64,000 nt of DNA from assembly GCA_030295235.1 (NCBI GenBank), contig AP026145.1:870501-934500 (forward strand). Direction: 5' to 3'. This DNA comes from Fistulifera solaris (Eukaryota > Bacillariophyta > Bacillariophyceae > Naviculales > Stauroneidaceae). Numbering within the stretch: the stretch's first letter is position 1; the number at the start of each line of letters is the position of its first letter. This document shows positions 1 through 64,000 of the stretch, in pieces. The translations under genes were made by a program, and so were the position numbers. The notes below the pieces were generated by a model, which was given only the letters and a program-made list of their open reading frames with translations, ran no database searches and was not told where the DNA came from.

Positions 1-339
1 AAAGCCGGTGCTGTCTGCGACAATGGGATCCACGTACATCTTTTCCATCAATGCGGCCGATGCTTGCCATCTCGAACCCAGGAACGGTTCAAAAACATTG
101 GGCTTTGGACCGAGTCGACGCCAGCGGGTGCAGAACACTGGTACCTGGTGTTTCCTTACGTGTCTTATCGTGGTAGCCGCGGCGTTGCCATTAAACTAAC
201 GCACGGGATGGCGGTCAGCTGGGATCCTCGCAAAATCTACCATTGTACATCTTTACCGACATGCCCAGATGGTCACGAGGTTTACGGCGGTGTTTGGGGC
301 AGTTTTGGAGCTACAATGGGGACGAATGGAGACGAGTGA
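1..339 (+). CDS. Partial hypothetical protein, C-terminal part
   Basis: The frame is open from the first base of the window to a TGA at 337-339, so this is the 3' end of a gene that starts to the left. The 112 visible residues are rich in aromatic residues, glycine and cysteine. They include HWYLVFPYVSYRG, GVAIKLTHGMAVSWD and IYHCTSLP, and end in a short polar tail. This looks like the end of a compact folded domain and not random translation. I do not recognise the family and assign no function. The neighbour to the right is on the same strand, 325 bp away. Confidence 0.55.
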   Translation, partial: KAGAVCDNGIHVHLFHQCGRCLPSRTQERFKNIGLWTESTPAGAEHWYLVFPYVSYRGSRGVAIKLTHGMAVSWDPRKIYHCTSLPTCPDGHEVYGGVWGSFGATMGTNGDE

Positions 340-663
340 GCTTTTCTGATTGGAATGTTGTTAAGTCACGAGTGTAAATGGCGAAGATTCATTTTTAGGC
401 CATTTTCCCAGATGGATCTACTCTTTCCTTTATTCAAGGCCCTTATGTTCATTCATTCGCTTCGCTTTTGGCGTTCGAACTACCTTTCCTACGAAGAACC
501 GTCTGTCATCATACCGTGGTCGCCAGTCACAAGACACAACACACAACCGAACAGAATGAAATGCGAACCTTGAAGACATTCGTTGCCTTGTTGAGAATCC
601 TTTCCTTCCCTTCTTCCGTTTATAAAAAAAGCCAACACGCATTTAAAACAAACAACAACAACA
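340..663 (+). promoter_or_regulatory. Intergenic region and probable promoter of the acyl-CoA synthetase
   Basis: No convincing gene lies here. A run TATAAAAAAA at 621-630 is about 34 bp before the ATG at 664 and follows a pyrimidine-rich stretch (TTTCCTTCCCTTCTTCC). The sequence just before the start codon is a CAA-rich leader. The TATA-like run is too close to the ATG to be called a TATA box with confidence. Confidence 0.25.
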
Positions 664-2922
664 ATGAAAGCAGACGATTTTATGAAACTGGACGCCATCT
701 TCGCTCCCCGCAGCATAGCGGTCGTTGGAGCCAGCTCGCAAGAAGGAAAAGTCGGAAATGCGATCTTTTCCAACTTATTGCACGGTCATTTCAACGGCGT
801 GCTGTACCCCGTCAATCCTTCCGCCAATCACATCATGTGCGTCAAAGCGTACAGCAGTATTCTGGACATTCAGGATGTAGTCGATTTGGCGATGATCATC
901 TTGCCTCCGCAGCGAGCCTTAAAGACGGTGCAAGACGCTCTGGAAAAAGGTGTCAAGGGGATTGTGATCGTCTCCGCAGGCTTTCGCGAAGTCGGACCGG
1001 AAGGACGTGCCTTGGAAGATCAAATCGTCGCACTGTGTCATGCGGCTGGCGTGCCGGTGGTCGGACCGAACTGTCTGGGTGTTATCAATCCTAAACACAG
1101 CATGAACGCTTCCTTCTCGACGCGATTGCCGAAAGCCGGAAACATCTCCTTCATCAGTCAGAGCGGTGCTCTGTGCACGGCCGTCTTGGACTTTGCGGCC
1201 GACCGGGATTTTGGATTTTCGAAATTTATTAGTATCGGAAACAAAGCCGATGTGGATGAACTCGACCTGTTGCGTTATCTCCATCAAGATCGAGATACGG
1301 AAGTAATTATGATCTATTTGGAAGAATTGCGCCGGGGCGGGCTGGAGTTTATCGAAACGGTTAAACAGATCACGACATACAGTGATCATCCGACACCCAT
1401 TCTCGTCATCAAGTCGGGCAGAACTAGTGCCGGCGCTCTGGCAGCGTCGAGTCATACGGGTGCTATAGCTGGGTCTGAAGCCGTGTACGACTCTATCTTT
1501 GAGCAAGTAAGTATTACAACTGCAATATATCCGTTATTCGTCACGAATCAAGCTTTCCTTACATGGTTTCAATTTATTGTCTTCTAGGCTGGTATGATTC
1601 GAGTGGACAGCATAAATGATCTTTTTGATTTCGCTTCCTGCTTTACCATGAAAGACAGCCAAGGCCGCCGTAAAGTCCCTGCTGGTAACAAAGTGGCCAT
1701 TGTCACCAACGCCGGTGGACCTGGTATTGTTGCCACTGACATGACGATATCCTCGGGCTTGGAACTAGCAACACTGAACGAAGAAACGGTGGAAACGTTG
1801 AAATCGCATCTTCCGGCGACGGCCAATTTTCACAATCCTGTCGACGTGATTGGTGATGCCGGCTCCGATCGTTACGAGAACGCTTTAACAGCGGTGATTC
1901 ATGACAACAATGTGGATGGAGCTATTGTCATCTTGACCCCTCAAAGCATGACAAATGTCTTGGAAACGGCCAAAAGTGTCGTGAGAATCAAACAGCGCAC
2001 CACGAAACCGATTCTTTGTGTGTTTATGGGGATACTGGACGTCAGTGCCGGAGTCAAATACTTACAAGAGCATGGAGTTCCTGTCTTTAAGTTTCCAGAA
2101 AGTGCTGCGCGAGCCTTCGGAGCGCTTTCATATTATGCCAAGTGGCTAGAACGACAGCACCTGGCACAGTTTCCGTTGAAACACGACGAAGCGAAGGCCA
2201 GAGAAATCATTGAATCTTGTCTGGCACGCGGTCAAACCTATTTGGGTGAAATCGATGGTTTGGATCTATTACGATGCTATGGATTCCCAGTACTAGAAAC
2301 CAAGTTGGCCACAACTGCAATCGAAGCCGCCGATCTCGCGGAAGCCATGGGATTTCCAGCTGTCCTCAAAATTGTATCTCCTCAAATCATTCACAAGAGT
2401 GATGCTGGAGGTGTTATGATCAAGCTGAAAAGTCGCGAAGAAGTTATGGCTGGTTTCGAAGAGATTATCGCTAATGCCAAAAGTACGATGAAAACGCTGA
2501 TATCAAGGGGTTGCCTGGTCACCACAATGGCTCCGAAAGGGCGTGAGGTCATTCTCGGCGCGAATCGCTATCCTGTATTTGGTCCACTGATTATGTTTGG
2601 ATTTGGAGGTATCTTTGTCGAAGTTTTCAAAGACGTGGCGTTCCGTTTGGCACCCATTAAACGAAATGAAGCACGTCGTATGATGCACAAGATCAAGGCC
2701 TATCATCTCTTGAAAGAGTTTCGCGGTATCCCTGCTTCCGACACTGAGACTTTGGAAAAGTTACTTGTATCATTGTCGGACATGGTGACAAATCATCCTG
2801 AGATTCAGGAGCTGGATATCAATCCGCTCATGGTACATGGAGTGGGTCAGGGAGCAACCGTTGCGGACTGTCGAATTATCCTGAAAGCACTGGAACAAAA
2901 TGCACAAATCTCAAGATTGTAA
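664..2922 (+). CDS. ADP-forming acyl/acetyl-CoA synthetase, fused alpha-beta form
   Basis: Two exons, 664-1506 and 1588-2922, are separated by an 81-bp phase-0 intron (GTAAGT...TTCTAG) and give 725 residues. Enzymes of this family interconvert acyl-CoA + ADP + Pi with acid + CoA + ATP. Domains in order are a CoA-binding Rossmann domain (residues about 8-135, starting IFAPRSIAVVGASS), a succinyl-CoA-ligase-like region with the conserved histidine in SSHTGAIAGSEAVYD just before the intron, and a C-terminal ATP-grasp domain (from about 495, GFPAVLKIVSPQIIHKSDAGG). Length and order match fused archaeal, bacterial and protist enzymes. No mitochondrial or plastid presequence is obvious (MKADDFMKLDAIF), so a cytosolic site is inferred. 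The first in-frame ATG after the leader was chosen. The exact acid substrate cannot be told. Confidence 0.9.
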
Positions 2923-3064
2923 AAACACCATTTTTCGGTCACTTACATGAAATCAAACATACTGTTTAAACGAAAACAACATCTCTTGCAACGAAATACA
3001 TAAAACAGCAGTCTATGCTTTGTAGTGAATGGATCATTACGATGCATTACGATGTATTATCCTA

Positions 3065-4489
3065 TTACAGCTTGACGGGGTCTCCAAAGGCCGATCTATC
3101 TAGCAATTCTTCCTGGGAAAGTGTCACAACGGCAAACTGATCTCGCGATGTCCGAAACAAGCACATGCATGGCAAGACGCGGGGAATCATTCCGGTGAAC
3201 ATGGCTCCACGCAGAGGCAAGTGCGTTTGTCGAGTACTGCGTGGTAATTCCAAATCAACGTAACGGGAGTGCCATCCTGTGACCAATCCGGCGGAATAAT
3301 CGTCTCGCCCGGAACGATTATTTACGGGTGCCCATTCTCCCGCCGTGGCCACGGCGCGACGGACGTGACCCGGATTGGAATACTCGTCGGGAAACAAGAC
3401 CAAAGCTTCCAAATAATTCCCCATATGCTGCATCGTCACGTACTCTGCGCGGTCGTGCAGTGAATAAGCCACGCAGACACACGATGGTTTGAGCTGAGAA
3501 AAGAACCAAGTGGTCAAGACATCCTGCGTCGAAACGTAACTGGGAGATCCATCGAGCTCCGACCGCCGCTTTTGATAAGCTTCCTTTTTTTTCTGTACCC
3601 ATTCCATATTCACGTATCTTCTGTGTAAAATGGGTTGTGGTTGGTCTTTGGAATGCTGATGCCCCGCCCAGATCGTACGGAAAATGCTGGCTTGACTGGA
3701 AAGGAAATAATACAAGAATTTCCCACGGGCGGCTCCTTTCAGTGCCGTCAAAGGGTGTTTCTTGTAGGAATGATGACGATCGGCCCAGAGTGGTACAATG
3801 GGAGCATTGGATGCGAGCATTCCCCAAAGTTGGTACAGCAAATTCGGCTCTCCGACCATATGCGTCACGCAGACCGTAACATAGTAATCATGACATTCGG
3901 GAGAATAAACGACACAAATCTTGAGAAAGGGTTTGTTGGTATTGAGAACCTTTGCTCCAATTTCCACCGATGTTTGTTGTGTGAGAACCAGTTCCATGTC
4001 ACAAGGGTCGTCGACACGAATCTCGTAGAACAAACGATCGATGGATGGTTGGGTCTCGTCGGTCCATATCGATGGAATACCGCAATTTGTTTTCAAATAG
4101 CCACACAACCACGGATTGAAAAGCGCCATTTGCTGGACGCGCTGTCGCAAATGCTTCAAAATGTGGGGCAAATCTTCCTTTGGATTGGAACAGGTGAACC
4201 GCGATTCCAATCCAGGTGACAGATAGTGTCGAAGTAAGAAGGCCTCGTTGAACAATAGCGGTATGTAGCGACCCTTCGTTGGTGTCCGCTTGTGCCAGAA
4301 GTAGTAACAAACAAGGAATAAAGCTACCGTGAGCAGTGGTTGCCACCAGAAAGTGTTCTGCGAACAAAGTGTGCCGATGCACACAATCATCAGCCAGATG
4401 GGTGACGACGCGGTGTCATGCGACACTGTTTTCCAGTGGATCAGCCATCGCTTGCTCCGTTTCAAGGCAGTGGCGGGTCGTATCATGTT
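3065..4489 (-). CDS. Membrane-anchored acyltransferase-like protein (HxxxD superfamily)
   Basis: One exon of 474 residues from the ATG at 4489; an upstream ATG at 4633 in the same frame would add 48 basic residues. Two hydrophobic segments lie near the N-terminus (around SSPIWLMIVCIGTLC and WWQPLLTVALFLVCYYFW). The rest resembles CoA-dependent acyltransferases of the BAHD/condensation superfamily. It has a candidate catalytic motif HMVGE where the family normally has HxxxD, and a later segment STQDVLTTWFF that resembles the S-x-x-D-x-L-x-x-x-x-W helix of BAHD enzymes. The acidic residue change (E for D) makes activity uncertain. It is convergent with the acyl-CoA synthetase, 142 bp between stops. 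Substrate unknown; wax-ester or phenolic acylation cannot be distinguished. Confidence 0.65.
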   Translation of the reverse strand, partial: NMIRPATALKRSKRWLIHWKTVSHDTASSPIWLMIVCIGTLCSQNTFWWQPLLTVALFLVCYYFWHKRTPTKGRYIPLLFNEAFLLRHYLSPGLESRFTCSNPKEDLPHILKHLRQRVQQMALFNPWLCGYLKTNCGIPSIWTDETQPSIDRLFYEIRVDDPCDMELVLTQQTSVEIGAKVLNTNKPFLKICVVYSPECHDYYVTVCVTHMVGEPNLLYQLWGMLASNAPIVPLWADRHHSYKKHPLTALKGAARGKFLYYFLSSQASIFRTIWAGHQHSKDQPQPILHRRYVNMEWVQKKKEAYQKRRSELDGSPSYVSTQDVLTTWFFSQLKPSCVCVAYSLHDRAEYVTMQHMGNYLEALVLFPDEYSNPGHVRRAVATAGEWAPVNNRSGRDDYSAGLVTGWHSRYVDLELPRSTRQTHLPLRGAMFTGMIPRVLPCMCLFRTSRDQFAVVTLSQEELLDRSAFGDPVKL

Positions 4490-4908
4490 GCTTTTTGTGG
4501 GGTCGACCTTTGTTTCGTGTGTTTGTTGGACGGAATGAATGTGCAATGCTCGAAACAACTTGAAACGAATGAATGATTTATCGTGTTTCCGTGTGAAACG
4601 CCTTTGACGTTTCGCCTTCGGAAAGTACACCAAAAGGTTATAGTCATTTCCCCAACGCTTTCGTATCTTATGTCTTTCGTATGAAAATGTTCGACGGTTT
4701 CAACGAAATAAATCGAACACGCAATGGGAGTGTTAACTTTGGGGCCGTTTCGTCGCAGAAAGCACGAGCCGTGACACTGATAGTAAATTGTACTCATGTT
4801 TACGACACTCAAAACAGTAAACTTATTTACTATCCACTCGCTAAGCAAGGTTTTAGCTATGATGTCTTGCCGTCGCTCCTCTCCTCTCTTGTTGTGTGGT
4901 GCAATTGT

Positions 4909-5361
4909 CATGAATCTAAACGGTAAACCCTGGGTTGGGCATATGGCCGAAATGTCGCATCAGACATCCACGCGCCTCCTACTGTGTCTTAGTGTACTGC
5001 GCTGCTGGCACAAAAATTCACCGCGTAACATCACGGCAAAATGTTGATTTTAGCGTTCTTATAAATAAATATATACATGGTCCGAATGGATGCAAACACC
5101 TCGATATTATTTCATATATTTTATTGAATCGATTCAAAGTGTTTGCATCCATTCGGACCATGATTTCACATTTTTATTGACACGCTAAGATCTGAATTTT
5201 ACCGCGATGTTACGCGGTGAAAAATTTCATGAAAAAAGCAATGACAGACCGTGTACATAATGAGCTTATATGAAACTGAGACGCGTTAATCCGTGTTCGT
5301 ACTATTTTTGTATCGCGACGGACGTGTACGAAGAACCCAGGGTTTACCGTTTAGATTCATG
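4909..5361. mobile_element. Foldback/MITE-like non-autonomous DNA transposon
   Basis: A 453-bp element is bounded by perfect 28-bp terminal inverted repeats: 4909-4936 (starts CATGAATCTAAACGGTAAAC) and 5334-5361. A 7-bp direct repeat CAATTGT lies immediately outside each end (4902-4908 and 5362-5368), as expected of a target-site duplication. Inside are further inverted repeats: a perfect 24-bp pair at 5076-5099 and 5139-5162, and an imperfect pair around 5012-5042 and 5201-5231. The middle would therefore fold into a long hairpin with a loop near 5100-5138. No transposase is encoded. The superfamily is not clear from a 7-bp duplication alone. Confidence 0.85.
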
Positions 5362-5521
5362 CAATTGTTCGCGCCGACGACTTTTTGCAAAAGAGATCGA
5401 CGACGATGACGCGAAACGAAACGAGGGGAAGCAATAAAAACAACTCACCTTTCAATTCAAACTTATCCTTTCCGTTCTATTCTACTCAATCGCCTCCTAT
5501 CACACTTCTTTCTAAACTACA

Positions 5522-6333
5522 ATGCCCAAGAAAAATGCCCCCGAGGTCTCCAAAAGGCCTTGCAAAAGCAAAAACAAAAAGCGATTGAAGACAAAACGTT
5601 CGGGCTGAAAAACAAAAGCAAATCAAAAAAAGTACAACAACAAGTCGAAAGCATTCAAAAGAATATTATGAATTCCGGAGACCCTAAATTACGCAAACTC
5701 GAAGAACAGCGCAAAAAGCACAAGGAAGAAATGAAAGCGCGCAAAAAAGCCGCAAAGGAAGAGCAGGAAGCTCTCTTTGGCGCCGCTCTCTTGGCCGTCC
5801 AAAAGAACAAACCGACGGGCGCCAAAATTGAAGCCAAAGGCCGTGATCACAACGATGACAATGCCCCGAAAAATTCGACGAGTCGCGCGATGAAATTAAT
5901 GTACCAGATGGATGCCCAAGAGATGGCGGACAAACTGAAACAGGACAATCCGGATTATGTCCCCACATTAGAAGATGAAATTGAACAGCAACGACAAGAA
6001 AAAGTGAAACAATTGCAAGGCAAGGGGACACCGGTGACTCCGGAAACCTTTGCGGCGTGGAAAGAACGGAAACGAAAGCAAAAAGCGGAAACCGTGCAAA
6101 AGACCGTCGAACAAGAGTTCAAAAAGAAAAAGGGTGGGAAAGGCTTATCGATCTTGTCGGGACGTGACTTGTACGAGTACAAGAAAGAACTCTTTGTGGA
6201 TCGTGAGGATGATGATATTGTGAGCAGCAACAATGGTGTATCCGAAGATAAAGTGGAACAGCTGGCGGAGCATGTCAATCAAGAGTTGTTTTTACAAGAC
6301 GATGATGATTTGGACGATTTAGAAGATGATTAG
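5522..6333 (+). CDS. DFRP1/Tma46-like (ZC3H15-type) protein lacking CCCH fingers; frameshift near start
   Basis: ZC3H15/Tma46 proteins bind and stabilise DRG GTPases and associate with ribosomes. Family hallmarks seen are IEDKTFGLKNKSKSKK near the N-terminus, a long charged coil, TPVTPETFAAWKERKRKQK, ILSGRDLYEY, and an acidic end (LDDLEDD). The two CCCH zinc fingers normally found between coil and C-terminal domain are absent; only a helical segment is there. The ATG at 5522 gives MPKKNAPEVSK and then falls out of frame. One extra A in the run at 5552-5555 (or less likely 5531-5535) would join it to the long frame ending at 6333, for about 270 residues. The gene is followed 100 bp on by a convergent gene. 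Confidence 0.8.
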
Positions 6334-6433
6334 AGAGAAAATAAAAGCGGCTACCTTCTATCATTCAGTTATCTTTGTCGTACAGAATAGTTTATCGTTG
6401 CTTCATTAGATATTGCAAACTAATCAATCGTCC

Positions 6434-7012
6434 TCATTGAGTTTTTTCTCCCTTTTCTAAACCAGGATGGATCCGATCCCACGCCGATGGATAATTCGAT
6501 GATTCATCACTTCGATCCAACTTCCGAAATTGCCGTTGCAAGGCATCCAATTTTTCTGGATCAAAGTCTCCCTGAATCGCCCGTTCCCGCAATTCTTTCT
6601 CGACCGCCACCATTTGTTCGTGCAATTCTTGTCGGGTCCACGGTGCTTCGGGTTTTCGGACGGTATAATCATAAAACGAAAAGCGAGAACGAAATTCGGG
6701 ATCCTGTGCCATTTTCTTGCCAATCAGCGGCGTACAAGCAAACGCCACGAGAAAGAACGCCACAATTCCCAATTGCATCGTTCCCGTCGAATCGGCCGCC
6801 GCCGGGCCGTGATGTGCATTTTTGTTCGGCAATTTTCCCTGTCGGGCCAATTCTCGCGTGTGATGATATTGTTCCATGGTCGCATTCGCTTGACGCAAAT
6901 ACGCTTGGACTTGTTCGGGTGTCGCATTGTCGGGTAATTTGGTCGGCCGGCTGGTAAGGCGGCGGATGCCGGCCATTCGATTTGTATGAATGAATGTAAC
7001 TCTCGAGAACAT
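6434..7012 (-). CDS. Small single-pass, probably mitochondrial membrane protein
   Basis: 192 residues from the ATG at 7012. A second ATG at 6976 (MAGIRRLTSRPTKLP) is possible. The N-terminus is rich in basic and hydroxylated residues without acids for about 25 residues, which fits a mitochondrial presequence. One hydrophobic segment (MQLGIVAFFLVAFACTPLIG, near residues 82-101) is followed by a soluble charged helical region (ELHEQMVAVEKELRERAIQG) and a short motif YPSAWDRIHPG. The layout recalls small accessory subunits of inner-membrane complexes, but no family is recognised. It is divergent from histone H4, with 389 bp between starts. Confidence 0.7.
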   Translation of the reverse strand: MFSRVTFIHTNRMAGIRRLTSRPTKLPDNATPEQVQAYLRQANATMEQYHHTRELARQGKLPNKNAHHGPAAADSTGTMQLGIVAFFLVAFACTPLIGKKMAQDPEFRSRFSFYDYTVRKPEAPWTRQELHEQMVAVEKELRERAIQGDFDPEKLDALQRQFRKLDRSDESSNYPSAWDRIHPGLEKGEKTQ

Positions 7013-7712
<700 letters not shown>

Positions 7713-8189
7713 TGCTGTCACTTGTCTTTTACTCTCTATTACAGTTCATCGGTTGCATTGCTGGACACCGCAACCATGAAAGTTTTTGTGCATCAGTCCG
7801 AGAAGGTTCGACCTTCTTGTTGCGGACACAACTAGAATACGCATAGATATAAAAATGAACTAGAGAGACAACAACTTTTGACAAATGTATGCTGCTTTTA
7901 CTAGAAACGCATTTTCTATATTGGTTTTTGAATGATCTGAATTCTAGGTAGCATGTCTGTTACAACAATAACGAACGATTCATTCTTCTATTATTAAAGC
8001 AGTTCTTCTAATCATTCAGAAATTCTGACTGACATGCCTGTGATGTAAATATATTCAGACAGAAATTCTGACTGACGTAATTTCGCGTCATTGACAATCC
8101 GTTTGAAACAAACCAGAAAGACCAAATAATAACTTCCAATTTCTATTCCTACTAGAAGATTACTTTTAAAAATTGTTGCTCATAAATGT
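7713..8189. other. Intergenic: hairpin after H4 and a 17-bp direct repeat
   Basis: No gene seen. A stem-loop at 7796-7827 has a perfect 7-bp inner stem with a TCG loop (AGAAGGT-TCG-ACCTTCT, 7801-7817) and a 5-bp outer stem. It lies 85 bp after the H4 stop but does not match the metazoan histone 3' stem-loop. CAGAAATTCTGACTGAC occurs twice, at 8017-8033 and 8060-8076. Confidence 0.45.
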
Positions 8190-9596
8190 TTAACGCTCAC
8201 AGATGTATCCTCCCTTCACACCGTCCCGCGTGTACACGACTTGAATCAAGCTGACCGACCCGGCATCGAAACAAGCGCGGCACACTTGCAAATAATTGTT
8301 CCAGCAGCGCTTGAACTTGCCACCAAAGTACGAATCGTATTTCGGCTTGAGTTCCGGCCACGCACGATTGAAGTTGTCGTTCCACACCTTTAAGGTCTTG
8401 GCGTACGAGTCTCCCATGTTGTGCATATCTTCGACACGGAACATGGGATCGGCTTCGGTCACCAACTCGTAAGTAAAGGGCAATTCGCCACCGGGAAAGA
8501 TGTACTTGTTCAACCACCCTCCGGCGCGCAACATACGGGTGGTACTGCTCGTAATGGTATGCAAGAGCATGATGCCATCTTCTTTCAAGCAACGATCACA
8601 GACTTCAAAGTAGGCACGGAAATTGTGCGAACCGACCGCTTCAAAGAATCCCACGGAAAAAATGCGATCAAATTTTTCGTTCGCATTGCGGTAATCTTCG
8701 ACCCGAATTTCGACCGGCAATCCCTTGGTGCGTTCCCGCGCAATCTTGACCTGTTCGACGGAAATGTTGTAACCGACCACGGAAACACCATAGTTTTCGG
8801 CCATATACTTGGCGGCCCCTCCGAACCCACAACCAATTTCGAGGACTTTCAAACCCGGCTTGAGTTTGAGTTTTCGCGCAATCAAATCGAGTTTGGCAAT
8901 CTGGGCATCCTTGAGGGTACGTGTCTCCGGTGTCCAGTACGCACAGGTATACGTCATGGTTTCATCCAAAAACGCCGCATACAAATCATTGCCCAAATCG
9001 TAATGTTCTTCGGCGACCCGCTTGCTCAATTTGACCGTTTGTTGGTTGCGCGCGACGTGATTCCATTCCCATAAGGGTCCCATGGGATGACTGCGCATGG
9101 GGGCTTTGAGAAAAATGGCTTCCTGGACTTTGCTTTCATCGAAATCCGTCCACAAGCCGTCCTTAAATAAGAAGCACAGTTGAGTGAAACGATCAAGTTC
9201 TAGATTGTGCAACCGCGAAAAAGATACACTTTTGGAAAGCATTCTTCCTCTTCATTCTTGGCATACACAGCAACAACCAACCATAACAAACGACGACGAC
9301 GACGGACTTACCATGTACGTATCTCCCAAGACATGCAACAACGGTCCGTCCCCCAAATGCTTGTAAAAGGCATCACTGTGAATCACCATTTCGGCCGTGT
9401 ATTTGTTTTTATCAAACCCAATTGCTTTGGGACCATTGGTTACCAAAATACCCAACTTTTCCATCTTCGCGGTAAAGACTTTCTTGAGAAAGGAGACGGG
9501 CAATAGAAAGACGACGGTCCGAAAGACCGCGAGAGCGGCCGCAATTACCAAACAAGACGTCCAGTACGCGACTTCGTGAGCAATCGTTTTGATCAT
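8190..9596 (-). CDS. Cyclopropane-fatty-acyl-phospholipid synthase-like SAM methyltransferase
   Basis: Two exons on the minus strand, 9596-9312 and 9161-8190, are joined in phase 0 across a 150-bp intron (GTAAGT...TTTAAG), giving 418 residues. The junction reads GDTYM-DGLWTDFD, matching the YMDGxW of this family. A hydrophobic N-terminal segment (YWTSCLVIAAALAVFRTVVF) suggests membrane association. The SAM-binding motif is VLEIGCGFGG, followed by VVGYNISVEQ and FDRIFSVGFFEAVG, where bacterial enzymes read FEHVG. Enzymes of this family transfer a methylene or methyl group to unsaturated acyl chains of lipids. Closely related eukaryotic sequences include other lipid methyltransferases, so the product lipid is open. 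Confidence 0.85.
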
Positions 9597-10476
9597 AATG
9601 ATGTTGAATGAGAAAAAAGAATGTGTTGTTTGTTACGGAGTAGAATGGAACACACAGGCGGCCTCTTTCTTTGCAATAGTTGTTGTTGTGTCTTTGTGCT
9701 GGCGCAATGCGAAAATCTTTCAGCGAGAGGCGATCCAAGGACTCGTGCCCCAAAGTACTCTTTGGTACCCCTAGCGAAGAACGACTCCTTTAAGTACGTA
9801 TCGTGCTACAGAACTTACTTAGGCTATATTTCTCAAAGAGTCGTTGGTATGTATGGAACGAGGATTTATTTATTGAAAACGTGTTTTCGTTTTTTGTTCT
9901 TTGACACGTACTTTAACTGCAACATGAGATGCCGGAACGACTACACAAGGGATTGCACTGTATGAAAATAAGTAGCACTTTCTTCGTGCTTTTTGTGCGG
10001 GCTTTTTTTCCAAAATTTGTTTCGCTCGACAAGAAACAAAAATGAGCATCTCACGGATGTTGTTGCGAAAGCACCCTATTTTTCGGATCCAATGACTTCA
10101 TTATTTTTTTGACGCTCCTTTACCTCCAGAAAGTGATCTCTAGGGATCCAGTTATGTGAAGGAGAACGACGCAACAGAGACGAAACAATCAACCGGTTCT
10201 TTTCAGGAGAGAGATCGTCGTTGGAAAACATTGCTGCAGGAGCTTTCTCTAGGAACGAATTTACTGACAGGCAAAGAACGACATTCGATCGTCGTCCTTC
10301 TTTCTTTACAGAAAAGAGATCCTATATGAGAGCGATCGCACGAACGGATGTTCTTCGCCAGAAACTTCGACACTCTCCGCTATCGCGTTACACTGAAAAG
10401 TACTAACGAACGACCAAGAAACGATTGTCACTGAGTTGTTGCTTCTATTTTATATTGAAAGTTGAAACACATCATC
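9597..10476. other. Intergenic, no gene seen
   Basis: 880 bp between a start codon (minus strand, left) and the 3' end of the ABC1 kinase. All frames are short and of mixed composition. No repeat or RNA gene was recognised. Confidence 0.4.
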
Positions 10477-13029
10477 CTATTGTTTCTCCAATTGTTGCCA
10501 ATTGTTTTGTACGGTTTTCCACAATTGCGCCACAAATTTGTTTCCCAAAGTACCCATCCATGGGCCGTATTTCGGAGCCGATTCGCGCAATTCTTTCAAC
10601 AGAATTGCCGTTTGTTCGAGTTCGAGTGATCGTGACGGCAACGATGGTTGCTGCTGCTCTTGGACCATTTCGAACAAAGTACTCGCCAACGTTTGGGCTT
10701 GTTCTTCGGACGGCGTTTTTCGTAACAAGACCTGCAAGGGCTTCTCCAAGGGCAACTCAATCTCCTTGGGTAAGGACAAAAGTTCCCGTACACGACTCGG
10801 TAACAACAAATTTTGTTGCAACAAGTCTTTGACTTGCGCCGATGCGGCCAAGGCACCTTCTTCCAATAGAATGGTTTGTAACAAATTGCCCTTGGGATTC
10901 AACAAAATGTCGGCCCCATCTTTGATCAACGCAATGGTTGCTGCAGTGTTGTCTTGGGCACTCACGGTTTTCGTATTGGTGGCCTTGTATGAAGTGATGC
11001 CTTGTGCCAAATCTTGCAATCGCTTGGCCCGGGTGTTGTCCATGCTCCCGTACAACAATTCCTGCAAGGCCCGCTTGGCCCGTGGATCTTCATCGGCCAC
11101 CAGTCGTTGGGCAACGTACGGAAAACACGATTGAATCAACGAATACGACGGATCGGCTTGCAAACTGACACCTTCCAACGTCAAAAAGGCCCGGGAGGTG
11201 TACACGAACCACTCCGGAATTTGAAACGAATCACGATTTTGTTCCTGCAAATCTTCGACTTGCATCGTAATGCCGGTCGCAATACTTTCGCGTTGCACAA
11301 TGTCTTGCATCCGCGATTTCATTTCGCTACGCATTTCGATCCGTAATTCGTCATCGGACAAACCCGGATATTTGGCGCGATATTCGTCAAAGATGCGTTC
11401 CCGAACTTGATCGGCACCACCTCCTTTTCCCGCCTGCTTCAAAAAGTATTTCAAGGGTTCTAACACGCCACTTCGTTGGGCGAATTCCAATTTTTCCGGT
11501 TTCAAAAATCCCAATTGACACAGATCTTGGGGCAATGAATCGTATTGTTCGGCCGTCAAATGTGCCACAAATTCCAGTAATCGGTACTGTAGATTGGAGT
11601 CGATGGGTAACGTCATGCCAAAATCGAGAATACACAGTTTGTTGTCTTTGGACGATATTAACAAATTTCCGGCTGAAAATTGTCGGGAGAAAAAAAGACA
11701 GCAACGTGAGAATGACAACATCCGAGTAACGATCACCATCCCAGAACTACGTACGATGCGGATCACAATGCAACTGCTGCAGTTCCAGCAACATGATCAA
11801 ATACGCATTCAATGCGACCGAACAATATTGTGGAACCAATTTCGGATCATCGATTTGATCCAACCGTTTTCCAAAGACCCATTCCGTCATGAGCACACGT
11901 TCCGAGTACCACACGACCTTCGGTGCCATCAATACCTTGTCCAATTGCCGTTCTTGCATCGCCTGATTGAATTGCATCGTCGTTCGTGCTTCTTGTCGAT
12001 AATCCAATTCGGCAATAAACCCGCGTCCCCATTCTTGAATCAAGGGTTGTAAATTGGAATTCGCATTTGCCGGAATACTTTGATACAGGGGCAACAAGAT
12101 ATTTTGTACAATATACAAATCGAGTGCAATTTCCGCCAACACATTCGGTCGTTGCAATTTGATGGCTACCGTTTGTCCCGTTTCGGGAATCGTGCCTTGA
12201 TAGACTTGTCCAATACTCGCACTGGCCATGGGCGGTTGATCAAAATTGACCTGCACATTGGGAGGAATTTGATCGGCCGTGTACTGTTCCCAGACCGGTT
12301 GGGCATTTTCAAAGGGCGGGACCGCATCTTGCAAGGTCGCCAACGCCTGAGCATATTCCGAAGCAATCAAGTCGGGCCGTACACTGAGCGCTTGTCCAAT
12401 TTTGATGGCCGTCGGACCCAATTGTTGGACAATCGACAACAATTCGTTCGCGCGTTGTTGTTGTATGACAGGATTGTTGGTATTTTGTTTCATAATGTAC
12501 TTGTCCCAAATGAATACCTTCCAAATGAAACTATTCGACAATCGAAACAATTGCAACAATCGTTGTAACACCACTAATGGAGCCTGTTGGGGATAATACA
12601 ATTGGGCGGCAATCGGATCGTATTGTCCTCGCGCGTACGGTTCTTTGTTTTGTCGATAATCGGGTGCCGGAAACGAGAGTGTATACAACAACGAAAGTGT
12701 CGAGAGGATGGTCACAACCGCCCATGTGAGAGGTGATGCCGTGAAAGGCGGTGTCCATGACGAGACATCGGACAAATGGCTGAACCAGGAAACGACTTGT
12801 TGTTTCATCGAAAGCAATTCATTGCTCGTTGACTCTCCCAAAGAGGCGGCGATACGGTTGCTTCTTGTAGACGATTCGTTAAACGTTCCCAGGCTTCATT
12901 GGTTGTAGTTGTTGTAGCTTGTAACTGTGTTGTAGGTCGTCGAATGGCCAACGAAGGAACCAAGGCGTCACCGTGTCGCTGCAGCACAACGAGTATCGTT
13001 GCAATTACCGCCCAGTGTCTCATCATCAC
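10477..13029 (-). CDS. ABC1/UbiB (ADCK/COQ8-like) atypical kinase, probably organellar
   Basis: The locus runs from ATG 13029 to a stop at 10477 with an 82-bp intron at 11673-11754 (GTACGT...TTTCAG). The intron junction rebuilds HCDPHPGNLL. About 823 residues are predicted if one base is added to the run at 12840-12842 (TTT on the coding strand). UbiB hallmarks are the KxGQ motif (AIKIGQALSVRPDL), the alanine-rich loop (MASASIGQVYQG), VAIKLQRP, the catalytic HCDPHPGNL and the DFG-like LDFGM. The N-terminus resembles a signal peptide (MMMRHWAVIATILVVLQ) followed by ALVPSLAIRR, which could serve as a bipartite plastid signal. Proteins of this family act in quinone and isoprenoid lipid metabolism in mitochondria and plastids. 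Confidence 0.88.
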
Positions 13030-13839
13030 GTAACAATCTTGCTGTTTCTAGTAATTTCGGAGTAGTCAATCGTTCACATGAACACAAGATGGTTGGATGA
13101 TCGTTGCCGGATTGTTATTGCTTGTTGCTTTGCTTTCTCGTTATCGTTCGATCGTTCTTTTCGTTGAAACACGCCATTGGCATTCTCATGAGTACCGTTC
13201 CTGTACTGTTATCTTCATATACATAATCCACGCCACGTCGGAGAGCAACTCATCAGTTCCGATGATGTGTCAGAGCTTGGTCTGCACGTATGTCCTCACA
13301 AAAGGACCTGATTGCGGATGGACGGCAGACGAACGAAATGGACCGTCGCCGTTTCCAGTTTCGTCTTTCGTCCGATGATGGTCCTACGGATCACAGTTGA
13401 AGAGATCACCAACGATCTTTTTTGACTGCTGGTGGAGCAATTAGGAATAATATTATTTGTTATAAAAAAAGGATTAAGAATGAGAACGTTACTGTTGGTG
13501 GATCTGTCTGGATTTTTTTGTGATTTTGAGGGGTGACAAATATTTAGTACTAGTGCTCCGTAGTAGTTGTTGTTGGCAGTCTCGAATCTCGAACATAGCC
13601 ACGTCTGTTCGTCCTACCGCTCGGGAATGATAAACAATTTTTCCTCCGTTCGTCGTCTCGTCTCGCGTCGCGTCGTAATCGCGTTTTCTCATTTTCAGAA
13701 TATCAGGAACAACAAAAAGCGTATTATTCAAGGGAAAGTATTCATTTTCTACGCCACTGATACACTATCTAACTACGATTGATTTAATTGCTAATCAGGA
13801 AAGCAATAGCGTTTCCAAGACGAGGAACTCGCAACAAAA
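13030..13839. promoter_or_regulatory. Divergent intergenic region
   Basis: 810 bp between the ABC1 kinase and the RNA methylase, which start in opposite directions. No gene or repeat recognised; promoters for both are expected here by position. Confidence 0.3.
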
Positions 13840-14891
13840 ATGCTTCACGAAAAGGACCGCTTTCTCGTTTCGTCGACTTTCACTAGCATCATGCTTTTCT
13901 TATCAATCTCTCGAACTCATTCCTTCGTCATTACCCAATTCAAGGCAACGCCTTTCAAAAGTCGAGGCTTCTCTCGATTACTGGCTACATCTTCGACTAC
14001 AACGACGACAAACAACAATGAACTGGAATGGGAAACGTTTGAATTCAGTCGCAAACCGAAAAAGGATGCACGTTTTTCCAACCAGACGACGACGACGATG
14101 AAATATCACAAAATAGCAACAATTTATCCATGAACAAACAACAATTATGGCAATCACTGTCGGCAACACAAGTAAAAGACTCCATTGCCGCCTTGTTGCC
14201 GTACGTCCGACCTTCCCGCGTCGAACGCATTCAATCCGTCCTCGAAAAAAGAACCCAAAATGTTCGTTTCTTGTTTGAAAATCCCGCCAACCCCTCCAAT
14301 GTCTTTGCCTGTTTGCGGACTTTGGATTCGTTTGGCATACAAGACGCCGATGTCTTTTTACAGCCGTCTCTGTATCAAGGAACCATGGCACTGTCCCAGA
14401 AGAAGGGTGTCAAAACGGCCATGGGGAGTGCGCAATGGATGACTTTGCAACAATACATTATTCAACAAGATGCGACTTTGACGTCGACGTTACAAAAATA
14501 CAAACAGCAACACAACTGTCGCATCTACGCTTCCTGTTTGTCACCGGACGCGAAAGATATTCGTGACATTGAATGGCCCACCAACGAATCGATTTGTATT
14601 GTCATGGGCAATGAAGAACGTGGCATTACGACCGAAATGAAGGACGCCGCGGATGAACTCTTTACACTACCAATGGTGGGATTTGCGGAATCCTTCAATT
14701 TATCGGTGGCGACCGCGATTACGTGTGCGCATTTGAGTACCCAACCGGATCTCTTGCGTCCCAATTTGAGTCAAGACCAACAGGAATTGTTGCTACTGCA
14801 GGGATTGATTCATTCGATCCCGCAAAAACGCATGAGTAAGGCCTTGTTGAAACAAGCGGGGATCGGATTGCCGCATGATTTGTTGGGATAA
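13840..14891 (+). CDS. SpoU/TrmH-family RNA 2'-O-methyltransferase; frameshift in a T run
   Basis: The C-terminal 250 residues hold the three SPOUT motifs in order: NPANPSNVFACLRTLDSFG (motif 1, with Asn and Arg), IVMGNEERGI (motif 2) and LPMVGFAESFNLSVATAI (motif 3). These enzymes methylate ribose 2'-OH in tRNA or rRNA using SAM, usually as knotted dimers. The N-terminal part (from ATG 13840 or ATG 13891) carries a hydrophobic, hydroxylated leader (MLFLSISRTHSFV) that could be an organelle signal. The two parts are in different frames; one more T in the run at 14073-14077 joins them through an acidic stretch, giving about 350 residues. If the break were real, translation from ATG 14130 would still give the catalytic domain. 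Confidence 0.85.
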
Positions 14892-14969
14892 TTAATAGTG
14901 CGATCACAAATTAGAAAAATGAGTATAGTATAACAAGCTAGACTATACTCGAACCATACTCTAATCGTC

Positions 14970-17303
14970 CTAACTTCGTTCTTTCATGGTTTGAAAGTGC
15001 GGAATCACAATCCCCAAACGTTGGGCCAATACCGCCATTTCCGGATCCATCGGTGGTGGTCCACAATACGTCGGTAGTATCGGTTGACCCCGAGCGTTTC
15101 GGGGAAACAAGGCGTCCCCCCAAGGTAATTCTGGAATGCGTGTATTGGCAGCCGTGTGTCTTTCCTCTTCCATATTCATCGTGGCGTTATCAAAATTCCC
15201 GTCCGGTGGCAGTTTCTTTCTTCGTCTTTGTCCCGACGAAGACTGCGGATTCCATACTAAACGACGTGTCGATGGAGGTGGTGCGAGAGTAACGTCGGAA
15301 CGCTCCAAACGAACGGGGAGGTCAGCGGTGGCCAATGTCACTTGTTGTGCCTCTTGGCGTGTCTTCCACCATTGCTCCAATTCGGTCGCAGCCTCTTGCA
15401 ACGTCGCCGGATTGTAAACATTCGCCTCATCTTCATCCGTCATGGAACAATTTTGCGCCTGCAGCGACTGTGCCAAACCGACCGCTTCGCGCAAAGCAGA
15501 GTGCGCCGTTTCGTAATACGACTGCAATATTGTAGTCGTTTCCTTTCGATTGCCGAGTTCCTGATGCAGAGCTTGACGGAACAGATCCGCACACACTACG
15601 CATGCCATGATGCATTCCTGTACTAATGCATGGTAATGTTCATTGTCCTCCTGCTTGGCTCCCTGAAGTTTGGATAAACACGTCGCCGCGTCCTTCCAAC
15701 ACGAATGTGCCTTTTCCCGACGGTGCAAATGCCAATGGGCTACACCACGCCACCGCATCGTCAACGAATACAATTGCCACGCTTGCAATTCGTGCTGTAA
15801 CAGTGATTCGTCCTTCGAGTGTTGTTGAATCATTTGCAGCAAGGGATCCACCGTGGTCGTTGTTGACAATTGTTGGAGAGCGGCACGATATTTCTGTTGT
15901 TCCACCAAAACAATTCCCCTATTCGTTTGTGCTTGTCCCAGTACCAGACATAACACTCGCTGATAAAAGAACTCGGTCTCCGACAAACTGCTTTGCGATT
16001 GCATGACCATTGTTTGCGCCAACTGAAACATGCGATGCGCTTGTTGCAGATGAAATTCCTGACGCCTAGCAGGATACCACAAGGATTGATTTCCCACATC
16101 CATGGCGAGTTGACGGACATGTTCTCGCGCATTCCATAACAAATCATCGTCTTCGGCTTGAGTTTGTAATAAATGCTCCAAGACTTGCCGCGATCGTTGC
16201 AATCGCACTTTGGTCAATTCCAATCGTTCTTCCGCGTTGTCTTCCGACAAAACAGAGCGATCCTGATCAATGCGTTCTCCTTCGCGACGCGTTTGTTGTT
16301 CTTCGGCTTGGACAAACTCGTGCGAGGCTTCCAATTGCGTCACATTGACGCCAAATTGTTGTTTCAATTCCCGAATCGATGTTTCCTGCAGAGGTGTAGG
16401 AGACGACGTGTCCTGGTGAATGCGAACTTTCAAGGCGGGAGTCTTTGCAAGCGACACATTGTTTTCTTCTTCTTCTTCGAGCACAATCCGTCGTCGCTTC
16501 ACGGTAGGATTGTGTTTCGGAAGGATCGACTTCACCCACGTTCCAAACGCCGGTTCCCAATCTTGTGGTGTTTGCCACTGCAAGGGTAGCACGCGTTCGT
16601 TCGATTGTTGCAAACGCTGCCAATGATAGGTGGTGCCTTGCCATTTCACGGTCAATTGTTCCATCTTGTCGGTAAATACCATTTTGTGCACAACAGCTTG
16701 ACAGTGGTGTTGCAGTTGCGCCGGTAAAATGCGGGATTGCCATTCCATGAATTGTTGTTGCAATTGTTGTTGTTCATGTTCCAATTGATTCCAAAATTGA
16801 TCGATCACGGGAAATTTTTCCAGCATACGATCCCACCATTGGGAGGATTTTCCAATGGCTTTACAATATCGCACCACCAAACCATGCTCAGAATCATTCC
16901 ATTCATCCCAACTCGTGCCATTGTAAATCCCACTATGGTAGGTATGAGACGATTGTGGTAAATGACTGGGAAAGGGATACATAGCGCGTTGATCTTCGGA
17001 AGCACGACATTCGCCCGAAATCGTCAAAATCAATCCATCGTGCAATCTCACCAGATAATAAAACAATTGCGGTAACCAGTGCGGCAATGCCGCCGGATGT
17101 TGCAGCATTTGTGGTAGTATGCTAAATTGCAAACACTCCAATCCGGCGTGTAAGGCTTGATGCAATTTTGGTAAAGTGCGACAACAGTGCTCCATGTGGT
17201 GTTGCAGTGCTGCCGGACAAGGATGCTTTTGATGCAACAATTGCAACGCTGCTAGAGCGGAATCGACCATATCGCACGACGACAGTCGTGTAGGGGATGG
17301 CAT
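14970..17303 (-). CDS. Hypothetical glutamine/histidine-rich helical protein, 777 residues
   Basis: Single long exon. The ATG at 17303 (MPSPTRLSSCDMVDSALAAL) is preferred to an upstream in-frame ATG because the extension crosses a GAGT microsatellite. The protein is almost entirely helical in character, with many leucine, glutamine and histidine residues. There is a possible nuclear localisation signal (VKRRRIVLEEEEEN) near the middle, and repeated helix pairs between residues about 420 and 680 that resemble TPR-like solenoids without a clear consensus. The C-terminus is proline-rich (PTYCGPPPMDPEMAVLAQRLG). No family recognised; a scaffold role would be a guess. It is divergent from the SKA1-like gene with 382 bp between starts. 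Confidence 0.8.
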   Translation of the reverse strand: MPSPTRLSSCDMVDSALAALQLLHQKHPCPAALQHHMEHCCRTLPKLHQALHAGLECLQFSILPQMLQHPAALPHWLPQLFYYLVRLHDGLILTISGECRASEDQRAMYPFPSHLPQSSHTYHSGIYNGTSWDEWNDSEHGLVVRYCKAIGKSSQWWDRMLEKFPVIDQFWNQLEHEQQQLQQQFMEWQSRILPAQLQHHCQAVVHKMVFTDKMEQLTVKWQGTTYHWQRLQQSNERVLPLQWQTPQDWEPAFGTWVKSILPKHNPTVKRRRIVLEEEEENNVSLAKTPALKVRIHQDTSSPTPLQETSIRELKQQFGVNVTQLEASHEFVQAEEQQTRREGERIDQDRSVLSEDNAEERLELTKVRLQRSRQVLEHLLQTQAEDDDLLWNAREHVRQLAMDVGNQSLWYPARRQEFHLQQAHRMFQLAQTMVMQSQSSLSETEFFYQRVLCLVLGQAQTNRGIVLVEQQKYRAALQQLSTTTTVDPLLQMIQQHSKDESLLQHELQAWQLYSLTMRWRGVAHWHLHRREKAHSCWKDAATCLSKLQGAKQEDNEHYHALVQECIMACVVCADLFRQALHQELGNRKETTTILQSYYETAHSALREAVGLAQSLQAQNCSMTDEDEANVYNPATLQEAATELEQWWKTRQEAQQVTLATADLPVRLERSDVTLAPPPSTRRLVWNPQSSSGQRRRKKLPPDGNFDNATMNMEEERHTAANTRIPELPWGDALFPRNARGQPILPTYCGPPPMDPEMAVLAQRLGIVIPHFQTMKERS

Positions 17304-17308
17304 AGTGT

Positions 17309-17331
17309 TGAGTGAGTGAGTGAGTGAGTGT
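17309..17331. repeat. GAGT microsatellite
   Basis: Five or so copies of GAGT/AGTG in tandem just upstream of the start of the 777-residue gene, in its likely 5' untranslated region. Confidence 0.8.
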
Positions 17332-17685
17332 GAGAAGTAACAGAGATTGAAGAAGAGGAGAAAGAAGGATGATAGTAGGCAAAGTCGAAGAATGAAAGGA
17401 AGGCATAAACAAAACATGTGTGCGCGGCACCGTTTTTCGAATGCCCGGCTGTGAGAAACAACGGAACGTTAAGTCCGTTGTAGTTTCGTCGTTGTGTATC
17501 CGTTGCTGACGTGACGCGCGCGATGCGGACGACGTAGAGACCGCAACAACAAGAACAAACAACAACAACAAAAACAAAAATGCGACGACGATGATGGTCG
17601 TCTTGTTTCATTCTTCATTCGTTCTCTTCTCGTCTCTTTCATTTCATCACGAAAATAAGCTCTTCTTTCATCGAACCAGCAAAGT

Positions 17686-19264
17686 ATGCTACAATCAGCC
17701 TTACAACGATGGGCGCACGAAATCAGTCACAATTTCAATGTCGGTACGTCCGATGCGAAATGGTCTGTAAATCATTCTACTGATTTCTCACCTTTCTCGT
17801 CGGTTAGAACAACGACTCCAAGAACAAGAAGATCGTGTGCAACAAATAGAATATACTTTACAACCATTCACAGTACCATTCGAAAATCGAGTGGCGTCCT
17901 TTCTCGAAATCGAACACGAACAGCAACGAGCCATCGAACGCCTGTCACGGAAACAACCTGCCGTACAGGAAATTACGACGACGACCAGCAACCCTCCAAC
18001 ACGACCCAAACCGTGTCCCGAATCACTTCTCTATGATTCCGTCTTACAAGATAAACAGAAAAAGGAAGAGAAAGAAAATCATCGAACAAGGCGAAAAAGC
18101 AGTACAAAGAAAAGATGGACAGTAACAAAGGGGACTCCAAAGAACGCCAACGTCAGGGAAGAAACCAAGGAGGAGATGCGGTCGACGACGACGACTCGGC
18201 AGGAAAGTGCTCGATCGTCGACTGTGGATACGAAAAGAGCTTCTTCGATTCAAGTGGCGTTGCAACAATTGGATGAATCCATGGCACTCTTGTTGACAAA
18301 TCGATCGTCCTTGGTGGAACATCAACATTCGAAACAACAGAGTACATCGTCATCATCAACGACATCGGAGGCACCATCGACCGTCGTGGCGTCTCGCTGG
18401 ACTGTCGCCGAAGATGATTCGGCTCTCTATTGTCCGACACTCGTGCCCGGTCATGCGCAGCAAGCAACTGGTTCGGCGGTCCGACGGCCTTCCAATATTC
18501 AAATGAACGAAGAAAACGTACGGAACCATGAAATGGACTTGCAATTGACGATCGATGAAGAAGACGATGATCCTTTGCAACTATTGACCACGTGTGATTT
18601 GGATCAAAAGTATCATCTCGAGCAAGACTTGTCCAAGCCACACGGCTTTCGTGTCGTACCCAATGACAGTACGACGACGCCCCGGAATCAGACCACGACA
18701 GTCGAATCCACGAAAAGTACCGTCAAAACCACCAATTATCATCCGACAACGACACAATCGAACGGACGCCAGCTGTCGTCCAGTACACCGATGCGTTTGT
18801 TGCAACACGAAATGCAACAACATCATCCGGACGCTACGCTGTTGTTGCATCAAACCTTGTCGTCCCCACAATTTCATCCCAATCATGATGACGAGGATGA
18901 GGACAACGACGACGAGAATACACAACAAAGTATGCAGCATTCGTCAAGCACTTCGAACAACAATTGTTCGTTGTTTCAAGACACGTCACAAGATCACACT
19001 CGATTGCCGTTCATTACGGAACAAGAATACAGTGCCGCACCCCGGATTGTGCAAATGCAAATGAGTTGGGAAAACATGAATCAAGCCATTGAACAATGGA
19101 ATCAAACCAACGTGGTGACGCCCATTCCGTACGAAGATGCCTTGGAAATATGGAACAGCGACGCGACACCGAATCGGGTCGTTTTGATGGCTTTGTGTCA
19201 TTTTCGACGATTGTGGTTGAAATCGCAAGAGGATGGAAAAATGTGGTTTGATGTTTGTTTGTAA
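17686..19264 (+). CDS. Putative SKA1-like kinetochore protein
   Basis: Two exons, 17686-17743 and 17808-19264, around a 64-bp phase-1 intron (GTACGT...GGTTAG), give 504 residues. The N-terminal 65 or so residues form a coiled coil (QRLQEQEDRVQQIEYTLQPF). A long disordered Ser/Thr/Gln/His-rich linker follows to about residue 410. The last 85 residues read LPFITEQEYSAAPRIVQMQM, then SWENMNQAIEQWN and VVLMALCHFRRLWL. That order resembles the C-terminal winged-helix microtubule-binding domain of SKA1 (LPxIxxxEFxxxPxYMKGR... LNMLRHxxRLRE). Coil, linker and winged helix in that order is also the SKA1 layout. The domain is shorter than usual and the MKGR segment is degenerate, so the call rests on pattern matching by eye. 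Confidence 0.45.
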
Positions 19265-19388
19265 ACTTGAAAGGACGTATTATATTTTGGCAAAACAAAT
19301 AATGATTAGATAAATACTTTCATGTAAGCAGTTTGACCTCACGTCGAATTTCTCATTACACGCAACAACATTTCTCTTTCTTCCCTTC

Positions 19389-20274
19389 TTATACGTCTGT
19401 CTTGTTGCGTTTCGCGGGAACCGCCGGCAGCGACAAGAACAAATCGCGCTTGCGTTGCGCAATTTCTTCGTCCGGAATCACCCCTTCAAACTCTTTGAGT
19501 AATTCCAAATGTTCACGTACTTCCTGTACCGTCAATCGCTTTTCCTCTTCTTCTTCGGCCATCATTTTCTTGGAGGGCGATGGCTTGACTACCGCCGAAT
19601 CGGGCACTTCACTACGGGCTTTTTTGCGCAGTTCTTGCAAGTCCACCATCAATACCGGGGCCGGAAAGTTGGTATTGAGCTGATCTCCTTGATAATAGAG
19701 ACGAAAGGTCAACATGACGTGATTGTTGGCGTGTTCCCACATGGGTGGAGTCGGCCGGCCACGATGAATCCCGTCCGATCGAGATTCCTGTGTGCGAAGA
19801 GAGAAAGAGAGAGAGAGGAGTGTGAGTGCGCTGCAGTAAGTTCCCTACATTCATTAAGTATATACGTACAAAGAAATGATGCGCCAATCGATCGACCGCT
19901 TCTTCGTGAGACCGTCCCGTCACCCAAAATGGCTTGATGGCTTCCGCCAAAGTTTCCAATTCTTGTTGCAATCCGCGATGTCGCGTAATGGCGGCCGTCC
20001 CATCGAGGGGCGCTTGACTTGACATGGTCCGGTACATGATTTCGGCACTCTGATGTTGCAACAACACGCCTTCGTCGACCAATTGCTTCAGCAGATGCGT
20101 ACACTGTTCCAGATACGCCGCTTTGCGCTGAAACGGACGCAAGGTATTCATGCAGGGTTCTACGGCCCGATAGGCTTCGTACAAGACGACCGATTGCACA
20201 CTGCGGCGCATCTGGTCGACGTAGCCACCGGGACCGATTGCGTGTCGTAAACGAGAGACCCACGAATCGGGCAT
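19389..20274 (-). CDS. Hypothetical helical protein, 267 residues, one intron
   Basis: Exons 20274-19870 and 19787-19389 join in phase 0 across an 82-bp intron (GTACGT...ACACAG). The joined protein has an N-terminal helical domain (MPDSWVSRLRHAIGPGGYVD, then VVLYEAYRAVEPCMNTLRPF) and a middle segment MWEHANNHVMLTFRLYYQGD that looks like a beta hairpin. A C-terminal coiled region with KKMMAEEEEEKRLTVQEVRE ends in a basic KRNKTDV. No signal peptide or membrane segment. The family is not recognised. It is convergent with the SKA1-like gene, 124 bp between stops. Confidence 0.75.
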
Positions 20275-21767
20275 GATCGTTCAATAATGAAGTCTACGGA
20301 TGTAAGGCTGTCTTTCTTACGGTTAGAAACTGACCGAAGAGAGGAAGCAGAGCACGAACGAGCAGCGATACATGTTAGTCAATTGTTACGAAGAAGCAAG
20401 ATGCATTCAGTCAATCAGAGATGCCAAACAGGATCTTTATCGACGTGAGAATACGAGAACGAGCAAAGCATAGCACCGCTGTAGGCTGCAGCAGCATCAT
20501 CGTAATAGAAGACAATCAGTGGGTGTTTTCTCGTGCTATGTGCTTTAAGATCCCGATGATCCTAACATTGTGTCTTGACATCCATCGTCATTGGAAGCAA
20601 GTTACGATAAATATCGAAAATGAACGTCTCTCATCGTTTTCTTGATTTTCACTTACCTCAATTTTGGGAGATTCCCTTGCAAAATGAGGCTGCGTCTGTT
20701 TTTGCGATTTTGCGAAGCAGAAAAAAGCATCGAATGCCCAACGCACCGCACGCCGGCCAACACGCGCCGCTCTGTAGACCGTGTACTGTTGTTTACGTAC
20801 GTATGTTTCTACGCAGAATGACGTACGGTACGCGATATCGTTTTGAAACGAAAATAGCGCACCGGTATTCAACTCGAACTCCCAAAAATCGACTTCCAGA
20901 AAATGGCATCTCGTTCCGAGAACAACTCTGGTCATTTTTTTCTTGTTTTTTTTTTCTTCTTCTTTCTTTCATGTCTTTCATGTCTTTCATCGCAATGATT
21001 TCACGAGCCGCGGAACAAAAATACTACGGAGTATCATTTCTTCTTGATGCTGGATGATATAATCAAACGTTTTTGAAGAGCTTCGACTCTCCTCGTCATG
21101 TTGGACGCAAGAGGGTTCTCGTCGAGTTTTCGGGACCTGTTCCACCGATCGAGGGTCTTGGCGTTACAGACAGAAACGAGTGTATGAGATGAAAAGGTTC
21201 TACAGTGGGATTCTCTATCGCATCAATTCAGCAGCAATTTGGATCCCGGTTCGCCCTCTATCTCGAAGAACTTGGTGATGGTTTTCGATATTCATTTCTA
21301 TGTGCCGTCGAGGGAATGAAATAGGCATTGATCGCCTATCGAAACTCCGCCGCCATTGCGGAATCTTTGCTACGTCACCTTGTGGGAAGACAAAAGAATT
21401 GGACGAATACTGAGATATCAGCAATTACCCGCTGTTGCCGAGACGAATTGTGTGGCAACCGTCTCTACGATAATTTACACTGCAACATTCGTTTGCTAGG
21501 AGCTGGGTTTAATATCTGCTTGATAGAGCCCTTTGCCCTAGCTAACTGCGATGATAAAAGCTATCTTTCCGCTGTCCTTCATCGTAGGCCGTATGGGTCG
21601 AAGAGAGGCGCGAGTTCCGACCAAATACAACCCTCATAGATAGAATATAAGCGAATTAATCAGCGTCAAGTTTTCTAATCCTTTGCTTTAACTTTTCAAA
21701 CGATGACGAATAACGTTGAATTAGGAATAATACCAAGAAAGCGCCTTACTCCTTTTCTTTAAATTTA
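20275..21767. other. 1.5-kb intergenic region, no gene supported
   Basis: All open frames are short or of skewed composition. A 10-bp unit CTTTCATGTC is repeated about three times near 20966-20994 next to an oligo-T/pyrimidine tract (20937-20970). Nothing else was recognised. Confidence 0.4.
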
Positions 21768-22279
21768 TTACTTTGTGAATTTACGTTCACCTGCTCGACT
21801 CAAACGACGTTGAAGTTGATGATGCGATTCTGAAGAAAGAGGATGAAGAGAATATTAGAAGACACATCATTTTATCAGATACATAAGAACGGTTCGTTCG
21901 AACAACGAACACACAGATGTACGTACCGCGCCCTTCGGCTTTGGCTCGTTTCGCTTCAACCGCCGCACCCGCTCGCATCCCCGCAAAGGGATCCGTCGGC
22001 CGACTTTTAAGTTTCTTTTGTTCCATGAGTTCGACAATGGCACTGTACGCACGGCAACTGGCCGGCAGATCTTCAATGTTGTTGGTATTTTCAGAGAGTT
22101 TACGGCAGGCTTATTAATGAATGAATGATTTGTTGATGCAAACAATAAATAATGATTGAGAAATGATGGTGTTGTTAGGCATCGTAGCAGGTATAAGCGC
22201 AATAGACAATCCGTAATCTCTCCTACTTACTTTCGTACGAAACCTTTGTTTCCTTCTTGTTCGCATTTGGTGCCACCAT
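21768..22279 (-). CDS. Small conserved protein with three exons; paralogue at 59086-59608
   Basis: Exons 22279-22231, 22109-21927 and 21829-21768, with introns of 121 and 97 bp, join in frame to 97 residues. Both introns are phase 1. Key stretches are IEDLPASCRAYSAIVEL, RPTDPFAGMRAGAAVEAKRA and a basic end (QLQRRLSRAGERKFTK). The same three-exon plan, the same intron phases and the block RPTDPFAGMxAGAAVEAxRA recur in the gene at 59086-59608, which shows that both are real genes. No signal peptide, membrane segment or known domain. Two cysteines flank the EDLP motif (C-x15-C) in both copies. Function unknown. Confidence 0.8.
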
Positions 22280-22777
22280 GTTTGCTCGTTAATTATCAAA
22301 GGAAAGACTAAAGGAGAGCGCGTAAAAATGGTAACAAAGGATTCAAATAAGAACAGAAACAAGATAAGGAATGGAGTTCTCGACAGATACACAGGAGAAG
22401 CACCCAATACGATAAAGGCGAAGCAATTGGGCTTCAACACAACAGCATCAACAAGAAATCCGCAAAAGGTTATTTGCGATCTTTTTTTTGCAAAAGTGTC
22501 AAAACCTCGGAAGAATTTTGCGCGCGCGAACCTTCGTGTCGAACGATGGGGCGTTGAAGTGTGACAAAGCGCCACGTGTTCATCTACATAAAAATATTAT
22601 ACTACTTTGTTTTGTATATTGTTTGTTGTAAGACACCTTTCCGTGCAAAGAGAGCCAAAATCATCGGAGCGACATTTTTGTCGAGATCTACAAACGACTC
22701 GATTCTTACACGAATGCTCACAAAATCAACAAAATGTGAGACACAATAGAATATAGCCAACAACTCCCCCCAGCACC
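22280..22777. promoter_or_regulatory. Divergent intergenic region
   Basis: 498 bp between two genes transcribed away from each other. AT-rich, no gene seen. Confidence 0.3.
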
Positions 22778-24832
22778 ATGAACAAGCTACGACTACGAAA
22801 ACTATGCTGTGCTCTCCTTTGTCTTGTCGTACAGGCAAAGCCGTCAACAAGGCTGCGGCAACGGACGGGAGACCGACGACTCCTCAACGCTGCGTCGTCC
22901 AACACACAATCTCGTCGCTATTGGATTCAATACGAAACGGCCGACGGTGAAGCACTTCTACTACAGCATGCAACGCAAATGCATCACTGGTTTGCCAGCG
23001 AAAACTTAATGTCGGTGGATTTGGAAGACGAGGCGGCCGTGCTGTTAGAAAACAGTCCGGGCATTGTGGCCATCGAACGCGATACCCAATGGCTTGCACA
23101 GGGATATTTGGAGCGCATGGTGGATGTAACGGAGTTGCATTCCAAACAAGGTCGATTCTTGACTTCCGAACAAAATCCAGACGAAATTATTCCTTACGGC
23201 ATTTCGATGGTACAAGCCGATCAAGTGACCATGGGGGAAACACCGATCACGGTTTGCATTGTGGATACGGGCATTGCCTTGGAACATCCCGATTTAGACG
23301 TTAATTTTGTGACGGGAGCGGATCGGGAAACGGAAGGTGCTGCGGGGGTATCTACCTTGCTTCGATGGAGCAACGATGCACGAGGACATGGTACACATGT
23401 CGCGGGGACTATCATGGCGAAAGCCAACAATGGAATCGGTGTCCGTGGGATGGGTCAAATACCCATCTTTGTGACACGTGGGTTGGATGACTCGGGCAAT
23501 GCGTTTGAATCCGACATTCGAGAAGCCATCGAGCAGTGTGAGGCCGCGGGTGCGCAAATCGTCAGTCTCAGTTTGGGTGGCGATCAAATGAGTAACGCTA
23601 TGCAGACACTGATACGGCGTTTGTACAATGAAAAGAATATGCTGATCTTTGCGGCGGCGGGGAATGCGGGAGAGTGGAAACTAGAATATCCCGCTTCGGA
23701 TCCAACGGTCATTTCGGTATCGGCGGTCGATGAAACCGAGTGGTTTTGGGATCAGGCCAATTACGGCCCTACGATAGAGCTGATGGCACCGGGTGTAGGG
23801 ATTTTATCCACGTCGGTCAATAGTTCAGGATCTTTTATCTATGCCGAATACTCCGGAACGTCCATGGCCGTCCCGCATGCATCCGCAGCAGCGGCGTTGG
23901 TGTGGAGTCACCATCCCGAATGCACGAATCATCAAATACGGTTCGCTTTAGCGGCTACTGCGAAAGACGTGGGTGAAGAGGGATGCGATACGGACTTTGG
24001 ATACGGTATTGTCCAAGTGAAAAATGCACTCGATTTTCTCGACGAGTACCCCTGTCTCAATGCCACATGGGGCGCCGCCCCAATGACTGGAAATTGCACG
24101 GTCTTGGATGTTCCGTTAGATCAAACGGTGGATGAATATCGCGACACTACCAAGTCGCCAGCGGCGGCTCCGACATCACTCAGCGATACTCCCGTGACAA
24201 CGAGTCGACCGTTCGAAACCATAACACCCAGTGCAGTCGATACCCGTCCTTCCACCGCACCCTCGAAGGAACGGGCAGACGCGACTGAACCACCAACAAC
24301 TGATATTCCGGATGATCCCCTTGAAACGGAGCCGCCCAATTTGGACGACCCAGCTCCATTTGAGTTTCCCGAGAGCATTATAACCGGCGAGACAGAATTC
24401 GAAGGACCGATGAAAGTCTCCGAGATGGATAGTCCGTCCAAAAGTGCTGGTCCAGTTGACGTTCCCATCCATCATCCGTTCGATCCTCCCAGTGTTACGG
24501 TCCTAGATATTCCTCCAGTCTATGCTCCCAGTGAAACAGTCTTGGAAACAGACCCAGATAATTCCAATTTGCCGACCATCGTACGAGCTCCGACTTCATC
24601 GCCATCCATGGTTCCCACCAGTCCATTGGGAGAGGCGCATGATGAAACATCGGAGACAACAACAGAGAAGGATGATACCACCGAAGATCCCACGGAAGAA
24701 GTCGGGACATCCAACGGGGCCACCAAGGATGCTACCTTTCTGAGTCCGTTTGATAGCACCGGCCCCGCCTCTCCTCTGGTTCCAGCCAACACCCGACCGA
24801 GAAAACAGCCGTTTCGAAGCATATGGAACTAG
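22778..24832 (+). CDS. Secreted subtilisin-like serine protease (S8) with Pro/Thr/Ser-rich tail
   Basis: One exon of 684 residues. An N-terminal signal peptide (KLCCALLCLVVQA, cleavage near residue 20) is followed by an I9-type propeptide (RYWIQYETADGEA to GIVAIERD). The S8 catalytic domain shows all four key residues: Asp163 in IVDTGIALEHPDL, His204 in RGHGTHVAGTI, Asn296 in AAAGNAGE and Ser362 in SGTSMAVPHAS. After about residue 435 comes a 250-residue tail rich in proline, threonine, serine and acids, probably O-glycosylated. It ends in a basic RPRKQPFRSIWN with no membrane anchor. The protease is therefore predicted to be secreted and autoprocessed. Start chosen at the first ATG, which begins the signal peptide. 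The gene ends in TAG. Confidence 0.93.
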   Translation: MNKLRLRKLCCALLCLVVQAKPSTRLRQRTGDRRLLNAASSNTQSRRYWIQYETADGEALLLQHATQMHHWFASENLMSVDLEDEAAVLLENSPGIVAIERDTQWLAQGYLERMVDVTELHSKQGRFLTSEQNPDEIIPYGISMVQADQVTMGETPITVCIVDTGIALEHPDLDVNFVTGADRETEGAAGVSTLLRWSNDARGHGTHVAGTIMAKANNGIGVRGMGQIPIFVTRGLDDSGNAFESDIREAIEQCEAAGAQIVSLSLGGDQMSNAMQTLIRRLYNEKNMLIFAAAGNAGEWKLEYPASDPTVISVSAVDETEWFWDQANYGPTIELMAPGVGILSTSVNSSGSFIYAEYSGTSMAVPHASAAAALVWSHHPECTNHQIRFALAATAKDVGEEGCDTDFGYGIVQVKNALDFLDEYPCLNATWGAAPMTGNCTVLDVPLDQTVDEYRDTTKSPAAAPTSLSDTPVTTSRPFETITPSAVDTRPSTAPSKERADATEPPTTDIPDDPLETEPPNLDDPAPFEFPESIITGETEFEGPMKVSEMDSPSKSAGPVDVPIHHPFDPPSVTVLDIPPVYAPSETVLETDPDNSNLPTIVRAPTSSPSMVPTSPLGEAHDETSETTTEKDDTTEDPTEEVGTSNGATKDATFLSPFDSTGPASPLVPANTRPRKQPFRSIWN

Positions 24833-25130
24833 TTACGAACCGTTGGAAAGGTCATTTTATCCAAGGCCTATCTTCTCTGTAGATTCGTAATGAAGCGATT
24901 TGCAGTTCGTGAATGAAAAAATGCAGACGTACTTGGGTAGTACTCACAGTACATGCGCACCAATGCTACACTCCATGTTTCTTTTTCGATAAATGAATAA
25001 TGAACGCAATAAAGAAATGCGCATTAATTATGACGAACCTGCTAATCTTCATTCCTTCTTGTTTGAATCCTTATTATTCCTTATAAGCATTCCCTTTCCC
25101 TTCTTCGCTTCCTTCTCCAACAAACACAAG

Positions 25131-26016
25131 ATGACAATGACGCTTCGTAATCATCAACAATTACCGTTTCTTGTTTGTCTCTTTGTGACGCTCGTCGGTC
25201 TTTTGTTGATTACGTGGCCGCGAAATACTCCTACGGTGATTGTGTCATCATCACAACAACAACCTACAACAGCATTGCCGCACATGATTCTCGAAGTGGG
25301 ATTGCCGCGTTCGGGTTCGTTGGCGATTCATCAATTTTTGCGTGTCAAATGGCGAGGAGTCGACATTACTGTTGTGATTCTTCTTCCAAAACACAATTTC
25401 CGTGCAATGAACGAACGATCGGTGAAACGATTCATCACAATGCTGTCAACGAACAACCATTGTTGCAAAATTGTGGTGACGATGAAACGACGCGTGTGTT
25501 TACGGCAATGCACGTCGAATCTTCCGAACCGTACGGGTATTTTTTGCCACAACATTTTGCTTTGCCCTTGTTCGTCAAAGATTATCCCGACGCGGTATGG
25601 ATTTTGCCTCTGCGGCACGATGCGGCGACCTGGGCGACGTCCGTGTTGCATTGGCATTCGGAAACACAACGGTTTTTGGCGTCCTTTGGTTTGCGAAAAG
25701 AAACCCGCATCGCACCCGCGAATGATCAAGAAGCGAGCCGCATCACGAAAGGATTGCAAGCCGCCGTTCAGCATGCGTACGATCCACAAACCCACCTCGA
25801 AAAGAAACAACAATTGATGAGTATTTACGATCGGCATACACAAAAGTCCGGACTTTAGCGCAACAACACCATATCCGGCTAGTGGAAATCAATATCGATG
25901 ATCCGCACGCGGGCGAACGGTTGCAAACGGAATTTCCTTCGTTCAACAGCGATTGTTGGTCGTTTGATCCAGCGACCTTGGATGACGATTGGAAGAATTT
26001 GACATTGCCTTTCTAA
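25131..26016 (+). CDS. Sulfotransferase-like type II membrane protein, two single-base breaks
   Basis: A short cytoplasmic N-terminus and one membrane helix (PFLVCLFVTLVGLLLITW) precede a luminal domain beginning ILEVGLPRSGSLAIHQF, the P-loop-like 5'-phosphosulfate-binding motif of PAPS sulfotransferases. Later segments are HYCCDSS, DAVWILPLRHDAATWATSVL and LVEINIDDPHAGERLQTEF, in the order expected for Golgi sulfotransferase-like folds. Three frames are used: the first shift lies at the T run 25335-25339 and the second at the A run 25843-25846. Both are cured by one extra base, giving 295 residues. The family is broad in algae, so neither acceptor nor activity can be stated. It would act on glycans or proteins in the Golgi if active. 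Confidence 0.7.
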
Positions 26017-26110
26017 TATAACAGAATAGTTATCATCAACAAAGCGAAATAATGATTATTATTTTATTTTTTCGATTGCAAGCGATTCCGAATATCACAA
26101 TGCATGTTTG

Positions 26111-29100
26111 TCAAAAGGCCACGTAATCCTTTTCTCCCACATTGGCATCTTCGACCAACAAACTTAAAATGCCCGTTTCCCGCAATCCTTGATGATCGGG
26201 TTGTTGGAAGACGGGAATGATGGCTGGACTTGTGGAACGTGGACTCTTTCGGATGACATGCGACAACCAATGCTCCAACAGTTCGTGACGACGACGGGCA
26301 CACCGTTCTTTCGTGTCCTCGGGAACAAGGCGACCCAAGTATAGAAAAATTCGCAAACCATCGTCAATCAAATAAATGCCATCGTCTTGAAAGGATTCCA
26401 TCGTAGGACGCACCAGCGGTGGCATATCTTGGTTGTTGTCTGGCGAATTCAAATCGATGGAATAGATATTCGGATACAAGAGTGACATACAAGTACAAGG
26501 GTTGCTTTGGAGGAGCTGGAAATTGAAATAGCCTCGTTCGTCCCCCGATGGTTGGATACGAGTACCCCCGGTGGCCGGATCGCGGCAGGGAAACCCCGGG
26601 GCCAGCAGCGGCAATTTGATGAGACACATGCAAAAAAGCGGGAGAAGTTGTAAGCTTGATGGAAGCAATAATTGGCCGGTGGGGCTGGATATCGCCGGAG
26701 TGTTCAGTCGGTAATTGACCAGCATGTTCAAGCAAGTGGCGTACAATGCATCGCGCGCTTTTTGGCGGGGTATCAGTTTGTCGTCCTTCTTTTGTTCGTT
26801 GATGGTTTTGATTAAATGCGCGTGCGTCGTGCGCACGAGATAGGGAAGAATGGCGGCAAAATCGGCGCCTTGGAATACATCGTTGGCCGATTTCGCGATA
26901 GGAATGGCCAAAGTGGATACGCGAACCAATCGTCGACCCGACAAAGAGGTATACAATAATGCTGTTTGAAAGTATACCGTCGAACTAGATTTCGGAAGCC
27001 CGCCAACGCGGTGATCCAGTTCCACCGATATGCATGTATTGGGAGACAATGAAGCCAATTCGAGTTCCGGTGAATCACCAAGGGCGCCTTCTCGCGACTT
27101 GCCTGGAGCGTAAACGAAATTCTTAATTTGTACACCAGCCGAACAACGAACTTTGAAGACTGCATCCCAACCAGAGAATGCCCGAATGTTGCTTCGTAAA
27201 TCGTTGTAAAGCGATTCTTCCCATTGCATTGCCTGTACCCAGTAAAGGCGTCCACTCGTAACTCGACACAGTTCACCCATTGAAGCAAGTCCTAAAAAGC
27301 TATTAACGCTCACCGACCCTGTATGCATGACAATATCCAAGGTCACTCGATTTGTGACGCATTCTTCGGCCAGTTTGGAATAAAACAATGCGGCAGTTTC
27401 ATCTTCATTTCCTTCTGGCTTCTTTTGACTTTGCACTGGTACATAGGTCAACGTGTTCTCGGCTCTAGATCGTCCCAATAGCAACGCCTGACTTTCTTCC
27501 CTATACGCCAAGCTACCCACTCCGAAATTCGGTCTTCGCCAAGTCAAAAGCGTTCCTCGTCCTCCGGATGAGGCCAAGGCGTTGGAAAGAAACGCCAGGG
27601 CAGCTCCGCCACAGCTTAACTCTGATCCATCTAATCCATACGCATTTCGTGCAAACGATTCCTTTCGCCATTGTTTCAAATTCAGATTGTCTAGGAGCTG
27701 GCACCATGCGTCAGCAGACTCGTTCATCACAAACGTCCAGTCCTCCAATGGTGCGGGTGTAAAGGGTCTTCTGTTACGTCCGCAACCACCATACATGATA
27801 TTTCACCACTGGAAGCATTCCACCGAGGGATCATAATGCCCATGGAAGAGACGAGACATAAACCAATGCGCGGCGCCGCCCCGGAAGCTTGCTGCTGATA
27901 ATGATCCGTCATATCTTGTCCTAATTGCTGCAACATGGATTTGTATGCTTCCACGTGAGGAGATGTCAAATCCAAGACGTACAATTGCACCGGCTGTACG
28001 GGAGTAGGACGTGTGATGTAAGGACCGGTCACTTCCCATTCCACCGTGGCTTCCGGACGTGCCGTGACGAGAGCCTGCGTTTGGCCCACACCGCAAAAGA
28101 TGCATTTGTGATCTGTCGCAAATGGATTCGCGTAGGCCAAACAGTTCGTACATCGAGGAGGTGCATTGGTAATCGGGAGCATGGGTACCGACGCGTTCGT
28201 CTCTTCAATTTCTTCCGGCAAAGACGCTACAAAGTCTTGTGACGGCACTGCCAATGGCACGCACTGCAAAGCCAACGGTATATCGCCCGTACTATGCCAT
28301 TGCGCACGACTGGCGGGAAATTGATACACGGTACTGCGCAATACGTGCGGCGCCGCATTCCCATCGTCCATGAGGGTCGCTGATAATTGCAACGGTGGGG
28401 GCTGTCCCATTTGCGCCCGCGGATAGTATGGCGATGATGATGGAGTTGACAGGGGACGTGGAATCAAAGACACGTCAATGCTGTCGTTGTAGGGTATCGG
28501 TGGTGGGGGCGGACCTCGAGCATGAGACGGAGGATATGCGTGACTCTGCGAGGAAGGATACATATTCGGGGTGGACGTAGAAGGTGGGTACATTTGACTT
28601 GGAGGTGCTGGAGGAGGCACGTAAGAGGGAGGATGCATTGGCATTTGACTGTGTGAGGACTGCGGATACATGTTTCCTTGCGGCGGGGGAGCCATGCGAC
28701 TCTGTGGAGGAGGCGGATGTTGATGAAACGATTGTGAAACAGGAGGATTGCTCTGGGCGTTAAAAGGAGGAGGAGGAGGCACGTGACTCGGTAGAGGACG
28801 TGGTTGCATCTGACTGGGTTGAGAAACAGGAGGATTGCCCTGGGCACCAAAAGGAGAAGGAGAAGGCAAATGATTCTGTGAAGGAGGCGGTTGCATCTGG
28901 TTCGGTTGCAAGACAGGAGGAGGCACAGGCATCGGACTCGGTTGCGAAACTGGAGGAGGCGCATAACTCTGTTGTAAAGAATCTGTAGGCCCCGGAGTTG
29001 GTTGACCAGAAGGGCCGTGCACACTTAAAGGAGGCACATGACTTTGTGAGGGAACCATCGGACTCGATTGCGAAAGCGACATAGAATGGTGAGCTACAGG

Positions 29101-29517
29101 GGGTATCTGGCTCTGGGAAGGAGGAAGATTCGGCAGATTGTGCGATGGTGGCGAAAATGACACCGGGGCATGCTGCGGCCTCGTGGATGTTTCGGTAGAC
29201 TCAAGCGACGGCGGAGCTGAAAATGTCGTCGGCGGTCTCACTGGAGGAGGCGGCATTATTTTGTGTGCTCCGGTGCTACCTCCTGACATGGGAGGAGGCG
29301 GAGGAAGAAACCGAGCATTTTGTGCTATAGAAGCAACTCCGTTGACAGGTTGCGTCAGTTGTGAAGTCATCGGCTGCTGCTGCTGCTGCAGCTGCGGTTG
29401 CGGAGGAGGAGGAGCCGTAAATCGAGGAGCGCTGGGAACTGTAGATTGCGGATACTGTTGCGCTTTGTGCCCGTTATTTCCGGGCGGTGGAGGCGGAGGA
29501 AGCGGAAATGAAGGCAT
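26111..29517 (-). CDS. Sec24-like COPII coat protein, one-base break
   Basis: About 1135 residues after one base is added to the run at 27761-27763 (TTT on the coding strand), which rebuilds VTEDPFTPAPLEDWTF. Sec24 selects cargo in the COPII coat at ER exit sites with Sec23. In order there are: a 300-residue disordered Pro/Gln/Ser/Met-rich N-terminus; a zinc finger (PRCTNCLAYANPFA...HKCIFCG); the trunk domain (VQLYVLDLTSP, the vWA-like fold); a beta barrel and helical domain; and a gelsolin domain near the C-terminus (DDGIYLIDDGLRIFLYLGR). Domain order and length match Sec24 and not Sec23, which lacks the long proline-rich leader. Start at the ATG opening MPSFPLPPPPPPGNN. Confidence 0.92.
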
Positions 29518-30054
29518 TTTATTTTCTCTTTTCTTCTATTCGTACACAGTAATAATCCGTTAGTTCGCGGATCGTTTACAATCGAGTATTTCTTGTTTGT
29601 CAAATGAGCTTAAAAATAATGGGTATCAGATAACGCTTTTCCTTTAGTTATCGGCTTGTTGAGGAGCGTTATATTTTGGACGACACCATGGTCGACGCAA
29701 AGTCGAAATGCGCGCATGCCGCGGATCATTGCGTCGCCAGAAATTGCTGTCGCACTAAACGTGACACAAGAAAAAACAAGACCCCTTTCTGCTTACGTCA
29801 GAAGGTGTACTTCACGAGGCTATACAATGTATTCAGTCCCAGGTCGCTACGGTTTTCTACATCGATCGTCGCATGCGAAAAAATTGTTTTCGGTGTTTCC
29901 TCTTGCGATGGATTTATCGGTACCGTACCTTATTGGTACCTTACGCTCGTTGATCGACATTTCTATACATACTCGCTATTCATTTCACTCCATTACGGCA
30001 GTTCGCAAACTGGAGTTTCGCTCTGAATCTCACACTCCGTCATTGTTTCTCGCC
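29518..30054. promoter_or_regulatory. Divergent region between Sec24 and the GIY-YIG cluster
   Basis: 537 bp. An open frame continuous with the first GIY-YIG gene starts at 29656, but its extra 133 residues have no counterpart in the two paralogues, so it is read as untranslated sequence. Confidence 0.35.
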
Positions 30055-31480
30055 ATGATACTATCTAATCAATTCATTTACGTATTAGCGCTACAGAATA
30101 GTAAATATTATGTTGGCTGCACGAATGATGTGGCACGCCGATTCCAAGAACACCAAAACGGTCAAGGATCCGCGTGGACCCGATTGTATCCTCCTTTACA
30201 AATCCAGCAACAATATGCTGTTCCACCCGACAAACATCCTGGACTGGAAGAAGATGCACAAGTGAAGTCGATGATGTTGCAGCATGGTATCGATCATGTC
30301 CGTGGAGGATCGTATTCGAATGTCCATTTAACGTCGACGCAGACGGCCATGTTGGAAAAGACGATTCGCCACGCCGAGTCGGTATGCTTTCGATGCGGGC
30401 AACAAAATCATTTTGCCAATCAATGTGACTCACAAACGATGGTGGGTTCACTTTCAACAACAAAGACTTTTCATGTTCATGGCGCCTCCCATAATCGACT
30501 GGTCCAAGATCAAACGTTGAGGCACTGTGAGCGCTGTGGTCGCAACAATCACACCGCTGATCGTTGTTTCGCCACATTTGATGTTAGAGGCGTTCGAATA
30601 GCTACCCAACACCATAGAGCAGTTTCTGAGCCACAGGAGCAAATGGTGTGTGAACGCTGTGGCCGAAACACTCACACAGTGGATCAGTGTTTCGCCCTTT
30701 CGGATATTCACGGTGTATTGTTGAGGGACGAGCAGCGTGGATCGACGAGTGTCAAGCCCTCTAATGAAGATTTGTCGAAATGTTCGTGCGAACGCTGCGG
30801 GAGAAATACTCACGACACGAATGATTGCAAAGCCATTTTGGATCTCAATGGATCACTTCTCGTGTCCGATACGTTGCGATCTGTGAAAGTGAATAGCGGG
30901 GATCCGAGGAGACGACCAACGTGTGAACGTTGTGGCAGAAACACCCATGCCGCCAAGCAGTGTCATTCAGTTTTTGATATCAATGGCATTTTGATTGATG
31001 ATCCTAGCTCGAGAACTGCCGTAACATCTCTGGAGAATAGTTACGAGCCGATGACGACCACATTCCCCATCGAAACAGACGATGATGCAAGTAGATACAT
31101 CCCCGTTCAACTTTGTTACAAGTTGTTGACAACCGGCAAATGTTTTTGTCAACTGGGCTGCGGATTCAACTCTCTAAAAAGCTTGACTACCAGCAGCGAG
31201 AGCCGAACGAGTTGAGGTACGCTGTATTGGGTTGTGAAAAACACCCCAGAGTTACCGTGGACACAACAAACACTCGTCGAGACATGACACAACCGGCGAG
31301 CCATCTTTTGAAATAGAATCACCGCTGATTGTTATTACAAATGGCCTTCACCGTCCGGCGCGGACGCTGATCTATCCTTCGTTGCCATTCAATCAATATC
31401 ATACCATCGCTCCAGAGATTAAAGCAGCCTTTGACGAAGATGCGCATGTCAATAATCCGTTAGCCGAGATCGATGTATAA
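30055..31480 (+). CDS. GIY-YIG nuclease-domain protein with five zinc knuckles (copy 1), two breaks
   Basis: The ATG at 30055 (MILSNQFIYVLALQNSKYYVG) matches the starts of copies 2 and 3. Residues 1 to about 90 form a GIY-YIG domain: IYVL, YYVGCTNDVARRF with the catalytic-type arginine, GSAWTRLYPP, and the acidic EEDAQVK, followed by GIDHVRGGSYSN. Five CCHC knuckles (C-x2-C-x4-H-x4-C) follow, the last four nearly identical (CERCGRNTHxxxxC). Then comes a Cys-rich segment (LCYKLLTTGKCFCQLGCGF) that looks like a decayed CCCH finger. The frame is lost at the A run 31176-31180 and again at 31237-31241; each needs one more A. The coding frame then continues (LIVITNGLHRPARTLIYPS) to TAA at 31478-31480, about 475 residues. 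Without repair it stops at 31215. The protein probably binds and perhaps cuts nucleic acid. Confidence 0.8.
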
Positions 31481-32076
31481 TCATTAATAGAGGAGCTTCC
31501 TTATTGCGTTGCAGTGTGTTCGGCAGTAGATGTTAATCGACCGTCAAGATACTATAGTGACGATTGATTGTCTCGTCGTAAACTAGCAACGCACGAACTT
31601 GATAAAGACCTTTTCCGCAAGTCTTTCCCCTTCTTTCTTGTCAAAAGGTCGATTTACTTGACTCTCTTTTGACTCGTTTATTGCTCTTTCATTTTCACTT
31701 CATCGTTCATCGTATCCTTTGGCCGTTAACCATCGATCGAAGCTGTATACCTCTGTCGCACCGGTGTCTCGTAACTTCCAAATCCGATTACTTGTAGCGA
31801 ACATTATGGCAACGATCAATGCCTCTATGTCCAACTCTAGAGAGTAGCTAGAAAGACAGAAAGACCCTTCGACAGTACATGGGATATAAGTTATCACTCT
31901 TATGATGGTTATGGCGCTTTCTCGCTTCATCGCCTTGACCCTTGCTTCACCAGTGAAAGCGAGAAAAGAAACTGTTTTACGCGATACTCCGTAATCAGTT
32001 TTCACACTTTCAACCGTTTCTCATTCACTTCCGTCAGGAATCATCGGAATCCATTCAGTTTAGGCAGACCGTGTTA
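31481..32076. other. Intergenic spacer inside the GIY-YIG cluster
   Basis: 596 bp with no supported gene; it should contain the 3' end of copy 1 and the promoter of copy 2. Confidence 0.4.
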
Positions 32077-34092
32077 ATGGCACCTGACAACAATCCGTTC
32101 ATTTATGTTTTGTTACTCCAACAAGGAAACTATTACGTGGGAAGCTCGAAGAATGTTGAGCGCCGCTTCCGAGATCATCAAAATGGACAGGGATCGGCAT
32201 GGACCCGCTTGTATCCCCCTCTTTCCATAGAATATTCCTACGCAGCCGGACGACACCCCGGTCTGGAAGAAGATATGCAAGTCAAGTTGTTAATGTTGGA
32301 ACATGGAATCGATCGCGTCCGGGGTGGTTCCTATTCCAACATTCAACTGACTGCTCAACAAAGAGAAGAACTACAGCGTGCGCTTCGGCATGCCAGGGGA
32401 GCTTGTTTGCGGTGTGGTCGTACAGGTCACTATGCGCATCAATGCAACGCCGCGAGGGAAAGTGATTCACTCAGCAGAAGAAATACTCGCCGTCAAGAAA
32501 GTGTAGCCGCAAACAGGGATAACCATGCTTATTCCATCTCCTACGAGCATTGGACGGGCATTACTGGCGTAGTAGGATTTAACGGAGGGCGTACATCATC
32601 GGACCGATCCTCCGTTTTTGTGGCTTTAAAATGGGCATTGCCTCGTTGGTTAGCGGGAGGAGAGGAGGGAGACCCAAGCACTGCCATTTCTGCAGTGAAT
32701 CGAGCCACAGACCATCTCAATGTGAATTTGTCCTGCAGACGTTGTGGCAGAGACAACCATACAACAGACAGGTGTCATGCCGCAAGTGCCATCGATGGAT
32801 CTAGCTTGCAGCCCGAACAAATATCACCAACAGCTTCATCGAGGGCGTGTCCCACAGGGGAGGAACCGATCGCAAGATATGTCCCACGCGCCAGCGATGT
32901 GCACTCCTATGATGGCGAATGTCAGGAAATTCAAATAATTGATGCGGAACCTTCACTTACTAATGTAGCACAAACAACAAGACGTTACGTCGAATCCGTC
33001 ATACGAAACCAAAATTTGAGCGTTCAAAGCTGTCGTGACTTTTTAAACCAGGGCCAGTGTCCCCGTGGGCCGAGTTGCACTTTTTCCCATGCCGTACAAT
33101 TGCTCGGAAGCGTCAAAGTCACAAAGAAAGCACCGGTTTCTTCCATTGCCGTATGGCCGGGTCAAGAAAGAAAACTATTCACCGGAACCGCCGATGGGTG
33201 TTGGCGTCTCTGGAAGACGAACAGTAACGGAAACTTTCAACAGATATTCGAAGGAAACATGTCCGGAGAGATCCTTTGCCTGGCGGTGAACAAGCAGTGC
33301 TTTGCTTGTGGCTTTCAACGGCAACTATCTTCGTCCATATCGAAAGGAATGATTCACATCTGGAATTTAGAATCGACCGGCGATCCGCCTTTGGAGTTGC
33401 ATATGATTCCCCGAAAGTCCCCATTTGCTCACGAAAGCTGTGTAAGCTGCATGTTTGTTGATACAACAATGGAAATAGCTTCCGGTTCAGACGATGGGAA
33501 AATCCACATGTGGGCTTTTGACTCCTCCGTTCGATCGTATAGACTTGGTCAACAAATTCAAGCTGGAGCCAAAGTTACTGCCCTGGTTCTAATGATGCAA
33601 CAAGACTTACTTTGGAGTGGTTGTGATGATGGTTCGATTCAAGTATGGAAGGTTCGCTCGGGTCAATGTCAATATCGTATTCCTGCCGGAATCACAGGAC
33701 ACTCTAGTGCCATAACGTCGCTTCAGCTCATTCGAGCCCCAAAAGGTTTGTTCATTGGTAGTGCCTCACTCGATGGCACAATCAAAGCATGGGATTGCCT
33801 CACCGGCGTTGGAGTCATCGCCAAAAACATATCGACTCCCATTCACTGCATGACGATCGGCGAAAGTAGCGAGGGATATCCACTTGTGTTACTAGGAATG
33901 AGCGACGGTTCCATTCAATGCCGCAATCTGTTATCCACATCGAACTTGTCAGCACTGGATCTCGTCTTTACTGTACCCACACAAGGGGCGGCGGTCCATG
34001 CAATCGCAAGCGGGTCGAGAGGCTCCTTTTTCAGTGGCGATGCAAACGGCATAGTGCATGCGTGGCAGATAAAAGAATTGCATCTTTCTTGA
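32077..34092 (+). CDS. GIY-YIG / zinc-knuckle / CCCH / WD40 fusion protein (copy 2)
   Basis: 671 residues in one uninterrupted exon from ATG 32077 (MAPDNNPFIYVLLLQQGNYY). Residues 1-90 are the GIY-YIG domain (YYVGSSKNVERRF, GSAWTRLYPP, LEEDMQVK, VRGGSYSN). CCHC knuckles occur at 110-123 (CLRCGRTGHYAHQC) and about 222 (CRRCGRDNHTTDRC). A CCCH finger lies near 319-338 (C-x8-C-x5-C-x3-H, within CRDFLNQGQCPRGPSCTFSH). From about 345 to the end are roughly seven WD40 repeats, recognisable by endings such as GTADGCWRLWK, GSDDGKIHMWAFD, GCDDGSIQVWKV and GSASLDGTIKAWD. CCCH plus WD40 is the layout of plant ZFWD proteins; an N-terminal nuclease-like domain is extra. The frame is intact although neighbouring genes are broken. 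An RNA- or DNA-processing role is inferred only. Confidence 0.88.
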   Translation: MAPDNNPFIYVLLLQQGNYYVGSSKNVERRFRDHQNGQGSAWTRLYPPLSIEYSYAAGRHPGLEEDMQVKLLMLEHGIDRVRGGSYSNIQLTAQQREELQRALRHARGACLRCGRTGHYAHQCNAARESDSLSRRNTRRQESVAANRDNHAYSISYEHWTGITGVVGFNGGRTSSDRSSVFVALKWALPRWLAGGEEGDPSTAISAVNRATDHLNVNLSCRRCGRDNHTTDRCHAASAIDGSSLQPEQISPTASSRACPTGEEPIARYVPRASDVHSYDGECQEIQIIDAEPSLTNVAQTTRRYVESVIRNQNLSVQSCRDFLNQGQCPRGPSCTFSHAVQLLGSVKVTKKAPVSSIAVWPGQERKLFTGTADGCWRLWKTNSNGNFQQIFEGNMSGEILCLAVNKQCFACGFQRQLSSSISKGMIHIWNLESTGDPPLELHMIPRKSPFAHESCVSCMFVDTTMEIASGSDDGKIHMWAFDSSVRSYRLGQQIQAGAKVTALVLMMQQDLLWSGCDDGSIQVWKVRSGQCQYRIPAGITGHSSAITSLQLIRAPKGLFIGSASLDGTIKAWDCLTGVGVIAKNISTPIHCMTIGESSEGYPLVLLGMSDGSIQCRNLLSTSNLSALDLVFTVPTQGAAVHAIASGSRGSFFSGDANGIVHAWQIKELHLS

Positions 34093-34105
34093 GCGATTGA
34101 ACGGG

Positions 34106-34149
34106 AGTCATTTCGCCAGTGAATGCTTTGCAAAAACGGAGATAATTGG
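34106..34149 (+). pseudogene. Fragment of a GIY-YIG-family zinc-knuckle region
   Basis: 44 bp that match 34836-34879 inside copy 3 at about 40 of 44 positions, including GTGAATGCTTTGCAAAAACG without a change. It lies 14 bp after the stop of copy 2, so the 3' flank of copy 2 carries a remnant of a copy-3-like knuckle. This points to past unequal exchange or a decayed fourth copy. Confidence 0.6.
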
Positions 34150-34214
34150 CACTTAACACGCCGTAGGGTCACTTCTCCTGCGCCACGAAGTTATTCTTGA
34201 ACCTCGATTCAAGT

Positions 34215-34343
34215 TTATGAAAAGAATATAGTACGCGTCGACCAAGGGACTTCGCAATAGTTCCCCCAGCCCAGCAGGGAGGTCCACAACAGCAACGTCA
34301 TGCTTAACCCCGTGTAGATCAAAGCCCGATGATGCGTCGGCAT
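34215..34343 (-). CDS. Possible 42-residue membrane peptide
   Basis: A short frame from ATG 34343 to TAA 34215 encodes MPTHHRALIYTGLSMTLLLW followed by TSLLGWGNYCEVPW and a basic end. It has one clear membrane segment, unlike most chance frames nearby. It lies antisense between two sense-strand genes. There is no homology evidence; it could equally be chance. Confidence 0.2.
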   Translation of the reverse strand: MPTHHRALIYTGLSMTLLLWTSLLGWGNYCEVPWSTRTIFFS

Positions 34344-34496
34344 AATGACCGTATCAGTTAAGTGATCCTTTTTCGTGAAGCGGAGCATAATGTCGACGGA
34401 GAAGAATTGTTGTCTTGTTGATTCTCCATATTCATCTCATCTCATTAATTTCATGTTCCCAACAAAGCAACTTAATTTTTCGACGAAGAAAGGGCG

Positions 34497-35291
34497 ATGG
34501 AATACATTTATGTGCGGGCCTTGCAAGACGACAAGTACTATGTTGGTTGTTCGAGCGATGTGATTCGTCGATACAAGCAACACCAAAAAGGCCAAGGCTC
34601 CTCTTGGACACAACTTTATCCTCCCGTCGATCTTCAGAGCCTACACGAAGTTGCACCAGGAAGACTTCCAGGATTCGAAGAAGATGCGCAAGTCAAGTCC
34701 TTGATGCTGATATATGGGATTGATCGCGTGCGTGGAGGCTCCTACTCGAATGTGGAGCTGACGGAAGCACAACTGGCCGAACTGAAACAAGCATTGCGAC
34801 ATGCCAAGTCAGCTTGTTACCGTTGCGGCCGAACGAGTCATTTTGCGAGTGAATGCTTTGCAAAAACGGAGATCGTTGGTTCCTCCAGCTCTACAGAATC
34901 CTAGGAGCAAGTTCCACTCGCCACGACCAGTCGCTACAATCTTCGACCAAGGATGCCGGCTTGCAAACGTTGCGGCCGAAACAGTCATACCGCAGAAAGT
35001 TGTTACGCCAGCTATAAGGTTAACGGTGTACGCGTTGCGGTAGAAATGGCCCCGGCTGCCAAACTCGTCGCCGAGGAACGAAACCGCCATTCTCCCAAAG
35101 AGATATGCGAGCGTTGTTGTCGCAACACGCACACGATCGAGTTGTGCTACGCTTCTCGTCATTTAAATGGTTCCATACTCCCCAAGGCACTGGCTAGAGC
35201 CTTCCAAAGTAGACAAGACCCGAGGAAGTTTGGTGATTTCGACATCAACGAATTGTTTAGCCAGATGAAAGTGAAATATTCGGAGAAATGA
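34497..35291 (+). CDS. GIY-YIG zinc-knuckle protein (copy 3), interrupted by in-frame TAG
   Basis: ATG 34497 opens MEYIYVRALQDDKYYVGCSS, then RRYKQHQKGQGSSWTQLYPP, EEDAQVKSLM and VRGGSYSN: the same GIY-YIG domain as its two neighbours. A CCHC knuckle (CYRCGRTSHFASEC) follows. An in-frame TAG at 34902-34904 ends this frame after 135 residues. Beyond it, in the same frame and with no indel, come two more knuckles (CKRCGRNSHTAESC and CERCCRNTHTIELC, the latter with Cys for Gly) and a C-terminal tail to TGA at 35291. The gene is therefore either truncated to nuclease plus one knuckle, a recent nonsense allele, or a readthrough gene. TAG also ends other genes here (22778-24832 and 5522-6333), so a changed genetic code is unlikely. 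Confidence 0.72.
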
Positions 35292-36054
35292 GTTGCACAG
35301 TTTTGGATTTGACGCCGACGCGCCACTCGAAACCGATTTGCTTTCAAAGTAAGAAAAAAGCCCGACAGTCAATTCATCAAAATGATAAGCCAAAGACAAC
35401 CACAGCCGTCAAATTCCCCTTTTTCTTTGAACTTTGAGGAAAAAGCTCTACAGCGATCTCCTTACTAGACTGTCTATAAAAGCCATTGCATGCGTTTCTC
35501 GAACTGCTCGAGTGTTCCCTTGATGATCACGTAACTTCTCCTCTTCGTGACAAGATGCGTGATAGTGACGAGATGCATGAAAATAAGAGCATTGTCTCGT
35601 CGCCGTCGTCGATCGCGTGTTGTTTCGTTTTTCCGTCTCCGGGTCGCCTGCACTCGAGGAGTCGTCGATCTGTCTGTCCGGTACTAAACTTGTCAGTCTT
35701 GGTTATGGATCTTGGACATTTGAAGTGTAACATAAACTGTAGTTAAAGATATCGCAACAGCCAACAGCATAATCGCAATAGAAACAGGCGTAGCATTTTA
35801 CTACTGAAGTTCATTCACGGTCAGAAACCCTTATGTAGTGAATGTACGGAAGTGTAGAATTTCATTCCATCATTCCGTTCTGCGAGAAACTCGCACCAGC
35901 AAATTTCAAACCGACGACGACGTTGGTTGCGTGTCGTGCATAAAACGCAACAGAAGGCTCCCGGATATTTCTTTCACATTTCCGGGAAGCCGTTCATGTA
36001 TCCTTGCTTTGATTTCCTCCAGACCTCGCACGACGAAGAAGAAGCAACGCAACG
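35292..36054. other. Intergenic, no gene seen
   Basis: 763 bp of mixed composition between the GIY-YIG cluster and the first member of the three-motif family. No repeat or RNA gene recognised. Confidence 0.4.
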
Positions 36055-36949
36055 ATGCCATTGTTCCTTGATCGCAAAAAGCCAACTCGAACACGGTCTT
36101 TGATTGATATCATGCATCCTTCCGAGCGACGCTCGTCGTCATCACCGAAACGACGATCGCAGCGACAGCAGCAACGGCAACAACAGGACAGTAGCACTTC
36201 GACGGATTCGACGGTTTCGAGCTGCATCAGCTATAGTGAAGACGGCACGGGAAGCTTGCACAGTAGCCCGAGGAAATGTGTACACTTTAGCACCGTTTCG
36301 ACGCACTGGATTCAATGCGACAAGGCCGCAACCATTGAATCGGTCGATCATCACGAGATTCGCAAATCCGCCGTGGCTCTGGAGCGCATCATTGGAGCTC
36401 TCAAAATCGAGGAATATCAACGAATGGCGTCTTCGACACGAAAACCGAAAGTAAAAGCAGAAACAAAAGAGACACAACAACCCCGAAAGATTCGCGTCGC
36501 GACACGACCTCCCCCCGAACACAGCAATCGACGCCGTATTCTTGTGCGAGCATCATCTCTTTCGACACTGCCTACCGAAAAACGCACGCGCAGTCCGTCT
36601 CCTTTACGTCGCGCGGTATCTCCCCCTTCGTCGTGCGGCATCACCCCTCCGTCGGTTCCGAAACACAGACGAAAAGGAAAATACACACACGACTAGCAAT
36701 CATAGCCGCAGCAACAAAGGCAGCAGCAATGCAACTCATCGCACGAGCAACAGCAGCAACGGTGATAACTGCAACAACAAAAGTCGTAGTAACGGGGATA
36801 GCCGCAAGAGCAAAAACCCTAACCACAGCAGCAGTATCGATAACAGCGACAAGGATGCACGCCCTGGTCGTCGCTTTTTACGAGCGGATTCCTTTTCGCG
36901 ATTAGGGCGCTCGATGGTATCGCCGCGAAAGAAACGGGTGGATCCCTAA
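36055..36949 (+). CDS. Three-motif family protein A (uncharacterised), one-base insertion
   Basis: From ATG 36055, a basic, serine-rich, disordered protein. It carries the three motifs shared with the genes at 37279, 38313 and 50635: KCVHFSTVSTHW, SVDHHEIRKSAVALERI and EEYQRMASST. A stop appears at about 36696, but the next frame (NTDEKENTHTTSNHSRSNKG) continues to a basic end (FSRLGRSMVSPRKKRVDP) at 36949. Removing one A from the AAAA runs near 36672-36682 (or from AAA at 36661-36663) joins the two for about 297 residues. The second half is Asn/Ser/Lys-rich low complexity. No membrane segment or signal peptide. Unknown role; phosphorylation-rich cytosolic or nuclear protein is a guess. Confidence 0.6.
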
Positions 36950-37278
36950 GAGACACCGAGTCAGCAGCGAAAGCGTGAGAATTCATCGTGCATAGTGACA
37001 TTAGAGTACAGTTTGTGTTTCCTATTGGATAGTCGTTTTGAATATATACAATTTCACAACAATTGCCTGCATGAAGAACAACACGTTGATGGGGTGATAG
37101 TATAACGTCGGCGATGAAGGAAGCACACAACGAATACGGAACTCGAGGCGTGATCGAAGATAATTGCACACTCTTGCAATTGTATTCAGAACCAAAATAA
37201 GGGCTCTTTAGCCTTAACGCTTCGTTTCCTGAACTTTACTTTCTCGCTCCTTTTGTGGGCTGAGGAGTGCGTCTGTTC
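36950..37278. other. Intergenic between convergent genes
   Basis: 329 bp, no gene or repeat recognised. Confidence 0.35.
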
Positions 37279-37677
37279 TTAATGTGCTTCGAGTTGGGAG
37301 TGTGCGTTCAAATTTTGCTCCTCAGCTTGACGTTTTCGCTGCCTTCGCTGAAACCCAATGGAATGCGTTTGTGCCATATATTTGTACGCATCGATGGTAC
37401 TCCAATCGAGTATTTGTTCTAGGGTAAACGAGCCACGACTTTCAACTGCCTTCCTTCGTTCTCGAGCATGATGCATGCGATTCAATTCAAAATCGTCCAC
37501 CGAACACGTCAAAATCCATTCGACTTGATCGGTTTCGTGCACATGTTTGACCTGAACTCGACCAAAGGAGACTGATGAACGACCACCATCGTCCGAAACA
37601 GAGCTCTCGTCGCTTGAGGCATCTCGGAATGTCGGAGAATCGTGGCAATGTGTTATCGGAGAGAATAAGAAGAACAT
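37279..37677 (-). CDS. Three-motif family protein B (uncharacterised)
   Basis: 132 residues from ATG 37677. The family motifs are SVSFGRVQVKHVHETDQVEW, SVDDFELNRMHHARERRKA and DAYKYMAQTHS, ending in a basic, Gln-rich tail. It is clearly a paralogue of the gene at 38313-38765: KHVHETDQVxW and MHHARERRKA are identical between them. A short acidic serine-rich stretch (ASSDESSVSDD) precedes motif 1 in both. No known domain, signal or membrane segment. The two copies lie in tandem on the minus strand, 635 bp apart. Confidence 0.75.
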   Translation of the reverse strand: MFFLFSPITHCHDSPTFRDASSDESSVSDDGGRSSVSFGRVQVKHVHETDQVEWILTCSVDDFELNRMHHARERRKAVESRGSFTLEQILDWSTIDAYKYMAQTHSIGFQRRQRKRQAEEQNLNAHSQLEAH

Positions 37678-38312
37678 TGCACTTTGTCACAAATTTAGAT
37701 GCCCATGAGCTGGTTACTCCAAGTAACGTTTATCTAATCACTAATTCATTGTTTGTCGAAGAGGTGTGGAAACGATTTCAATTTTTTTTGAATGAGTTTT
37801 GCCCCGACATGCATCTCACTGGTCAACAACATTTATCAAAAAGTGATCAATCGACGGCCTTCTGTATCAGTGGAAAAATATGGGCTCCACTTCATGATGC
37901 ACAGTAAAGACGGTAGAGAAGCATAGACCAATGGCCTTTTATACACGAACTTTTATAGGTCTACTTTGTACACGAATGAACGTGCGAAGGAGCTTGTTTG
38001 AGTCACATTATGGAGCTAATCACGAGTTCACAGTTTCATCATCAAAGCGGAGATTGTTGACTTTTGATGCCATCAAAATATATTTTTTTTGCGTAAACTA
38101 GCAATTACTTTAACATTTTATTGACGTGTCGCATTTTGCTGACGTTACGTACCTGGATGTTGAACGGATTCGTGGGAGAGGTAAATTGAAGGCACGCGGT
38201 GCTCGCTATCGAAATTGATGCTCGGTGAAGCGGCCATGTTTGCATGGATCGATGCCAAGGAACCCATGTGGCTGTCTGTCTAGATTTCGAAAAAGATGAA
38301 TCCATTCAACAA
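37678..38312. other. Spacer between tandem paralogues
   Basis: 635 bp, AT-rich, with no supported gene; contains the promoter of copy B and 3' end of copy C by position. Confidence 0.35.
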
Positions 38313-38765
38313 TCAGGAAGCGTTGAGAAACCACAAGAACGACTCCTTCTTAGCGTTCTCTTGCATCTTCTTTTGTTCTAGCCGCCGGCGTCGCTTCTCT
38401 TCAAAGACTAGTGAGTTTGTTTGGGCCATGAATTTGTATGCCTCAACAGAGCTCAGCTCAGGAAATTGCTCCATCGTCAGTGTCCCTCGATTCACCTCAA
38501 TGGCGGCTTTCCTCCTTTCTCGTGCGTGATGCATCTTATTCAACTCGTAATCATCAACTGAGCACGACAGCAACCAGTCGACTTGATCGGTTTCGTGTAC
38601 ATGCTTTATGTAAACTCGACCAAAAGAGACTACGGTAGAATTGCTATTGGAAAGCGAACAGTCCTCGCTTGTCGACGACGACTCGGTGTCATCATGGCTG
38701 TCGTCCAGTTTGGTCGGATAGAAGATGAGATCTCGCAACGAAGACGACCTGAGCAAACGAAGCAT
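38313..38765 (-). CDS. Three-motif family protein C (uncharacterised)
   Basis: 150 residues from the ATG at 38765 (MLRLLRSSSLRDLIFYPTK); an upstream in-frame ATG at 38891 would add 42 hydrophobic residues. Motifs are VVSFGRVYIKHVHETDQVDW, SVDDYELNKMHHARERRKAA and EAYKFMAQTNS. After motif 3 comes a basic coil (EEKRRRRLEQKKMQENAKK). The preceding acidic serine-rich stretch (TESSSTSEDCSLSNSNST) parallels copy B. Strong pairwise similarity with copy B and clear protein-level conservation argue for a functional gene. Function unknown. Confidence 0.75.
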   Translation of the reverse strand: MLRLLRSSSLRDLIFYPTKLDDSHDDTESSSTSEDCSLSNSNSTVVSFGRVYIKHVHETDQVDWLLSCSVDDYELNKMHHARERRKAAIEVNRGTLTMEQFPELSSVEAYKFMAQTNSLVFEEKRRRRLEQKKMQENAKKESFLWFLNAS

Positions 38766-38891
38766 GAGTGCTGGGTTTAAGACAAGGATAGCTGAAGATT
38801 TTGTACAATTCAAAAGTGGCTTTGTCAAGTAATTGACTGCTGCAATTTTGCGCAATGCGAGAAGGAGGAGTATCGTCGTCAGCCGCCTCAT

Positions 38892-39506
38892 TTATTCGAG
38901 GACGAGAATGGTTTTGAAAAGATCGCGCGTGTGAGCCGCGAGGACAAAATTACGCGGCATACAACATGTACTAATTTGTATCATCGATTTTTCTCACTGG
39001 AAATTTTGCATATTTTCAATGAAACAAATTGTACAGACAGGCCATAGTAAAAAGTGGGCTCCGAACTCATGACTCACAGATCACGACTCAAAGGTACTGA
39101 GCACTATACAAAGTGCAATTCAAATGAAGTCGCTGTAGGCTTTAAAGTACGCAAACGTTCGGAGGCTAACAGCCCTCTTAACTTTAACGATAATGTAGTT
39201 GGTGAACTAGGAACTAGAGGGAAGATATCAATTTTCAACTATCAACCTTCGTCGTCACTCGTCACTCGTCACTTACTTCAAACCGAATTATAGCCCCGAT
39301 ATAAATCTTAAATACTTATTATCAGCAACAACAACCACAGCCTGCTTTGCGCTTTGCGCGTCGCTTCTTCTCTAGTAGTAGAAAACTATTATCTGGAAAC
39401 AGTCTGATCTATACAGAGTACAGCGTACAGCGTTCAACGTATCAGATTTCGTACTTTGTGTCTAGCGCTTACACTAGCATTGGACCTTGGACCCATGATC
39501 AGCGCA
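38892..39506. other. Intergenic, no gene seen
   Basis: 615 bp. Open frames are short and unconvincing. Confidence 0.35.
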
Positions 39507-40730
39507 CTACACTGCTTTCGGGGCAGAATTTCGCTTTATCTTCAAAAGTTTCTTCAGCATTGCTTTTCGCTGTTCAGTTGACTTTACTCGAGGCGAAGCT
39601 TGGCTCGCCGACCCCGTTTCCGCTTTTCGAATGATTGGACTACAATTGTGAATTGTATGTCGAGGTGATGGCTGGCTCTCTTTTGTGTTTGTCGACCGTT
39701 CTATTCGCGGCGTCGCTGGTCTAGAAACATCGGATACGTTTGAACTTTTCGTATCACACCTCTGTGATTTCTTTCGCGAGATAAGAATAATCGATGCGAT
39801 GTGGCTCTCCGAATCCGACTTTGTGCTTTTAGGCCGGCGTGTTATGTGTTGCTGTTTTTCCAAGTTGGCCTTACTTTCCAAAGCTTTACTCAAAGTATTC
39901 AAATCTGTTGGCGTTTCCTGTTTGTTGGAAGTCTGTCGCCTGTGTTCCACGATTTCTTCATCACTCTTTATAGCTTTACTTTTCCAGATATGTTGGATGC
40001 CGCCTTCTTTATCGATTGTGCGACGCCTTGGTTGCTCGCTTTTTCCGTATCGGTGTACTCGCTCTTTTCTGATTTTCTTAAGGGCGCAACGCCGTGTTGA
40101 ATTTGCTGAATAGATTTCTGTGCCGATGGCTCCTTCTTTACAGAACGTTCTGAAAATTTACTTTGCGCGAATATAAGGCCAGACGGTGGAGAGCTGCATC
40201 CTTCAAATACAGAGGCACGATTGGCAATGAGCTCGGATCGCCGTTTCGAGGGGGGATACAACAATTTTGTCTTTAGCCGGAGCGTCTGTCACGGGTTGAT
40301 GTATATCGTCCAACGAGTTCTGAAACAAATTGGAGCTTGAAACTTGAGGTGACATTGGTTCGAAAGTAACATCCGAAACATTCATTCCGGACAATACCGA
40401 AACGCGCTTTCGTGTGATGTGAATGGGTGGTCCAATGTGTTCGTACATGTTGTCGCTTATTGAGTCTTCGCCTATGGCATTCATTGTCTCAATCGTCAAA
40501 GAGCTTCGTCGTGCCGATGCTGAAAGACTCCCAGAGCCGAACGTATTTGAGGAATTTTCACTTATATCCATTGTCGCTTGCGTTGAATCGTCCTTGACAG
40601 CATCGTTTGTCGTTCTTCGGCGCGCCAGGTTGGTGAGGAACGAACCGCTCTGCGAGTCGCTATTTGCATTTGCTTCGAAGATGGCACACCGATCCGCCAG
40701 TAAATTGCGTTTGCGTCGTAGACTTGACAT
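39507..40730 (-). CDS. Hypothetical disordered protein, two frame breaks
   Basis: Three overlapping open frames on the minus strand follow each other and join into about 407 residues if one base is removed at the run 40265-40268 and one added at 39980-39983. An internal repeat supports the join: the start reads RRKRNLLADRCAIFEAN and the middle reads SKRRSELIANRASVFEG, the same pattern R-x-x-L-x-A-x-R-x-x-hydrophobic-FE. The rest is serine-, lysine- and acid-rich, ending in a basic helix (KAMLKKLLKIKRNSAPKAV). No signal, membrane segment or known domain. The repeated motif could be a short binding peptide. An intron instead of the frame breaks cannot be excluded. Confidence 0.55.
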
Positions 40731-43131
40731 GCTTTGTTGTGGGTGAGAGTTGGATTTTCTATAAATCAGCGGTAAAATAAGCGATTGTTGATTGTAGATT
40801 GTTGTTCGAATGTGTTTTGCTGTTTTGCTTCAATGGTTCGATGATGAATCACAGTTGCCGCGATTTTTCGTCACTTGTCATTTTGTTCATTGTCCGATGT
40901 GACCAAGAGCTATGGAAATCAGAAAATGCAACCTCGCCGCCCACCGCCGCGCGAATTCTACACATAACGCATAAATCACAAAGTAACCAGTAACAATAAC
41001 ATAGTCTAAGTACCAGGTAGTACTGACAAAATGACGGACAAAGGACAAGACCAAATCGCAAATCGCAAATTGCAATACTAAAGTCGAGCTCTGTTTCGGA
41101 GAAAGGTTATCAGGGAACGATGTATACGCTTCAAAGTACCTGATCGACATCCATTCTCTACAACGGCTGATAAGAGAAAGTAGCTTTATTCGTTGAACCA
41201 CGATTCACACGGTCGAGCTGTTTATTCGTATCACCCAGAATGTACAAGACGAAAAACGTACAAATTATGAACAATGAACATCGTACAAAGATGGTTTAGC
41301 TTCTTGCATTCTTTATTCTTCATTGTTTTTCATTCAAGTGCTACTTGTAGCACTTAGCGTCTACGTATCCAAGGACTCACCAATATAGTTCGACAAATAT
41401 CGATATTTGGATTTTTACGAATATCAATATCGTATAATACGATATAATAACCGTTATTAATACTCGCAGCCGTCTGTTTTTGTCCGTAAATTACAGCCAC
41501 TTTGACGTGAAAAGCCTCAAATCCGTCTGTCAGACGTACGAATATCGATAAATATCGATATTGGCTAAAATTGCCCTGATATAATATGCTATTATAACGC
41601 GAATATCGATATTCGTTATTTGTTATTTGAGTGGGTGTCGAACTATACTCACCAATCAATCACTAATCACCGCTTTGAAAAGCTAAGGTCTATCATACCC
41701 GGTATGAGCCGGGGGACGGGTCCTTGCACTAAGAGAAAGGTTTGTGCTTTTAGTGTAGTCAAGCCGGTTCGGAAACTCAGCTCTCTAGAGCATTAGCTGG
41801 TAGGTTTTGCAACACATCTTTCTCAAATTTTACATTTCTCAGGCTTACTAAAGTTCCAGAAAATGTAGGATACGGAGTATGTAACAAGCTGACACGACGC
41901 ACCACGCAGCCGATTTAATTGCGGTGAGAGGAGGTTCATATTATAATAAACAAACACGCCCAGAATTATGTGTTTGACACTAGAAAATTCTCCTTCGCCG
42001 ATTAATTGATGGCAGACACGACGCATGTAAGATTCCTCTAGCCAAGAAAAACGGTAGATGCAGCTGCATAGACTATTTGGAACGCTGAGTAGCTACCATA
42101 GAGCTAGATATGAGACTGATCAAAGGCCGACTGGCTCAGGGCTTCCCTGCTGGCTAGCTCTAGAGAGAAGATCCTTTAGCTGGAATAGTCTAAACTCTAA
42201 ACAGGTGTCACTTGAACCGCACAAAAATACATCATATATTTTTTTTATAAAAAATAAAATTTTCGGCTTAAATCGGATGCACTGCCCATTGCCCAGCATT
42301 TTTTTTATTAAAAATAAAAACTACTCCAGCTGTTCGGGTTGTTGTTAGTCGCTCCATTGTTCCACTTAAATTCCGTATCCGTCCGAGAAGCATAAAGGGC
42401 AATAATAACGCAGTCTCCCTAATATCCTATTCTCAATTCAACGTGTTCCCACTTCCCACTGTTTCGAAAAGTGCCGAAAAACACAAGCCCTTTTTACTTT
42501 TTTACAACTTTTCGGATTCTTCCAAACCAGAAGTCAGAAAATTATAAAAAATCCTTCTCTTTACTATAAGCAAAACAGTAAATAATGCACAGGCGCTGGC
42601 TAAATTCCCCATAAATATTCTATAAGTGTCCGTTTTCCAAGTTCGAACTGTTCATTCCCACAGTTCCTTGCTTTTCTCTTGAGACTTTAATGCGGAACGT
42701 TGCTGTTTCGGAAGTTTAGCTATAGAGATTTATGTACTCTCATTTGATATCGAAAGTACGTGGATGGTTTACGATTAGATCGTTGCCATCACGTCTCAAG
42801 ATGGCCGCCTACGGAAGAACCTTCTAATGAACGCGATTATCGCGGGGCTTAATTAAAATGTATAGTTTGGCGAACGTAGATTTGCGCCATCAAGAAAGCA
42901 TTTCAAAAGCCCTCTCTCTTTTGTATGAAATCCCAATTCCACGAGCGATGGCCTTGGATGGCGAGGAGAGCCGGAAGTGTAAGGATGCATTGCGAATGAA
43001 CTCATAGACGATGATTTTCTTATCAATCATGAGGATGCGAATTCACCTGCAAGGCTCACAACATTACCAACAACGCAACAAAGGTAGAGGACTTCTGGAT
43101 CAATAAATAGGTTTGCGGAGACTCTAGAACA
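40731..43131. other. 2.4-kb AT-rich intergenic region with a MITE
   Basis: No gene is supported. It contains the MITE at 41384-41647, an 11-bp inverted pair CTCTCTAGAGC at 41781-41791 and 42157-42167, and two similar A/T blocks (ATTTTTTTTATAAAAAATAAAA and a near copy) near 42238-42259 and 42299-42320. This is the most repeat-like, gene-poor stretch of the window. Confidence 0.5.
41384..41647. mobile_element. hAT-like MITE with 8-bp target duplication
   Basis: 264 bp bounded by 12-bp inverted repeats TATAGTTCGACA at 41384-41395 and its complement at 41636-41647. A perfect 8-bp direct repeat CTCACCAA flanks it (41376-41383 and 41648-41655), the duplication length typical of hAT elements. The interior is palindromic, with several ATATCGATATT copies (near 41398, 41552 and 41602), and would fold back on itself. 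There is no transposase. The ends differ from those of the 4909-5361 element, so this is a separate family. Confidence 0.8.
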
Positions 43132-43890
43132 ATGATATCGACATCTTTCTCCTGCGAGAGGATAGGAACGAATGCGAAGTCGAATCACCAGCAACGGCCA
43201 CGCGAACCCCTCAATGACACACCAATGCGCAACAGCGCTGAATTCTGTACAGGAAAGATCCAATCCTTACGGACCCGATCGTATCCGGAATCTCCTCGTC
43301 ACAAAGCGTCGTTGATGAAACTCTCTTCACAGAATTCGTCGTCCTTGACGAGTCTGCTGCAAGAAAAAGCAAAGACGCGCGTCGGACTGCGTAATCCACC
43401 CCATATAATTTATCGAGCACTGCAAGAGCACAAGTTAAAAATGGCGAATGTTTTGAACGATACACAGAATAGCAATCAAGCGGAGCATTTGCAACAGCTT
43501 CGGCAACAACTGCATTCGATCGAGGAGGAATTAAAGAGAATGTTGGCGGAAGATCAAGAACAATTTCAATCAGATAGGGCTAGTGCAGCGGAGGAGGGCC
43601 CACAACGAGTTGCCCCGAGACGACGGAACAGTATCGGTCGTTGCACCAATATTGCGCACGAAATTGAATCTATTCGCCACGCATTATCGTACGATTATAC
43701 GCCTCAACAACAGCAGCAGGAGCATCAACAACGGCAACAACGAAGACGGCGCAACCGCAAGCATACGTTTCCCGTTCCCTTGTCAATTCCGGAAGGAGAA
43801 GAGGAACATTGTTTGTGGTCCTCGTGTCCTTCTCTTGAGTACGAACCAGAACCGCGTGATTTGCCTCCCAAATTACCGACGCGAAGATAA
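43132..43890 (+). CDS. Hypothetical coiled-coil, glutamine/arginine-rich protein, 252 residues
   Basis: Single exon from ATG 43132. The first 100 residues are basic and serine-rich. A coiled coil follows (AEHLQQLRQQLHSIEEELKR), then RRRNSIGRCTNIAHEIESIR, a polyglutamine-arginine stretch, and an acidic, proline-rich C-terminus (LEYEPEPRDLPPKLPTRR). No signal peptide or membrane segment. Composition resembles its low-complexity neighbours, but the three shared motifs are not convincing here. No function assigned. Confidence 0.6.
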   Translation: MISTSFSCERIGTNAKSNHQQRPREPLNDTPMRNSAEFCTGKIQSLRTRSYPESPRHKASLMKLSSQNSSSLTSLLQEKAKTRVGLRNPPHIIYRALQEHKLKMANVLNDTQNSNQAEHLQQLRQQLHSIEEELKRMLAEDQEQFQSDRASAAEEGPQRVAPRRRNSIGRCTNIAHEIESIRHALSYDYTPQQQQQEHQQRQQRRRRNRKHTFPVPLSIPEGEEEHCLWSSCPSLEYEPEPRDLPPKLPTRR

Positions 43891-44547
43891 ACGCGATGAT
43901 CCGATGGCCGTATGCAGACGTGTGCTTCTCAAAGTTAAAGACGTGAGCGCAGTCGCTTTCTATTTTTGAAGAAGAATGATTTTTGGTGGACTAAAGCTGT
44001 AGTGTTACACTATGTTTTCAATCTCTTGATGCTTATCGATTCCATTTATAAGTAGATTTCACCGCTAAATTGATGAAATTCGTCTACGAAATGCGTATAT
44101 TATTGAATGCTGGCGCTATAAAGACAAGGACAAAGTGTGCGGGGCTAATATTCGGAGGAGAAACATCATTGATACGTAGTATGCGCTTAATAGCAGTCGG
44201 TCCAATAATAACGGTATCTATAAGGGCAAAACAGTTCACTCTCTTTTTCTAACCTGTGAAATTCAATTGAAAGCGGTCGTATCAATCAGCGCTTTAGAGC
44301 TCGACTTAGTCTTGGGGCTGCGTCGCACGACTCCTCCTCGAGTTGTTTCGCGGATGCTTGTGAAAGCGCGCGCGAACTTTTCGCGGTATGCGGACGACGG
44401 ACGGTCCTCGTCATCATTGCAATGTAAGAATGTAAGCAAAAAGACGAGATGAGCAAATCAAAAACCGCTCTTGCTTTTGTTTGTTGACTCTTACAGTATT
44501 CATTCCCTTCAATTCCTTAGTTTTCAGTTTAGTTGTAAGCAGTAATA
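43891..44547. other. Intergenic, promoter side of the NEDD8-like gene
   Basis: 657 bp with no supported gene. Confidence 0.35.
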
Positions 44548-44930
44548 ATGCAGGTAAGGAAGAAATAATTGCGAAAAGTGCCGAAAGGATAACCAGCACA
44601 TGCAGGCCGTCTCGTTCTTTGCAACTCATCCCGCTCATTTCTCCGTCCTCTCATTTACTTCTTTTTCTTCTTGTCACTCGTTCCCTCTTTTCTTTTACAC
44701 AGATTTTCATCAAAACATTGACCGGCCGTAAACAAGCCTTGAATTTCGAACCCGATCAACACGTATTGGCGATCAAGCAAGCGTTGCAAGAAAAGGAAGG
44801 CATTCAAGTCGATCAAATCAAATTGATTTACAGCGGAAAGCAACTGGCGGACGATAAGTCGTTAGAATCGTACAGTATTAGTGCGGGTGCGACCATTCAT
44901 ATGGTGCTGCAATTGCGGGGTGGTATTTGA
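44548..44930 (+). CDS. NEDD8/Rub1-like ubiquitin-family modifier
   Basis: A tiny first exon 44548-44553 (ATG CAG) and a second exon 44703-44930, joined over a 149-bp intron (GTAAGG...ACACAG), give 77 residues. The single ubiquitin fold keeps the hydrophobic patch residues Leu8, Ile44, His68 and Val70, Lys48, and the Gly75-Gly76 end with one residue (Ile77) to be cleaved. LIYSGKQ and the D-x-K spacing resemble NEDD8, which modifies cullins. Residue 72, which decides between the NEDD8 and ubiquitin activating enzymes (Ala in NEDD8, Arg in ubiquitin), is Gln. Sequence departs from ubiquitin at many otherwise invariant positions (for example IQVDQIKL), so this is not ubiquitin itself. Confidence 0.8.
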
Positions 44931-45048
44931 GTTGTTGTAACAAAACAAATGCAAATATGACTGTTTCCTTAACAAGTTCGGTACTAAGCCAACAAATAAG
45001 TGTCTAGGACCCAATCTACAAACTCTATTGTTATCATGATACGTTCGT

Positions 45049-46726
45049 CTACTCGTTCGTGTCGTCATTTGAATTGCTCGATTTCCCATAATGCTGTGGA
45101 GACACTTGTCGTCGTAGGGCGGGTATTTGTTCGTGTAAGATCGATTGCAAATACTGAATGTCTTTCGCACTCGGCTTCGAAGGTGATTGCGACAAGGCTG
45201 TTGGCAACGTATGACGCAAACGTTGCCATACGGCGGCCGTATACTCATCCCCGTTTTGTATTTCGCGGGCGTGGGTCCGTGAAAAGGCAGCACTCAATTC
45301 GCTAGCGGTTTGGGATTGTTCCGTCCAAGCCTGCAAGGCGGTGGAATGATACCACATCAATCCACTTGTCGACAGCAGTACCGTAGCCGCCATACCACTT
45401 GTGACGGCTGCTGCCGACGAAACCGTGGCGGCGGCCGTCGTATGCCACAATGCCGTTGCGGCACTCCCCACAGTCAAAACTCCCGTGACTTGCTGTACCG
45501 CCTTCCAAAACAATTTGCTTTTTCGAGCATGCCAATCCTGCAATAACTTGGCTTGCATTTCCAACAAGCAGCAACTATCGTACAGTAGCGTAATGACGTT
45601 GTCGACGCGCCGGGCGGGTGCTTGACGAATTTGTTCGACCACTTCGTGTCGCGCGGTTTCCAAATCTTGTTGTAAGACCGAAACCGTTGGAGCGTCACTC
45701 TTGTCACTATTGGAGGTCGGCAAACACATAGTATAGATGCGCGGCAAATCTTTGCGCGGAATCACTTTACTCAAATTCCAACACAAACTTCCGTACGCGC
45801 GGGCAAAATCGTGCATCTTTTCAAACTGATCGGCCTTATTCAAAACAATCAACAGTTTATGATCCATCCCACTCAAACTGTGCAACAAGACACTGAGCGT
45901 TTCACCGGTCGTCCCTGGTTTGTCCGGATCAAAGAACAAACACACGACATCGGCCCGTTCGGCCATCCAGCGCAAAACTCCTTGAAAGTCGTATCCCCGA
46001 TCCATGGGTGTTTTTCCTAAAAAGCCCGTAGCATTTCCGGGACTGTCAATCATCCCGGGTGTATCAATCATGATGAAATTGGCATTCAAATCGCGACGAA
46101 TTTTCAATAAAGAATGATGAATGAGGGTGGGACCAAATTGTCGCAACGGACTGAATCCCCAATCGGGGTCACCGATTCTGTAGTCGAAACAACAACGAAT
46201 AGGAAGCAGCCAAGAACAGAGATGGATAAGTGGGAGATGAGTTACGCAAACAATATTTCACACAAATACGCAGGCGCATATTCTGGATACGTACAACGCC
46301 GGCCCATCTTGATCACGATCTTCGGGTCCGGGAGCAATAATGGTAAAGGCATCATCTGTAGGCGCGACACCTGCTTTTTGAATTTGTCGTCCCAGCACAT
46401 GATTGATGAAGGAACTTTTTCCGGACGAATGATTGCCCACTAAGAGTACGGCGGGCAACGCCATACTCGGATAAATGGCGTCTAAAGGGCCGTGTAGCTG
46501 AAAAATCATGGAAAGTAAGAAGAACTGCTGTATTGAGAAAAGAGGGGAATAACTCGTTTGTTCTTACCTTTTCATTGAGAGGCAATAACGATTGGTACAA
46601 AGCTTGACATTGATCCATCACTTGTTGTTGTTGTGTTGAGTAATAATTTGTGTTATTAGCGGACGATAAGCATCGAACCAGACGGCCTAATTGCGGGAAG
46701 CGAATGCATCTTCGAGTAGCTAACAT
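45049..46726 (-). CDS. EHD-like dynamin-superfamily GTPase with organellar leader
   Basis: Three exons, 46726-46568, 46497-46295 and 46177-45049, with introns of 70 and 117 bp (phase 0, then phase 2), give 496 residues. The N-terminus (MLATRRCIRFPQLGRLVRCL) looks like a mitochondrial or plastid presequence. LHGPLDAIYPS is followed by the P-loop GNHSSGKSSFINH, the switch-type APTDDAFTIIAPG, the G3 motif DTPG and the G4 motif NKAD. RGYDFQGVLRWMAERADVV and ARAYGSLCWNLSKVI match the EHD GTPase closely. No EH domain follows; instead there is an alanine/threonine-rich hydrophobic stretch (residues about 365-410) that may insert in membranes. A membrane-remodelling role in an organelle is inferred. 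Confidence 0.85.
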
Positions 46727-47325
46727 GTTTGACAGAAACAGAGGAAGAAGAGAAGAAAGAGTGAAGACGAATGCAATGGCGTTTGTCGAGGACCAACTTA
46801 CTTTGTATTGTGCGACAACAAAAAGATGAAAAAAAAAGCGGCGTTCTCGTAATTTGGTCTGGCTTTTTCACGTCAGTCACGAGCCGTCTACGTCCTTGGT
46901 TCATGTGACATCATCATTAGCACGATGCGACACTGGAATATTTTGCGTCATTGAAAATGGTCCTATTTCCTATTTACTCAGCATTTCGTAAGACATCGCT
47001 TCGTTTAATTGTATAGTACATAGTACCACTACAAACAAATCAAATGGGGATTTCTGGCTAATTCTATTTTTTTCGATATTGTTCCGTAGGTCATTGAGGA
47101 CTTATTGGGACTTTCGTACGCTGGACAAATTTGTACTAGAAAATTCCATAATCACAGATCATGTATCATGTATCATGTACGTAGTATCATGTGCCTTCCA
47201 GTTTTGCGCACCACAGCAAAGTGCAAAGAAAAGAACGAAAACATGACACATCATTCGAATGAGACGAAAGGCTTATGATTCACACGATTGTTCTAATAGA
47301 AGCTTTTCCATTATTCGATAAAGCA
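46727..47325. promoter_or_regulatory. Divergent region between the GTPase and the FAS1 gene
   Basis: 599 bp without a gene. ATCATGT is repeated about four times between 47157 and 47192. Confidence 0.3.
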
Positions 47326-49006
47326 ATGAGAAAAATGAAGAGATCTGTTGGTCTTCTTATTGTTGTTTCCGCGGCTGTTTTGGCGCCTACGAGTGCACAA
47401 TGCATTAGTATTGGTAAGTTTTGTCCAAAAGTCCTCACCATTTATTCTCGCAAGTCCACGTTTCCTCACACAAAATATTCATTGACAGTCGATTTTATAT
47501 GCCGTGTCAGTACGCTATCTATGCTTTGCGCTTCTGTAACGCAAGTAGGCATCGGAACACAACTGAATAGTGGAAATTGGACTGTTTTTGCGCCGACAAA
47601 CAACGCTTTTTTCAGACTTGGCGACCGACTTGGAGTGGTACTTGGAAATCCTGACGTTCTTGCGGGTGTAATATCATATCATACGGTTGAAGGAATCGTC
47701 AACGCGGAGGATTTGACTTGCTCAGGATCGTTAGAAATGGCAAACGGGCAGACAAGTAGAACGGAATGTCGAAGCGATTCTATCTATCAAAAAGGACAGG
47801 GGAATGGGTTGGGTGCGATGCCTCAAGTGGTAGCCAGTAACATCAATACCTGTTCCGGAGTGGTACATATGGTGGATGAAGTACTTTTACCCGCTGAACT
47901 TGGTCCTGAATCTCAGATACCAGCTGGCTGTAAATCCATTGGTACGTATCTTGCGTTTTCAGCGAAAACGAGTTATGACAAGTGCTTTATCTAAACGAAC
48001 ACTGTCTTCATCAAAATCAGCTGATATTGTATGCGAATCGAGTTTGTTTTCAACGCTGTGCACAGCAATCACACAAGCTGGTTTACGGGAGGCTTTAAGT
48101 GGAGGATCCTGGACGATATTCGCTCCGACGAACGATGCTTTTGCAAGACTTGGAAATACGCTCACGACAGCTCTAGCGGACAATACGCTTTTAACAGATA
48201 TTTTACTCACACATGCGATTGAAAGCGTCATTTACTCGAATTCTTTGGAGTGCGGTGGCACTTTAACCATGGCAAACAGTCAACAAACATCAACAGTATG
48301 TCACGCTGATTCAATCTTTCAAGTCGCCAACGGAAACGAAGCCTCATCGTTGCCCCAAATTGAATTATCTATTTACGCCTGCAATGGTGTACTGCATCTG
48401 GTAAGCAATGTCCTTTTGCCGAGTGTAAACGAATCAGAAGAAGCGCCGATGACATTCCCGATAGTTGCTCCCATGCAAGCACCGGTCGGAGAATGTCGAT
48501 CTATCGGTACGTAGTATTCGTCGTCGTTGCAGAAACTTTTTGCTAGATCACTTGCTGATGACTCATATTGACATTATCTTTGTTGTACAGTCGAAATAGC
48601 ATGCAGCACAGAGAACCTTTCCACTCTTTGCTCTGCTGTGACACAAGCCGACCTGGTAGGGACTCTGAGCGAAGGGTCTTATACCATTTTCGCTCCAACT
48701 AATATTGCGTTCTCGAATTTGGGAGCCACACTCGACACTGTTTTAGCCGACAACAATCTCCTAACCGACATATTACTCTACCATTTGGTTGAAGGCGCCG
48801 TTTACTCGACGGATCTAGTATGCGATAGCGAGGTGGTAATGGCCAATGGTCAAACGAGTCGCACCTTTTGTGAGAACGACGATATTTTTCTAGCGGGTCA
48901 AGGCAACGAAGCAACCGCATTACCTTTGGTCGTTCTTGTGGATCTTGCGGCTTGTAATAACAGTGTGCTACATGCTGTAGATGAAGTCATTCTTCCAATG
49001 TTGTAA
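47326..49006 (+). CDS. Secreted protein with three fasciclin (FAS1) domains, one per exon
   Basis: Exons 47326-47413, 47489-47941, 48021-48506 and 48591-49006 join to 480 residues; introns are 75, 79 and 84 bp and all in phase 1. Exon 1 encodes the signal peptide (RSVGLLIVVSAAVLAPTSAQ). Each later exon encodes one FAS1 domain that starts with Asp/Glu-hydrophobic-x-C and LSxLCxAVTQA, carries the core TVFAPTNxAF, and ends with the VLHxVDEVLLP-type strand. Exons 2 and 3 end with a short C-x-S-IG peptide that leads into the next intron. FAS1 proteins mediate adhesion in the extracellular matrix. No C-terminal GPI signal is seen. The first intron has a multiple-of-three length and no in-frame stop. 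Confidence 0.88.
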
Positions 49007-50634
49007 ATCGTTCATTGATAATATGTATTTTAAAAGGGAGTTTATACCTAGGTGGAGTCCGTCCATTTGCAAAGATTGATGACATCGCCAAACACACTTG
49101 GCACTCGACACAAGTGTACGTGCACAAGCTCAATGATTTGCATCGACTGAGACTGAGAGCAACTTAGTCTTGAGTATGAATTCCATATTCAACTCCACCT
49201 TAACTGACAAGTTATTATTTTGATCTTGAGTCCCGTACCATTATTTCCGTTCATACAGAAATTATGTTTGATCGAGAAATTCTGGACCGGTTTATTCGAT
49301 CCTACGAAGTGATGCTTTTTCACTCAAAGTGGTCTTTTTTCAAAGCCTAACCGCTGTTTATCGCATCACCGTTGCTGTTGCTCTTCCTCTCACGGAAAGG
49401 CAAATGTGAGACTATTCAAGATAAAGCATTCCACTCAATGTTCTATTGAATCGATTTTCTTTCGTCGAAAGTGGCAACTCGCGATCGGGCGCATGCTTAG
49501 CCAGCACTTGCTACAACGGCGTGTGTGCTAAGGATAATGAGGATGACGTAACTGCTTAGTTGATTCACAATGATGCTTATTCACTGCAAAAGCGCATATA
49601 TATCACGAACATAAACTGAAGAGTCAGATTCAACTGAGGCATCTCTTGGTTATGAACAAGCGAAAAGAAAATACTTGCCTCTTGAAAAGTCTTTTGCCCT
49701 GAACTGCCAATGAGGTGCAACAGTTTTCATACCACATCAAACCATCCTGGTGAAACGAAGGCCTCATCAAACAACAAACCAAACTAAGGCGAGAACATAG
49801 CATGGAAAGGCCTGTCAAGGCTATTTTGCGCTGACGTTTTACTCGCGGCTCAAAGTTCAAAGTTCAAAGTGAACGCGCGAGCCGCAACGGCAGACGGCAA
49901 ACAGCGAGATACACTTGATTCTGTGTGGAACGGGTGTGACTATGTAACGATTAATTTTACTTAAAGACTGGGTACCGATGCGCTTGAGTGAGAAACGAGC
50001 TAGAGGATGGTCATGAGTCTTGATTCCTTTCGAATGCAGACACGATCACGAGCATCTCATTTTTACTCAATACCAGTCAGTGAAGACAAAAATCGTTAAA
50101 ATAAATATGAGGAAGTTCCGAATGGCGGTTTCCCGTCATACTTTTTACACTTTATATTTGATTCCCGATAACGCTGGAGGGCAATAGCAAATAAATCGCA
50201 ATTCAGTATGAAATGTTGCTCGTTTGCTCGACAAGAATCGTTACTGTGTTACTGTCCTATTTGGTTTTCTCATTCTTTTTCCGTTATTGCACTTTTTGGA
50301 GGTATTCTTACTTATCTTCTTTCACTAACCAATACCGTTTCGGAGCATCGGAACGAAGTTGCACACATCCACGGGATGCCCGCTCCGAAACCATCCGATC
50401 ACAAAAAAGACGGTGATAGACGCATCCTTTCCCTCTCGTAGTTGCCTTTGCAGATCCCAAGACTCATAGCAGGGCTATTGTATTGTTTTACTTCTCTTTG
50501 TGATCATCTTCTCGCAAAGATTCATTTGCAGGCGCACGTTCTTCACCAACGGTCGCATCATTGAAGAGGCTGCAACAGATTCTTTGCATTGACGGCAGCA
50601 GTTTCATCAACGTCGTCATTGATCCTGATAAACA
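49007..50634. other. 1.6-kb intergenic region with a dispersed repeat
   Basis: No gene is firmly supported. It contains AAAGTTC repeated three times (about 49854-49876) and a 40-bp repeat at 49923-49962 shared with 62868-62907. A 77-residue frame at 50208-50441 with one membrane-like segment (FSVIALFGGILTYLLSL) is possible but unproven. Confidence 0.4.
49923..49962 (+). repeat. Dispersed 40-bp repeat, copy 1
   Basis: Matches 62868-62907 with two mismatches over 40 bp; the core AACGGGTGTGACTATGTAAC is identical. The other copy lies 13 kb away inside a minisatellite. Confidence 0.75.
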
Positions 50635-52178
50635 ATGCTGATTCCTCCGCAAGAGATTCGATGGGACGGGCGCTGCTCGTCAACGACGAACAGCAGTCCG
50701 CAGGAACAATTCCTAGAATCACAGAAACTGCAATTGGAGGATTGGAAAGCCGATTTGACAATGAATTCGTACGATACTATTGAATTGTTGAAGCAGTCGT
50801 TGAAGCAATTGAATTACTTGACGCAACAACAAGCACAACAGGAACAAGCGACTTGTTTGCAAGGCGTTGACGACGAAGAAGCCAAGGAGACGTTAGAAAG
50901 TAACACTCGTTCGTCACTACTCAAACTCATTGAAGAATATGATCAACCGCGATCCGTACTGTTGAATGGCCGCAGCAAAACACTCTCACGTCGCAACTCA
51001 TTCAGTTCGCAAGTCTCCACCAGTTCGAACAAATCAGTGCGCTTCGGGAATGTTAGTATCGTTACCGCACAAGAGTTGGCGCAATTGAGTGTCACGACTG
51101 TTGATGCTTATGAACGAGAAAGTAGTGCACGGAAACATTTAAAGAAGAAACCCGATAAGACAGATGCTCTGGAAGAATATGTGAAAATGGCACAATCTAC
51201 GCGGCGACGAAAGACAATGGAACGGACGCATTCGACGTCGACCCTTTCGAATAGTACGGATACAAAAGCCCGGAGGCGTTCGTTGTTTCGTAAGAAAGAC
51301 GATTCGAGCAGTGTGCGTTCAACACAAAGTGCCGTGTCGCTAAACGACAGCGTCGCATCCTCCAGCCGTTCGCATCAAAATGCGAAACAGCAAAACCGGC
51401 CTTCGTCGCATCACGGCAATGACAACCACAGTGTCGGATCGTCGACAGGTAGCCGGACTACCTCTCCTCGAGGCTCGAAACAAAAGAACAGCGGACCTCC
51501 CAACATCACCAAAGGTTTCTTTGTTACCAAACTGTTCACGAAACCCTTCCAACGACGAAAAGGGAAGCATACTACTACTTGTAGTCAGCCAACTTCGAAT
51601 CCGACAGAAACGAGCAACAACCAGGACCATGTGGATATTTTCGAAGTCACCATGGACGATAATATCACCGAGACATCGTCGAATGATGATTCCGCGGCGA
51701 TTGTGATGAAAGATATTCGGTATCAACGACAACAGCGTCGTCGCACACCACAAAAGGCTTCCGTTCCGGAACAGCCTCTGCGACGCGGCGTGCGACGATC
51801 CAATTCCGGTGCGTCTTCGGTCGCATCGTCACGATCTTTGGTCCAACGGGCCGCTCGTCTTTGATGCGTCGTCCCTCGTCGGCCAACCATTCCGACGTTG
51901 GTTCTGTCGCCTCATCGATTTCGTCCAGTGCCGCCAGTGTGGTGCAAGGCAATGCTGTACATCCATCCATCGTCATTCTGAACGAGGTCACGGACGAAAC
52001 ACTCGACGACGATGACTCTTCAGATACTCCTCCCATGAACGAAGACACGGCCAAACTGCAACACGACATTGAAACTTTGAAGAAACGGCTCATGGGATTG
52101 GTGGTGGAGCACATGGAAGAAAGTGAAAAACAAAAGCAATTGAAGCTGCAACGGGCGGTACCGACGACGGCTTCTTGA
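50635..52178 (+). CDS. Three-motif family protein D, large member, one-base break
   Basis: From ATG 50635 (MLIPPQEIRWDGR) to 52178, about 514 residues once one T is added to the run 51860-51862 (rebuilding RLLMRRPSSANHSD). An ATG at 50761 is an alternative start. Family motifs are KSVRFGNVSIVTA, TTVDAYERESSARKHLKK and LEEYVKMAQSTRRRK, in the same order and spacing as in the genes at 36-38.8 kb. The rest is serine-, asparagine- and arginine-rich and disordered. A segment KGFFVTKLFTKPFQRRKGK may bind membranes or acids. The C-terminus is a coiled coil (LQHDIETLKKRLMGLVVEHM). Function unknown. Confidence 0.7.
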
Positions 52179-52745
52179 GATGGCTGGCACCCGTTGTCGA
52201 GGCGCACAGCTAAAAGAAATCAGCATGACACTCGTTGAATCACTTATTAGGATATTACACTATAGAACCATTTTTATTAGCGTCTGGCAGACATGTGACG
52301 TTTCGAGGACAGCACAAGTTTTTAGAAGTAAGTTGTTTAGGTGCGCAGCGAGGCTGTCAAGGCAATAACCTCTTCAGCGAACATAGGCGTAAATCCACAA
52401 TCAAACAGTGAATACTGTTCTTTGTACAATCTTGATAATCCATACCTTACCAGGTATTATTTGATCTTCATCCTTCCAGGCCTAGCTAGACATTTCTGGT
52501 AAACTATATTGTCTTTCGCATTGACTATAACCGCAATGTGTAGAAGACCTTTTCCACGACTGCAGCTTCCTTAGTCATGAGTTAGGGATACTACAGTATC
52601 ACGTATACAAAACATACGTGGTTGAAAGACCACATCCCCGACTCATTTTTTCGCAGCCCCGACGACGCAAAAACAAAACAAAACAACAATAAACGATCTT
52701 CGCTTTGTCTAGTCTATTTATACACTTCAAATCAATTTGTTAATA
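52179..52745. other. Intergenic, no gene seen
   Basis: 567 bp; includes the promoter of the ApaG gene by position. No repeat recognised. Confidence 0.35.
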
Positions 52746-53758
52746 ATGAAATCTCTTCTCAATGCTTCCTCTCTTATGACACGGTCGTCTTCTTCGGTAA
52801 AAAGACGACAATTGTTGTGTCACCGGTCGATTAGTACGCAAGCGCAATTGTATCGCGTTCTACTCCGACAATGTCGTGCTTGGCCGTCCGAAACGGTGTG
52901 GCTGCAACCACCGATTGATCCGCATACTGCCGGAAGTGCTCGTTTGTGGTCTTGTCAAAGAAAGACGACGACGTACCCGCCGTGTATCAGTGGTTCGTGC
53001 AACAACAAGAATCATCGTCGGACCAATGGCAAGCCTGGTATTCCGATATAATCAAACATTACTTGTTGCAAACGAGAAACGAACAAAATGAAAATGATCC
53101 CGAAGCGTCAAATGATTCATCCTCGGATTCTAATTCGGACGACTCGGACGAGGAAGAAGAAGAATTCGATCGTTCCTTGTGGACGACGCGTGAGACACTC
53201 CAGCAAGCCATTCGGACCGCGTTTCGGCATTCCTCACCTCAATATGCGCCACTCGCGTTGACCGTATTTCGACAATTGCGACAACAGTGGTATCAACAAC
53301 AATCCTTTACGAGTATTCATATCGCGCACGGTCTCCGGATCAGTGTCTTGTCCCAATACATTGGGCGTTCCTTGGAACACAAGTACCGATTTGCGTATCG
53401 CGTCCGCATCGAACGTCTCGATAAGGATACGGCCGTGCAATTGTTGGGCCGCACGTGGCATATTACGGAAGCGAATGACGACGAACGCGTGGTCGTCGAT
53501 GCCCCGACCACGGGTGCGGTCGGACAATTGCCCGTCTTGGAACCGCACAGTTGTTTTGAATACGTCAGTGGTGCCGAATTGTCCTCCCCGCAGGGTCAAA
53601 TGAGTGGATGGTTTCATTTGGCTTCCGTTCCTCGAGGAACTCCCAGTGCCGTCGTGGGAATGTCCGTTCCGGCCTTGCGTTCTTCCGACAACAAATTTGC
53701 GGTCGAAATCAAACCATTTCCGTTGCGTGTCAATGATGATCATGGTGTTGTGCGGTGA
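52746..53758 (+). CDS. LYR-like plus ApaG (DUF525) domain protein, probably mitochondrial; one-base break
   Basis: The first frame opens with a basic, serine-rich mitochondrial-type leader (MKSLLNASSLMTRSSSSVKR) and then QAQLYRVLLRQCRAWP, which fits the L-Y-R motif of Complex1_LYR proteins. The frame is lost near 52943-52945 (TTT); one added T gives VVLSKKDDDVPAVYQWFVQQ and the second frame to 53758, about 337 residues. An acidic linker (DSDEEEEEFDRS) is followed by helices. The C-terminal ApaG domain has YRFAYRVRIERL, VQLLGRTWHITEAN, VGQLPVLEPHSCFEY and FAVEIKPFPL. ApaG domains bind phosphorylated ligands or proteins, and LYR proteins act in mitochondrial complex and Fe-S assembly. The combination suggests a mitochondrial assembly factor, by inference. 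Confidence 0.78.
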
Positions 53759-54230
53759 ATAGAATAAATAGTATTTGCATATTCTAGTTGTAGAAATGAG
53801 CGCAATGATACTTGCAATGATGGACGAAATAGAACGGAGCAATGCGCAAGAAATCGGGAAGAAATAATGTGAAGGTAATTGAGTCTTTCCTCGAGTAAGG
53901 TTCGAGTGTTGGACGTAATGAAGGTCAGACAGTCTTTTCGTGTCTTCGCGTCGCGGTCGTTCGTACTCTATTCGTATAATTATGGATTGGGTCTATCGAC
54001 TATATCGTTAGAGTGTATCTTAAATGACCTTTGAAATGCCCCAAACAGTCATTATTCTTTGTTTCTTGCCGCAAAGAGCCACAAAACCGCAAACGCCAAA
54101 AGTGCAATAGAACGAAAGAGCAACAAAAGCACAACTAAAGACTCTTTCTTATTTTCCTCTCCTTTATTCATTCATTCGTTGCCAATTATTGTTAGTCTTT
54201 GATTGACGGGCGATCGCAAACACAGCAAAC
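53759..54230. other. Intergenic, no gene seen
   Basis: 472 bp between two genes on the same strand. No repeat recognised. Confidence 0.35.
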
Positions 54231-56660
54231 ATGAAATGGCTTATCGTATGGAGTTTTCTCTTGCAACAAACGGTCCTAGCGCAAACTTCGGGCGGTGCTA
54301 CGTTGGATTTCGCGGCTCCTGTCAACACGACGGCTCCTTCGATTGTTCCTTCGATTGCTCCTTCGAGTTCTCCGAATGCGACAGTAACTCCGCCGGCTAC
54401 AACACCTGTTACGACACCGGTTACACCTCCAGCTACACCGCCGACTACTGCGGAAGAAGAACTAACGAACGCCCCTTCAGCGGCGTTTATGAATGTATCT
54501 CATCCGAACGCTGGAGGCATGACGAATACGGACGGACAAACCTTTGAAGGCATGACATTGCGTGAATTGATCATTTCACGAGAAGAGTTGACCCTCTTTC
54601 GAGACTTTTTGGATCAAGCCGGACTGCTCGAAACAATCTTGGATGATACGACCCAACAATTGACCGTCTTTGCTCCTGACAATCACGCCATGGAGAACAA
54701 TCGCAACATTCAACTTTATAGTCAAGGCATGGACGAAACACCGCCACGATGGTATCACACCATTTTATCGACGTGTCAGAATCACATGGCCGAAAGTCAA
54801 ATCCTCAATTTTGATCAAATCTTTGATCAAGTCCGGACCGAAATCACTTCCATGCACGATACGTGGCCCGTCAGTCAATTCACACTCCAAGTGGGCGGCG
54901 TCGAAATTGAAACGGCCAATCTGGTCGCGTCCAATGGGATTCTGCACGTCACGCGGGGCGTCATTGCGCCGCAATTCTATTCGCAGACCTTTGCGCAACT
55001 TGAATTGCAAGAAGAATTCGGTCCCGATCATTTGAACCGCATCAGTATGGTCGATGTCGTCGATAACATTCCCGGTGCCCGACAATTGTTGGCGACGTCT
55101 CGGGATACCGGTTTGACCTATGCGGGGTGTCGCATCCGTGCGTTTAACCGCATGGGTCTCGATTATTTGCCCCAAACCATCAATGGCGGACAGTTTGTCA
55201 AGGAAAATGAACTCATGAATGCCTCCTTTGCGGAACAATCCCTCCACAACTTTGTCGAATATCAACTCATTCCGCACAATTACTATCTGCCGGACATTGA
55301 AGAAAACTTTGAACAGCTCGTGATGCCCATCAACAAATGCAGTCACATTTGGATCACCAACCGCGTCGGCAAATTGTGTTTCAATGATGCTTGCATTGTC
55401 CGGACGCCCGATCCCCGTTGGTTTTTGGCGAGTAACGGTGTCGGCTACGTCTTGGACAAGTGCATCATTTGTTCCGGCATTGCCATGTTGACCGATTATG
55501 CCGCCGAATTTTCCAGTCTTAATACAAAAGACGCGGCGCAGTTGTTTTGGGGTACGGAATGGAATTTGCGCAATTTGAGTCTTTCGGTGGGCGATGGGGG
55601 TCCATTGACCATGTTTGCGTCCATCAATACCGGCTTTAACTTTTTTACGCTGGAAGACACGACGCGGTTGAGTACCGACAAGTGGCGTCGGCATTTGTGG
55701 GATCTGGCATCGCATTTCTTGACGCAAGGCAAATATACCCGCGATCATTTGATCAATATCACCAAGACCAATGGCGGGGCATGGAATTTGACCATGTTGA
55801 CGGGCGAAAATGTAACGATTGACTTTGACGAAAGTAGGAATATGGTGTTAGTCGATGGCGGTGATTTGTTTATGCATGATATGCAAGGACAAGATGGGTA
55901 CGTTTTTTGGAGTGATCGTGTGTTGGTACATGGTGGAATAAGAACGAATGCTGACACATCAATATCTTTGTATTTTTTCAGATTACTTCATTTTACCACT
56001 GAAGTACCACAGCCACGATCCGTGACGAGGAACTGCTTCACAATTGTCGAAGACGATCCTGATGAACGATTCAAACTGCATTTAGGATACTTGACGTCTC
56101 TCTTTTTGGAAGAAGACGTCAAACGGTTGCTACCTCTCACTGTCTTTTATGCCCCCAACGAAGCCTGGGAAGGCAAAATGGTTGATTTAATGGAGCTGTC
56201 GGAAACGGTTCTGGAAAACATGATCTTCAAAGAACTTTTGTGGTGTGAACTTTTGGTCGAAATGGCCAACACCAGGCAACCCATTGAAAGTCACAATGGT
56301 CAACTATGGAACGTAGTGGTGAACGAAGAGGGTTTCCCTTGCATCAAGACAATACAACAACTGAATGAAACCCATTCCATGGATGCTTGCATCACAAAAT
56401 GCGACATACTGGCACGAAACGGTATTGTTCACGAAGTCGATTCGCTGATAGTGTACCAAAGCTTGGATACACTCGCTCCGTTCCCACCGGTAGCGCCCTT
56501 TGCCCCGTCAGCTCCATCACCGCTCTTCGAACAGCCCATCCAACGTGACAACATGACAGCTCCTACTTTGGCACCCAGTTCGAAAGCGTGGCGATCAACA
56601 ACGTCGTCGTGGGGAGTGGTATCGTCTCTCCTAGCCGCTATGTGGTGCTATCTCCTTTAG
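54231..56660 (+). CDS. Large secreted FAS1-domain protein with probable GPI anchor
   Basis: Exons 54231-55897 and 55982-56660, around an 84-bp intron (GTACGT...TTTCAG), give 781 residues. The intron is a multiple of three with no in-frame stop, so a retained form of 809 residues is also open. A signal peptide (MKWLIVWSFLLQQTVLAQ) is followed by a Pro/Thr/Ser stalk (TPPATTPVTTPVTPPATPPT). Several FAS1-like domains follow, recognised by QQLTVFAPDNHAM, GPLTMFASINTGF and LPLTVFYAPNEAW, each with a later SNGILHV or RNGIVHEVDS strand. The C-terminus has small residues followed by a hydrophobic tail (WGVVSSLLAAMWCYLL) with no charged cytoplasmic end, as in a GPI signal. The protein is probably a cell-surface adhesion molecule. 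Confidence 0.85.
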   Translation: MKWLIVWSFLLQQTVLAQTSGGATLDFAAPVNTTAPSIVPSIAPSSSPNATVTPPATTPVTTPVTPPATPPTTAEEELTNAPSAAFMNVSHPNAGGMTNTDGQTFEGMTLRELIISREELTLFRDFLDQAGLLETILDDTTQQLTVFAPDNHAMENNRNIQLYSQGMDETPPRWYHTILSTCQNHMAESQILNFDQIFDQVRTEITSMHDTWPVSQFTLQVGGVEIETANLVASNGILHVTRGVIAPQFYSQTFAQLELQEEFGPDHLNRISMVDVVDNIPGARQLLATSRDTGLTYAGCRIRAFNRMGLDYLPQTINGGQFVKENELMNASFAEQSLHNFVEYQLIPHNYYLPDIEENFEQLVMPINKCSHIWITNRVGKLCFNDACIVRTPDPRWFLASNGVGYVLDKCIICSGIAMLTDYAAEFSSLNTKDAAQLFWGTEWNLRNLSLSVGDGGPLTMFASINTGFNFFTLEDTTRLSTDKWRRHLWDLASHFLTQGKYTRDHLINITKTNGGAWNLTMLTGENVTIDFDESRNMVLVDGGDLFMHDMQGQDGYVFWSDRVLVHGGIRTNADTSISLYFFRLLHFTTEVPQPRSVTRNCFTIVEDDPDERFKLHLGYLTSLFLEEDVKRLLPLTVFYAPNEAWEGKMVDLMELSETVLENMIFKELLWCELLVEMANTRQPIESHNGQLWNVVVNEEGFPCIKTIQQLNETHSMDACITKCDILARNGIVHEVDSLIVYQSLDTLAPFPPVAPFAPSAPSPLFEQPIQRDNMTAPTLAPSSKAWRSTTSSWGVVSSLLAAMWCYLL

Positions 56661-56774
56661 GCGAGCGGCGAACAAACACTCTCCCTTTTAGGATTGCATA
56701 TTACTTCTAGTTTATTATCTGTATGAGAATCAAACAACTGTACCAAACCTCTGTAGAACGTCTATAGCCGCTCT

Positions 56775-58791
56775 TTAGGGTCCTGATAGTTGGCAGGAGA
56801 ATGGTGCTCCATGCTTTGACCAGTCTTGTTGAATCGAATAGACAGATCCAGCAGTTGCTGTGATCATGAAGACGAGAGAAAAGTACGTCAACGCACAGCT
56901 CCAATCGAACGACAATCCAAATAATGCTAGTCCGTTCCTTTTCGCCAAAACACGGCGGGCAAGAGCAAGGTCAAGGGAACGGATGTAATCGCCCCTATGA
57001 AAGATACAAGATCCGAAAAGAAGGGAATCGCGTTTGCTACCGTGTAGGACAGCACTGCAATGAGTGCCGTCCAGATCATCCATCGTATCGTAGGAGATTG
57101 TTCGAGTAATCTCCAGTAGGCACGATCTAAACTACTGCAAAGTGCTTGCGAGTTGATGGCGTAACTCACCACAATATGGGCGTACAACAATAAGCCAGCG
57201 ATGCGCTTGGAGAGACTCCCCACCGGTCCAATGGCATCCAATAAAAGGAAGGTGGGTTGCGACCCGCCAACAACACCAAAATGACGTAAAACGTCCCAAA
57301 GGATGATAACGAAAGCGCCAGACTCTGAGGTGCTTTTTGACGATCGACCAGTTCGTGTCGAATGTTCAAAAATAGTTTTTGACTGCCGACAGCAAAACCA
57401 ATACTGCCCAAAGCACTGAATTTCCGTAACCAGTTGTTGACGGTCGAAGTGGTCAGTTGGCGGACGTCCGGACGTATTGTTGGTGATGGTGAAAAATGAA
57501 TGGCATGGAGACACTGTACTACTACCACCAACAAGGCCAATAAACTCAATAGACTGGCCGTTCGTCCCAAGCGCGCCATGGTTCGCAATTGACTGACAGC
57601 CAACATACAGAGACAGGCACACAAGCCCGCCATTGGCAAACACAATTGTGGAAAGACCGCTTGCAAAGCATGACTCATGACCAAGACATAATTTCCCAAA
57701 ACGAGAAAGATGTTGGTGTAGTATATGATGCGAACCATTCGTGTCGCTCGTTTGTGATCAAACAGTGCTTGTGTGAACCCAATAAAGTCATGAGTGGCCG
57801 TGTCGTGGTGCAATTTTTCTCCCGTACAAGCGGTCAGCGGAAGTAGATCGATCCACTCGGGGTCGTTCTGCTGCTGTTGTGACAGTAAACTCATAATAGA
57901 ATTTGCCGTATTCTGATTGATTTCTCGATAGTCAGTGTCGTCTGTTACCTTGGCTTGAATAATGTGCGATTGGGCGTTCTTTTTCGATGTCTTGGCAATT
58001 TTACCCTGCTGCAATGATTCTTGATACCATCGATTCTCTAATTCATGTTGCTGTTCGACATCGATTGCGGTCCAATGTAAGATCGTTCCTGCATATAAAT
58101 TGATCGGTAATTGCATAATTAAAAAGAAGAACCCCCAAAAACTTCCCAAGGTGGCAATGTTGCCGGGCAACGCCAACAAACCCGTCCCCAAACATTCGGC
58201 CGTCAACAATAAAGCAGCTTGTCCGACATTCAACAGATGCGATGTAGTGCCGGGTGAATAATTCGAATCGATACTAAATTCCGAATCATGACGAATCAAC
58301 AAATTGCTGGTGGTAAGATTCGTCGTGAGCGGCAACAATTGGGTTTGCTCGTTGGTTGTTGCATTCGTGAAATTAGTGGTGCCCTTCGTAGTCGAGTGAC
58401 GATCCTTCGGCGGTTCGAATATACTCAGAAGTGATGTCATATGCTTTTCATGCAGCAGGAAGCGATAGAGGGGAAATGTGATGTAATAGGAAAGCATAAA
58501 GCATATAATGACGAGAATGCGAATCGAGGACGAATAAAACGAACATTTTTGGCGGAAAAAAATGTCGCTCATCATTCGTGATTCACTTTGACATACAGGA
58601 TTAAATAAGGACCCCATACTTTTGAAGCCACACTGCGCGCATAGGTGACGTTCGACACCTGGATGAAATCCAGTCACGGACTGAATAAAGACAAATCCAA
58701 GTTGTACTACTGCAATAACTAAACCATACAGATTACAGCTGGCTGGTTTTATAAGCGTTGTGTAGTAGCTAGACATGGAACTCATATTCAT
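56775..58791 (-). CDS. AAAP-family amino-acid transporter, two one-base breaks
   Basis: Three minus-strand frames join into about 672 residues when one base is added to each of the runs at 57278-57281 and 56939-56942 (rebuilding FYVIFGVVGGSQPTFLLLDA and FWRKRNGLALFGLSFDW). The transporter core starts around HLLNVGQAALLLTAECLGTG, which matches the first helix of Aa_trans proteins, and has about eleven hydrophobic segments. A long polar loop of Gln, Asn and Asp lies between helices 2 and 3. Such proteins move amino acids with protons across plasma or vacuolar membranes. The N-terminal 117 residues from ATG 58791 contain two further hydrophobic stretches; ATG 58440 (MTSLLSIFEPPKDRH) is an alternative start. 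Confidence 0.8.
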
Positions 58792-59085
58792 GATCCATTC
58801 GATAGGAATTCCTAGTTTGTAGTTATCATTTTTCTGCTGACTTGATTCGTTTTACAATTACCATTATGCGTTTCTAGCATAAACGATGGTGAATAACAGC
58901 TCTCGCTAGCATGAGATTGCTACATTTCAGTCATGGACATGCAAATGTAATTGTTTAAATATATATATAGTAGCCTATGGCTTTCGTTACTTTTCGATTT
59001 GCTGCATAAATCGATTCATCCATTTTTGCCTACAGAAACTCAAGTGTGCGCTTTCCTCTTGTCCGCGATTTACTCCTTCAGAAAT

Positions 59086-59608
59086 TTAGCGACGGCCCAA
59101 GGAGGTCATGCGGCGCTGAATCTGTGCGTGCGATTCTGTAAGAAGAGAGCGTGGTTAGTCACTAATGAATCATTCACGAGATACAGAAACGATGAACAAG
59201 CAACGGGGTCTCGTTCGTTCAAAGCGTCATATATTCATAAGGAAACACTCACCACGTTTTTCCGATAAAGCACGACGGGCCTCGACGGCGGCACCGGCCG
59301 TCATTCCGGCAAACGGATCGGTCGGTCGTCGCGACGACAAGCGATAACTGTGACAAGCGTCAGGAAGATCTTCGTAACGCAACTGGGATGCCAGACGCTC
59401 ACAGTAGGCTTGATCGGAAGAGGATGACGAAGTAGAACCTGTAATTAATGGAATGAATAGAAGGAAATATGAGATGACGGAAACATACAACAAGCGTGCG
59501 GCAACACGACACAACACAACTTAAAACTCCTCGAAATACACAACACGACAACTTACTCGTCTTGGAGGATGCTGGGCTGTTCTTGGGAATCGAAGTAGCA
59601 AGGATCAT
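59086..59608 (-). CDS. Small conserved protein with three exons; paralogue of 21768-22279
   Basis: Exons 59608-59557, 59438-59253 and 59135-59086, with introns of 118 and 117 bp, both in phase 1, join to 95 residues. Shared blocks with the 22-kb gene are C-x15-C around YEDLPDACHSYR, RPTDPFAGMTAGAAVEARRA and the end ESHAQIQRRMTSLGRR. The first exon (MILATSIPKNSPASSKT) is not conserved. Conservation of exon sizes, intron phases and protein, but not of intron sequence, indicates an older duplication. No domain is recognised; a small soluble or complex-bound protein is likely. Confidence 0.8.
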
Positions 59609-60031
59609 GATATTGTTCAGTTTTGTTGATCTTTGGAGAGCAATGACCGGAAGAGGAAGAAAATGAATGATCTCTTTGGCGCAGAAAATCAACAGAAGAA
59701 GCAGAAAAAAAGATCGATGGATCCGTGTCACAAGGATACCATGTCACGCGGAGTCGCAGTATGCAAAAAAGAGTGCAATCGAAATGAAGCTCTACATCAA
59801 AACACACAGAACACGGAAGAACAAGGGGCTGTAGGGTCACTGGGATCTTTGTGTTCTATAAAAAGCCGTACGTGGTGTTCTTCTACCAATCAAAACGACG
59901 GAACTAACGATCGTTCGAAGATACGCTAACGTCACGGAACGAACAAAGATTAGGAAAGACTAGACTCGTATCGTCGCAATCATTCATTATACATCTTCAA
60001 TAGATTAACGTGAACACTACTCATTGCAAAT
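59609..60031. other. Intergenic, no gene seen
   Basis: 423 bp. A frame at 59633-59929 is lysine- and glutamine-rich and not supported. Confidence 0.35.
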
Positions 60032-61338
60032 CTAACCCTCATAATCTGGAATAATCTCAACACCGGGCAGCTTATCACCCGCCAAGAGTTCAAGCGTGGC
60101 GCCACCTCCGGTGGAAACGTACGTAACCGAGGACGTCTTGTCAAAAGCAGCTAGGGCCGCCACACTATCACCGCCTCCAACGACGGTAATAGTACCGTTG
60201 CGGGTCACTTTCTCGAGTTCGTCAACCAGCATACGAGTACCTTGATCGAAAGGGGCAATTTCGAAAACTCCCATGGGACCATTGAAGCAAATCTTGCTAG
60301 ATTCAGCCAATGCCGATTTGAAGGAGTCAATAGTTGCCGCACCGCAATCAAGACCCATCCAGCCTTCTTCAATTCCGGCGCCGACTTTCATCTCAAATGT
60401 CTTGGTGTCTTGAGGATCCATGGGACCCTTGGGAAATCCTTGCGCACAAACGGCATCGACAGGCAAAAGATCTTCTTACCAGCGGCTTCAGCTTGCTCTA
60501 ACAAGTTCTTGGCAGTATCAATCATGCCTTCTTCGACCAAACTGGTACCAATGTTGATACCCTTGGCTTTCAAAAACGTAAAGGCCAGGCCACCTCCCAA
60601 GATCAAATTATCCACGTTACTAAGAAGGCCTTGGATGACGGGAAGCTTGGTACTGACTTTGGATCCTCCGATGATGGCCGTGATCTTGTCGTCGGACGTG
60701 TGGCGGAAATCGAGAAAGGCCAGCTCGGAAGCGACCAAAATACCGATACCGACTTTACTCTTGTCCTCCATGCACGCCGGAACACCGTGTGTCGACGCAT
60801 GCGCACGATGGGCTGTTCCAAAAGCATCGTTGATGTAAGCATCGGCGTAACTGGCCAGAATTTGTGCCATTTCTGGATCATTCTTCTCTTCCTTCTTGTA
60901 AAAACGTAGATTCTCCAACACACAGATTTGTCCTCCAGACAATTGAGACACGATATCTTTCGCGTCGAGACAATCGGGAACAAATACGACATCTTTGTTG
61001 AGCAACTTGCCCAAGTACTCGGCAATGGGCTTGAGAGACAAGGACTGGCGTTCGTGACGCGTCGCATCATCGTCGGCGCCGGCTTGCACCAACTTGGGAC
61101 GTCCCATGTGACTGCACAAGACGGCATTGCATCCGGCGTCAATGACACATTGAATCGTCGGCAAAGCGCCACGGATACGACTATCGTCGGTAATGTTGCC
61201 ATTGGAATCCATGGGAACGTTGAAATCAACTCGAATCAAAAGAGTCTTGTTGGGCTCTCCGAGGGTTTCGAGAACATCGTATACGTTGCGTTTGCGGGTC
61301 GCGCCGACGGGCATGGGAGGAATTCCGGGTTGTGACAT
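60032..61338 (-). CDS. pgk: Phosphoglycerate kinase, cytosolic type, one-base break
   Basis: PGK transfers phosphate from 1,3-bisphosphoglycerate to ADP in glycolysis. The ATG at 61338 (MSQPGIPPMPVGATRKRNVY) has no organelle presequence. N-domain substrate motifs are RVDFNVPMD, SHMGRPK and LENLRFYKKEE; then come GGSKVSTKLPV, GGGLAFTFLKA, FNGPMGVFE and the nucleotide-binding GGGDSVAALAAF, ending STGGGATLELLAGDKLPGV. The frame breaks at the run 60465-60468 (TTTT on the coding strand); one more T rebuilds GKKIFLPVDAVCAQ, the conserved hinge-side strand, and gives 435 residues, near the usual length. As with histone H4, a true lesion in this enzyme is unlikely unless other copies exist. Confidence 0.95.
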
Positions 61339-61919
61339 GATAGAAAACAAAGTAATGAACTGTTAAGAAGGAAAGGAAATCATGTGAGACCGTGTCAAAG
61401 AAGAGAACGAAATCTTCGACGCTTTTCTACGACCTCGTCTGCCGTCGAAAACATGAGCAGAAACTCCCCACAAGCAACCTGCTCTCTATCCGCCTTTCCT
61501 TCCAAGCCAACACTATCAATTGGGTGGATATCAATTGGGTAGATTGCAGTACTATCATCGTACCTTAGGTTGTTATTATCAATTCAGTCGATCGTTGTGT
61601 TTTTTCTTTGAACTTTATTATGTAGGAGATCGCATCTGCCGTCGAATGAACACGCTTCCAACACACGAAAAAGATTTGGGATTCGCATCGATCACACTAC
61701 CAATAAACAGTACACAGGCGCGCGGAGAAGCCTTCGGTCGAAGCTATTCGACAGAAAGTAGGACGCGTCACAAGAGTAAGGTGTCAGCTGGTCAGTCCCA
61801 TTTCGATGACTCAGTCACGTGTAAGCTGTCACGAACGACGGCCAAATAATATTTATATGTGGCCTTCTTCTAGCAAAAATCCTATGCTTCATGTTACTCT
61901 ATTCATAACAACGCTTCCA
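61339..61919. other. Intergenic, no gene seen
   Basis: 581 bp. ATCAATTGGGT occurs twice close together (near 61514 and 61529). Nothing else recognised. Confidence 0.35.
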
Positions 61920-62618
61920 TTAATTTGTCTTTTTAGAATCACCATGTTTTGCTTGCTTCCCCTTCTTGGCCGACCTAAACAACCCTTCGACAAGGATTTT
62001 CCCCATTTTAATGTACCAGTACCAATTCAATGCATAAAATCCCATCACCGCCAATACAATCGGGTGTTGCCATTCCATACCTTCGTTCCGACATTCCTGG
62101 ATCATAATCGGAATCCACACAATCCGACACATTGTATACACTAGAACAAATAATAAAAATTGCAATGGTTGTCGCGTCCGCTTGGCCCAGTGCATGAACG
62201 GATTGCTGAGTTCACACAGGGCTGCCTTACTGTTGGTGCGCAAATGCCGACATACCGGGTGGGTATAATTGGCGAGACCGAGTCCGAGACACAAGATGCC
62301 GTGCAGTAAATAGGGTCCATCGCTTCGGAGGCTGCAGTCGATGATATCAATCAAAAAGTAACCGACGGACCATAAAATACCGATTCGTTCATTGAAACGA
62401 GTGTCGTCTTGATAATATAAACTCATGATTCCCAACGCAATGGCTCCTAAATTGTGTAAATTGTGTAAAGTTTCCCATTTGTGAAACGAGAATTGAGAGT
62501 AGCGCGCGTACGCGTACGCCGTCGTCCACAGAATCAGGGGTATACTGAAGGGTGCGATGGCAACGGGCGCATTGTAAGCTGACCAAGCGCTAGTCAATGA
62601 TTCTGTGAGCATTGTCAT
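61920..62618 (-). CDS. TLC-domain (TRAM-LAG1-CLN8 type) multi-pass membrane protein
   Basis: 232 residues from ATG 62618 (MTMLTESLTSAWSAYNAPVA); a longer frame runs into the minisatellite and is not used. About six hydrophobic segments are seen. Between them lie HKWETLHNLHNLGAIALGIM, VGYFLIDIIDCSL and LLHGILCLGLGLANY, with ELSNPFMH and YTMCRIVWIP later. Asp residues in the second of these, the HxxG-type turn and ELSNPF are typical of TLCD proteins. The C-terminus is lysine-rich (RSAKKGKQAKHGDSKKTN), suggesting ER retention. TLC proteins handle or sense membrane lipids; ceramide synthase itself is unlikely because the Lag1 motif is not present. Confidence 0.75.
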   Translation of the reverse strand: MTMLTESLTSAWSAYNAPVAIAPFSIPLILWTTAYAYARYSQFSFHKWETLHNLHNLGAIALGIMSLYYQDDTRFNERIGILWSVGYFLIDIIDCSLRSDGPYLLHGILCLGLGLANYTHPVCRHLRTNSKAALCELSNPFMHWAKRTRQPLQFLLFVLVYTMCRIVWIPIMIQECRNEGMEWQHPIVLAVMGFYALNWYWYIKMGKILVEGLFRSAKKGKQAKHGDSKKTN

Positions 62619-62771
62619 TGTGTTTCGAATTGTCCTTTGTTGACTTGTGTCTTTGTTTGTGATCGAATGTGGCTCTTTGTTCTTGGCATGCGTTGTGCGT
62701 TTTGCAAAGAAATTTCCCTGAAGCGCGACAGTCTGTCCGTCGTACATCGGCATTCGCACGAAAATGTGTTG

Positions 62772-63095
62772 TTTTCACGTCTCCAGAAAATCTGGGTGAG
62801 TGTTGTTTTCACCTGTCCAGAAAATCTGGGCGTGTGTTGTTTTCACTTGTCCAGAAAATCTGGGCGGGTGTGTAACGGGTGTGACTATGTAACGAATAAT
62901 TTTACTTGTTTTCACTTGTCCAGAAAATCTGGGCGGTTGTTGTTTTCACGTTTCCAGAAAACCTGGGCAGGTGTAGGAAATCGGGCGTGACTTACGTGTC
63001 CCGAGTCCAGAGATCTGGGCGTGTGTTCTTTTCACGTCTCCAGAAAATCTGGGAGTGTGTAGTTTTCACATATCCAGAAAATCTGGGTGATTACA
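62772..63095. repeat. 34-bp minisatellite, about eight copies, interrupted
   Basis: The unit is roughly TTTTCACxTxTCCAGAAAATCTGGGxGxGTGTTG. Units begin at 62772, 62806, 62840, 62909, 62943, about 62995 (degenerate), 63029 and 63063; the spacing is exactly 34 bp where uninterrupted. Between the third and fourth units sits the dispersed 40-bp repeat. CCAGAAAATCTGG inside each unit is nearly palindromic. The array lies in the region shared by two divergent genes. Confidence 0.9.
62868..62907 (+). repeat. Dispersed 40-bp repeat, copy 2, inside the minisatellite
   Basis: Two mismatches to 49923-49962. It displaces the 34-bp register by 35 bp, as expected of an insertion into the array or of an ancestral spacer. 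Confidence 0.7.
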
Positions 63096-63130
63096 ATCTA
63101 TACCGCAAGAAACATGCGTTTGTTGTTCTG

Positions 63131-63192
63131 ATTGTTAATTGTTATGATCGCCCTCTCATTCATTGTTAATTGTTATAATCGCCCTTTCATTC
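63131..63192 (+). repeat. Tandem duplication of a 31-bp unit
   Basis: ATTGTTAATTGTTATGATCG followed by CCCTCTCATTC at 63131-63161 is repeated at 63162-63192 with two substitutions. It lies just before the ATG of the next gene, probably in its promoter or leader. Confidence 0.85.
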
Positions 63193-63242
63193 TGCTTAAC
63201 GTAATCTGTCACTTTCTGATTTACTTCCACGAAAGAGCCGCC

Positions 63243-63704
63243 ATGAAGGAATGCAGTAACACGGTAGAAACAGCCATAATCGATCAGATCGCTTGCATTC
63301 TGAGTTACAACGGTACGGTTCCGGATACGGTTTTAAATTACGCAATCTTGTCAGCACATTTGTACGCGGAACGCATCTCAACCTCACGTCGCTCTACCGC
63401 GACGACTCTCTCCTGCTTCCTATTTGTTGTTGTGTTTCAAATTGTACTGTGCTTGGTGGTAGGATGTTCCGGCATCTCCATAATCTGGTGTGCTTGTTTG
63501 GGATGGCAGTATCGGCAACTGCCTCTGTGGTTAGGTATTCTCGACGGTCTACTGCTCCTGTATTATGCCGTAACAGCGGAATGGATTACGACCGTTGCAC
63601 ATGCTTGTGCGATTGTTATGGGCCAAGGCCTCTACACGTTGTCTTTGTATGCGGAAGAGTCGTTACAGCAACGACCTTTGTATCGCCCTATTGATACGAA
63701 ATGA
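63243..63704 (+). CDS. Small multi-pass membrane protein, unknown
   Basis: 153 residues from ATG 63243 (MKECSNTVETAIIDQIACIL). The frame is open further upstream, but this crosses the 31-bp repeats. At least three hydrophobic segments are seen: FLFVVVFQIVLCLVVGCSGI, IIWCACLGW and WLGILDGLLLLYYAV, with a fourth weaker one (TTVAHACAIVMGQGLYTL). The C-terminus is polar (QQRPLYRPIDTK). No family recognised. Confidence 0.6.
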   Translation: MKECSNTVETAIIDQIACILSYNGTVPDTVLNYAILSAHLYAERISTSRRSTATTLSCFLFVVVFQIVLCLVVGCSGISIIWCACLGWQYRQLPLWLGILDGLLLLYYAVTAEWITTVAHACAIVMGQGLYTLSLYAEESLQQRPLYRPIDTK

Positions 63705-63803
63705 AGGAAAGAAGATAAAAAGTAATGACTCGTGATTACTATGAAAGAGAGAAATCTACGATCAATTTACATGTATCAGGAAACGCCGTCGTAGCATCCA
63801 TTT

Positions 63804-64000
63804 TCAGGCTTTCCCAACCGAAGTGTTGCAGCAACAATTTTCACATTCAGTTGCAGGCGGGGATATCGCTTTCGCGTTTTCGAGACAACATGATTTTGCG
63901 CAACAACAGCAACTACCGCACGAATGTAAGCATTCCAGATGTTTCAAGAGAAAGATTTCAATTTCTTTTAGATCACTCGATCGAAAGATCCAATACATCA
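63804..64000 (-). CDS. Partial cysteine-rich protein, C-terminal part
   Basis: The minus-strand frame is open from the right edge of the window to a TGA at 63804, so it is probably the 3' end of a gene starting to the right. The visible 65 residues contain HSCGSCCCCAKSCC and later CENCCC, about thirteen cysteines. Clusters of this kind are metal-binding or palmitoylated. The extent and function cannot be judged from the fragment. Confidence 0.4.
   Translation of the reverse strand, partial: MYWIFRSSDLKEIEIFLLKHLECLHSCGSCCCCAKSCCLENAKAISPPATECENCCCNTSVGKA

Follow-up and report, generated by a model that had tools for sequence, protein, structure and literature searches.

A candidate gene fusion in a tandem array of the diatom Fistulifera solaris joins a GIY-YIG nuclease-like domain and zinc knuckles to a CCCH-WD40 architecture

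The combination of a CCCH zinc finger with a following WD40 domain characterizes the ZFWD subfamily, for example Arabidopsis AtC3H59/ZFWD3, which is described as a nuclear protein whose WD40 domain binds Desi1 (PMC8124945). GIY-YIG nuclease domains are described in other settings. In the account given in PMC1564403, the GIY-YIG domain of Slx1 is joined to a zinc-binding RING domain. Plant EFFECTOR OF TRANSCRIPTION (ET) proteins are reported to combine a GIY-YIG domain with Cys-rich repeats that bind zinc and DNA and vary in number, and in E. coli the GIY-YIG domain of ET2 was able to take the place of the one in UvrC; the excerpted text of that source mentions neither CCCH nor WD40 (PMC6585611). 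A GIY-YIG domain with a zinc module of its own is a recurrent arrangement, realized with a RING finger in Slx1 and with ET repeats in plants. ET repeats are not known to be CCHC knuckles.

Each of the modules GIY-YIG, CCHC, CCCH and WD40 is familiar, but to our knowledge they have not been described together in one protein, and a search of full-text, open-licence literature found no paper in which GIY-YIG, WD40 and CCCH occur together. Such a chain is encoded in the DNA analysed here, a window of 64,000 nucleotides (C21:870501-934500) from the 51.7-Mb, 61-contig assembly of F. solaris.

The open frame and its modules

A single stop-free frame of 671 codons extends from an ATG at 32077 to a TGA ending at 34092. 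The frame is open from 31957 onwards (711 residues), with its first Met at 32077. Among 500 sequences, each of 2136 nt and generated by a first-order Markov model, the longest chance open frame was 296 residues (mean 126.5); because these sequences reach 296 residues at most, the 671-residue frame is not a product of chance. The following features were located:

32077..34092, forward strand: fusion ORF, GIY-YIG + CCHC + CCHC + CCCH + WD40, 671 residues
32077..32352, forward strand: Slx1-like GIY-YIG domain (Pfam match 32095-32226; Y10, Y20, G22, R30, H34 and E65 present)
32404..32445, forward strand: zinc knuckle 1 (CLRCGRTGHYAHQC), in frame (Pfam and pattern)
32734..32775, forward strand: zinc knuckle 2 (CRRCGRDNHTTDRC), in frame (pattern)
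33031..33090, forward strand: CCCH finger, C-x8-C-x5-C-x3-H (Pfam; aligned with the ZFWD-like paralogs)
33097..34089, forward strand: WD40 region; runs colinearly with its ZFWD-like counterparts on contigs C4 and C3

An earlier note, made from the letters of this DNA, had described an uninterrupted frame of this length, and that description was borne out, with four module types above their Pfam cut-offs. Among the best 25 of the 47 Pfam families considered, matches were obtained for GIY-YIG at residues 7-50 (3.3e-7; PF01541, 30.9 bits against a cut-off of 22.6), for zf-CCHC_5 at residues 108-125 (1e-6) and zf-CCCH at residues 319-338 (2.9e-6), both above the curated cut-off, and for WD40 (2.8e-18), for which three stretches exceeded the curated cut-off, a figure that is not a count of blades. 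No RING family occurred among these 25, and the region after the GIY-YIG domain is occupied by CCHC. The two in-frame knuckles, starting at 32404 and 32734, match C-x2-C-x4-H-x4-C, and all inter-domain stretches are at most about 90 residues long.

An AlphaFold model of residues 1-132 had a pLDDT of 88, and a Foldseek search with this model returned GIY-YIG domains at ranks 1-5 and 7, with E-values of 0.0065 or worse and TM-scores below 0.5. A full-length model made without an alignment (pLDDT 31.5) was unusable, so the propeller is supported by sequence alone.

Relatives of the two halves

The fusion gene is the middle one of three diverged GIY-YIG+CCHC copies in tandem. The two outer copies are:

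30055..31215, forward strand: copy 1, GIY-YIG and five CCHC knuckles, 386 residues open, without a WD40 match
34497..35293, forward strand: copy 3, GIY-YIG and three CCHC knuckles, in-frame TAG at 34902-34904, without a WD40 match

The N-terminal half of the fusion was 59-60% identical to copies 1 and 3. Outside the array, no further GIY-YIG+CCHC-type copies were found in the genome by a search whose counts are lower bounds.

Relatives were also sought in public contig collections. Scans of virus contigs with narrow alignments of the three copies confirmed 0 of 59 and 0 of 48 pattern stretches. A DNA pattern for W-T...V-R-G-G yielded nine stretches in the virus collection, in five of which the profile detected the domain (L043, L046, L048, L049 and L050); knuckles were present in two of these five, L048 and L049, which were 48-49% and 37% identical, respectively, to the N-terminal half of the fusion. 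A further scan of the virus collection gave six loci, two of which were the L048 and L049 contigs again; the other four were set aside because the match spans only 29 residues (E 1e-4). In a collection of genome contigs, the same pattern occurred in 44 stretches, 20 of which carried the domain by profile, and among those 20 the sole complete knuckle, as judged from translations, was that of L094, on a contig in a bacterial (Magnetovibrio) bin that encodes the same GIY-YIG+CCHC pair. Six other bacterial proteins (L084, L088, L095, L057, L074 and L097) showed, by eye, two tandem GIY-YIG-like domains and were free of knuckles.

The viral status of L048 and L049 rests on their membership in the virus collection. 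L048 encodes GIY-YIG followed by two CCHC knuckles; other genes of its contig specify PhoH, a pyrimidine-dimer glycosylase and an ATP-dependent DNA ligase. On L049, a tandem pair of GIY-YIG+CCHC-type genes (4878-5435 and 6332-6910) resembles the array in the window, the second of them diverged and without a Pfam match. When the L048 protein was compared with phages by tblastn, 11 of 50,697 records matched, with a best coverage of 53% in which the GIY-YIG part corresponded to phage endonucleases, and no record among the 50,697 covered 80% of the protein. L087 was dropped as virus evidence, since the contig at whose edge it lies carries genes that look ordinary for a bacterium.

The fusion has in common with L048, L049 and L094 a GIY-YIG domain with W-T ... 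V-R-G-G and a CCHC knuckle directly after it; in L048 and L049 a second knuckle follows further on, as in the fusion. The proteins of these three loci are short (185-272 residues), and no CCCH or WD40 match was found in L048 and L049 or in approximately the first 180 of the 272 residues of L094. The earlier note knew of no described protein with all four modules, and the chain as a whole was unmatched in open-licence literature; the GIY-YIG+CCHC pair is not unique to this gene, since it occurs also in L048, L049 and L094. No paper describing that pair was found in the open-licence literature. What appears new is the four-module chain; CCCH+WD40 is a known family, and GIY-YIG+CCHC is present in public virus contigs as well.

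An alignment and a tree were built from 25 rows, comprising the three copies and 22 of 33 profile-matched ORFs (three L048/L049 repeats, L053-L056, L064, L077, L089 and L091 were left out). Y10 and G22 were invariant in this alignment, and Y20, R30, H34 and E65 were present in at least 90% of rows. We take Y10, Y20, G22 and H34 to be catalytic-type positions of GIY-YIG domains. The conserved Arg and Glu of the domain are named in PMC1564403. In the midpoint-rooted tree, the three copies grouped with L048 and L049 (92/93, unstarred branch), and this group joined L094 and L087 (81/90, unstarred), apart from the other 14 bacterial and three virus-collection rows.

Searched against structures, the 25-row profile matched 1zg2 (2.8e-12) and 1ywl (5.9e-9), both UPF0213, ahead of I-TevI (1mk0, E 0.069) and an SLX1 homolog (7wme, 0.16), and no UvrC structure appeared up to E 10. 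PMC1564403 places 1zg2 and 1ywl in the Slx1 family. By this profile, which describes the family of 25 rows and not the fusion alone, the N-terminal half is assigned to the Slx1-like type. It differs from Slx1 and UPF0213 in what follows the nuclease-like domain, namely CCHC, CCCH and WD40 modules instead of a RING finger. With ET proteins, the comparison concerns the way of working, a GIY-YIG domain with its own zinc module, and is not a claim of relationship.

PHROGs returned weak matches only. From NCBIfam, the fusion alone gave a weak match to a group I intron endonuclease, at 17.6 bits well below the cut-off of 56.05, which also counts against the Slx1-like assignment. GIY-YIG domains have been called highly mobile (PMC1564403), and Penelope-like elements are reported to carry one (PMC11167929). 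The mobility of the domain, its presence in Penelope-like elements and the NCBIfam match would agree with a selfish-element protein, that is, a homing or Penelope-like retroelement endonuclease that hitched onto a host gene. However, GIY-YIG+CCHC copies were found only in the array, by counts that are lower bounds, the relatives found by profile are Slx1-like first, with I-TevI only at E 0.069, no inverted repeats of at least 25 nt occur in 29000-36000, and no reverse transcriptase, which Penelope-like proteins carry in the same ORF, is among the seven Pfam families of copy 1. A selfish origin is accordingly considered very unlikely.

The C-terminal half has its relatives elsewhere in the same genome. 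L006 (C4) and L007 (C3), 96% identical to each other, both encode a CCCH finger followed by WD40 repeats, and the C-terminal half of the fusion aligned colinearly with both across 350 residues, as far as the stop, at 46-47% identity. In all three genes the CCCH finger (residues 319-338 in the fusion) lies N-terminal to WD40, the order also seen in ZFWD proteins, and this half is assigned to the ZFWD architecture by its arrangement of domains only. L006 and L007 start with a Gly/Arg-rich stretch; the fusion is without that N-terminus and has GIY-YIG and CCHC modules in its place. The proposal that a nuclease-like domain was joined to a CCCH+WD40, ZFWD-like architecture is supported, and genes of the C-terminal type are present elsewhere in the same genome.

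It had also been suggested that copy 1 holds a CCCH remnant and that the array ancestor already had the finger. The stretch in question is:

31114..31173, forward strand: CCCH-like stretch in copy 1 (CYKLLTTGKCFCQLGCGFNS), final His missing (weak)

Its cysteine spacing, C-x8-C-x5-C-x3, agrees with the suggestion, but the final His is missing, CCCH was not among the seven Pfam families found in the copy 1 frame at E up to 1, and its alignment score against the fusion (36) was equalled by 30 of 1000 shuffles. The remnant is suggestive only, and a CCCH finger in the array ancestor is possible but weak. Searches for WD40 remnants around copies 1 and 3 gave none up to E 10, the sole matches being weak ones (E 0.39 and 2.7) to the N-terminal half; with no WD40 match behind these copies, there is no sign of a propeller in the array ancestor.

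An open stretch of 80 residues (31238-31480) follows the stop of copy 1 in another frame, has no match elsewhere in the genome, and is possibly the remainder of a former C-terminal part of copy 1. As a candidate for a lost partner domain it was rejected, a 78-residue query having matched itself only.

Reading phase between the halves

Between the two in-frame knuckles, the linker contains a further match to the knuckle pattern in a different phase:

32682..32723, forward strand: out-of-phase zinc knuckle (CHFCSESSHRPSQC), frame 2 relative to the gene

This knuckle ends 10 nt ahead of in-frame knuckle 2. The six frames of the 64-kb window contain the pattern at 11 places: copy 1 has five, copy 3 has three, the fusion has two in frame, and the last is the one in the linker. 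The pattern was absent from 123,124 bases at other loci of the genome, a sample in which some loci overlap. An out-of-frame knuckle anywhere in the gene arose in 32 of 5000 codon-order shuffles and in 32 of 5000 synonymous shuffles. Because an out-of-phase knuckle is rare in shuffles, part of the linker was probably once read in the other phase; the probable cause is either two frame changes of some age near the knuckle or errors in the bases there. The expectation of the earlier note that the fusion is the only long gene of the cluster with no frame lesion did not hold, given this knuckle at 32682 and given that copy 1, with GIY-YIG and five knuckles in 386 residues, is open as well.

Codon usage in 32576-32733 scored 0.07 in the present frame and -0.25 in the other phase. 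Frame 0 was best in 35 of 43 codon-usage windows, and six of the eight exceptions begin within 32392-32797; in the calibration of the method, the true frame was best in 259 of 276 windows. Across 32500-32733 taken whole, frame 0 was the best codon frame. The out-of-phase knuckle and the weak codon signal around it show that the stretch between the halves is disturbed. From knuckle to knuckle the fusion measures 330 nt, whereas the spacing in copies 1 and 3 is 141 and 147 nt. The linker was rejected as a dispersed repeat, since it matched itself only.

A disturbed linker could indicate that the halves are separate products of two transcripts, or that an intron lies in the linker (approximately 32.45-32.73 kb): the knuckle spacing exceeds that of the other copies, the extra stretch contains a knuckle in another phase, and most of the windows in which frame 0 is not best surround it. 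Against this reading, Met occurs in the fusion at residues 1, 67 and 73 and then at residue 395, inside the WD40 region, so that CCCH+WD40, as a gene of its own, would have to start at a codon other than ATG or be entered through an intron out of a different frame. A scan for strong sites within 32446-32735 found no GT[AG][AC]G donor followed, at a distance of 42 nt or more, by a [CT]AG acceptor, and with only 10 nt between the out-of-phase and the in-frame knuckle, no intron can put both in one protein. Frame 0 is, moreover, the best codon frame over the linker as a whole. Two transcripts or a spliced gene are considered quite unlikely, and the halves most likely form one coding sequence.

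The array, the two subgenomes and a proposed origin

F. solaris is described as an allopolyploid diatom whose chromosomes form 42 homoeologous pairs, with 9007 pairs of homoeologous genes and 2441 genes that have no partner (PMC5935921). In the assembly, contigs pair up by gene content, with the C21 flanks of the array corresponding to C22, the ZFWD-like genes lying on C3/C4 and UvrC-type genes on C27/C29. This pairing fits an allopolyploid F. solaris, and the label homoeologous for C22 depends on that. On C29 (L002) and C27 (L003), frames resembling the C-terminal part of bacterial UvrB stand directly before UvrC with GIY-YIG, one set per contig. We presume their UvrB/UvrC identity from a reading of the translations and the GIY-YIG match.

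C22 retains both flanks of the array, at 66-85% identity, and is without 5.7-5.9 kb that contain all three GIY-YIG copies. BLAST matches to C22 stop at 29867 and restart at 35766, two points that are only about 195 nt apart on C22 itself, and a gapped alignment extends to about 29911 and about 35656:

29912..35655, no strand: segment missing from homoeologous contig C22 (ends approximate; BLAST and gapped alignment)
34105..34149, forward strand: 45-nt fragment, 91% identical to part 34835-34879 of copy 3, 12 nt past the fusion stop

The 45-nt fragment, which is closer to copy 3 than the array copies are to one another, is a recent local duplication or a trace of recombination. The right flank holds a repeat of about 265 bp (approximately 41382-41660) with the appearance of a short mobile element; of the 50 matches that the right-flank search listed, 42 were dispersed full or partial copies, with up to 97% identity across the full length.

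Absence of the fusion from a close relative together with an assembly join at this place had been named in the earlier note as grounds for abandoning the fusion. The first was observed, in that the array is absent from C22. An assembly join is not indicated: the gap ends well outside the gene, C22 preserves the order of both flanks, and even the nearest relative of the C-terminal half shares no more than 46-47% identity with it. Neither half is nearly identical to a second place in the genome, which shows that the gene was not joined from another assembled locus. Although two base errors could explain the out-of-phase knuckle, an assembly artefact, whether two genes joined or indels added, is regarded as extremely improbable. 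The simplest explanation of the missing segment is that the C22 subgenome lost the array or did not inherit it.

Synonymous divergence (dS) between L006 and L007 was 0.35. Between the C-terminal half and L006/L007, dN was 0.47 and dS 2.1-3.6, the latter near saturation and unreliable, and dN/dS for the fusion contains the paralog's own constraint. The GIY-YIG copies differed from one another by a dN of 0.27-0.32 at saturated dS. Judged by these distances, the array copies would thus have diverged long before the subgenomes split, if the divergence happened in this lineage. That 671 codons stay open at such synonymous distance argues for constraint during most of the history of the gene, and implies a fusion that would have been constrained for most of its past, in a figure that is not specific to the fusion branch or to the present.

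Given the stop in copy 3 and the lack of any array on C22, the array appears dispensable in the C22 subgenome. A relic, in which the fused frame is open by history and yields no functional protein while the array decays by deletion and stops, would also be compatible with the possible CCCH finger of copy 1 that lacks its last His and has no WD40 match behind it, and with the out-of-phase knuckle inside the fusion. Yet 671 codons have stayed open despite synonymous sites at or near saturation relative to the relatives compared, frame 0 has the best codon usage in most windows, and the conserved GIY-YIG positions are retained. Decay of this kind is therefore judged rather unlikely, though it deserves to be taken seriously.

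To the reading that we prefer, a gene fusion within the tandem array between a nuclease-knuckle member and a host ZFWD-like duplicate, with a predicted function as a tethered nuclease, we assign about an even chance of being right. In this proposal, the array would predate the split of the two subgenomes, one of which later lost it or never inherited it, and a ZFWD-like duplicate would have landed in or beside one array member, upon which the two frames merged. By analogy with Slx1, the GIY-YIG domain may act as a structure-selective nicking nuclease. The CCHC knuckles and the CCCH finger may bind nucleic acid in single-stranded form; RNA or an RNA/DNA junction would be the likeliest ligand, a guess from the types of domain. 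By analogy with the binding of ZFWD3 to Desi1, the propeller might dock the protein on the complex used by the ZFWD-like paralog, whereby cutting would be brought to that complex.

A bolder form of the fusion proposal, which we put forward tentatively and hold to be somewhat improbable, adds that a nuclease gene of a type shared with viruses was taken up by a diatom lineage, multiplied its knuckles and gained a host CCCH+WD40 part in one copy. The predicted product would represent a new class of four-module, complex-tethered nuclease directed at RNA or junctions, and the out-of-phase knuckle would possibly be an alternative-frame site.

If the gene is expressed, a nuclease-knuckle gene of a type shared with viruses would have been wired into a host zinc-finger/propeller protein. 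It would then represent a case of the origin of a multi-domain eukaryotic protein, present in one subgenome and absent from the other, for which the allodiploid host offers a natural comparison between the subgenome with the array and the subgenome without it.
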